NCBI GenBank assembly: GCA_030145325.1
Contig: JAQYVW010000026.1
Coordinates: forward strand, 1 to 37,410
Reading direction: 5' to 3'
DNA from: Desulfurivibrionaceae bacterium
Lineage (GTDB): Bacteria > Desulfobacterota > Desulfobulbia > Desulfobulbales > UBA5123
DNA: 37,410 bases
The translations under genes and the position numbers were made by a program. Within the stretch, counting starts at the first letter, position 1; the number at the start of each line of letters is the position of its first letter. Below, one piece after another: positions 1 to 37,410 of this stretch. The notes beneath the pieces were generated by a model. That model had not been told where the DNA came from, did no database searches, and saw only the letters and a list, made by a program, of their open reading frames with translations.

Positions 1-236
1 CACAGGGGCAGACAGATGAATTCCACCTGGCCCTGTGGCGAGAATGGATCAACGCCCATCCGAATAAAGAAATGGGGAGAAAATTAATGGGGATACCAGA
101 CCAATATAAAGAAAACCCGGACAACATCACCGACACCCTGGAATCACAGTTGCACGCCTTAACTGAAATTGGCTTCAAAGACGTTGACTGTCATTTTAAA
201 TATGGGATTTTTGCCTTATTTGCTGGCCGCAAATGA
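1..236 (+). CDS. Class I SAM-dependent methyltransferase, C-terminal fragment
   Basis: The frame is open from the left edge (first whole codon at 3) to a TGA at 234-236 and gives the last 77 residues of a protein whose start lies outside the window. The ending, a Leu/Ala-rich helix followed by EIGFKDVDCHFKYGIFALF and a short basic tail, is the usual last beta-hairpin of small class I SAM methyltransferases. In these proteins a GF-x-D-V-x-C/V strand precedes a final YGxFALxxG strand. The SAM-binding motifs would lie upstream and cannot be seen, so the substrate cannot be named. A 92-nt gap separates it from the next gene on the same strand, so the two may be co-transcribed. Confidence 0.7.
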   Translation, partial: QGQTDEFHLALWREWINAHPNKEMGRKLMGIPDQYKENPDNITDTLESQLHALTEIGFKDVDCHFKYGIFALFAGRK

Positions 237-328
237 TAGCTCAACCGGCACCAGCCATTACTCAACAACGTAAAGACAAAAGAGCATGATGTACCTTCAC
301 AAAAAGATTTCAGCACAGGAGCAAGAAC

Positions 329-883
329 ATGCCAGAAGCGTTAGTTATCATCGATATCCAGAATGATTATTTCCCCGGCGGCACCATGGAGGTAGTCGGC
401 GCTGAAGATGCCGCCCAAAATGCGCGAACCCTGCTCAATGCTTATCGTAGGCAGGGCAAGCTCATCGTCCATATCCAACATATTTCCACCCGCGAGGGGG
501 CAACCTTTTTCCTGCCGGGAACTTCCGGGGTTGAAATACACACCAGTGTCCAGCCCCTGGCCGATGAAAAGATCGTCACCAAGAACTCCCCCAATAGCTT
601 CCGAGGCACTGAACTTGACAAGCTGTTAGAGGAAAATGGGATTAAGAAAATAACTTTTTGCGGAATGATGTCACATATGTGTATCGATGCCACGGTGCGG
701 GCGGCCTTTGATAAGGGCTATAGCTGTGTTGTCGCCGCTGATGGTTGCGCGACCAGGGATCTAGGCCATGATGGAGTCGATGTCCCCAGCAGGATGGTGC
801 ATGCAGCCTACATGGCAGCCCTTGGCGCTGTCTATGCTCAGGTAACCTCAACCCAGGAGATAATGGGACAACTTGACAGATAA
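329..883 (+). CDS. Isochorismatase-family cysteine hydrolase
   Basis: A 184-residue protein of the isochorismatase/nicotinamidase-like superfamily, a cytoplasmic alpha/beta hydrolase that cuts C-N or C-O bonds with a Cys-Asp-Lys triad. The triad is visible: Asp9 in LVIIDIQNDY, Lys85 in the IVTKNSPNSF segment, and Cys118 in the MMSHMCIDATVRAA segment. The length is normal for a single-domain member. The start at 329 is supported by AGGAG at 317-321. It lies 92 nt after the methyltransferase and converges on the histidine kinase, leaving 26 nt between stop codons. The family includes nicotinamidases, biuret/ureidoacrylate amidohydrolases and many unassigned enzymes. The metal-ligand pattern of true nicotinamidases (Asp-x-His plus His) is not evident, so only the family is called. 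Confidence 0.85.
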   Translation: MPEALVIIDIQNDYFPGGTMEVVGAEDAAQNARTLLNAYRRQGKLIVHIQHISTREGATFFLPGTSGVEIHTSVQPLADEKIVTKNSPNSFRGTELDKLLEENGIKKITFCGMMSHMCIDATVRAAFDKGYSCVVAADGCATRDLGHDGVDVPSRMVHAAYMAALGAVYAQVTSTQEIMGQLDR

Positions 884-909
884 AAACCGCAGCACACCGC
901 CACAACATT

Positions 910-3753
910 TCAGCCGATCTTCCGCCAGTCAGCCGCATGCCCACAGACAGAGAACACCTTGGAGATCTCCTGACGTAAATGTCCGCAGTGTACAGGCTTG
1001 GCGACATAGCCGTCCATGCCTCCTTCCAAACATCTCTCCCGATCCCCATCCAGAGCATGGGCGGTCATGGCAATAATCGGCAAATGCCTCTCCGTACCCT
1101 GCTCCGCACGGCGGATGAAAGCGGTTGTTTCCATCCCATCCATCTCCGGCATCTGAATATCCATCAACGCCAGGTCATAGCAATCTTCGGCAAGGGCCGT
1201 CAATGCAAGTTGGCCATTCTCCACAGCCGTCACCCGCCAGCCCTGACTGGTAATAATTGCTTCCGCCACCGTCCGGTTAATAAGATCATCTTCCACAAGA
1301 AGAATATGTAAATTATGCGGACAACTGGCCTGGGATTGCTGAGCAACCTCCTCATCTTCCCGCTTCTCCGCCACATGGACATTCAACGCCTGTAGCGCCT
1401 TAAACAAATCACGACGACCAACCGGTTTTTGCAGACAAACAAAGGCAGCATCTTCCGCCCCGCAGGCGATGTCCCCCTCATCCAGACCAATGGTGGTCAA
1501 AAGAATCACCGCTGTCTGAAGCAACGCCGGCTCCGCCTTGATCTCCAGAGCCAAACGCAGGTCAGCCATTTCCGGCATCCCCACATCCAAAAACACAACA
1601 TCGCAGGGCTCTTCTCGAAGTCTTTCCAGAACCGTTTCCCCACTGGCAACGCTCTCCACCTGCCCTATCCTGCCAGCAAGCATCTCCGCCAGTGATAAAC
1701 GAGTGGCTTCATGATCATCAACAACCAGGGCTTTCAGCTCGGACCACAATTCCGGTAAATCATCTTCCTGGGGCAGAACCTCACCCATGGCAACCGGAAA
1801 CGGCAAAACAAAATGAAAGGTACTGCCCTTGCCAATTACACTTTCGACCCAAATCCGCCCCCCCATCAACTCCACCAACCAAAAGGAGATACTCAACCCC
1901 AAACCAGTGCCGCCATACTGGCGGGTGGAAGAACTATCGGCCTGACAGAAAACATCAAAAATCCTCTCCTGCTCCCCTGGGGCAATGCCGATGCCACTGT
2001 CCTCCACCGAGATATGAAACCGGACAAGGCCAGAAGTGATGTTGCCCCCCCCAACCTCTTCTTCTTCGCCAACAACCATCACCCGCACGACAATCTCACC
2101 ACTTTGGGTGAACTTGATAGCATTGCCAACCAGATTGACCATAATCTGCTGTAACCGGTCACCATCCCCAACAACAAATTCCGGCACCATACCGTCAATT
2201 TGATATGCAAACTCAAGCCCCTTCTGATGGGCATTGACCGCCAATGGCGGCAGGCAACCGGCACAAATCTGATGAATATTGAAGGGAGCTGCACTAATGA
2301 GCAACTTTCCCGCCTCAATCTTGGAAAAATCAAGGACATCGTTGATAATCCCCAGCAAACGGGTACTGGAAATCTTCGACATTTCCAGGAATTGCCTTTG
2401 CTGCGGAATCATTTCCGTAGCGAGAAGCAGATCCGTCATACCAATAATCCCGTTCATGGGAGTACGAATCTCATGACTCATGTTGGCCAAGAACTCACTC
2501 TTGGCCCGGTTAGCGGCCTCGGCATCTTTCTTGGCCCTGGTCAATTCCTCCATGGCCTGCCTAATCTCAGTAATATCCCTAAAATCCTCCACAATGCCGA
2601 CCAATTCACCGTCCGAAGAACGAAACGGCTTCGCCGTTACAATACAGGAAACCGTAGTACCGTCCAGCCGATCCTTAACAACCTCGGTTACAACCTCATC
2701 CTCCCCACCGAAAATACGGGTCACCGGACAGGCAGGAGTATGACAACAGTGACCGGGGAACACCTCGTAACACTTTCTTCCCTCTATCTCGGCACGCTCC
2801 AACCCAATCAGGGCGAGAAAGGTTTCATTGAACAAAACCATCTCAAAGTGTTTATCAACCACCCGCATACCATCGGCGGCAGTGTTAAATATCTGATCCA
2901 ACTGGGCAAGAGATTGACGACTGGTCATTTCCGCCGCAAAACGTTCAGCAACCTCTTTTTCAAGGGCGATATTGGCCTCTTGCAGTTCAGCCGTTCGTTC
3001 ACTAATCAGTTTTTCGAGATTTTCTCGATGGCCCTTGAGCTCCGCTTCCGTGGCTTCCCTTTTACGAATGTCACCGGCAATCAAATCGCTCAAAAATTCA
3101 AATTCATAAATTCCTTTATAAGCCGGCAACCTCCTCTGGCCAAGGGGAGAAACGATTTGAGAAATCGGCCTCAAAACCGTCCGAGACAAAACAACCACCA
3201 GCAAAATAAAGACCAAGAAAAAGGTCAGAATAGCCATACTGTAAGCAAACTGAATCTGGCTGATAATATCCAGAAAATGAGGGTCCTGTTGATTAAAATG
3301 TACCTGCCATTGCCATGGCTCGAAGTCAAGATGCATGGATGTGGTCGTGTCATCAATGTCCACCATGGAAAAAAACAACTTATCCTGTAAGCTTTGCCTT
3401 GCGGTGACCGGCTCTGTACTTTTATAGGCAAACACCTCTTTGCCGTTTTCCATAACGGCAATGTCGAAGCCTTGAAGTTTGCAATAATCTTTCAGCTGAT
3501 GGAACACCTCGGCCTTTGCGTTCTGGATCGCCAATGGATTGCTGACCTGGCCTTTGGCAAGGAGAGCATCATGAACACGGTCAATTATATCAGCACCGAC
3601 AAAAAGATTTTGCTGGTGTTCGGTTTTAATGACGTGATTGAGGGTGTCGGCAACGGGCTGGAGAACATAAGAATACATCACCAACCCTGAAGCTAACATC
3701 AGGGCAACGATGGGCACCGTCATCCGAAAGGTTATTTTATTGAAATTAATCAT
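910..3753 (-). CDS. Membrane hybrid sensor histidine kinase (PAS-HisKA-HATPase-REC-REC)
   Basis: A 947-residue two-component hybrid kinase. The N-terminus has a membrane segment (about 10-30), a periplasmic region (about 31-170) and a second membrane segment (about 171-190). A HAMP-like linker and a long coiled coil (about 235-285) lead to a PAS domain (about 285-400). The PAS domain carries four closely spaced cysteines (328, 336, 337, 342), reminiscent of metal- or redox-binding PAS variants. The kinase core follows: H-box with His427 (SHEIRTPMNGIIGM), N-box around 540-549, G1 at 585-590 (DSGIGI) and G2 at 614-620 (GGTGLGL). Two receivers follow with phospho-acceptors Asp723 (FLDVGMPEM) and Asp865 (LMDIQMPEMDG). 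There is no HPt domain, so output needs a separate phosphotransferase or works through the receivers. The ATG start has only a weak Shine-Dalgarno sequence. It is divergent from pyruvate kinase. The ligand is unknown. Confidence 0.93.
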   Translation of the reverse strand: MINFNKITFRMTVPIVALMLASGLVMYSYVLQPVADTLNHVIKTEHQQNLFVGADIIDRVHDALLAKGQVSNPLAIQNAKAEVFHQLKDYCKLQGFDIAVMENGKEVFAYKSTEPVTARQSLQDKLFFSMVDIDDTTTSMHLDFEPWQWQVHFNQQDPHFLDIISQIQFAYSMAILTFFLVFILLVVVLSRTVLRPISQIVSPLGQRRLPAYKGIYEFEFLSDLIAGDIRKREATEAELKGHRENLEKLISERTAELQEANIALEKEVAERFAAEMTSRQSLAQLDQIFNTAADGMRVVDKHFEMVLFNETFLALIGLERAEIEGRKCYEVFPGHCCHTPACPVTRIFGGEDEVVTEVVKDRLDGTTVSCIVTAKPFRSSDGELVGIVEDFRDITEIRQAMEELTRAKKDAEAANRAKSEFLANMSHEIRTPMNGIIGMTDLLLATEMIPQQRQFLEMSKISSTRLLGIINDVLDFSKIEAGKLLISAAPFNIHQICAGCLPPLAVNAHQKGLEFAYQIDGMVPEFVVGDGDRLQQIMVNLVGNAIKFTQSGEIVVRVMVVGEEEEVGGGNITSGLVRFHISVEDSGIGIAPGEQERIFDVFCQADSSSTRQYGGTGLGLSISFWLVELMGGRIWVESVIGKGSTFHFVLPFPVAMGEVLPQEDDLPELWSELKALVVDDHEATRLSLAEMLAGRIGQVESVASGETVLERLREEPCDVVFLDVGMPEMADLRLALEIKAEPALLQTAVILLTTIGLDEGDIACGAEDAAFVCLQKPVGRRDLFKALQALNVHVAEKREDEEVAQQSQASCPHNLHILLVEDDLINRTVAEAIITSQGWRVTAVENGQLALTALAEDCYDLALMDIQMPEMDGMETTAFIRRAEQGTERHLPIIAMTAHALDGDRERCLEGGMDGYVAKPVHCGHLRQEISKVFSVCGHAADWRKIG

Positions 3754-4254
3754 GATTACAACATCACCGAGACAAAACTCATTGGCCGAACAACAAACCC
3801 CACCGAAACTCTACCAATAAACAAGCACCGCAACCATTCTCCCCATCCCAACCGCCGCAAGCAGCAATGATTACTAACACAGCACATTGCTAATGTTTTT
3901 TACCACAACCAAGGAGGTAGCAACAATACTAAACGCTAAACGAATCGGTATAAGTTACCATCCCCCCCCCAAAAAAAGTTCCATGCCAAATTCAAACCAA
4001 ATCATTTCCAGCACAGGTTTCCAGCTTTTCCCGGCCCAACCAAAACAAGACCTAATCACAATAACTCTGGCCGCTCTTTTCAAGCCACTCCACCAAACAG
4101 CGCCACAATTAGCTTTGCATATTTGCCATTTATCCTTGACACCAGCCCCCCTTCACCCCATTCTTAATTCTTTAAATAATTACTCACCCATTGCCATCCA
4201 GAGCAGATTTGTTTGAGCTGCTGCATTCCAGCGCCCACATGACGAGATTCACCC
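3754..4254. other. Intergenic region between divergent kinase and pyk genes
   Basis: This 501-nt stretch separates two divergent genes and must hold both promoters. A perfect TTGACA lies at 4136-4141, and the best match 17-18 nt downstream (CATTCT/ATTCTT near 4159-4165) is poor, so a pyk promoter here is only tentative. A run of nine C (3962-3970) directly followed by seven A (3971-3977) is a slippage-prone homopolymer junction. The open frame at 3887-4216 has no ribosome site and no recognisable protein character, and is not called. Confidence 0.5.
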
Positions 4255-5655
4255 ATGCGAAACACAAAAATCATCTGTACCATCGGCCCCAAAACCGCCT
4301 CTTTCGAAATGTTGAAGAAACTTGCCGAAAACGGCATGAATGTGGCTCGGCTCAACATGTCCCACGGTTCCCATGAGTGGCACAGAACGGTCATCCATCA
4401 CATCAAGCGCCTCAACAAAAAATTGGGCGGCGCACTGGCCATCCTTCTGGACACCAAGGGGCCGGAGGTGCGTACCGGCGATGTCAACTGCGACCTCTCC
4501 CTCAAAAAGGGCGACCAACTGGTTCTCACCATTCGCAGGCAGGCAGAGCTTGAAGCCAATACAGTGGAGGTTAGCTATGATGGATTTGTCGATGAGGTAG
4601 AAGTCGGCGACACGGTGCTCATCGACGGCGGCATGATCAGTCTGAAGGTACTCCGGGTCACCGATAAGGACATCATTTGCCAATGCCTGGATGATGCTAT
4701 TCTCACCTCCCGCCGCCACGTTAATATCCGCGGCAAGAGCGCCGACCTGCCTTCAATCACCGACAAAGACTGGCTGGATATCCGCTTCGGGATCGACAAC
4801 GGGGTTGATTTCATCGCCCTCTCCTTTGTGCGAACCGCTGAGGCGATTAGCAAGTTAAGAGAATTCCTTCAAGTAGAAAACGGTTCCATTGATATCATCG
4901 CCAAGATTGAAAGCGCGGAAGCGATCCCCCATCTTGACGAAATCATCGCCAGAGCGGACGGGATCATGATCGCCCGCGGTGACTTGGGAGCGGAATTACC
5001 CTTCGAGGAAGTACCACTACTTCAGGATGAAATTGTCCGCAAATGTCGGGAAGTGGGCAAACCGGTGTTGGTGGCTACCCACATGCTGGAATCGATGATC
5101 GTCAACCCCACCCCCACTCGCGCAGAGGTCACGGATATCACCCAGGCGGTAATGCAAGGGGCGGACGCCACCATGCTTTCCGGCGAAACGGCCACCGGCA
5201 AACACCCCCTCAAAGCCCTGGCGACCATGGATATTGTCGCCCGCCGCATTGAACGAAATTTAGCCCTGGACACCACCGTAAGAGTCCCCCCCTCGGAAAA
5301 CTCAAAATATGAGATTTGCCGCAGCGCCTCAATCCTCAACAACAACTTGCACAGCAGTGCCATCCTGGTCTTTACCCGCCGCGGCCTAATGGCCATGCTT
5401 TTATCACGATGTCGGCCCAGCGCGCCAATCTTCGCCTTCACCAACACCACCAATGTCCGGCGACGGCTGGAAATCTTTTGGGGAATTCATCCGTTCTTGA
5501 TCAAACTGTCCAAAGACCCGGAAGTCTCCATCCAGCGCGCCATCGACAAATTGCTACGCCGACAACTTATCACCGCCGGTGACCGAGTGATTGTTGTCTC
5601 AGATATTCTGGCAGACGACAAGTTCATCGAAACAGTGCAAGTGCGAATCATTTGA
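4255..5655 (+). CDS. pyk: Pyruvate kinase
   Basis: This enzyme converts phosphoenolpyruvate and ADP to pyruvate and ATP, the last step of glycolysis, in the cytosol. The 466-residue length fits the bacterial family. Visible signatures: the N-terminal TKIICTIGPKTAS strand, Arg32 in NVARLNMSHG, the DTKGPEVRTG segment at 66-75 before the B domain, the catalytic-lysine signature IIAKIESAEAI with Lys217 and Glu219 (magnesium ligand), and IARGDLGAE with Asp243 (second magnesium ligand). The B domain spans about 70-165, and the C-terminal allosteric domain follows about residue 345. The usual ATQML motif reads ATHML here, a Gln-to-His change next to the active site. The ATG at 4255 is the natural start by alignment of the opening strand, but its ribosome site is weak. 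It is monocistronic, ending at a strong terminator. Confidence 0.96.
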   Translation: MRNTKIICTIGPKTASFEMLKKLAENGMNVARLNMSHGSHEWHRTVIHHIKRLNKKLGGALAILLDTKGPEVRTGDVNCDLSLKKGDQLVLTIRRQAELEANTVEVSYDGFVDEVEVGDTVLIDGGMISLKVLRVTDKDIICQCLDDAILTSRRHVNIRGKSADLPSITDKDWLDIRFGIDNGVDFIALSFVRTAEAISKLREFLQVENGSIDIIAKIESAEAIPHLDEIIARADGIMIARGDLGAELPFEEVPLLQDEIVRKCREVGKPVLVATHMLESMIVNPTPTRAEVTDITQAVMQGADATMLSGETATGKHPLKALATMDIVARRIERNLALDTTVRVPPSENSKYEICRSASILNNNLHSSAILVFTRRGLMAMLLSRCRPSAPIFAFTNTTNVRRRLEIFWGIHPFLIKLSKDPEVSIQRAIDKLLRRQLITAGDRVIVVSDILADDKFIETVQVRII

Positions 5656-5786
5656 GAACAGGTTGGAATTTTCTTTCTGTTGCTCAAGCAAAGAGACTCA
5701 CATACTAGGGATAGCGCCCAGGGGGAATATTGCGACGGTGCAGGAACCAGAAAGGCGTCAATGGCGAGTAAACAACTGCCCCCTCA

Positions 5787-5825
5787 AAAAAACCGGCAAA
5801 GAGAATTCCCCTCTACCGGTTTTTT
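5787..5825. terminator. Bidirectional rho-independent terminator
   Basis: Perfect 10-bp arms (AAAAAACCGG at 5787-5796, CCGGTTTTTT at 5816-5825) surround a 19-nt loop that can itself pair AGAG with CTCT. The A-run on one side and T-run on the other make it work in both directions. It sits between the convergent pyk and acetate-transporter genes, exactly where such an element is expected. Confidence 0.9.
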
Positions 5826-5851
5826 AGATTTCTCACCAAACACCATTCAAT

Positions 5852-6433
5852 CTAAAGCCAAGCCTTGCCCACCGGCAGTTTAATTCCAGATTCTTCATAA
5901 ACGGTCACCGCCATCAGGTACCAAGCCAGTAGAGCGCAAACGATGAGATCATAGGCCGCTAAGGTTCCAGCCAATTTGCTGCCGGCCAGTTCCTTAATAT
6001 CCAGGCCGATAAACCCCAGTAACAGGGTAAGAAAAAGCAGGGCGAGAACGGTATGATGTTTCATTGAAGCGATAAATAGAATCAAGGTAAAAAAGGTCCA
6101 CATCAATAAGAAGATACCAAGACCGTTGGCATCGAATTGCAAGACAGGATACGCTTTTACCAATTCAGGACTGGTACCGAAAATCAAGTAAAAACAGAGC
6201 GAAATCCAGAAAGCACCGTAACCGGTAAAAGCACAGAAACCAAAATTATTGCCGGTCTTGAATTCCAGTAAACCAGCCACCAGTTGGGCGCTGCCACCAA
6301 ACATCAGACCAATCCAGATAACCGGCGCGATACCCACCCAGCCAAGGTTGTGAAACTGCAGGATCAGGGTGGTCATACCAAATCCAGCCAATCCCACCAC
6401 TGCTGGATTACCAAGTGATTTTTCTTCAGCCAT
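5852..6433 (-). CDS. AceTr-family (SatP/YaaH, GPR1-FUN34) acetate/succinate transporter
   Basis: A 193-residue integral membrane protein with six hydrophobic helices. The N-terminal family signature is clear at residues 9-22: NPAVVGLAGFGMTT, matching the NPA-x-x-GL-x-x-FG-x-TT pattern of acetate uptake proteins (E. coli SatP, fungal Ady2). Family knowledge: proton-coupled uptake of acetate or succinate, or channel-like anion movement, at the inner membrane. Two ATGs are adjacent. The second (6433) is preferred because AGAGG then sits six bases upstream and the product begins MAEEKSLGNP like its relatives; an upstream frame would add twelve residues. For an acetate-producing or acetate-oxidising anaerobe this is a sensible monocarboxylate carrier, but direction and substrate are inferred. 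A 21-bp inverted repeat about 110 nt upstream may be its operator. Confidence 0.88.
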   Translation of the reverse strand: MAEEKSLGNPAVVGLAGFGMTTLILQFHNLGWVGIAPVIWIGLMFGGSAQLVAGLLEFKTGNNFGFCAFTGYGAFWISLCFYLIFGTSPELVKAYPVLQFDANGLGIFLLMWTFFTLILFIASMKHHTVLALLFLTLLLGFIGLDIKELAGSKLAGTLAAYDLIVCALLAWYLMAVTVYEESGIKLPVGKAWL

Positions 6434-6541
6434 CATACACCTCTTTACTAGGTTAAGTTTGAAGTACATCTACGTACCTGCATAGCGACACAACCCCACC
6501 GCCCCCCCTTCCCTGTCAGGCCAACAGACCTTTAACACCTA

Positions 6542-6562
6542 GTTATCATTGATGATGACAAC
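6542..6562. promoter_or_regulatory. Operator-like inverted repeat upstream of the acetate transporter
   Basis: GTTATCAT (6542-6549) and ATGACAAC (6555-6562) are inverted copies with one mismatch in eight and a 5-nt spacer. It lies about 110 nt before the transporter start on the minus strand, a reasonable place for an upstream activator or repressor. The matching regulator is not in the window, so this is only a candidate site. Confidence 0.3.
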
Positions 6563-6623
6563 TACATAAACAGTGCAGAGAACCAAGAAATAACGCCCGA
6601 CAAGAACAAGCAAAACACCGCAT

Positions 6624-6654
6624 GGCAATAAGGCAATAAGGCAATAAGGCAATA
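6624..6654. repeat. Short tandem repeat, 8-nt unit
   Basis: Unit GGCAATAA is repeated at 6624-6631, 6632-6639 and 6640-6647, followed by a seven-base partial copy at 6648-6654. The copies are identical, which suggests recent slippage. It is intergenic, so copy number changes would not shift a reading frame. Confidence 0.85.
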
Positions 6655-7301
6655 CTTAGCATACTAAACAAAACTCCGCTGAAGCAACAAAAACTAACAT
6701 TTCTAACAAATTAGTAGCTCTCACAGATCACAACAACACCAGCAGCTGGTCTTGAGAGTTGGCAGCCATGAGTCAAATCCAAACTGCTCTGGCAATCTAC
6801 CTGTTAGGCTCTATCTACCAGCCCTTGGCGCAATCTCTGCCACCCGGAAGTAACCCTTAACCCCTTCGCTGCATTGGCTGGCTTGATGAAAGAAAAAAAG
6901 TAAAGGGGATCGACATTCACCCAGACCAACGATTAACCTTAGGCGATGTTTATGGAGAAAAAGCACTACTGGCCCAGTGGCAGACGAACAACTCTTTGCT
7001 GATCCCGCCTAACGACATCCCAACTCTGGCTGAGGTTTTAATTATGTTTCCATTTGATATCGGTACAATCAGCTTGAAATCCCTTGCCCCTTCGACACTC
7101 CGTAACTTTTCGTTAGAAAAAATAATTATCCACCGGACTCCCCGGTCGCAAACTAATCTAAATTCCGCCGATCACCATGCAAAACCCTTGAGAATTCGCA
7201 CCGGGAGGGTTATCTTATCCCCTTTCTAAACTAGCTGAAAGACAGAGAGATACCGCTTATCTTAGGGCCACAGCAACCAGCATTAAGGACACGAGAAACA
7301 A

Positions 7302-8531
7302 ATGAACAAAAAAGGCTATTTCGGTAACTGGGGCGGGGCGTATATCCCCGAGGTACTGTACGAAACCTTCAAGCAACTCAACCAAGCGTTTGAGCAGGTT
7401 AAAGGTGACCCCGCCTTCTGGCAGGAGTACATCGACCTGATGGCTACCTATTCCTGTCGGCCCACCCCCCTCACCCATGCCGAAAACTTGAGCCGTCACT
7501 TCGGCGGCGGCCAGATCTATATCAAACGCGAAGATCTCAACCACACCGGCGCCCACAAGGCTAACAATGTCATGGGCCAGGGCTTGCTGGTGAAACGGAT
7601 GGGCAAGAAACGGGTTATCGCCGAGACCGGCGCTGGTCAACACGGGGTGGCCACTGCCACCATGGCCGCCAAATTCGGTTTCGAATGCACCATCTACATG
7701 GGCGAAGAAGATGTAATACGGCAGCGACCCAATGTTTTCTGGATGGAAAAGATGGGCGCCACCGTGGTACCGGTAACCTCCGGGGCCAGAACCTTGAAAG
7801 ACGCCATCAATGAAGCGTTCCGCGACTGGGTGAGCAGCATGGACGACACCCATTACGTCATGGGCACGGTCTGCGGCCCCCACCCATTTCCAGAGATGGT
7901 GGCCTGGTTTCAATCCATCATCGGCATTGAGGCCCGTAAACAGATCCTCAACCAATTCGGCAAGTTGCCGGAACGGGTTTACGCCTGCGTAGGCGGCGGC
8001 TCCAACGCCATGGGCATCTTTCAAGGCTTTCTGGCCGACAAGGCGGTGGATCTCATCGGCGTTGAGGCTGGCGGCAAGGGAATCGACACCGGCCAACATG
8101 CGGCGCGCCTTGCCAGCAAGGACGCTTCGGTGGGGGTGGCGCAAGGTTATAAAACCATGTTTTTACAAAACGACGACGGCCAGATGCTGGACACCCATTC
8201 GGTGGCAGCGGGCCTTGATTACATTGGCGTTTCACCGATTTTGAGTGATCTCTGGGAAAAGAAACGGGTTCGCTTTGCCGCCGCCACCGATGCCGAGGTG
8301 ATGGCCGCCCTTGATCTAACCATGAAGAAGGAAGGGATCATCCCGGCCCTGGAATCAACCCACGCCTTTGTCCATGCCTTTAAGGAGGCCCCAGAGTTAA
8401 AACCGGATCAGGCGCTGATCATCAATCAATCCGGTCGGGGCGACAAGGACATCTTTACCATCGCCCACGCCTTTGACGATCCATCCTGGAAGGCATTTAT
8501 CCGCGGTAAGGGAGAAGAATATGCAACTTGA
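7302..8531 (+). CDS. trpB: Tryptophan synthase beta chain
   Basis: The PLP enzyme that joins indole and L-serine to make tryptophan; it works as an alpha2-beta2 complex in the cytosol. 409 residues, normal length. The PLP lysine is Lys86 in NHTGAHKANNVMGQ. The usual HKTN reads HKAN, a Thr-to-Ala change next to the cofactor lysine. Other signatures: AETGAGQHGVATATMA, the phosphate-binding glycine loop CVGGGSNAMG, GVEAGGKG, EGIIPALESTHA, and the C-terminal SGRGDKDIFT. The start is supported by AAGGA at 7285-7289. The trpA start lies inside its last codons. The other tryptophan genes (trpE, G, D, C, F) are absent from the window, so here trpBA forms a separate unit, perhaps also serving indole salvage. 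Confidence 0.96.
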   Translation: MNKKGYFGNWGGAYIPEVLYETFKQLNQAFEQVKGDPAFWQEYIDLMATYSCRPTPLTHAENLSRHFGGGQIYIKREDLNHTGAHKANNVMGQGLLVKRMGKKRVIAETGAGQHGVATATMAAKFGFECTIYMGEEDVIRQRPNVFWMEKMGATVVPVTSGARTLKDAINEAFRDWVSSMDDTHYVMGTVCGPHPFPEMVAWFQSIIGIEARKQILNQFGKLPERVYACVGGGSNAMGIFQGFLADKAVDLIGVEAGGKGIDTGQHAARLASKDASVGVAQGYKTMFLQNDDGQMLDTHSVAAGLDYIGVSPILSDLWEKKRVRFAAATDAEVMAALDLTMKKEGIIPALESTHAFVHAFKEAPELKPDQALIINQSGRGDKDIFTIAHAFDDPSWKAFIRGKGEEYAT

Positions 8532-9285
8532 ACAACAACTGGGCGCCGCCCGCGCCCAAAAAGATATCTTATTGATGACCCATCTGGTTCTTGGCTATCC
8601 CTCGTTTGAGGTCAACCGCCAGGTAATCAAGCAGATGGTGGAAAACGGCGTTGATGTCATCGAGCTGCAGATCCCCTTCTCCGAGCCCATGGCCGACGGG
8701 CCGGTGATCATGATGGCCAATCAGGAGTCAATTGCCGCTGGGGCTACGGTGCAGCAGTGTTTCGAGTTTGCCGCCGAAATGGCTGCAACCCACGATATCC
8801 CCTTTCTATTCATGACCTACTACAACATCCTTTTCAAGTACGACGAAGAGGAATTCTTTAAGAAATCCAAAGAGATCGGCATCAAAGGGTTCATCGTTCC
8901 AGATTTGCCGCCGGAAGAGGGCGAAAAATATCTGGCTCTGACCAAAAAATATGAGCTGGCCCCCATCCAGATCTTTGCCCCCACTTCCACGGAAGAGCGG
9001 ATGCGGTTTCTCGCCGATAACGGCGCAGGCTTCATTTACTGCGTGGCCCGCAAAGGGGTCACCGGCAAGAAATCTTCCTTTGATGAGGACTTTGCCGCCT
9101 ACATGGCTCGCTGCCGGGCCGCCACCGATCTACCGCTGGCCGTGGGTTTCGGCATCGCCGACAAGAGCGATGTCGAGACCCTCACCGGCAAGGCAGACAT
9201 CGCCGTCATCGGCACCGCCACCATCAAGCTGGTGGAAGAGAAGGGCCCGGAAGCCGTCGGCCCCTTCATCGCCTCGTTGCGGTAA
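8521..9285 (+). CDS. trpA: Tryptophan synthase alpha chain
   Basis: Cleaves indole-3-glycerol phosphate to indole, which passes through a tunnel to TrpB, and glyceraldehyde-3-phosphate. 254 residues, a TIM barrel. Catalytic Glu48 and Asp59 lie in VIELQIPFSEPMADGPVI; most TrpA proteins read ELG-x-PFSDP here, so this copy has Gly-to-Gln and Asp-to-Glu changes beside the active site. The SRAGVTG loop reads ARKGVTG. These changes suggest a divergent TrpA subgroup rather than loss of function, since both catalytic acids remain. The ATG at 8521 is preferred over an in-frame start at 8473 because GGGAGAAG at 8510-8517 precedes it and the product then begins as usual. It overlaps the 3' end of trpB by 11 nt, so translation is coupled. 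Confidence 0.93.
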   Translation: MQLEQQLGAARAQKDILLMTHLVLGYPSFEVNRQVIKQMVENGVDVIELQIPFSEPMADGPVIMMANQESIAAGATVQQCFEFAAEMAATHDIPFLFMTYYNILFKYDEEEFFKKSKEIGIKGFIVPDLPPEEGEKYLALTKKYELAPIQIFAPTSTEERMRFLADNGAGFIYCVARKGVTGKKSSFDEDFAAYMARCRAATDLPLAVGFGIADKSDVETLTGKADIAVIGTATIKLVEEKGPEAVGPFIASLR

Positions 9286-9312
9286 ACTCGTTTCACCAAT
9301 CGAATTCATTCC

Positions 9313-10188
9313 ATGACCACACTTCCAGCCTTATCCACCCGCGCCAAAATTGTCGACATCCTCTGGAATCTGTTGCTGATCGCGGTCGGCAGCAGCCTCT
9401 GCGCCGTTGCCATCAACGGCGTCCTGATTCCGCACCGGTTTATCAGCGGCGGTGTCACCGGTCTGGTGCTAATCATCAACACCCTGATCAAAGAACTGCC
9501 CTTCGCCCCCCTCTATTTTCTCTTCAACATCCCGCTCTATATCTTCGCCTATCGGGCGGTGGGGAAACGATTTTTTCTCTACAGCGTTGTCGGCCTGCTC
9601 ACCTTTACCACTGCCGCCACCTTTCTCAAGATCGACATCCCGCTGGCTGACACCCTGCTGGCGGCACTCTTCGGCGGCATCCTTTTCGGCTCCGGCACCG
9701 GCATCATCTTGCGTTCCTACGGCTCCTCGGGCGGCTCCGACATCCTGTCGATCATCCTGCTCAAGCGATTTTCCATCAGCCTTGGCAATACCATCATGGC
9801 AATCAACGTCATCGTTATCACCCTGGTCGGTTTTCTCTTCTCACTGGAGGCAGTGATTTACACCTTGATTTACATGTTCGTCAGTTCACGGATCGTCGAC
9901 ATGGTGGTCACCGGCCTTTCCCAGCGCAAAGCGGTGCATATCATTTCCAAAAAATGGAAACTGATCTCTCAGGAAATTCTCAGCGACATCAGGCGCGGGG
10001 TGACGGTAATAGAAGGCCAGGGCGGCTACTCCGGCCAGCAGGAGCACATCCTCTATACGGTTATCACCTTTCGGGAGATCGGCCAGCTGAAACGGATCAT
10101 CAGCCAGATTGACCCCACCGCCTTCGTGGTGGTCAGCGACACCCTGGAGGTAATGAACTACCGGATCGGTAACCAGCCGCATTGGTAA
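9313..10188 (+). CDS. YitT-family membrane protein with C-terminal DUF2179 domain
   Basis: 291 residues: a short N-terminus, five or six hydrophobic helices (about 15-195), then a soluble alpha/beta domain (about 205-285). The membrane part shows the family's glycine-rich GGVTG and SYGSSGGSDI segments. The C-terminal domain, with RRGVTVIEGQGGYSG and a final DPTAFVVVSDTLEVMNY strand, is a clear DUF2179 domain. YitT proteins are widespread inner-membrane proteins without a firmly assigned transport substrate; the DUF2179 fold resembles small-ligand-binding domains. It follows trpA after 27 nt on the same strand with no terminator visible between them, so it is probably part of the same transcript. 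A link to tryptophan is not implied by the family. Confidence 0.9.
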   Translation: MTTLPALSTRAKIVDILWNLLLIAVGSSLCAVAINGVLIPHRFISGGVTGLVLIINTLIKELPFAPLYFLFNIPLYIFAYRAVGKRFFLYSVVGLLTFTTAATFLKIDIPLADTLLAALFGGILFGSGTGIILRSYGSSGGSDILSIILLKRFSISLGNTIMAINVIVITLVGFLFSLEAVIYTLIYMFVSSRIVDMVVTGLSQRKAVHIISKKWKLISQEILSDIRRGVTVIEGQGGYSGQQEHILYTVITFREIGQLKRIISQIDPTAFVVVSDTLEVMNYRIGNQPHW

Positions 10189-10307
10189 CACCCTTTTTCC
10201 CATTGCTTCCTGGGTGCAATAAACCAACACTTTCCCTTTGCGGTGAGCGAAAATACGCATATACCAAGAAAAGAGTTCTTTCAAGAACTGAACCGCAAGG
10301 GGAACAT

Positions 10308-11282
10308 ATGCCAACCAACAACTTCACCATCAAGGCCAGCCAACTTGACGGCCAAGGGGGAGTCTCCCCGCTGGACTGGCATGACCTCACCGACCCCAAA
10401 AGCGACAAAAACTTGCTCTGGGTACACCTCAACTACGCTTCAGAACAGGGCCAAAGTTGGCTTTACCTGCACAGCGGCCTTGACGAGTTAATAATCGAAG
10501 CACTACTCGCCGAGGAAACCCGCCCCCGGGTCACCCCCATCGGCTCTGGTCTGCTCATGGCCCTGCGCGGAGTTAACCTTTCCCCCGACGCCGATCCTGA
10601 GGACATGATTTCGGTGCGCCTCTGGCTGGATCGAAACCGAATCATCTCTGCTGGCAAACGCCCTCTGCTGGCCCTCAAGGAACTTGAGGCGGCCCTGGCA
10701 AACAAGGTCGGCCCATCCACGATTGGTGAATTTTTGATCGAAATCAACCACCGCCTTCTTGAACAGGTGGGAGAGGTTATTGCCGACATCGAAGATCATG
10801 TCGCAGAAATGGAGGAGGAGGTCATCTGCGCCGAAAGTAAGGATCTGCGGACGAGGCTGGCCGACATCCGCCGCCAGATCATCAGCCTGCGCCGCTATCT
10901 GGCTCCGCAGCGGGAGGCGTTGAACCGTCTCCAGGTCGAGAAAGTAGAATGGCTCTCCGAGCAGGACCGCATGCGGCTCCGGGAGGTTTCCGACCGTCTC
11001 ACCCGCCAGGTTGAGGACCTCGATGCCGCCCGCGACCAGGCCGGAGTCACCCACGAAGAGATCGCCAGCCGCCTCTCCGAACAGGCCAACCGGCGAATGT
11101 ACTTTCTCTCTATCATCGCTGCGGTTTTTCTCCCCTTGAGCTTCCTCACCGGCCTGCTCGGCATCAACGTCGGCGGTATTCCAGGTTCAAACAGCCCCCT
11201 GGCCTTCACCATTGTCTGCCTTCTCCTGGCGGCGCTGGTTGGCGTCGAGGTGTGGATCTTCAAAAAACAGAAATGGCTGTAA
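10308..11282 (+). CDS. zntB: ZntB-like CorA-superfamily zinc/divalent cation transporter
   Basis: 324 residues with CorA architecture: a cytoplasmic alpha/beta funnel domain (about 1-150), a long coiled-coil stalk (about 150-262), and two C-terminal membrane helices (about 267-284 and 298-316). The loop after the first helix reads GINVGGIPG at 285-293, which matches the ZntB version of the CorA GMN signature (GVNLGGIPG) and not magnesium CorA. ZntB homologues form homopentamers that move zinc, driven by proton coupling in E. coli. An upstream in-frame start at 10182 would overlap the yitT gene and add 42 atypical residues. The ATG at 10308, with AAGGGG at 10297-10302, is clearly better. The true substrate (Zn, Cd, Ni) cannot be read from sequence. 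Confidence 0.88.
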   Translation: MPTNNFTIKASQLDGQGGVSPLDWHDLTDPKSDKNLLWVHLNYASEQGQSWLYLHSGLDELIIEALLAEETRPRVTPIGSGLLMALRGVNLSPDADPEDMISVRLWLDRNRIISAGKRPLLALKELEAALANKVGPSTIGEFLIEINHRLLEQVGEVIADIEDHVAEMEEEVICAESKDLRTRLADIRRQIISLRRYLAPQREALNRLQVEKVEWLSEQDRMRLREVSDRLTRQVEDLDAARDQAGVTHEEIASRLSEQANRRMYFLSIIAAVFLPLSFLTGLLGINVGGIPGSNSPLAFTIVCLLLAALVGVEVWIFKKQKWL

Positions 11283-11306
11283 CAACCCGCTTACGAGAAC
11301 TCATTG

Positions 11307-11405
11307 ATGCAACTAAACTTCACCCTGCAAATCGGAATTTCCGTCCTAGCAACCGCCCTCTTTATCATCACCATTTCCATCACTGACAACCTGATCATTC
11401 AATGA
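11307..11405 (+). CDS. Putative 32-residue single-span membrane peptide
   Basis: A short ATG frame 24 nt after zntB. Residues about 8-26 (IGISVLATALFIITISI) form one hydrophobic helix, flanked by a polar N-terminus and an Asp-Asn pair. The stop overlaps the next small ORF in ATGA fashion. The ribosome site is weak (CGAGAA a few bases upstream). It could be a small transporter-associated peptide encoded with ZntB, since small one-helix proteins often accompany carriers, but I do not recognise a family. No conservation data are available to me. The 222 nt between the following ORF and the kinase at 11777 hold only AT-rich sequence. Confidence 0.35.
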   Translation: MQLNFTLQIGISVLATALFIITISITDNLIIQ

Positions 11406-11554
11406 CCGATGGGGGCTTTATCAGCCATACCCTTGGGGCCACCCAACAATTATCGACAGAGGAACCAGGGCCGCTCATCACCAAGGAACACCGACTACAA
11501 CTCCACCGCTTGCTTGCTGCCTTGGGAGGGCGCGAAACCATGAGCCAAGAATAA
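11402..11554 (+). CDS. Putative 50-residue soluble protein overlapping the previous ORF
   Basis: The ATG overlaps the stop of the 32-residue ORF (ATGA at 11402-11405), the arrangement used for translational coupling. The product is polar: an N-terminal part rich in Gly, Thr and Gln, then a probable amphipathic helix (TKEHRLQLHRLLAALGG), ending MSQE. The four-base overlap with a frame that is itself plausible is the main support. Family and function are unknown. If real, the pair would be a membrane anchor plus a small cytoplasmic partner at the end of the trpB-zntB unit. Confidence 0.35.
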   Translation: MTDGGFISHTLGATQQLSTEEPGPLITKEHRLQLHRLLAALGGRETMSQE

Positions 11555-11776
11555 ATAGAAAAACAGCTGAAAAACAACGGCCCGAGGCCACCCCAAGATA
11601 AACAGACAGCCCCATTGGCATAAGCTCGCCTGACAAACCATAGTCATTTCCCTTGCCCCAATATCCATAATCGACATATAGTAAAAGATATTTTTATATT
11701 TCATTTTTCCGTGAATTCGCTGCAATTTTTTAACAACGAAAAACATATAAAAACAAGCAACACCGCAGGTGACAAG

Positions 11777-13276
11777 ATGCGCATTCTTATTGTTGATGAC
11801 AGTCGCTCCATCCGCACCGGCTTAAGGAAAAAACTAGAAGAAAACGGCTACGAGGTTTTTGAAGCGGTAAACGGGCAGGATTCCGTAGCCAAAGCAAAGG
11901 AAATAAAACCCCATCTCATTACCATGGATGTGGACATGCCAGAAATGAACGGCTTTCAAGCCACCGCCGAGATCCGCTCATGCAAAGAAGGCAAACATAT
12001 CCCCATCATCTTCTTCACCGGCAAAGACAGTATCGAAGACCGCGAGCAGGGATTCTATCTGGGCGCCACCGAATTCATCTCAAAAACATCTTCCGCCCCC
12101 TGGCAGGAAGTGGTCATGACCGCCAACCGCATGTTACGCTGTAGCAGCCTTCCCGAGGGATTTACCGCCCTGGTAGTTGATGACAACGAAGTCACCAAGA
12201 TGATTATCAGCAATATCCTGCGACGGCAGGGCATCGAGGTAATCGAAGCTGCATCCGGCCCGGAAGCCTTGCAAATCGTGGCGCAGAAACGTACCGACAT
12301 CGACCTGATCATCACCGACTACATGATGCCGGAAATGAATGGCAGCGAACTCTGCGCCCAACTCCGCAGTCGGATGGGATTACGTCACACCCCAATCATC
12401 TTCGTGAGCGGGGCCACGGAAAGGGGGATGATCCTCAACATGTTCCAGGCCGGTGCCACCGACTACATCATGAAGCCCTTTGTCAAGGAAGAGCTGCTGG
12501 CCAGGATCAGGGTCCACATGTCGCAGTGGGAACTTATTAAAGAGTTGAACAGCAACGTTGAACAACTGGAACACCTCAACAAACTACGCGATGAGTTTGT
12601 CGCCATGGCCACCCATGATCTCAAGAATCCGCTGAACGGAATCATGGGCTTCAGCCAAATTCTAGAGCGAGAGGATTCCCTTTCCCAACGACACCAAAAA
12701 ATGATTACCACCATCAAGGACTCATCAACCCTGATGCTGGAAATCGTCAACGACATCCTGTCTCTAAGCCGCCTCGAATCGCAAAACAATGAAGGCACCC
12801 TCACCCCCCTCTCACTGTTGCCCATCATCCATATCGCCACAGCCAGCGTGCAACAGACCGCCTTCAAAAAAGGAGTGGTCCTGGAAACCGTTAACAACGG
12901 TCAGTGTGACGCCATCATCGACGGCAATCGCAACAGTCTGCAGCGAATCATGAACAACCTGCTCTCAAACGCAATCAAGTTCACCCCCACCGAAGGCAAG
13001 GTGAACATCACCCTGCAACCAATCAAGAACAAGAAAATTAATCTTACCATTACAGACACCGGTATCGGCATCCCGGCAGCAATCCTGCCGCAACTGTTTG
13101 AAAAATTCACCAAGGCCGCACGGCGCGGCACCGACGACGAACCAGGCACCGGCCTTGGTTTGGCGATCACGAAGCACTTGGTGGAACAACAAAACGGCAC
13201 CATTGAGGTGACCAGCAAGGAAGGAGAAGGCAGTTGTTTTCTCCTGACCTTCCCAATCACCAACACCCTACCGTAG
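11777..13276 (+). CDS. Soluble hybrid histidine kinase with two N-terminal receivers (REC-REC-HisKA-HATPase)
   Basis: 499 residues, no membrane segment. First receiver: acidic pair at 7-8, phospho-acceptor Asp51 (ITMDVDMPEMNG), conserved Lys103. Second receiver: Asp181 (IITDYMMPEMNG) and Lys233 (YIMKPF). A short coiled coil (about 250-270) leads to a HisKA domain with His280 in ATHDLKNPLNGIMG, then the ATPase domain: N-box near 393-402 (NNLLSNAIKFT), G1 at 427-432 (DTGIGI) and G2 at 457-461 (GTGLG). With its receivers in front, this protein probably takes phosphoryl groups from another kinase and adjusts its own activity, acting as a cytoplasmic signal integrator. Start at 11777 is chosen because AGGTGA (11767-11772) precedes it and the first receiver then begins normally (MRILIVDDS). 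It is followed by cheD after 113 nt. Confidence 0.93.
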   Translation: MRILIVDDSRSIRTGLRKKLEENGYEVFEAVNGQDSVAKAKEIKPHLITMDVDMPEMNGFQATAEIRSCKEGKHIPIIFFTGKDSIEDREQGFYLGATEFISKTSSAPWQEVVMTANRMLRCSSLPEGFTALVVDDNEVTKMIISNILRRQGIEVIEAASGPEALQIVAQKRTDIDLIITDYMMPEMNGSELCAQLRSRMGLRHTPIIFVSGATERGMILNMFQAGATDYIMKPFVKEELLARIRVHMSQWELIKELNSNVEQLEHLNKLRDEFVAMATHDLKNPLNGIMGFSQILEREDSLSQRHQKMITTIKDSSTLMLEIVNDILSLSRLESQNNEGTLTPLSLLPIIHIATASVQQTAFKKGVVLETVNNGQCDAIIDGNRNSLQRIMNNLLSNAIKFTPTEGKVNITLQPIKNKKINLTITDTGIGIPAAILPQLFEKFTKAARRGTDDEPGTGLGLAITKHLVEQQNGTIEVTSKEGEGSCFLLTFPITNTLP

Positions 13277-13311
13277 TCCATTCAAAAAAAGTTTTTCTAT
13301 GCAGAATCCAT

Positions 13312-13339
13312 GGCACATCACCACCAAAAACCGTATAAT
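13312..13339 (+). promoter_or_regulatory. Candidate promoter upstream of cheD
   Basis: A perfect TATAAT at 13334-13339 lies 50 nt before the cheD start. The -35 region 16 nt further up (GGCACA, 13312-13317) matches the consensus at only three of six places. If real, it lets the cheD-HDOD-REC-cheX cassette be expressed without the upstream kinase. Confidence 0.4.
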
Positions 13340-13389
13340 GAATTTCTGAAATCAGCCTAACCTTACGTTTATTATCCTAGAAGGATTGC

Positions 13390-13884
13390 ATGAGTAATCA
13401 CAACATCGTCGGCGTTGGCGGCCTTGCCGTCTCAAAAAATCCGGCTGAATCCATCAAGACCTTTGCCCTCGGCTCCTGCGTGGCGGTGATCATGCTGCAT
13501 CCTCCTACCCGTTCGGTGGGGATGGTACATGTGGCACTGCCCGACTCGGCGGTGGCGCGCGGCAGTGCAAACGACCGGCCCGGCTATTTCGCCGACACCG
13601 GCATCCCGGTACTACTTAAAGAGATGGCAAAAATCGGCGCCAACAGTCCCGGCAACAAGGGGATGGTGGTCAAACTGGCAGGCGGAGCCAAGGTTCTGGA
13701 TCCAAACAATATTTTCAATGTCGGCAAACGCAATATCCTGGCGATTAAGAAAATCCTCTGGTCTTTGGGGATGGGGGCCGTGGCCGAAGATCTGGGCGCA
13801 AACTTCAGCCGCACGGTCTCAGTGGAAGTGAAAACCGGTCGGATCACCATTTCTTCTCCCGGCAAAAAGGATTGGCAGATATGA
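13390..13884 (+). CDS. cheD: CheD-type chemoreceptor glutamine deamidase
   Basis: 164 residues. CheD converts specific glutamines in chemoreceptors to glutamate (deamidation or amidolysis), which tunes receptor sensitivity, and it binds CheC/CheX-type phosphatases. The catalytic set is visible: Cys30 in FALGSCVAV, His47 in GMVHVALP, and Thr24 upstream, matching the Cys-His-Thr triad known from Thermotoga CheD. The later LAGGAKV segment and an RN-x-x-A-I-x-x-x-L helix are also typical. AAGGA at 13381-13385 supports the start. Its TGA overlaps the ATG of the HDOD gene (13881-13884). The likely local substrate is the chemoreceptor at 15809-17380. Confidence 0.94.
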   Translation: MSNHNIVGVGGLAVSKNPAESIKTFALGSCVAVIMLHPPTRSVGMVHVALPDSAVARGSANDRPGYFADTGIPVLLKEMAKIGANSPGNKGMVVKLAGGAKVLDPNNIFNVGKRNILAIKKILWSLGMGAVAEDLGANFSRTVSVEVKTGRITISSPGKKDWQI

Positions 13885-14759
13885 CGACACAAATTACCCA
13901 TGACGAAATCCTGGCCGCCATCAAGAAAGTTCCGCTCATCCCCACCAGCGGCACTCAACTGCTCCAGCTCGCCAACCAGAAAGACCATAACCTGACCGAT
14001 ATCATAAACATTATTAAATGTGACGCAGCCCTCACCGGCTATATTCTCAAAACAGTCAACTCGGCAGCCATGTCTAGAGGTAAGGAAATAACCTCCCTTG
14101 ACCGGGCCGTATCGCTGGTGGGCGAGGATATGATCCTCAGTATTGTTTTTTCCGAGGCCGCCGCCCAACTCTTTCATGCCGATCTTGACGGTTACGCTGC
14201 CAATCAGGGTGACCTCTGGCGCCATAATCTGCGCTCAGCCATCGCCGCCAAAAAGATTGCCCCTTACGCCAAACTGGAAGTCAACCCTGACACCGCCTTC
14301 ACCTGCGGCCTAATGCATGATCTCGGCAAGGCAATCATCTCCCATTACCTTGAAGGAACAACAGAGGAAATGGTCGCCGCTGTTGACCATGGTGACTTTA
14401 AGGATTACTCCGTTGCCGAACATGAAAAAATCGGCTTCAACCACAGCGAAATCGGCTTCGAACTGGCCAAGCACTGGGGATTGCCGGAACCACTACCCAG
14501 TGTCATCAGATATCACCACCATCCCCAAGAAGGCAATATAGAATTACAACCGTTGCTCTTCGTAGTGCATCTTGCAGATATCGTCTCAATGATGACCGGC
14601 TCCGGCACCGGCGCAGACTCCATGCGCCACAGCATTGACCCGGCGTATTCGGATTACATCGATCTCTCACGAGACGATATCGCTCGAATCATCTTTGAAG
14701 TGGAAATTGAATTCAACACCATCATGTCGTCATTGTCCGGCGAAGGAGAACCCAAATAA
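13881..14759 (+). CDS. HDOD-domain signalling protein
   Basis: 292 residues, one HDOD domain covering most of the protein. The N-terminal half shows the usual LIPTSGTQLLQLA opening and a KTVNSAAMSR stretch. The C-terminal half retains HD-like residues: His115 (DLWRHNL), His146-Asp147 (LMHDLGK), His188, the 212-214 histidine run, and HLAD at 230-233. HDOD proteins occur beside chemotaxis and second-messenger genes and are thought to act as signal-transduction scaffolds; enzymatic activity has generally not been shown. The ATG at 13881 overlaps the cheD stop (ATGA), with AAAAAGGA at 13864-13871 as ribosome site; a TTG three codons upstream is the alternative. The stop overlaps the next ATG by one base (TAATG). 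Tight packing suggests the four products act in one complex or pathway. Confidence 0.9.
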   Translation: MTTQITHDEILAAIKKVPLIPTSGTQLLQLANQKDHNLTDIINIIKCDAALTGYILKTVNSAAMSRGKEITSLDRAVSLVGEDMILSIVFSEAAAQLFHADLDGYAANQGDLWRHNLRSAIAAKKIAPYAKLEVNPDTAFTCGLMHDLGKAIISHYLEGTTEEMVAAVDHGDFKDYSVAEHEKIGFNHSEIGFELAKHWGLPEPLPSVIRYHHHPQEGNIELQPLLFVVHLADIVSMMTGSGTGADSMRHSIDPAYSDYIDLSRDDIARIIFEVEIEFNTIMSSLSGEGEPK

Positions 14760-15139
14760 TGCGAATCATGGTTGTCGATGACTCTAGCTGTGCCCGAATG
14801 TTCATCGAAAAATGTCTGGGGATTATCGGCCTTGATGACGCCGAGATTATCGTAGCTGGCGATGGCAAGGAAGCATTAGACATGATCAAGGAACAATCCC
14901 TTGATCTGCTGATTACCGATCTCAGCATGCCGGTGTTGGACGGAGAATCACTTCTCAAGTGGGTCAAGGGGACACCCGAGTTACAGGATCTCCCGGTTCT
15001 GGTCATCTCCAGCGCCGGGAACCCAGCCCGGGAGAAAAAACTTCTCGAACTGGGTGCCTTTGCGGTGCTCGGCAAACCGATTTCACCGGTAACCCTGCTG
15101 AAAACACTGGAACCGTTGCTGGAAGAAAAAGAGGACTAA
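14759..15139 (+). CDS. CheY-like single-domain response regulator
   Basis: 126 residues, one receiver domain with nothing after it. Key residues: Asp7-Asp8 (VVDDS), phospho-acceptor Asp54 (LITDLSMPVLDG), Ser84/Ser85 switch region, and Lys106 (LGKPIS). A stand-alone receiver next to cheD and a CheX-type phosphatase points to a chemotaxis-style phosphorelay in which the phosphatase acts on this regulator. It could act on the flagellar motor like CheY, or serve as a phosphate sink or adaptor for another output. The start overlaps the HDOD stop by one base, and cheX begins two bases after its own stop. Confidence 0.92.
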   Translation: MRIMVVDDSSCARMFIEKCLGIIGLDDAEIIVAGDGKEALDMIKEQSLDLLITDLSMPVLDGESLLKWVKGTPELQDLPVLVISSAGNPAREKKLLELGAFAVLGKPISPVTLLKTLEPLLEEKED

Positions 15140-15141
15140 TA

Positions 15142-15606
15142 ATGCAGAAAGAACAATGGGACGAGATCATGGCCGCGGCCGTGGCTGAAAGCCTCGAAAG
15201 CATGGCCTTCATGGAGGTTTTTCCTGCCGGGCCAGATGCGGCCGAGCCCGAGATGCCGGTCTGGGATTCACTACTGCTTCTGGAACCGACGCAAGGGGAA
15301 TTCCGCCTCGCCATGAGTCGCCCCTTGCTTGACGAAATCGGCGCCAACATCTACGGTTTTGACACGGAAATAACCGAGCAGCAATCCGCCGACCTGCTGG
15401 CCGAACTGCTCAACACCATCGTCGGTCGTTTCATGGGCGGGATCATGCCCTCAGAAGCCTTCAAACTCGGCATCCCTGAAAGAGGGCGCACCGAATGGCC
15501 GCCCATTGACCCGGATGCCATCCGTTGGCATTTCACCGTTGAAGAGCACTCCTTGTCAATCATCGCTTCCGGGGCGCCGATGCTGAAACTATGTCAATCG
15601 TCATAA
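15142..15606 (+). CDS. cheX: CheX/CheC-type chemotaxis phosphatase
   Basis: 154 residues. CheX and CheC proteins dephosphorylate CheY-P using an Asn and a Glu spaced E-x-x-N. Here Glu88 and Asn91 lie in LAELLNTIVGRFMGG, and the single copy of the motif fits CheX better than two-motif CheC. The N-terminal helix (AVAESLESMAFMEV) is the usual start of CheX-like domains in this bacterial group. The ATG at 15142 follows the REC stop by two bases; an earlier in-frame start would bury the REC gene. CheD is known to bind CheC/CheX family members, so having cheD, the receiver and cheX together suggests linked control of receptor adaptation and signal termination. Confidence 0.8.
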   Translation: MQKEQWDEIMAAAVAESLESMAFMEVFPAGPDAAEPEMPVWDSLLLLEPTQGEFRLAMSRPLLDEIGANIYGFDTEITEQQSADLLAELLNTIVGRFMGGIMPSEAFKLGIPERGRTEWPPIDPDAIRWHFTVEEHSLSIIASGAPMLKLCQSS

Positions 15607-15730
15607 ATGCAAATAATTGCATGATAACCAGCTTCAGACCACATAATGTGGAATTTTCTAAGGTCACGTTCGGCTAGTTATCGGTCGGAGATCAGGTAAA
15701 GAGTTGACGAGACCCTGATGACAAGAAAAT

Positions 15731-15765
15731 AAGAGTGCCGACAATTACGCATTACCGGCACCCTC
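15731..15765 (-). terminator. Probable terminator of the chemoreceptor gene
   Basis: On the minus strand GGGTGCCGG pairs with CGGCAC across a short loop and is followed by a U-rich tail (TCTTATTTTCTT). The stem is six or seven bp with a bulge, weaker than the other terminators in the window. It lies just past the receptor stop and before the convergent cheX. Confidence 0.5.
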
Positions 15766-15808
15766 ACCAGCTAATCATCACAACCAACCGAAGCGCAATC
15801 ACCTTCAT

Positions 15809-17380
15809 TCAAGCCGATTCAGGAATAGTCAGTGCAAAAGTGCCGCCACTGCCTGCGGACAAATTAGATGCCTTGTTCTGACCATTTCCCTTTTGACCAT
15901 CAACCACCTTAGCCAACTGCAGCACCGAATCCCGCATGGTGTAAGCTTGGGCATTAAGTTCTTCAGCAGCACTGGCAGATTCTTCCGCACTGGCCGCGTT
16001 CTGCTGGGTCACCGTGTCCATCTCATTCAAAGCCAAATTAATCTGTCCGACCCCTTCCGCCTGCTCACGGGTTGCCGTGGATATCTCGACAACCAGCGTA
16101 TTGATCTTACTGGTAATAACCGACACATCAGAAAAAGCCTCACTGGTTTCCCCGGCCAACGAAGAACCTTGTTGAACCTTCTGAACTGTGGTTTCAATCA
16201 AGGCAGAGGTATTTTTTGCAGCATCCCCAGCCCGCAAAGCTAAATTACGAACCTCATCCGCCACCACTGCAAAACCAGCCCCGGCCTCCCCGGCTCTGGC
16301 CGCCTCCACAGCAGCATTCAGCGCCAACAAGTTGGTTTGAAAGGCAATCTCATCAATTGTTTTGATAATTTTAGATGTTTCCTCACTGGCGGCAGCAATA
16401 TCGACCATAGAAGCAGTAAGTCGCTGCATCCTATCTCCAGCTTCAGCAATTACCTTACCGGCATCCTGCATCAACCCCTCTGCTTCTGTAGCATTTTCCG
16501 CATTACGCTTGGTCATCGAAGACATTTCCTCAAGAGACGAGGAAGTTTCTTCGAGCCCTGCCGCCTGTTCACTGGCACCTTCCGCCAACTGCTGGCTCGC
16601 TTCCGATACCTGGCCAGAGGCAGCACTTACCTGATTGGCGCCCTGGTCAAGTTCGGCAATGGCATTGTTGATTGGTCGAGTAATGGATCTGGTCAACAAA
16701 ATTCCCATCAACATTCCAAAAACGATACTACCCAGAGTAATAATTAACGACCCTTGCAAGGCAGCCTCCTCCTCATGTTCAGCGCGCATTGTCGCCTCAC
16801 GAGTAAATCCTTCCACCTCAGCAAGGAGAGATTCCAAAGCAGCATTAAGTTTTTCTTCTTCAATCTCAATGCTTTCAGCCAAGGTCTCGGCCTCGTGCAG
16901 GCTGCCGTTCTGGATAAGGGTAAATACTTTGCTTACATGCTGCTGATAGAGCTCATGACCATGGTCGGCAACCTTTAAAAGTTTCTGCACCTTGTCCATT
17001 TCCGCCCTTTCCGATTCTGAAGTTGCCAATCGCTGTGCTTCACTGCTGATGGTCTCAGCCTTGAGGAGTTCTTCCTTTACCTTCTGCCCATAGGCGGCAA
17101 ACTCATGCTCCGCAGCCTGCTCCTCCTTGTTCGCCAGTTCCCCATCTGGACGGACATTGCCATAACGCAAGGCACGCTCAAGCCAAAGGGCCTGATTTTG
17201 CCCATTGGCTGTGGCCCTGGATACCACCTCAATCAAAGGCATATCCTCCTCAGCAATGGCGCGCAGCTCAAAACCAATATTCCGTAATTTGACTAAACCA
17301 AAAATATTCCCCAAGAGCAGCATAACCAATAAACAAACCACTAAACTTACAATCTTGCCCCTCAAACTAAGATTTCTCAT
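15809..17380 (-). CDS. Methyl-accepting chemotaxis protein
   Basis: 523-residue transmembrane receptor. First membrane helix about 9-31, a helical periplasmic domain (about 32-207, consistent with a four-helix bundle), second helix about 208-230, then the cytoplasmic signalling coiled coil. The conserved hairpin tip that binds CheA/CheW is at about 340-385 (IDEIAFQTNLLALNAAVEAA and AGAGFAVVADEVRNLA). A methylation/deamidation region is seen near 263-290 (EGASEQAAGLEETSSSLEEM). Only the first HAMP helix (TRSITRPINN) is recognisable before the coiled coil begins; the second HAMP half seems missing. There is no C-terminal pentapeptide tether for CheR/CheB. The start is ATG 17380 with AAAGGAG upstream; a GTG two codons earlier overlaps that ribosome site. 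Its closeness to cheD and cheX suggests it is their target. Ligand unknown. Confidence 0.95.
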   Translation of the reverse strand: MRNLSLRGKIVSLVVCLLVMLLLGNIFGLVKLRNIGFELRAIAEEDMPLIEVVSRATANGQNQALWLERALRYGNVRPDGELANKEEQAAEHEFAAYGQKVKEELLKAETISSEAQRLATSESERAEMDKVQKLLKVADHGHELYQQHVSKVFTLIQNGSLHEAETLAESIEIEEEKLNAALESLLAEVEGFTREATMRAEHEEEAALQGSLIITLGSIVFGMLMGILLTRSITRPINNAIAELDQGANQVSAASGQVSEASQQLAEGASEQAAGLEETSSSLEEMSSMTKRNAENATEAEGLMQDAGKVIAEAGDRMQRLTASMVDIAAASEETSKIIKTIDEIAFQTNLLALNAAVEAARAGEAGAGFAVVADEVRNLALRAGDAAKNTSALIETTVQKVQQGSSLAGETSEAFSDVSVITSKINTLVVEISTATREQAEGVGQINLALNEMDTVTQQNAASAEESASAAEELNAQAYTMRDSVLQLAKVVDGQKGNGQNKASNLSAGSGGTFALTIPESA

Positions 17381-18205
17381 CTGCACTCCTTTGGAAAATT
17401 ATTTTTTTCCTTACCCCGACAGCAGTTACAACGTCTATCACCGCAACAACCGACAATAACGGAAAAAACAATCAGTGCCGGGCTCCAATTAAAATCCTGG
17501 TAACCCCTCCAGGTAGGGAAAACCAGTACTAAAGCTCGAAACCAACAACGCAACGAGAGGTAGCATAAAACCACAACAACATCCTCGCCAAACACCCACC
17601 GCATGGGCTTATGTGAAAATGGTAATACAGAAACATCCCAACAAGCAACTAGGAATTACAAATGTTAAGATTATCCCCCTAAACACCTTACACAAAAACA
17701 CAAGCTACTTAAGTATATGTTAATATGGTTATTTGCCAACACACACAGAGGGTAGAATATTTTTTTTATAATCGGAATAATTCGGCGCTAGGGAAGAAAA
17801 ACTAATGCTACAGGTAGGGAAATCAAGTAGTAGGGCTAAGAGAAGAAACAACTCAGCCCATTGTGAACGCACACACAAATACGGCTCATTATCAACATGA
17901 GATTAAAATAGATATAAAAATATCTCGAAATTGACCTAGGGGGGAGGAGAGCAAAGTCACCAAAATAACCAGTTCACCGTCAGAAGCGATGGACCAAAGA
18001 GTAGTGATTGAACAAATATAAAAAACCTGCTAAATTGTGGGGATAAAAAGAGATTCGGGACTTTGCGGTCAAGGTTTATCTTTTCTTGAGTTGGAAGCTA
18101 ATACGTGCTAAACCAACAGCATAATGGAAAATCAAAAGGGGTGCCATAAGCACAGGCAACTCCTTTCTTTGTTATGAGTTAGCAAGACAAAAAGGAGCTA
18201 CACAG
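17381..18205. other. AT-rich gene-poor region, small hairpins only
   Basis: 825 nt without a convincing gene. Visible elements: a hairpin GGGCTAAG/CTCAGCCC at 17833-17859 (seven of eight pairs), a perfect GATAT-AAAA-ATATC hairpin at 17911-17924, and an isolated TATAAT at 17767-17772 with no good -35. I compared the sequence by eye with common riboswitch cores (c-di-GMP, TPP, glycine, cobalamin, fluoride) and saw none. The last 150 nt form the leader of the small gene at 18206 and may hold its promoter. A minus-strand 75-codon frame at 17377-17604 ends in an ATGA overlap with the receptor start but lacks a ribosome site. Confidence 0.5.
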
Positions 18206-18403
18206 ATGGATGGATCTTATTCGGAAGGATGGTACCAACACCCAACCCACGGCCTGATCAAGGTATACATGTCCAACGATTCAGACTGGGTATATCGATG
18301 CTATACCAGAAACGGTTCTAAACCTCTCTCCAAAGAACGCCCCATGGATCAATGGATCTGGGCGCTCAGTGAAACAGCGCCAGGCGGGGGGCCCACCGAA
18401 TAA
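18206..18403 (+). CDS. Unrecognised 65-residue aromatic-rich protein
   Basis: Not recognised. The frame has an excellent ribosome site (AAAGGAG at 18191-18197, eight bases before ATG). The product is rich in Trp and Tyr (WYQHP, DSDWVYRCYTR, MDQWIWALSE), has one Cys, no signal peptide and no membrane helix, and ends in a Gly/Pro tail. The alternation of short polar turns and aromatic strands suggests a small beta-rich domain. It stands alone between the AT-rich region and the convergent aminotransferase, 45 nt away, with its own leader, so it is probably transcribed by itself. The strong translation start argues it is real; function unknown. Confidence 0.6.
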   Translation: MDGSYSEGWYQHPTHGLIKVYMSNDSDWVYRCYTRNGSKPLSKERPMDQWIWALSETAPGGGPTE

Positions 18404-18448
18404 ATTTAATTCTGGCCAAGCCCCCTTCGTCCTGCACTTGCCATCAAC

Positions 18449-19657
18449 TCAAGAAAGATCAGCCAACGCCTTTTTCAATCGCTTCATCCCTTCCTCAATA
18501 ATCTCCATGGAGGTGGCGAAAGAAAACCGCACAAAGGCATCAGCACCAAAGGCGGCGCCAGGAACGGTGGCCAGTAATGCTTCTTCCAGCAGATAATCAG
18601 CCATTGCCACGGAACCATCAATGATCTTATCGTTGAACTTTTTCCCGTAATAAGCGGAAAGATTAGGAAAGACGTAGAAAGCGCCCTTGGGAACCACGCA
18701 GGTCACCTTATCAATGGAGGCCAGCTCCTTCAAGATGTAATCCCGCCGAGGCAAAAACGCCTCCTTCATCATCACCGGAAAATCCTGCGGGCCACGCACC
18801 GCCGCCAACGCTGCCTTCTGGGCAATGGATGACGGGTTGGATGTGCTTTGGCTCTGAATCTTGTTCATCGCCCCAATGATATGCTTAGGCCCCACCGAAT
18901 AACCAATTCGCCAGCCGGTCATGGCAAACGACTTGGATACCCCATTCAAAATGATGGTCTGCTCCTTGAGACGAGGATCGACATCCAGGATATGTGGCAA
19001 CGGCTCCTCATCGTAAACAATGGTATCGTAGATATCATCGGTGATAATCACCCAATTACGTTCAATGGCCATCTTACCGATGGCGGCAAGGGTTTCCTTT
19101 GAAAAAACCGAACCGGTGGGATTAGAAGGGCTGTTGATAATAATGCCGCGAGTCTTATCGCTGACGTATTTGTCAAGAATGGAGGCGTCTAGATCAAAAT
19201 CTTTTTCTTCGGCCAAGGGCACCTCCACCGGGGTGGCCCCAGCCAACTGAATCATCGGCGGATAAGAAACCCAATACGGAGCAGGCACCAACACCTCATC
19301 ACCCGGCCCGAACAGGGCCTGGCACATATTATAGAGGCCGTGTTTGCCGCCGCAGCAGACCTGGACTTGATCAGGCTCATACTGCCAGCCATGATCTGTG
19401 GCAATCCGCTCGACAATGGCTTGGCGCAACTCGATAATTCCCGGCACCGGCGTATAGCGGGTAAAACGGGCATCAATGGCTTCTTTACCAGCCTCGCAGA
19501 CATGCTCGGGGGTATCAAAATCAGGCTCACCAACACTGAAATTCAAGATATCAGCACCTGCCGCCTTCAAGGCCTTAGCCTTGGCGTCAACCGCCAGGGT
19601 GGGGGAAGGTTTGACCTGCTGCACACGCTCGGACAGAGAAATTTTTTGCGACTCCAT
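18449..19657 (-). CDS. aspC: Class I aminotransferase, aspartate/prephenate type (subgroup Ib)
   Basis: 402-residue PLP enzyme. PLP lysine Lys242 in LNGVSKSFAMTGWRIGY, with Arg250 for phosphate binding; Asn179 in SPSNPTG; the carboxylate-binding Arg377 in FVRFSFAT; N-terminal substrate segment FSVGEPDFDTP. The opening LSERVQQVKPSPTLAVDAKA is characteristic of the subgroup Ib aspartate aminotransferases, which transfer the amino group between aspartate and 2-oxoglutarate, and several of which also use prephenate to make arogenate. Which of these applies here cannot be settled by eye. AGGAAAG before the ATG supports the start. It lies upstream of nothing else on its strand; truA ends 131 nt before its start on the other side. 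Confidence 0.9.
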   Translation of the reverse strand: MESQKISLSERVQQVKPSPTLAVDAKAKALKAAGADILNFSVGEPDFDTPEHVCEAGKEAIDARFTRYTPVPGIIELRQAIVERIATDHGWQYEPDQVQVCCGGKHGLYNMCQALFGPGDEVLVPAPYWVSYPPMIQLAGATPVEVPLAEEKDFDLDASILDKYVSDKTRGIIINSPSNPTGSVFSKETLAAIGKMAIERNWVIITDDIYDTIVYDEEPLPHILDVDPRLKEQTIILNGVSKSFAMTGWRIGYSVGPKHIIGAMNKIQSQSTSNPSSIAQKAALAAVRGPQDFPVMMKEAFLPRRDYILKELASIDKVTCVVPKGAFYVFPNLSAYYGKKFNDKIIDGSVAMADYLLEEALLATVPGAAFGADAFVRFSFATSMEIIEEGMKRLKKALADLS

Positions 19658-19787
19658 TCAGCTTTCCTATAAGTAGTTCGACACTAGTAAAAATGGCGAC
19701 AAGCACTCCGTCGCGCCCCAACCAACAGACAAGCAACAACTCATCTCAACAAACGCCTAAGCCAAGCGCGCCACTAAAATAATAAAT

Positions 19788-20600
19788 TCAACAAGCAACT
19801 TCCACCGGAGCCTGACCAATCAAAGAGTCAGGAATGGTGTCATAATGAACCTGCTGTAAAAAAAGACCGCAGGATGGAGCCGTGGGCCCGGCGACTTTCC
19901 TATCCCTTGCCGCCAGCACCGTCTGAAAATCGGCAACAGTCCATTTCCCCTGCCCAACCTTGACCAAGGTGCCGACAATATTACGCACCATATGCCGCAG
20001 AAAACCATCGCCGGTGATAGTAAAAAGAACTCGCCCTGGGCAATGTTGATCCTCTTCGATTTCGGCCCCATATATCCGCCGCACCGCCCCCTTACCTCCG
20101 GTCCATGACAAATCGCGTGAGCCCACAGCCTCAAAACTAGAGAAATCATGCTCGCCAATGATAGATTGCAGACAAGCCTGCATGGTGTCAAGGGCTAAGT
20201 GGTCACGAAAAGCCGAATTATACAAACGCTCCGAAGGCAACGCCTCGCGACCGTGAATCAAATAATAAGAATATGTCTTCCCCAGCGCACTGTGGCAGGC
20301 GTGAAAATCGTCCCCAACCTCGGTAACGGCAAGGACTCTGATGTCCGCCGACAAAAGACTGTTAAACCCTCTCAAAAATCCAGCACAGGGAATAGCGGCC
20401 TTGGTCAGAAAATTTGCCGTCATGGCCAGGGCATGAACCCCGGCATCGGTTCGCCCGGCCCCCCAGACGGTGATGGCCTCGCCAGTCATGATGGCAAGCT
20501 TTTCCTCAAGGGTACCCTGAATGGTTCTCGCATCAGGTTGCCGTTGCCACCCAGCATAGGCTGCGCCATCAAAGGCAATGATCAGTTTAAGGTTTCGCAT
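19788..20600 (-). CDS. truA: tRNA pseudouridine synthase A
   Basis: 270 residues. TruA makes pseudouridine at positions 38-40 of the tRNA anticodon stem. The catalytic aspartate is Asp52 in AGRTDAGVHALA. The N-terminal LIIAFDGAAYAGWQRQP, the KTYSYYL strand and the FTITGDGFLRHMVRNIVGTL helix are family signatures. The length fits. Its ATG is two nt after the argC stop on the same strand, so it is translated from the argC transcript; this argC-truA pairing recurs in several deltaproteobacterial groups. Confidence 0.96.
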   Translation of the reverse strand: MRNLKLIIAFDGAAYAGWQRQPDARTIQGTLEEKLAIMTGEAITVWGAGRTDAGVHALAMTANFLTKAAIPCAGFLRGFNSLLSADIRVLAVTEVGDDFHACHSALGKTYSYYLIHGREALPSERLYNSAFRDHLALDTMQACLQSIIGEHDFSSFEAVGSRDLSWTGGKGAVRRIYGAEIEEDQHCPGRVLFTITGDGFLRHMVRNIVGTLVKVGQGKWTVADFQTVLAARDRKVAGPTAPSCGLFLQQVHYDTIPDSLIGQAPVEVAC

Positions 20601-20602
20601 GG

Positions 20603-21640
20603 TTACGGAAACAGCGGCGCCTGCGCCAGCCCTTCCCCTTCAGGAAGGCCACAGAGCAGATTCATGTTTTGCACCGCCTGGCCAGCGGCCCCCTTAACCA
20701 GATTGTCGATGGCTGAAACCACTACGATCCGACCGGTGCGCGGATCAACCTTGAAACCGATATCGCAGCAATTGCTGCCCCGGACAAATTGGGTGGCGGG
20801 ATATTCACCTTGCGGCAAGAGACGAACAAACTCCTCCTGCCCATAGAAATCTTCATAGAGCTTGCGAATGGAAGCCTCATCGTGACCAGCAGCCAAGCCA
20901 GCATAAATAGTACTCAAAATCCCCCTGGACATGGGAAGAAGATGCGGAGTGAAGGAAATAACCACCTCTTGCCCAGCCATCAAACTTATCTCCTGCTCTA
21001 TCTCCGGGGTATGACGATGATCGCCAACCTTATAAGCCTTAAACCCCTCACCCATCTCGCAATATAGACTACCAACATTGGCGCCGCGCCCAGCCCCGGA
21101 AACACCAGACTTGGAATCGACAACCAAGGTGGTCGGGTCAATACACCCCGCCTTTAAAAGTGGGGCAAGAGCAAGAATAACACTGGTGGGATAACAACCG
21201 GGATTGGCCACCAAACGCGCTGTAGAGACCTTATCACGATACAATTCCGGCAAACCATAAACCGCCTCGGCAAGATACTGAGCAGCACTATGGGGCTGAT
21301 ACCACGCCTCATAAACAGAGGCGTCATGAATCCTGAAATCCGCGCTGAGATCCACAACCTTTTTACCTGCCTCCAGAAAGAAAGGGACAAGATCCATGGC
21401 AGTTTTATGTGGCACGGCGAGAAAGAACAAATCAGCACGATCAACCAACGCCTCCACCGCAACATTTTCACAAAGCAAATCAACCTTGCCACGCAGGTGC
21501 GGAAACACCTCAGCCAAGGGCTTGCCGGCATACTGCCGGGATGTGGCCACCGTCAACTCAACCTGCGGGTGATTGCAAAGAATCCGAGCCAACTCTGCAC
21601 CGGTATATCCTGACGCCCCAACCAATCCTACTCGTATCAT
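20603..21640 (-). CDS. argC: N-acetyl-gamma-glutamyl-phosphate reductase
   Basis: 345 residues. Catalyses the third step of arginine synthesis: NADPH-dependent reduction of N-acetylglutamyl phosphate to the semialdehyde. The nucleotide loop [17 protein letters not shown] is at 5-21, the catalytic Cys149 in [10 protein letters not shown], and a later conserved histidine in [18 protein letters not shown] six bases before the ATG supports the start. A leader of about 180 nt separates it from the rpsI terminator and holds a 10-bp hairpin (21729-21758), so argC probably has its own promoter. The rest of the arginine pathway is not in the window. Confidence 0.96.
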
Positions 21641-21728
21641 CTTATCCTCGTACCTTCATAGTCGTTTATTTAACCAGCAGACTACCTTAATAGTAACCAC
21701 CCAGAGGAAAGCAACCTTATTTCCTTGA

Positions 21729-21758
21729 TACCCCGTAACTGTAACTGTTTACAGGGTA
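21729..21758 (-). promoter_or_regulatory. Hairpin in the argC leader
   Basis: TACCCCGTAA (21729-21738) and TTACAGGGTA (21749-21758) form a 10-bp stem with a 10-nt loop. The single non-Watson-Crick position becomes a U-G wobble only in minus-strand RNA, which fits a structure in the argC leader transcript. No U-run follows, so it is not a simple terminator. The sequence does not resemble an ARG box. Confidence 0.35.
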
Positions 21759-21826
21759 CCGGAGATGCAGATAGCGAGCCGGCGAGACCTTCGAGGCATC
21801 GGTACATGAGCAGCTACTTTCAATAT

Positions 21827-21864
21827 AAAAAAAGGGAAGCACGATGTAAACATCGACTTCCCTT
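21827..21864 (-). terminator. Rho-independent terminator after rpsI
   Basis: On the minus strand GGGAAG, a 2-nt bulge and GATGT pair with ACATC and CTTCCC, followed by seven T. The stem runs 21834-21862 in plus coordinates and the T-run is at 21827-21833. It ends the rplM-rpsI transcript about 60 nt past the rpsI stop. Confidence 0.93.
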
Positions 21865-21922
21865 AATAATTCAATTGTCACGACAAATTGCCGCCAGCCT
21901 GCAATGAGGCCAAAACACGATT

Positions 21923-22315
21923 TTAACGCTTGGAGAACTGGAAGCGAGCCCGAGCGCCTTTCCGACCGTATTTTTTACGCTCTTTAACGCGAGAGTCACG
22001 GGTGAGGAACCCGGCCTTCTTTAAAGCCATGCGCATTTCAGGATCCACTTCAAGCAGGGCCTTCGAAATGCCATGACGCAAAGCGTCAGCCTGAGCGGCC
22101 TTACCACCGCCACGCAGGGTAGCAACAACATCATACTTATCAACATTGTCGGTAAGAGCAAAAGGATGCTTAGCACGATTACGAACGACGAGACCGCCGA
22201 AGTACTCATCAACATTCTTCTCATTTACCTGAATAGCACCGGATCCTGGCTTGAGCCAAACTCTAGCGATCGCAGTCTTTCTCTTGCCGGTGGCGTAGTA
22301 GCGGGTATCTGCCAT
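21923..22315 (-). CDS. rpsI: 30S ribosomal protein S9
   Basis: 130 residues. The C-terminal basic tail ending [17 protein letters not shown] reaches into the ribosomal P site and is the hallmark of S9. The N-terminus [19 protein letters not shown] is also diagnostic. GGAG seven bases before the ATG supports the start. It follows rplM by 48 nt, the near-universal bacterial L13-S9 pair, and is closed by a terminator. Confidence 0.98.
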
Positions 22316-22363
22316 TCCTTTACTCCAATTTACAATTTTTCAGGACTTTAAATGCCTGTTTTA

Positions 22364-22792
22364 TTATAATTCCAAGGCTTCGGGCTGCTGCGCGGCATGG
22401 GGATGATCGGTGCCAGCATAAACCTTCAATTTCTTCAATTGCTCACGACCAAGGGTATTCTTGGGAAGCATGCCTTTAACGGCCTTGAAAAGCAGAGCCG
22501 TGGGCTCCTTCTCAAGCAGATCCTTAGCGTTAATTTCCTTGATGCCGCCCATGTAACCGGAATGACGATAGTACATCTTGTCATCCCATTTTTTACCGGT
22601 CAACTTCACCTTATCGGCGTTGATCACGACGATAAAGTCACCGTTATCCATAAAGGTGGAATAGGTGGGTTTATGTTTGCCGCGCAGGCGGGTAGCAATC
22701 TCGGTAGCAATACGACCAAGAACCTTCCCTTCCGCGTCAACCACAAACCATTTTCTGTCGATTTCCTTGACCGGAGTCAAATACGTTTTCAT
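22364..22792 (-). CDS. rplM: 50S ribosomal protein L13
   Basis: 142 residues. Signatures: the [19 protein letters not shown] opening, the [21 protein letters not shown] core, and the [30 protein letters not shown]-terminus (segments read from the full frame). L13 is an early 23S-binding protein. AGAGGA eight bases upstream supports the start. Its promoter lies between 22793 and the tRNA terminator at 22908. A perfect TAATCGATTA palindrome in the leader (22839-22848) could be part of feedback control. Confidence 0.98.
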
Positions 22793-22907
22793 CGTTCGAA
22801 TCCTCTGACTTATTATTTTGACAAATCCTGATAAACGATAATCGATTAACGAGGCAGTTGAACCAACCTACCATCAACTAAAAGAATCAACAAGATTGAT
22901 CAAAAGT

Positions 22908-22943
22908 AAAAAAAGGTTCAGAGCAGGCTCGAACCTTTTTTTT
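22908..22943. terminator. Bidirectional terminator after tRNA-Gly
   Basis: Twelve-base arms AAAAAAAGGTTC (22908-22919) and GAACCTTTTTTT (22931-22942) are perfectly inverted, with an inner GAGC/GCTC pair extending the stem past one bulged A. On the minus strand it ends the tRNA-Gly transcript 11 nt after the CCA end, isolating it from rplM. Confidence 0.93.
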
Positions 22944-22953
22944 GCTATTGAAT

Positions 22954-23028
<75 letters not shown>

Positions 23029-23061
23029 TCTGTGCGATTTGTATTCACAAAAACGAGGGCC

Positions 23062-23090
23062 ATATAAACAGAACGCGGAGTGCTTGTCAA
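23062..23090 (-). promoter_or_regulatory. Sigma70-type promoter of tRNA-Gly
   Basis: Minus-strand TTGACA (23085-23090, perfect) and TTATAT (23062-23067) are 17 bp apart. The bases after the -10 (GGCCCTCG) are GC-rich, like the discriminator of stringently controlled stable-RNA promoters. Transcription would start near 23055, about 27 nt before the tRNA. Confidence 0.75.
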
Positions 23091-23204
23091 CAAAAAATCT
23101 GCTTAAGCATGGAAAAACCACCCATGGGGAAATAACACCCCGCCCAGCTCCAAGATTTTTAATTTTTTATTAAATATCCCCCGAAAAACATAGAAGTTAT
23201 TGCC

Positions 23205-23220
23205 ACTATATCCTTATAGT
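23205..23220. promoter_or_regulatory. Short inverted repeat upstream of hisB
   Basis: ACTATA (23205-23210) and TATAGT (23215-23220) form perfect inverted arms across a 4-nt spacer, about 125 nt before the hisB start. It lies in an AT-rich promoter-like stretch, so it could be an operator or chance; no good -35/-10 pair was found next to it. Confidence 0.2.
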
Positions 23221-23344
23221 TGGTAAAGTCAAAAATCATCTCGGCAGCCAGAGGATCAAGGCAACCTTGTTTTTACATTTACAAAGGCGTCATCAACACT
23301 GTCGCCCGAAACAACCATACTTTTCCCCAGACAGGAGTTTTTTG

Positions 23345-23947
23345 ATGTCCGCATCCACCCCACAGAAACAGAGCACAATCCATCGCCAAACCAAAGAAAC
23401 CGACATCAGCCTCACCCTCAAGCTGAGCGGCACCGGTCAAGCCGATATTGCCACCGGCGTTCCTTTTATGGATCACATGCTGACCCTTTTTACTGTTCAT
23501 GGTTTTTTCGATCTCACCGTCAACGCCACCGGCGACACCGAGGTGGATGACCACCACACCGTCGAAGATCTCGGCATCTGCTTGGGCCAAGCGCTCAAAG
23601 AGGCCCTCGGCGACGGCAGCGCCATTCGCCGCTACGGCCATTTCTCCCTCCCCATGGATGAAACCTTGGTTCGGGTAGCCCTTGATCTCTCCAACCGCCC
23701 CTTTCTCCATTACGGGGTAACGATCCCCGACCAAAAGGTCGGCAACTTTGATACCGCTCTGGCCCAGGAATTCCTTCGCGCCTTCAGCCTCCACGGAGGC
23801 ATCACTCTTCATGTCGAGCTTGCGCACGGTGACAACAGTCATCATATCCTAGAAGGGATTTTCAAGGCCTTGGCCAAGGCGCTGGATCAAGCTTGTACGA
23901 CTGAACCACGCGCCAAAGGCGTACTATCCTCCAAAGGAACTTTGTAA
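23345..23947 (+). CDS. hisB: Imidazoleglycerol-phosphate dehydratase
   Basis: 200 residues. Dehydrates imidazoleglycerol phosphate to imidazole-acetol phosphate, the sixth step of histidine synthesis. It is a 24-mer with a two-manganese site. Metal-binding signatures are at 68-75 (DDHHTVED) and 166-170 (HHILE), each from one half of the internal duplication, plus FMDHML near 41. This is the single-function form, without the phosphatase domain fused in enterobacteria. AGGAG at 23333-23337 supports the ATG at 23345. Other his genes are absent from the window. Confidence 0.97.
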   Translation: MSASTPQKQSTIHRQTKETDISLTLKLSGTGQADIATGVPFMDHMLTLFTVHGFFDLTVNATGDTEVDDHHTVEDLGICLGQALKEALGDGSAIRRYGHFSLPMDETLVRVALDLSNRPFLHYGVTIPDQKVGNFDTALAQEFLRAFSLHGGITLHVELAHGDNSHHILEGIFKALAKALDQACTTEPRAKGVLSSKGTL

Positions 23948-23979
23948 AAGCTCAGCAAGTCTTCAGTAAAGGATCTCCC

Positions 23980-24615
23980 GTGAAAAAATTTGCCGTCATT
24001 TCCACCTTGGCCTTATCGATTATAGTTCTCTTCCTATCTGGATGCGTGGGAACCAACAAGCTCCCTGCCGGTGCTCAATCTCCAGAACTACAAGCCATTA
24101 TCATCCTACCGGTGGCAACATTGGTGAGCAGTGACGACCAAGCTAACCTGAAAAGAGCGCAACAACTACAACGCGGCGCGGAAACCATGGATCGCCTGCT
24201 CACCGATTACTTTGCAGAAATGGATAACGTCAAGGTGATCTCTGTGGAGCAAATGCAAGTCCTCAGCAAAAACTACAGAAGTAGCCGGGCAGAACAAGCC
24301 CGTGAAATCGGGCAAAGATTGGGCTGCGATGCGGTCTTGCTCACCACCATCAACCGTTATGGCGAACGACAGGGCAGTGATTATTCAGCCGACCAGCCCG
24401 CCTCAGTGGCCTTTAACTTCAAACTGTTGGCAATAAAAAGCGGTCGCACCATCTGTTCCGGTTTCTTTGACGAAAGCCAGAAATCCCTGTTTGAGAACCT
24501 GCTTTCCTTCTCAGGCGCCGCCCGCCGCCAATTTAAATGGATCACCGCCACCGATCTGGCTAAAGAAGGCATCCAGCAACGTTTCGCCACTTGCCCCAAC
24601 CTTCGCCACCAATAA
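23980..24615 (+). CDS. Putative outer-membrane or periplasmic lipoprotein
   Basis: 211 residues starting with GTG; AAGGAT lies seven bases upstream. The N-terminus is a lipoprotein signal peptide: MKK, a hydrophobic stretch, and lipobox LSGC with Cys22 as the lipidation site. The mature part has a mixed alpha/beta pattern: IIILPVATLV strand, a helix with QQLQRG, KVISVEQMQVL, and RLGCDAVLLTTINRYGER. This order resembles periplasmic LpoB/TolB-N/CsgG-like domains, but I cannot make a firm assignment. The next residue after the lipid Cys is Val, not Asp, so outer-membrane sorting is likely. It follows hisB by 32 nt. Confidence 0.75.
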   Translation: MKKFAVISTLALSIIVLFLSGCVGTNKLPAGAQSPELQAIIILPVATLVSSDDQANLKRAQQLQRGAETMDRLLTDYFAEMDNVKVISVEQMQVLSKNYRSSRAEQAREIGQRLGCDAVLLTTINRYGERQGSDYSADQPASVAFNFKLLAIKSGRTICSGFFDESQKSLFENLLSFSGAARRQFKWITATDLAKEGIQQRFATCPNLRHQ

Positions 24616-24620
24616 AACGG

Positions 24621-25406
24621 ATGCCACAACTCTCCCCCCCAGCAACCACAGTTGCCAACCAATCTGCTGCCACCCTGCACAAAACCGTTAACCGGCTGGT
24701 GGGAAGAGCCATGCATGATTACCAAATGCTGGCCGACGGCGACCGGGTACTGCTCGCCGTCTCAGGCGGCATCGACAGCCTGGTGATGAGCTGGCTGCTG
24801 CAGCACTGGCAACGGAAAGCCCCCATCTCCTACACCCTGCTGGCCGCCAACTTGGACATGGGCTTTGGTGATGACGAACCACGTTTAATGGAGGAGCAGT
24901 TTAAGATCCTCGGAATTCCATACCTCATCGAACACACCGACTTCGGCACCCAAGCCATGCTGGCCGAAGAGGGCAAAAGTGGCTGCTTCCATTGCGCAAA
25001 AAAACGCCGCAACCGCCTGTTTGCCTTAGCAAAAGAAAAAGGCTGCAACAAAGTGGCCCTTGGTCATCACAAGGAAGACATCATCGAGACCCTGTTTCTC
25101 AACATGTTTTACAGTGGCAACCTTAGTACCATGGTGCCCAAGCAGGAACTGTTCCACGGCAATCTCTCGCTGATCCGCCCCTTGGCCTACCTTGAAAAAG
25201 ACCATATTCGCGCCTTGGCCAAAATTATCGGCGTAACGCCGGTGCCCAACCCCTGCCCACTATCAGAGAAATCAAAACGAAGCACGGTACGGACCCTACT
25301 GAACGATCTTTACCAACAAGATAACAGCCTCAAAGGCAACATCTTCGCCGCCTTGGGCAACATCAAACACGACTACCTCCTTAAACCTTCCAGCCACCGC
25401 CCCTAG
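24621..25406 (+). CDS. TtcA-like PP-loop tRNA-thiolation family ATPase
   Basis: 261 residues. TtcA-type enzymes activate a tRNA base with ATP at a PP-loop and insert sulfur with the help of an iron-sulfur cluster. PP-loop SGGIDS at 48-53. Cys122 and Cys125 form C-x-x-C (GCFHCAKKRR), and a third Cys212 sits in VPNPCPLS; together these are the three cluster ligands of TtcA. HHKED at 149-153 is a typical family motif. Classical TtcA has SGGKDS; here Lys is Ile, so this may be a sister subgroup with a different base or substrate. Start is ATG 24621; an upstream TTG would overlap the lipoprotein gene. It is followed by the DUF89 gene after only 5 nt. Confidence 0.85.
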   Translation: MPQLSPPATTVANQSAATLHKTVNRLVGRAMHDYQMLADGDRVLLAVSGGIDSLVMSWLLQHWQRKAPISYTLLAANLDMGFGDDEPRLMEEQFKILGIPYLIEHTDFGTQAMLAEEGKSGCFHCAKKRRNRLFALAKEKGCNKVALGHHKEDIIETLFLNMFYSGNLSTMVPKQELFHGNLSLIRPLAYLEKDHIRALAKIIGVTPVPNPCPLSEKSKRSTVRTLLNDLYQQDNSLKGNIFAALGNIKHDYLLKPSSHRP

Positions 25407-25411
25407 AACCC

Positions 25412-26290
25412 ATGCAAACCACCCTCGACTGCCTGCCATGCTTCATGCGCCAAGCCCTCTACACCGCCAGACTAGCCACCAACTCCGCAGAACTACAAAA
25501 AAAGATCCTGACCCAAGCGGCACACCTTCTCCCAGAATTAGATCTAAACCTCAGTCCACCAGAGAACTCTGTTGCCCTCTACCGGATGATCGCCGAAACC
25601 GCTGGCCGCCCCGACCCTTTTGCCAACCTGAAAAATGAAAGTAACCAACTGGCCCTGGAACTTGAGCCTCTAATTCGCCAACGGATCAACAACGCCCACG
25701 ACCCACTGGCCTTCGCAATCAAATTCGCCATCGCCGGCAACATCATTGATTATGGCGCCCACCATGATTTCGATGCTCGGCAGGCAATCAACAGCTGCAT
25801 TGAACAACAACTGGTCATTAATGATTACAAAGAACTTCGCCGCGAGGCGCTGGCGGCAAAATCGATCCTCTATCTGGCTGACAACTGCGGCGAGATCGTT
25901 TTCGATGGTCTGTTGATCGAACAACTGGGGCCGAAAAAAGTTACCATGGCCGTAAAAGAACGACCGATTATCAACGATGCCCTCCTGGCCGATGCTAGGA
26001 AGTGCGGCCTCGATAAAATATGCACCGTGATCAGCAACGGCACCGATTGTCCTGGCACCCCGCTGCACAATTGCAGTGAGGAATTTCAGGAACAATTCCA
26101 TAATGCCGACCTGATCATCAGCAAGGGGCAGGGAAACTTCGAGACCCTCTCCAACAGCAAAGCGCCGCTCTACTTCCTCCTCACCGCCAAATGCCCGGTG
26201 GTGGTTGATCATGTGAACGAAATTGCCGAAGGAGATAAAAAGGCGGGACTGGGTGATATGGTTTTACTACGGGCTGGAGAACCTAGATGA
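25412..26290 (+). CDS. DUF89-family protein (AF1104-like, possible damage-control phosphatase)
   Basis: 292 residues. DUF89 proteins are metal-dependent; characterised members remove phosphate from damaged or excess sugar-phosphate metabolites. The subgroup with N-terminal C-x-x-C is seen here: Cys7 and Cys10 in LDCLPCFMRQAL. Other motifs: IAGNIIDYG (107-115), the metal-site LADNCGEIVFD (155-165) with Asp157 and Asn158, KERPIINDA (182-190), and ADLIISKGQGNFE (232-244). It is 5 nt after the TtcA-like gene, so the pair is translated together. The role of the C-x-x-C subgroup is not settled; the pairing may point to sulfur or nucleotide handling, which is inference only. Confidence 0.88.
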   Translation: MQTTLDCLPCFMRQALYTARLATNSAELQKKILTQAAHLLPELDLNLSPPENSVALYRMIAETAGRPDPFANLKNESNQLALELEPLIRQRINNAHDPLAFAIKFAIAGNIIDYGAHHDFDARQAINSCIEQQLVINDYKELRREALAAKSILYLADNCGEIVFDGLLIEQLGPKKVTMAVKERPIINDALLADARKCGLDKICTVISNGTDCPGTPLHNCSEEFQEQFHNADLIISKGQGNFETLSNSKAPLYFLLTAKCPVVVDHVNEIAEGDKKAGLGDMVLLRAGEPR

Positions 26291-26398
26291 CTAGCCCATA
26301 TTGAGTTGATTCAACAAGAATTCAAATCAACAAAGATTGCAATCTCACCAAATCACAGCGCAGGATGCGCCTATATTCGCGGCACAAAGAGGAAGACC

Positions 26399-28279
26399 TC
26401 ATCCCTTGGTGCCATTTTGCACGATTAGCTCTGGACGGTATGACAATACCAGTCCCTGCAAGGAAGAACGCAGGACAACCGGATCTGGATTCAACACCTG
26501 TTTTTCCAATTCGCCAAACTTATCAAGAACGTGATCGCTTCGGTTGGAGTCCTGGGCCTTGTATATCTTCGGGTGGCTGGTGTTTTCCACATCTTCTCGC
26601 GAGGTAAGCAATTCCTCATACATCTTTTCCCCAGCCCGAATGCCTGAAATAACAATGGGAATATCAACATCCGGCTCCAAGCCGTGCAAGCGAATCATCT
26701 CTTTAGCCATATCAATGATCTTCACCGGATCACCCATTTCAAGAACATACACCTCTCCACCGGTGGCCATGGCCCCGGCCTGAAGGATAAGCAACACCGA
26801 TTCAGGAATGGACATAAAGTAACGGGTCATCTCGGCATGGGTAACGGTCACCGGCCCACCGGCACGAATCTGTTTTTGAAAAATCGGAATAACACTACCG
26901 CGACTACCCACCACATTGCCAAACCGCACCGAAGCAAAACGGGTCACGCCTTTTTCATTCAACTCTTTGACGATCTTTTCCGCCACCCGCTTGGTGGCAC
27001 CCATGACATTGGTGGGCCGCACCGCTTTATCGGTGGAAACCATCACAAAACGTTCGGCACCAAACTCAACTGCCAGTTCTGCCACCACCCTGGTTCCGAA
27101 GATATTGGCCTTGATCGCTTCCTCGGGATACTCCTCCATGATCGGCACATGCTTGTAAGCGGCAGCATGAAACACCACATGGGGACGATGATTGGCGTAG
27201 ACCCAATGCATCTTATCCCGATCCCGGACATCGGCCACCACCGGGCAAACCAGTCCCCCCTCTGCCTGCCCCTTTAACTCCTGCTCCATATCGAAAAGTT
27301 CGGTTTCATCGATATCTAGAGCGATCACCCTTTCAGGGCCAAAATGAATTACCTGCCTTAACAACTCGGAGCCAATGGAGCCACCAGCCCCGGTAACCAT
27401 AACCCGCTTGCCCCGTAAACTGGCATTGATCAGGGTCTGGTCGACCACCGCCTGCTTGCGGCCAAGGATATCCTCAATGCGGATCTCTTTCAGATCGGTC
27501 AGCGAGACCTTACCCTCAAGGATTTCATTTAAGCCGGGAATGGTTTTGATCTCGGCTATCCCAGCGCTATGGACATATTCTAAAATAACGCGAACCTCCT
27601 TGGGAGAAGCAGACGGCATCGCCAAAAGTACCGCCTCCACCCCAAAACGCGCAATCACATCCGGTAATATCTCGCAACCACCATAGACCTTGACCCCGTG
27701 AATATTCATATTCTTTTTCTGCGGGTCATCATCAACAAACCCCATGGGCCAATAGGTAGAATCAGAGTTACGTTTCATGTCACGAACAATCTGCTCCCCG
27801 GCATTACCAGCGCCAACCACAAGAATAGGTTTGCCCAGACTGGGCCCACTCGGCCCGGTCAAGATATGAAGGTAAAACCGTTTGGAGATCCTTAAACCAC
27901 TAACCAAGAAGAGTGCACAGAAAAAATCGATAAAAAGGATCGAACGAGGAAGAGAATAAAAAAATTCAAAATCGCGCAACAGCAACGATATTCCGGCCAG
28001 ACCAAAGAAGGAGGCGACCATGGCCTTGACAATGCTCCACATCTCATACATGCCGAAATAAGACCAACTGGATCGATAGACCCGAAAAACACCGAAAAGC
28101 AGCAACTGCACCGGCACAAACAACAAAACAGTCGGCAACAACATGGCCTGATAGGTAAATGGAATCTGCCCACCGAACCGGAGCACGAATGCTACATACA
28201 CCGAGAGGGACAAGAGAACGACATCCCAAAAGAAAAAAAAGAGCAAGCGCGTGAAAGGTGTTTTCTTTATTTTATACAT
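26399..28279 (-). CDS. FlaA1/CapD/WbpM-type nucleotide-sugar 4,6-dehydratase (membrane form)
   Basis: 626 residues. Four N-terminal membrane helices (about 8-125), a CoA-binding-like Rossmann domain with VGAGNAG (155-161), and a C-terminal SDR domain with TGAGGSIGS (296-304). The catalytic triad region reads MVSTDKAV and NVMGATK, with Met426 in place of the usual Tyr and Lys430 retained, as in WbpM and FlaA1 dehydratases. Family reaction: UDP-GlcNAc to UDP-4-keto-6-deoxy-HexNAc, feeding QuiNAc, FucNAc or bacillosamine. The start is placed at ATG 28279, where the first helix begins normally; a GTG 17 codons upstream is possible. It is the last gene of the polysaccharide locus and is separated from the WbpL-like gene by 188 nt, so it may have its own promoter. 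Confidence 0.93.
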   Translation of the reverse strand: MYKIKKTPFTRLLFFFFWDVVLLSLSVYVAFVLRFGGQIPFTYQAMLLPTVLLFVPVQLLLFGVFRVYRSSWSYFGMYEMWSIVKAMVASFFGLAGISLLLRDFEFFYSLPRSILFIDFFCALFLVSGLRISKRFYLHILTGPSGPSLGKPILVVGAGNAGEQIVRDMKRNSDSTYWPMGFVDDDPQKKNMNIHGVKVYGGCEILPDVIARFGVEAVLLAMPSASPKEVRVILEYVHSAGIAEIKTIPGLNEILEGKVSLTDLKEIRIEDILGRKQAVVDQTLINASLRGKRVMVTGAGGSIGSELLRQVIHFGPERVIALDIDETELFDMEQELKGQAEGGLVCPVVADVRDRDKMHWVYANHRPHVVFHAAAYKHVPIMEEYPEEAIKANIFGTRVVAELAVEFGAERFVMVSTDKAVRPTNVMGATKRVAEKIVKELNEKGVTRFASVRFGNVVGSRGSVIPIFQKQIRAGGPVTVTHAEMTRYFMSIPESVLLILQAGAMATGGEVYVLEMGDPVKIIDMAKEMIRLHGLEPDVDIPIVISGIRAGEKMYEELLTSREDVENTSHPKIYKAQDSNRSDHVLDKFGELEKQVLNPDPVVLRSSLQGLVLSYRPELIVQNGTKG

Positions 28280-28467
28280 ACCACCCACTTTGACAGGGCT
28301 GAATTCAAGGAATATTTCAATCCAAAGCACGCATTATGCATTACCTGGGAGAGAGAGACAAGACCCAATAAGACAGTAAACGAAGAGAGCAGATATCAAT
28401 ACCTACAAACATCCAAGGTGGCTGTTTTAGCCAAAAAACTACAGTTCCACAAGCCCCAAAAGCATGA

Positions 28468-29487
28468 TCATAGGCTCTGCAATTCACTTGCGCCAGCTTT
28501 ATACCGAAAAGAGAGCCAAAGCAACGGGCCGTAACCAATCAGAACCCCAACTACCCCATCAAGCCACCCAACCGCCACCATAACAGCAAGAGGGAACAGC
28601 CAGAATAAATTTATCCCCCCCACCACAAGAGAGACAGGCCAATGAGCGCCATATTTCCGCGCTGCATACTGATATGCATGGCTGCGATGAGCCTCATAAA
28701 ATTTTTCACCACGCAGAACACGACGAATGAGAGTAACCGTGGCATCAACAACAAAAACAGCCAGCAAGATTAGCCAACACCAAAAAAGTTCAGGGGCAGC
28801 GGTGGCCGCATGCACGGAGAAAAGCCCAAGGCTCAAACCAATAAAACCGCTACCGGCATCCCCCATGAAAATCCTGGCTCGGGGGAAGTTCCAGCACAAA
28901 AAACCAGCCACTGCCGCCAGCATCAGAACCGGCATTGCCCAGCCTGCCCCTGCGGGCACCGCAAGGGTATACACCAACGCCCCCCCCAAACAGACCGTGA
29001 TCGCTTCAATACCGGCGCAGCCATCAATACCGTCCATAAAATTATACAAATTAAGCAACCAAACCAAGTACAGAGCGGCCAACAGATGACCCGGCCAAGC
29101 AAAATCCACCACAACCCCAAACACCGGCAACGGCGGCAGGCCACCCAAGCAGAATAAGGCCCAACCAGCTCCACAAAAATGCGCCGCTAGCCGCCAACGC
29201 GCAGGGATATGACCATGATCATCAATAAATCCGATCACCGCCACCCCCAGCCCAGCCCCATACACGCCAAAAAATACCGGCAAGGTCAAACATTGCAAGA
29301 GCAAGGGTAAGCAGCCCAAAAAGGTAAGGACAATGGCCAACCCACCACCCCGTGGGGTGGGTGCTAAATGAGAACTACGCTCATTGGGGATATCCACAAG
29401 ATTGTGAGCCAGGGCGTAAAAACGCAACAAGCCGGTCAACAGCAACGCAAAAACTGCAACTAAAAAAAAGTTCCACCAATGGCTCAT
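28468..29487 (-). CDS. WbpL/WecA-type undecaprenyl-phosphate sugar-1-phosphate transferase
   Basis: 339 residues, about ten or eleven membrane helices. This MraY/WecA-family enzyme starts an O-antigen or related chain by moving a HexNAc-1-phosphate from UDP-sugar to undecaprenyl phosphate on the inner membrane. Signatures: DIPNERSSH (32-40), GFIDD (86-90, catalytic Asp pair), NLYNFMDGIDG (146-156), FMGDAGSGF (207-215, nucleophile Asp), and HRSHAYQ (267-273). The HRSHAYQ loop and DIPNERSSH resemble WbpL, which uses FucNAc or QuiNAc. Its ATG overlaps the stop of the WbpK-like gene (ATGA, 29484-29487). Confidence 0.94.
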   Translation of the reverse strand: MSHWWNFFLVAVFALLLTGLLRFYALAHNLVDIPNERSSHLAPTPRGGGLAIVLTFLGCLPLLLQCLTLPVFFGVYGAGLGVAVIGFIDDHGHIPARWRLAAHFCGAGWALFCLGGLPPLPVFGVVVDFAWPGHLLAALYLVWLLNLYNFMDGIDGCAGIEAITVCLGGALVYTLAVPAGAGWAMPVLMLAAVAGFLCWNFPRARIFMGDAGSGFIGLSLGLFSVHAATAAPELFWCWLILLAVFVVDATVTLIRRVLRGEKFYEAHRSHAYQYAARKYGAHWPVSLVVGGINLFWLFPLAVMVAVGWLDGVVGVLIGYGPLLWLSFRYKAGASELQSL

Positions 29488-30470
29488 TTAACTTGTGATT
29501 TCCTAATATGGTGCGCCGTTTCGAGCAAGGCCGCATCCATGCTCACAGGGGGGCTCCAGTTCAGCAACTTAGCGGCTTTGGAAATATCCACCTGGAGAGA
29601 ACCCAACAACCTCTCCACCGCCGCCCTTTTGCCAACCAAGGTGGCGAGGCCTTTAATCAGCCAAGACGGAACCGCCAGCAATCGTGCTGGCTTACCCAAC
29701 ACCTTACCCAATCGCTGCAAAAGTTCTGTTGTGGAGACATCATCACCATCGGCCACCAAAAAAGTCTGATTTGCCGCGGCAGAATGGTCAATACAGGCAA
29801 CAAGCAAATCGACGAGGTTGGCAAGGGCCACTAGGCTACGTTTATTGCCAATCGCCCCCAGAGGCAAAGGCACTCCCTTGCTGAGCCAAGACATCATCTG
29901 CAGAAAGTTTGCTTTAACCCCTGGCCCATACACCAAAGGGGGGCGGATAACCACAACCTCCATCCCTGTTGCGGCAGCCAATTGCATCAAACCCTGCTCG
30001 GCCTCCCACTTAGACACGGCATAATCACCCTGCGGAGCAGGAGGATCTTTTTCGGTGAAAGGCTGCCCCAAGGCAGTTTCTTCACCGTTCACCTTGATGG
30101 AACTAACAAAAATGAAACGACGAACCCCAGCTGCGGCGGCTTGCCTGGCAAGATTAAGCGTCCCATCCGCATTCACCCGACGAAACTCGGCCAGCGGGTC
30201 AGCAACAGCATCGTTCATCACATGCACCCGCGCAGCAAGGTGCACCACCACATCCACCCCGCCTAGCGCCGCACCCCAACAAATTTCGCCATCTATTGCC
30301 CCAACCACCACCATCTCCGCATTTTCCACCTGCGAAGTTGCTGAACGCACTACCGCCCGAACGGCAAAACCTTGCCCAGCCAATTGCCCACAAAGAGCTT
30401 TACCGACAAAACCATTGGCACCGGTAACCAGGCAACCCTTTCCCTTTTGCGCAAGCAAGCCCTTTGTCAT
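29484..30470 (-). CDS. WbpK-like NAD-dependent sugar epimerase/reductase
   Basis: 328-residue extended SDR enzyme. Nucleotide loop TGANGFVG at 16-23, catalytic Ser124 (FVSSIKVNGE) and the Tyr150-x3-Lys154 pair (DYAVSKWEAE). The SSIKVNGE segment is characteristic of WbpK/WbiG-type enzymes, which act on UDP-4-keto-6-deoxy-HexNAc made by WbpM-like proteins, yielding UDP-FucNAc or UDP-QuiNAc. It lies between the initiating transferase and a glycosyltransferase, with ATGA overlaps on both sides. Which C4 configuration it makes cannot be told from sequence. Confidence 0.88.
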   Translation of the reverse strand: MTKGLLAQKGKGCLVTGANGFVGKALCGQLAGQGFAVRAVVRSATSQVENAEMVVVGAIDGEICWGAALGGVDVVVHLAARVHVMNDAVADPLAEFRRVNADGTLNLARQAAAAGVRRFIFVSSIKVNGEETALGQPFTEKDPPAPQGDYAVSKWEAEQGLMQLAAATGMEVVVIRPPLVYGPGVKANFLQMMSWLSKGVPLPLGAIGNKRSLVALANLVDLLVACIDHSAAANQTFLVADGDDVSTTELLQRLGKVLGKPARLLAVPSWLIKGLATLVGKRAAVERLLGSLQVDISKAAKLLNWSPPVSMDAALLETAHHIRKSQVK

Positions 30471-31612
30471 CTTGCCCCCGGCGACGGTGCAGACAAGCTT
30501 GCATATAACTCCAGCAACTTGCCAGTAATCTTCTCACTGGAAAACAATTCCAGCACCCGTAGCCGAGCAGCATTACCCATTTGTCGCCGCAACTCTTCTC
30601 CGTCAATGAGTTCCAATAATGCCTTGCTGAGAGCAGTCACATCACCAGCCGGGGTCAACAAGCCAGTTTTGCCATCTACCATGGCATCGGTAATGCCATA
30701 AATACTTGAAGCCACAGCGGGCACCGCGCAAGCAGCGGCCTCAATGATGGTCATCCCAAACCCTTCCCGATAACTGGGCAGGCAAAAAATATCCGCTGCC
30801 GCCATGTAGCGTTCCGGCGTAAAAGAAAAGCTCACATGATGCAGATGACCTCCTTCCGCACCGCAGGTTTCTTGAATAAGGCTGAAAGAGACATCTTCTT
30901 CAGAGCCCACCAGCAACAGCACCAGATCTTGATGACGTTTAGCCAGAGCATTAAATGCCGTGGCCAGATCGAGCATCCCCTTCTCACGGTTAAGTCGGCC
31001 TACATATAGGATTACCGTGGCTTCTTGGGCAATCCCCAACTCAAGGCGCACCGCCCTCCTGGCCGCCAGATCCTGAGAAAAGCGGGCCGGATCAACACCA
31101 CAAATAGAACCAGCTCCGATCACTTTCCCCTTGCCTGAGGGCAACACGCCCTCGTTAACCAAAAAATCACGCTGTGAAGGGCTATCGGCGAGAATACAGG
31201 TGGCAAAGTAGCCAATCAACTTATCAAACCACTTCAGCAGGTTGCGCCGCACACCATGTTTGGTTACCCAAACCTGGCCGGTAAAAGTATGAATACGAAT
31301 TGGGACATTAGCGAAACAGGCGGCGATCATGGCAAGCAAGCCGGTTTTGGGCATGATGGAATGAACAATATCAAAGCGCTCACGGCGAAACAATTTGCAA
31401 AGTTGCAGCAAAACCTGCAGATCTCGCCAAGGAGAGGGTTTGCGTTCAATGGGGAGCAAAACGAGACGCGCCTTGAGGCCATGCAGCAATTCTTGATCAA
31501 CGGCATTGCAAATGACCGTTACTTCATACTTTTCCGCAGCGGCCTGAATATGGCTGCGCAAAAAGGCATGGACAACGGCCGGAATGGTGGCAACGTAGCA
31601 GAGTTTTTTCAC
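30467..31612 (-). CDS. GT-B glycosyltransferase (GT4/group 1 type)
   Basis: 381 residues. Two Rossmann-like halves: an acceptor domain (about 1-190) and a donor-binding domain (about 195-370). The donor signature is ILYVGRLNREKG at 201-212 and the E-x7-E motif is in YREGFGMTIIEAAA (Glu283, Glu291), which holds the nucleotide sugar. It has no membrane helix, so it acts at the inner face of the inner membrane. The start is a GTG overlapping the preceding stop (GTGA); the stop overlaps the next ATG. Linkage and sugar cannot be predicted; being next to the initiating genes, it may add the second sugar. Confidence 0.92.
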   Translation of the reverse strand: MKKLCYVATIPAVVHAFLRSHIQAAAEKYEVTVICNAVDQELLHGLKARLVLLPIERKPSPWRDLQVLLQLCKLFRRERFDIVHSIMPKTGLLAMIAACFANVPIRIHTFTGQVWVTKHGVRRNLLKWFDKLIGYFATCILADSPSQRDFLVNEGVLPSGKGKVIGAGSICGVDPARFSQDLAARRAVRLELGIAQEATVILYVGRLNREKGMLDLATAFNALAKRHQDLVLLLVGSEEDVSFSLIQETCGAEGGHLHHVSFSFTPERYMAAADIFCLPSYREGFGMTIIEAAACAVPAVASSIYGITDAMVDGKTGLLTPAGDVTALSKALLELIDGEELRRQMGNAARLRVLELFSSEKITGKLLELYASLSAPSPGAR

Positions 31613-32514
31613 AGCACTTTAGATTCCGTAGCCAGCCCGGCCAAAATCTGATCCCACTTAAAAACCATCGAGTCCTCAACAATACCGGGCCGATATCGAC
31701 AAACGCCCCCCCCAAATCTTGTCAAAAAATCACTACTTTTTCTCACTGCAAAAGATACGATTGCCAGCAATACATAATGGTACATATTAGATTTGGAAAA
31801 ATGACGCAATTGCGCATCCAAAACAGCCCGGCGAGTTTTGGCCAATTTTAGTTGATCAACCTTGCCTCGAACCCGATAGGCAAATAATATTTCGTCTAAG
31901 GTGGCAAATTTACTGTCCCGATAGCTTCTCAGCAACAACTCTTGATCCTCAGAAAAATAGGGGCCCGGCAGGGTATAACGATACCTGCGAAACCATTCTA
32001 TTTTCCCCAACCAAGTCGGATGGGGAAAATAGAAACCCTGCCAGGGTCTAGCACAAATTTGAGCGTGAGAAGGGGCAAAAGGAAATAGACCGGTGGCCAC
32101 GTTGTTTTCATCAATGGTAATGGCCCGCACCGCAACCACATCAAGATCAGAGTCTTTGCTTAGCGCCGCCAGTTGCCGCGCAAAACGCTCAGGATAAGCG
32201 ACATCATCCTGATCCATCCGCGCCAGATACTTACCCCGAGCCAGATCAATGGCCTCATTGAGCCTTGCCGCCAAGCCTTTATTGTCCCCATCACGTCTAA
32301 TTTTGATTCGAGAATCACTTAACTCAGCAATATCAGCCAAGGCATTATCTGTTGAGCCATCATCAATAATGAGCAATTCCCAATTGGTAAAGGTCTGCCT
32401 GAGAAGTGACCTAACCGCCAGCCGCAGATCCTTGCCCGCATTATACACCGGCATGGCCACCGTCACCAGAGGAGGCAACTCCCCTTTGTTTTGGCTCAAC
32501 ACTAATTCAACCAT
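31609..32514 (-). CDS. GT2-family (GT-A) glycosyltransferase
   Basis: 301 residues. The N-terminal VTVAMPVYNAGKDL strand and IIDDGSTD (49-56) bind the nucleotide, and MDQDD at 100-104 is the metal-binding D-x-D region. The C-terminal third carries no long membrane helix, so it is a soluble or peripheral enzyme. Its ATG overlaps the epimerase stop by 8 nt. The substrate is not predictable. Confidence 0.92.
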   Translation of the reverse strand: MVELVLSQNKGELPPLVTVAMPVYNAGKDLRLAVRSLLRQTFTNWELLIIDDGSTDNALADIAELSDSRIKIRRDGDNKGLAARLNEAIDLARGKYLARMDQDDVAYPERFARQLAALSKDSDLDVVAVRAITIDENNVATGLFPFAPSHAQICARPWQGFYFPHPTWLGKIEWFRRYRYTLPGPYFSEDQELLLRSYRDSKFATLDEILFAYRVRGKVDQLKLAKTRRAVLDAQLRHFSKSNMYHYVLLAIVSFAVRKSSDFLTRFGGGVCRYRPGIVEDSMVFKWDQILAGLATESKVL

Positions 32515-33445
32515 GACAAGTCCTCAGCCAGTCACGCGTACGACGCAATCCCTCGGCAAAGTCAACCTGCGGCTTCCAGCCGGTGTGCTCTTGTAATTTC
32601 ATTGAGCCCAACACATTTTCTTTCACATCAAAAGCTCGTTCGGGGAGGTGCTCAACCCTAACCTGGCAACCGATCTCCTTGAGCAAAGGCGCCATGGCCT
32701 CAAGCACATCTAGATTGGAAAGCCCAAGTCCGGAGCCAAGGTTATACGTTTCCGACAAATGCCCCTTTCCCAATGCACTCATTATCCCGGCAGCCAAATC
32801 ACTAACGTAAAGATAATCGCGCACCGTTCCTTTTTCACCAAAGATACGAACAGGTTGCCCGCGCATGGCCGAAGCCATGGCGGTGGAAACAAATCCCTGC
32901 CCCACAAAAGGCCGCTGCCCCACCCCAAACGCATTGGCCGGGCGAATGCACACAAACTTCAAGCCATGGGTTACCGCGTAAAGATGCGCGTAGCTCTCCA
33001 AGGTTAACTTAGTAACCCCATAGGGCGAAATGGGCTTGGTGGGATGATCCTCCAGGATGGGCACTTTTACGGCTTCACCATAAACCGTCCCCCCTGAAGA
33101 AACCAAGATCAGCTTCCCACCCCTGGCCGCAACTTCAGCAAAAAGCTGCACCGTGGGTGGCAAGTTTTGGAGCAAATCCGCCAGAGGATTCTCAAAAGAG
33201 GTATTGGGCACCGTGGCATAGGCCAACTGAATCACTTCCTGATGACGATCAAGCAAATCGCAAATTAAGTGGCCAGTGGCAAAATCTCCGCTTACATATG
33301 CAACCCCAGCCGGCATCTCTTCTCTCGGGACCAAGCTCCTGCCCAGCACCGTAACCCGCCTTCCCGCAGCAAGGAGTTCAGCTAGCAAATGCATGCCAAT
33401 GTATCCGGCGCCACCAATGACTAAGGTATTTTGTTCGGCACTCAC
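32507..33445 (-). CDS. NAD-dependent nucleotide-sugar epimerase/dehydratase (GalE-like SDR)
   Basis: 312 residues. GGAGYIG at 11-17 binds NAD; catalytic Ser116/117 (LVSSGGTVYGE) and Tyr142-x3-Lys146 (PYGVTK). The RPANAFGVGQ and GTVRDYLYVSDLA segments are typical of extended SDR epimerases such as GalE. It probably changes the C4 configuration of a UDP-hexose or UDP-HexNAc used by this locus. The start is GTG within the GT11 stop (GTGA, 33442-33445), so the two are translationally coupled. Confidence 0.9.
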   Translation of the reverse strand: MSAEQNTLVIGGAGYIGMHLLAELLAAGRRVTVLGRSLVPREEMPAGVAYVSGDFATGHLICDLLDRHQEVIQLAYATVPNTSFENPLADLLQNLPPTVQLFAEVAARGGKLILVSSGGTVYGEAVKVPILEDHPTKPISPYGVTKLTLESYAHLYAVTHGLKFVCIRPANAFGVGQRPFVGQGFVSTAMASAMRGQPVRIFGEKGTVRDYLYVSDLAAGIMSALGKGHLSETYNLGSGLGLSNLDVLEAMAPLLKEIGCQVRVEHLPERAFDVKENVLGSMKLQEHTGWKPQVDFAEGLRRTRDWLRTCHG

Positions 33446-34320
33446 AACGTCACCCAGCCCTGCGGGAGTAGATCCTTCTCATTGTTTTCTTTGGCAAACC
33501 ACCGTCTGGGGGCAATAACAATTTTGTCAAGTCTGGGATTTAACCATGCCCCCCACCAACTAAAAGAGCTGTTGGCAATGATGTGATGCTGACATAAACT
33601 CATCAAATGCATGTCATTGTAGCTCTCGCGACCATGGTTATGTTCAACATAATGACAAGGGAAATCCATGTGCAAATTGTCTTTCAGCCAAGCAATATCA
33701 TCTGAGAACATAAAGAAATTGGGATTGTCGACTTGACGAGAGATATAATCAATTGCCGCCCGATAATAATCAAGGGAACATAGGCCGAGCAAGGCGTTGG
33801 TTTTTTTTGAATCAACATAATCGCCCCGGCGACAATGTAAGCTCACCGCCGAGACTTGACCAATTTGTTGCCCAAGTTCACTGTTCCGGCCTGACAACGG
33901 GGACTTGAAAGTAAAATCAGCCCGAATCACGGACGCTATCTTTTGAAAATACTTCTCGGATTGCCAATAGCCAACGAGATAGGAATCATCCGGAACCTCG
34001 CTTAAACCTTGCCAATAATGAAAATGCGGCTCCATGACCAATCCACCCCGACGAAACTTGACCAGCCAAGGTCGCGCCAGAACTCTCCTAAACATGGGTG
34101 GGTATTGCCAACCCAGAACATTGCGCACATCTGCCTCATTGGCGACTTCTACGGGGCAATCAAAAACCTGTTGGAGCTCAAAACCATTATGCAGTCCATA
34201 GCCATCAAACCCAGAGAGATCAAGGCGTAATGGCTGCGCACGCTGTAGCGATAAGGATCGCCCGGCTGCGTACTGAAACATCTGGTTGCCAAGACCGCCT
34301 ATAATATTTGATATTATCAC
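33442..34320 (-). CDS. GT11-family alpha-1,2-fucosyltransferase
   Basis: 292 residues. Signatures of GT11: IIGGLGNQMFQYAAG at 6-20, HCRRGDY at 162-168 (GDP-fucose binding), and NSSFSWWGAWL at 250-260. Family function: transfer of L-fucose from GDP-fucose in alpha-1,2 linkage, usually onto galactose. The GTG start has AGAGGAG just upstream. No gmd or fcl gene (GDP-fucose synthesis) lies in the window, so the donor must come from elsewhere. A 105-nt AT-rich gap separates it from the methyltransferase. Confidence 0.92.
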   Translation of the reverse strand: MIISNIIGGLGNQMFQYAAGRSLSLQRAQPLRLDLSGFDGYGLHNGFELQQVFDCPVEVANEADVRNVLGWQYPPMFRRVLARPWLVKFRRGGLVMEPHFHYWQGLSEVPDDSYLVGYWQSEKYFQKIASVIRADFTFKSPLSGRNSELGQQIGQVSAVSLHCRRGDYVDSKKTNALLGLCSLDYYRAAIDYISRQVDNPNFFMFSDDIAWLKDNLHMDFPCHYVEHNHGRESYNDMHLMSLCQHHIIANSSFSWWGAWLNPRLDKIVIAPRRWFAKENNEKDLLPQGWVTL

Positions 34321-34425
34321 GAACTCCTCTTGGCCCAGAAATCAATTCCCCTTATCAGGAAACCACAAATAAAGTGTCCACATAAAACCTTTCAATATAG
34401 ATAACAAATCTAAAAAATCATAATA

Positions 34426-35175
34426 TCAATTTACTTCCTTGCGCCCTTCTGCATCAGGCTTAAAACAAACTGCAATCATCGAACGTGTCCAGACAGCAGG
34501 TGGACGCATCCCCAGGGACATACACATTGCAGAAGCAAATGCCTTTGCAGGAAAAAAAATTAACCATCGAAGGAAATTGATAATACTAGTCGGCTGAGGT
34601 CGCTCATCAAGAATTTCGATATTTACAAATCCGTTCATCGCCAACAAATTTTTTAGCACATTGGAGGTCATCCCCCACTGATGAGTCAAATCATTCGAAG
34701 CATCATGAGCTCCAAATGGACCATCTGCGCACGGAGCACGCAATATCAGAACCCCACCGTCATGCAAATTGAACAGACATTGCTTGAGAAAACGCAACGC
34801 ATCATCTTTCGATAGATGTTCTAGAAAATCGAGAGATGCAATCAAGTCATAGGATTCATCTGAGGAAGACAACACATCAAAAGCATCCCCCTCAAATGCA
34901 GGCAAATCGAGAATTCCTGCTAGCTTCACTTGTTCTTTATCATTATCATAACCGACAATATTTGCGTAATCACAAGACCTAAGAAAATATAAAAAATTGC
35001 CGTAGCCACAAGGCAAATCGAGGCATCGTGCAGTAGAGTTTTCAGGAAGGAACGGACCTAAACGACTTGAATACCATCTCGCAAGCTTCTCAAAATGATT
35101 TTGAAGAGGTTTTTCACTCAGCAATCCTCGGGCTTTACCTTGATACCTATAATATTCTTTTTCAAAAATTTGCAT
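34426..35175 (-). CDS. Class I SAM-dependent methyltransferase
   Basis: 249 residues. Motif I CLDLPCGYGNFL (51-62) has Pro-Cys in place of the usual Gly-x-Gly opening but keeps the G-x-G-x-x core. Acidic Asp76 in IVGYDNDKEQ fits the ribose-binding strand, and SLDFLEHL (114-121) is motif II. The C-terminal part has a hydrophobic stretch (INFLRWLIFFPAKAF), suggesting membrane association. Given its place among glycosyltransferases it may methylate a sugar or lipid-linked glycan, but that is inference. AT content is higher than in the flanking genes. Confidence 0.8.
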   Translation of the reverse strand: MQIFEKEYYRYQGKARGLLSEKPLQNHFEKLARWYSSRLGPFLPENSTARCLDLPCGYGNFLYFLRSCDYANIVGYDNDKEQVKLAGILDLPAFEGDAFDVLSSSDESYDLIASLDFLEHLSKDDALRFLKQCLFNLHDGGVLILRAPCADGPFGAHDASNDLTHQWGMTSNVLKNLLAMNGFVNIEILDERPQPTSIINFLRWLIFFPAKAFASAMCMSLGMRPPAVWTRSMIAVCFKPDAEGRKEVN

Positions 35176-35255
35176 TGGAACAATCCAGAGAAGATAACCA
35201 CTGATTAATTGGTAATCACCTAAACATCAGTAAAATCCATCAAACCTAATCCCTG

Positions 35256-35810
35256 CTAGCCACTTCTAGATATCGTATTGATTACCCTTGCAGGATTCCC
35301 AGCAACGACGACATTCTTGGGGATATTTTTGGTGACAACTGCCCCTGCGGCGACCACAGCACCTTCACCAACAGTAATACCAGGTAAAATAATTGCAGCT
35401 GTGCCAATCCAAACATATTTTTCAATAACGATCGGCTTACTAATAGTGACATCTCTAACTGGAAGGACATGGTAATCATGCGTTTGAGTAACAAACCTTA
35501 CCCCTGAAGCGATTGCACATTCACTTTCTATAAATATCTCCCCCTGATCAGATGCCATCAAATAAACACCATCTCCAAATGATACATTATCACCAATATG
35601 AATATACTGGGAGCATGAAAAATGAATCCTTCCTGCCACATATAGTCCTACACCAATATCAGGTATCAAAAAAGTTGTTAATTTTTTTAAAAAAACAAAA
35701 TGGAGCTTCCTTATCATCTTTAAAATTATAATAATAATTTGATACATAACACTATTTCCCATACAAAATACGAAGAGCCACCATACACCAATGCAACGTT
35801 CTTCCTTCAT
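35256..35810 (-). CDS. Left-handed beta-helix acyltransferase (WbbJ/LacA type)
   Basis: 184 residues. The hexapeptide repeats that form the left-handed beta-helix run from about 70 to 165 (for example IGDNVSFGDG, IVIEKYVWIG, ILPGITVGEGAVVAAGAVV, ending VVAGNPARV). The active-site His is probably in THDYHVL. Such enzymes acetylate sugars using acetyl-CoA. The ATG at 35810 begins two nt after the GT2 stop and lacks a good ribosome site; the usual family start may be an internal Met (about residue 22 or 32), because the first 30 residues are hydrophobic and atypical. AT-rich composition is marked. Confidence 0.88.
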   Translation of the reverse strand: MKEERCIGVWWLFVFCMGNSVMYQIIIIILKMIRKLHFVFLKKLTTFLIPDIGVGLYVAGRIHFSCSQYIHIGDNVSFGDGVYLMASDQGEIFIESECAIASGVRFVTQTHDYHVLPVRDVTISKPIVIEKYVWIGTAAIILPGITVGEGAVVAAGAVVTKNIPKNVVVAGNPARVINTISRSG

Positions 35811-35812
35811 GA

Positions 35813-36700
35813 TTATTTTATCATATTAAAACATCGCAAATTTCTACATAAAACAGCCTTTAAATATTTAAATGGGATCAGCACCGAAATAACTACTCTA
35901 TCTATAACTTTGGAAGGAAGAGACACGTAGCCAACAAGTTCCCTTGCTGAATCTATCAACAAAACAGATTTAAGCCCCCCACTAACGGTACACTTTGGAA
36001 CAGCAACTATCGCCATGCGTTTATAAAAAACCACATTTTCCTCTATACTAACCCCACCATACTGAAGGCAGTTAAACACAAACTGCATATCTGAAAAAAT
36101 ACCAGCAGTATACTCATCAAAGGTCTTGACCCTCTTCAGGAATAATGTCCTATACAGACCATAAATAATACATGCCTTACCACTATAGTCTTCAGAAAGA
36201 AAATACTTAACCAATCTAACAATCCTAGACCCAGAAAAATCAAACACCTTACAACGGCGAACAATATTGGCATCACTATCAATTGCCACCACACGGCCAA
36301 AGGACAAAACCACATCAGGTTTCATCATCCCTTTCAGCACCACCTCAAGCCACTTCTTGTCCCATTTATCATCACACGCAGCCCACATAAAAAACTCACC
36401 TTTCGCTTCATTCAAAACAAGCTGAAAGTTGGCTTCGGCCCCGACATTTTCAGGCTGACAGAGATAACGAATTCGCCCATCTTTCCTGGCATATTCTTGA
36501 CAAATCATCCCTGTATTATCAGTAGATGCGTTATCTGATATAATCAGCTCAAAATCAGTTAAGGTCTGGGCTAATAACGAATCCAAAGCCTCGCCAATAA
36601 AGTCAGCTCCGTTGTACACCGGCAGACCAATACTGATGGTTGGAAAGTGCTCACGTACAAGAGGTGCGTGAGGATTAAAAACTGTTTTCTGCTCAACCAT
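35813..36700 (-). CDS. GT2-family (GT-A) glycosyltransferase
   Basis: 295 residues. Nucleotide-binding strand ISIGLPVYNGADF and IISDNASTDNT are family hallmarks, and AACDD at 107-111 takes the place of D-x-D. The middle part (LSFGRVVAIDSDANIVRRC) follows the usual GT2 sheet. There is no membrane helix. The ATG at 36700 is preferred, with AAGGG upstream; a TTG two codons earlier is the alternative. Its start overlaps the flippase stop by 8 nt. Rather AT-rich, like its downstream neighbours. Confidence 0.9.
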   Translation of the reverse strand: MVEQKTVFNPHAPLVREHFPTISIGLPVYNGADFIGEALDSLLAQTLTDFELIISDNASTDNTGMICQEYARKDGRIRYLCQPENVGAEANFQLVLNEAKGEFFMWAACDDKWDKKWLEVVLKGMMKPDVVLSFGRVVAIDSDANIVRRCKVFDFSGSRIVRLVKYFLSEDYSGKACIIYGLYRTLFLKRVKTFDEYTAGIFSDMQFVFNCLQYGGVSIEENVVFYKRMAIVAVPKCTVSGGLKSVLLIDSARELVGYVSLPSKVIDRVVISVLIPFKYLKAVLCRNLRCFNMIK

Positions 36701-37410
36701 TGCCAAAGGCCCTTCTTAGCATCTTAAACTGAAGTCGTAAAAAAACCCAAGAGGCTGGCACGACACACAACACTGCCCCCATCACCAGTAAACCAATGGC
36801 AACCATAACTGCTACCATCTTGATGCGACCATGGGGTAACACGATACATTGCCGTAAAAACAAAACGGCAACTGATCCGACAACGAGCGGTTTTAGAATG
36901 GCATCCCTATACAATCGCCACTTTTCAAGAGGAAGATGTCTCCGATGCAAGAAGTGCAAATGAACAATCACATTTAATACTTGACGCGCAAACCATACCC
37001 AAGCCGCTGCGACGGCACCATAACGAGGTACTGACCAGAAAATGGCAGGAACTACCCATATTGCAGATACGATATTCATGCGCAAAGCAAGACTTGTCCA
37101 ACCATATGCTAGTTGCAAAGCATATGGTACCTGTATAAAACTGTTAAACAACGTGCCCAGTGCTAACAATGCCAATAAAGGGGCAGCTCGATGCGCTAGC
37201 CCAACATCTCCAGTCCAAGCAACAAGCAAGGCATCAGGAAATACTATCATCACCAACGCCGCCGGAATTATCATAACAGCCAGCCACTGACTTGCAATAT
37301 GATAAGTGTCAACAAGCTTTGGCTGCTCATCCTTTGCTACCAACTCGGTCAAACGAGGAGAAACAGCAATAAACATGGGATTAATCAAAAAATACAGAAC
37401 ACCTGAAACT
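36693..37410 (-). CDS. Wzx-type polysaccharide flippase / MATE-like, C-terminal part
   Basis: The frame is open to the right edge, so the N-terminus is missing; about 239 residues are visible. They contain a run of hydrophobic helices (about seven), separated by basic loops such as HRRHLPLEKWRLYRD. This is the second half of a polysaccharide-biosynthesis membrane protein of the Wzx/MurJ-like (MOP) superfamily, which turns lipid-linked repeat units across the inner membrane. It agrees with the WecA/WbpL-type initiating enzyme in the locus, as a Wzx/Wzy-dependent pathway needs both. The polymerase Wzy is not visible here. Confidence 0.8.
   Translation of the reverse strand, partial: VSGVLYFLINPMFIAVSPRLTELVAKDEQPKLVDTYHIASQWLAVMIIPAALVMIVFPDALLVAWTGDVGLAHRAAPLLALLALGTLFNSFIQVPYALQLAYGWTSLALRMNIVSAIWVVPAIFWSVPRYGAVAAAWVWFARQVLNVIVHLHFLHRRHLPLEKWRLYRDAILKPLVVGSVAVLFLRQCIVLPHGRIKMVAVMVAIGLLVMGAVLCVVPASWVFLRLQFKMLRRAFGNG

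Follow-up and report, generated by a model that had tools for sequence, protein, structure and literature searches.

The closest described systems for the first of the two genes studied here are the tRNA thiolases TtcA, TtuA and NcsA. Enzymes of this group are described as binding a [4Fe-4S] cluster through three conserved residues, which leaves one iron site free (PMC10067955). TtcA group I in the broad sense is characterized by a PP-loop and a central CxxC in proteins without terminal zinc fingers (PMC3980101, PMC6082896), whereas group II with TtuA and NcsA has zinc-finger CxxC motifs at both the N- and the C-terminus (PMC10067955, PMC3980101). The related TilS is described without the three cluster cysteines (PMC3980101). 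For the TtcA of Pseudomonas aeruginosa, an LSGGKDS signature and two CxxC motifs are given, and for the Escherichia coli protein a change of C219 to alanine that halved the activity (PMC6082896). CtaC of closthioamide biosynthesis belongs to the same superfamily and has the TtcA/TtuA-type cluster motif, but its substrate is a carrier-bound nonribosomal peptide, where it forms thioamides in a peptide pathway (PMC6772006). The second gene belongs to the DUF89 family, which is described as a family of metal-dependent phosphatases, some of which act on fructose-1-phosphate or oxidised phosphopantetheine (PMC8669784). In our literature search, we found no paper that joins DUF89 and TtcA in substance, none that links DUF89 with orange protein (ORP) and none that links COG1578 with iron-sulfur.

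Here, we analysed a window of 37,410 nt, that is, the whole stretch of DNA from a Desulfurivibrionaceae bacterium. In the window, a TtcA-like PP-loop gene (24621-25406, + strand, 261 aa) is followed after a gap of 5 nt (25407-25411) by a DUF89/ARMT1-like gene (25412-26290, + strand, 292 aa), as the initial annotation had correctly placed them. The start of the TtcA-like gene is an ATG; an alternative TTG start at 24591 would result in a protein of 271 aa. Both genes stand in a + strand run that begins with hisB (imidazoleglycerol-phosphate dehydratase, 23345-23947, + strand, Pfam IGPD E 2.7e-63, ATG start at 23345 taken from the sequence), followed by a small gene (23980-24615, + strand) with a lipoprotein-like N-terminus and no match in a Pfam/NCBIfam scan up to E 0.001; the gaps within the run are 32, 5 and 5 nt. 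The pair, which forms the last two genes of the run, is probably co-transcribed. Upstream of the run and on the opposite strand, there are frames that we take to be rplM, rpsI and argC, and a tRNA gene (22957-23028, - strand) is located between the rplM-like frame and hisB.

Family, fold and phylogenetic place of the TtcA-like protein

The family scores support the name TtcA-like, which the initial annotation had given to the first protein: among the NCBIfam models, TtcA (196.2 bits) ranks before TilS (72.3 bits) and TtuA (57 bits). With Pfam, the scan of the open reading frame detected only the PP-loop family ATP_bind_3 (PF01171, E 2.2e-19). The protein is nevertheless below the cut-off of the TtcA equivalog model NF007972 (196.2 versus 272 bits). 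Three scored members of the canonical TtcA clade reached 351.5, 421.2 and 513.8 bits with this model, whereas four scored members of the non-canonical lineage reached 181-196 bits. It is also below the cut-off of the TilS model TIGR02432 (72.3 versus 93.6 bits) and, unlike TilS, it has kept the cluster cysteines; these three cysteines are missing in the one TilS-like row of our alignment (L197).

The sequence features of group I in the broad sense are present, with SGGIDS at residues 48-53, C122/C125, three cysteines in total, a length of 261 aa and no terminal zinc fingers. The N- and C-terminal zinc-finger CxxC motifs of TtuA/NcsA are absent, as the protein contains a single CxxC in its 261 aa. 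The narrower signature of the P. aeruginosa TtcA is not matched, since the protein has VSGGIDS and only the central CxxC, whereas the second pair is represented by one cysteine. Compared to E. coli TtcA (b1344), the PP-loop, the three cysteine ligands at the same places and the top family score are alike; the two proteins differ in that they are only 35% identical, belong to different clades and, on the side of the thiolase, in the score below the cut-off, the isoleucine in place of the PP-loop lysine and the lack of a C219-type cysteine. The [4Fe-4S] tRNA thiolases TtuA and NcsA (5mkp, 5b4e, 6scy) share the fold and the three cysteines, but are only 20-24% identical, and the thiolase lacks their zinc-finger termini and has the low TtuA score given above. 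With the predicted structure (pLDDT 93.4), Foldseek placed TtuA and NcsA in ranks 1-17 (E 3.7e-14 to 1.6e-12) and TilS from 2.8e-11 onwards, and with VIA-align TilS (Z 25.2) and TtuA (24.9) tie, followed by NcsA (22.8).

To place the protein phylogenetically, we used a tree of 122 rows, which left out rows shorter than 215 aa, the TilS-like row and one row (L199) that is the E. coli TtcA protein itself. The 55 rows from the order Desulfobulbales form one clade (96/99) that is nested in a clade of 63 rows (90/84), and E. coli TtcA is found apart from them in a separate clade of 13 rows (99/93). Long branches lead to the rows of TtuA, NcsA and TilS, whose position is unsure, as is the root of the tree, and we make no claim about a sister lineage. 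Among the relatives on named contigs, the closest is 83% identical to the thiolase. Judged by these sequence comparisons, the lineage of the protein is TtcA-like but lies apart from canonical TtcA. The proposal that it differs from classical TtcA thus stands with respect to score and tree, with the cluster cysteines kept, but not with respect to SGGIDS, on which it had partly been based.

The source genome contains two PF01171 proteins, the thiolase and one that we take as TilS (G000:C124), and thus no second or canonical ttcA was found in this assembly, which is given as 97.8% complete. The initial annotation had reasoned that its reading would fail if no other ttcA existed and the protein grouped inside canonical TtcA; a second ttcA is indeed absent, whereas the grouping inside TtcA was not found.

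Among the relatives, two loci (L089 and L090, genomes G007 and G029) carry about 30 additional residues, inserted in frame close to residue 89. We also considered selenocysteine in relatives of the thiolase and rejected it: in ten loci of the alignment, which are part of the matches listed with one internal stop, no stop is found at a cysteine position. Of the two in-frame stops in L078, one is located at the C-terminal end, as in L014, L057, L079, L084, L089, L090 and L093, and the second in the N-terminal part, which is poorly aligned, as in L018 and L042.

Motifs and candidate substrate of the putative thiolase

The PP-loop SGGIDS, an ATP pyrophosphatase motif (S48-S53, 24762-24779, + strand), and the three TtcA-type cysteines had been recognized correctly. 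The latter comprise the central C122-x-x-C125 (24984-24995, + strand), which are probable [4Fe-4S] ligands, and C212 (25254-25256, + strand), the equivalent of E. coli C222 in the alignment of relatives. In 32 aligned relatives, the three cysteines as well as S48, G49, G50, D52 and S53 are invariant, whereas residue 51 is variable. Among 129 aligned sequences, which include one TilS-like row and E. coli TtcA twice, we counted SGGKDS (43), SGGVDS (38), SGGIDS (20), SAGVDS (1) and gaps (7); the rarer residues at position 51 are A (5), E (4), R (3), L (2), M (2), S (2), Y (1) and Q (1). Cysteine is present at both position 122 and position 125 in 122 of these rows, and the other seven are six gaps and the TilS-like row.

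The initial annotation had taken the isoleucine in SGGIDS as a possible mark of a different chemistry. Lysine at position 51 occurs in none of the 63 rows of the clade that includes the thiolase (55 from the order and 8 others) and in 13/13 rows of the clade with E. coli TtcA; the other 51 tree rows have K (29), V (7), A (4), R (3), Q (1) or gaps (7). However, two members of the non-canonical lineage that carry SGGKDS score as low with the TtcA model (L116, 184 bits; L126, 181 bits) as two carriers of SGGIDS (196 and 188 bits). Scores are thus equally low with lysine or isoleucine, which argues that residue 51 marks lineages and does not separate functions. On the basis of these alignments, SGGIDS does not hold as a sign of new or different chemistry. 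The lysine missing from all 63 rows could still be read as an inactive or non-adenylating PP-loop. We consider this highly improbable, as the five other residues of the motif do not vary in the 32 relatives and other PP-loop enzymes also differ at this position, for example, the TilS structure 3a2k with SGGPDS in our alignment.

A second difference to TtcA concerns the accessory cysteine (C219-type), which in TtcA lies three positions ahead of the third ligand. It was found in 0/55 rows of the order compared to 7/13 rows of the clade with E. coli TtcA. In the aligned sequences, it is the absence of this cysteine that distinguishes the thiolase lineage from TtcA.

We infer the function as a thiolase from the relatives of the protein. 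In analogy to TtcA, TtuA and NcsA, ATP would be bound at the PP-loop and used to adenylate a tRNA pyrimidine, C122, C125 and C212 would hold the cluster, and a sulfide on the free iron would displace the adenylate. As for the substrate, the tRNAs predicted by ARAGORN in the source genome have C32 and A38 in Arg-ACG, two Arg-TCG, Arg-TCT and Ser-GCT, and U32 in Arg-CCT. The targets of E. coli TtcA are tRNA-Arg and tRNA-Ser(GCU) species. Possible substrates with C32 and A38 thus exist in the genome, which is a necessary condition only. Furthermore, two copies of MnmA exceed the TIGR00420 cut-off (G000:C35:2945-3964 and G000:C126:14985-16001), and thus the thiolation of U34 would be served by other enzymes. 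Again by analogy, s2C32 would be the likeliest product of the thiolase; it is not assured because the protein is below the TtcA equivalog cut-off.

The enzyme might alternatively act on a substrate other than C32, such as a different tRNA nucleotide, a small molecule or a peptide. Such a substrate would fit the place outside the canonical clade, the missing C219-type cysteine and the gap between the TtcA scores of the lineage (181-196 bits, n=4) and those of the canonical clade (351-514 bits, n=3). We regard it as possible but doubtful: no second TtcA that could serve C32 was found in the source genome, U34 has its own enzyme in MnmA with two copies, the protein has no zinc fingers of the TtuA/NcsA type and tRNAs with C32 are present. 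With regard to a peptide substrate, CtaC is a precedent within the superfamily for a substrate other than tRNA; we found no sign of a nonribosomal-peptide pathway as for CtaC among the genes adjoining the pair in the window.

The DUF89 protein and its neighbourhoods outside the order

The second protein matches the Pfam family ARMT1-like_dom (DUF89, PF01937) with E 2.5e-71 and 240.9 bits, compared to a cut-off of 25. Among structures, PH1575 (2g8l) was matched both by sequence (E 7.1e-49) and by Foldseek with the predicted structure (pLDDT 93.8, E 5.2e-24). PH1575 and a second archaeal protein, AF1104 (2ffj), are the closest to the DUF89 protein and 34% and 29-30% identical to it, respectively, with a TM-score of 0.82-0.90 on query length. 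With two damage-control phosphatase equivalog models of NCBIfam, the protein reached 199 and 150 bits, below their cut-offs of 440 and 500.

The two archaeal proteins have in common with the DUF89 protein D157, N158, D194 and K238, which we take to be active-site residues, and three cysteines, namely C7 and C10 in the N-terminal C7-x-x-C10 (25430-25441, + strand) and C261 (26192-26194, + strand). All seven residues are kept in 76/76 relatives as well as in both archaeal proteins. This conservation suggests that the CxxC is a trait of a DUF89 subfamily that includes PH1575 and AF1104, and it makes phosphatase activity of the protein probable. The N-terminal CxxC is thus present as annotated initially, but it is not special to this DUF89 protein. 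In one other locus (L036:1000-2355), the open frame of the DUF89 gene runs on and also encodes SEC-C motifs and a domain of the YchJ-middle-like type, resulting in 451 aa.

Outside the order, CxxC-type DUF89 genes (L245-L284) recur beside genes for ORP/NifX-like, DUF5320, Mrp/NBP35 and CGGC proteins. Among 90 neighbouring open reading frames of 27 DUF89 loci, the Pfam families DUF5320 (9), Nitro_FeMo-Co (8), NUBPL ParA (5), CGGC (2) and NifU_N (2) were found; among 79 control frames, DUF5320, Nitro_FeMo-Co and NUBPL ParA occurred at most once each among the 25 commonest families listed. With wider flanks, at least one of the four families (ORP/NifX-like, Mrp/NBP35, DUF5320, CGGC) was detected in 14/40 DUF89 loci compared to 1/20 controls, which are loci around thiolase relatives (Fisher p = 0.012), and in 13/20 of the closest DUF89 loci compared to the same 1/20 (p = 0.00014). 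The search profiles were drawn from part of the same loci, which makes the test partly circular and both p-values optimistic. One thiolase relative outside the order (L296, genome G198) adjoins two Mrp/NBP35 and two NifX-like matches, without DUF89.

An Mrp/NBP35-ORP protein of Desulfovibrio is described as participating in Fe-S biogenesis (PMC6345978). The three invariant cysteines together with such neighbours make a link of the DUF89 branch to metal-sulfur clusters plausible. In its full form, the CxxC-type DUF89 proteins of bacteria and archaea would be a metallocluster-associated branch of phosphatases, in which C7, C10 and C261 bind a metal or an Fe-S cluster and whose partners build or use sulfur-metal clusters (ORP/NifX-like and Mrp/NBP35 proteins and, in Desulfobulbales, a [4Fe-4S] tRNA thiolase); we put this forward as a speculative idea that has the odds clearly against it. 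Within the order, ORP/NifX-like, Mrp/NBP35, DUF5320 and CGGC genes were found at 0/17 thiolase loci, 14 of which have DUF89, and at 0/5 loci with a relocated DUF89 gene, and the DUF89 proteins of the order do not nest in the ORP/Mrp-associated clade in a quick tree without bootstrap. Thus, the metallocluster lead cannot simply be applied to the window.

Conservation of the gene pair

We surveyed the pair in 58 genomes of the order, where weak matches of the TilS type were excluded from the thiolase count and genes with a gap of <300 nt were taken as adjacent. The thiolase was found in 52 genomes, DUF89 in 36 and both in 35; 17 genomes have only the thiolase, one (G006) only DUF89 and five neither. 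The two genes are adjacent in 27 genomes, separated by 1.7-2.5 kb in four (G005, G018, G042, G049) and on different contigs in another four. Adjacency in 27/58 genomes is more than chance, although in three of the 27 the locus is cut by contig ends (G031, G038, G045), and in one (G008) only a C-terminal remnant of DUF89 follows an open thiolase gene. In the 17 thiolase genomes that lack DUF89, the downstream sequence seen extends for at least about 1.5 kb in each case. The gene upstream of the thiolase gene is hisB in 36/37 loci of the order (L064-L080, L084-L103), also in loci without DUF89; the remaining locus (L091) starts within the thiolase gene. In 32/37 of these loci, the lipoprotein-like gene was detected in the interval from hisB to the thiolase gene. 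In the three loci viewed of the genomes with 1.7-2.5 kb between thiolase and DUF89 (L072, 6527-8116; L074, 5788-7398; L075) and in L076 and L080, the interval contains a gene of about 530 aa that we considered as a third partner, with or without a small gene on the opposite strand; the one copy scanned has no Pfam match over the cut-off.

In the phylum sample of 148 genomes (thresholds E <= 1e-15 for the thiolase and 1e-8 for DUF89), 50 genomes contain both genes, 49 only the thiolase, 23 only DUF89 and 26 neither (odds ratio 1.15, Fisher p = 0.73, in a test that takes no account of phylogeny and treats all TtcA-type proteins with E <= 1e-15 as one group). Within the order, tests of presence and absence have little power as the thiolase is nearly universal. 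Three of the 50 genomes with both genes belong to the order, and in the other 47 the genes are never adjacent but located on separate contigs or with 33 kb or more between them. Outside the phylum, DUF89 was not seen beside three thiolase relatives (L081-L083), two of which (L082, L083) have little flanking sequence. The restriction of the pairing to the order rests on the comparison with the phylum sample, in which many genomes are fragmented. The pairing, whose lack of conservation would likewise have counted against the initial annotation, is thus kept within the order, but not beyond the order in this sample.

Two adjacent genes may form one functional unit, in which DUF89 serves the thiolase, for example, by clearing a phosphorylated by-product or by aiding the Fe-S cluster via its three-cysteine site. 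Besides the adjacency in 27/58 genomes (one of them with a remnant), the overlap of the two genes in some genomes, which is 4 nt at most, favours translational coupling, and in one locus (L086) the pair is intact although about 3 kb lie between it and the lipoprotein gene and hisB. The invariant cysteines of DUF89 and, with the circularity noted above, the metallocluster-type neighbours outside the order point in the same direction, and a genome of the same genus (G001, 93% complete) lacks both genes, which speaks against independence. However, DUF89 is missing in 17/52 thiolase genomes and decayed in G008 while the thiolase gene remains open, G006 has DUF89 without the thiolase, the genes are nonadjacent outside the order (0/47) and independent in their presence over 148 genomes, and metallocluster genes flank neither the thiolase loci nor the relocated DUF89 loci of the order. 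Functional coupling is therefore not supported, and we consider the unit unlikely. The coupled pair of the initial annotation is thus real as a conserved arrangement in much of the order, but its functional interpretation was over-read; overall, that annotation combined correct observations with a reading that is only partly supported.

We conclude that the adjacency is an inherited arrangement of one order, that is, synteny at the level of the order, in which DUF89 is dispensable, and that the two genes most probably share an operon of the ordinary kind. Taken together, we favour, with some reservation, an ATP-dependent [4Fe-4S] tRNA thiolase outside canonical TtcA, with s2C32 as its likeliest product, which synteny has kept beside an independent DUF89 phosphatase. 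The product of the second gene would be a DUF89 phosphatase of the damage-control family, which is metal-dependent and works without need of the thiolase, and the pair would be the end of a hisB-lipoprotein-ttcA-DUF89 run retained in the order.

In the TtcA-like family, residue 51, the fourth residue of the PP-loop, should not serve for the prediction of function. The neighbourhoods of DUF89 genes outside the order offer a concrete and testable place to look for the function of the CxxC branch. The TtcA-like lineage is common in the phylum, and in the source genome it provides the only candidate found for the thiolation of cytidine; the label 's2C32 synthetase' on this lineage is thus putative.
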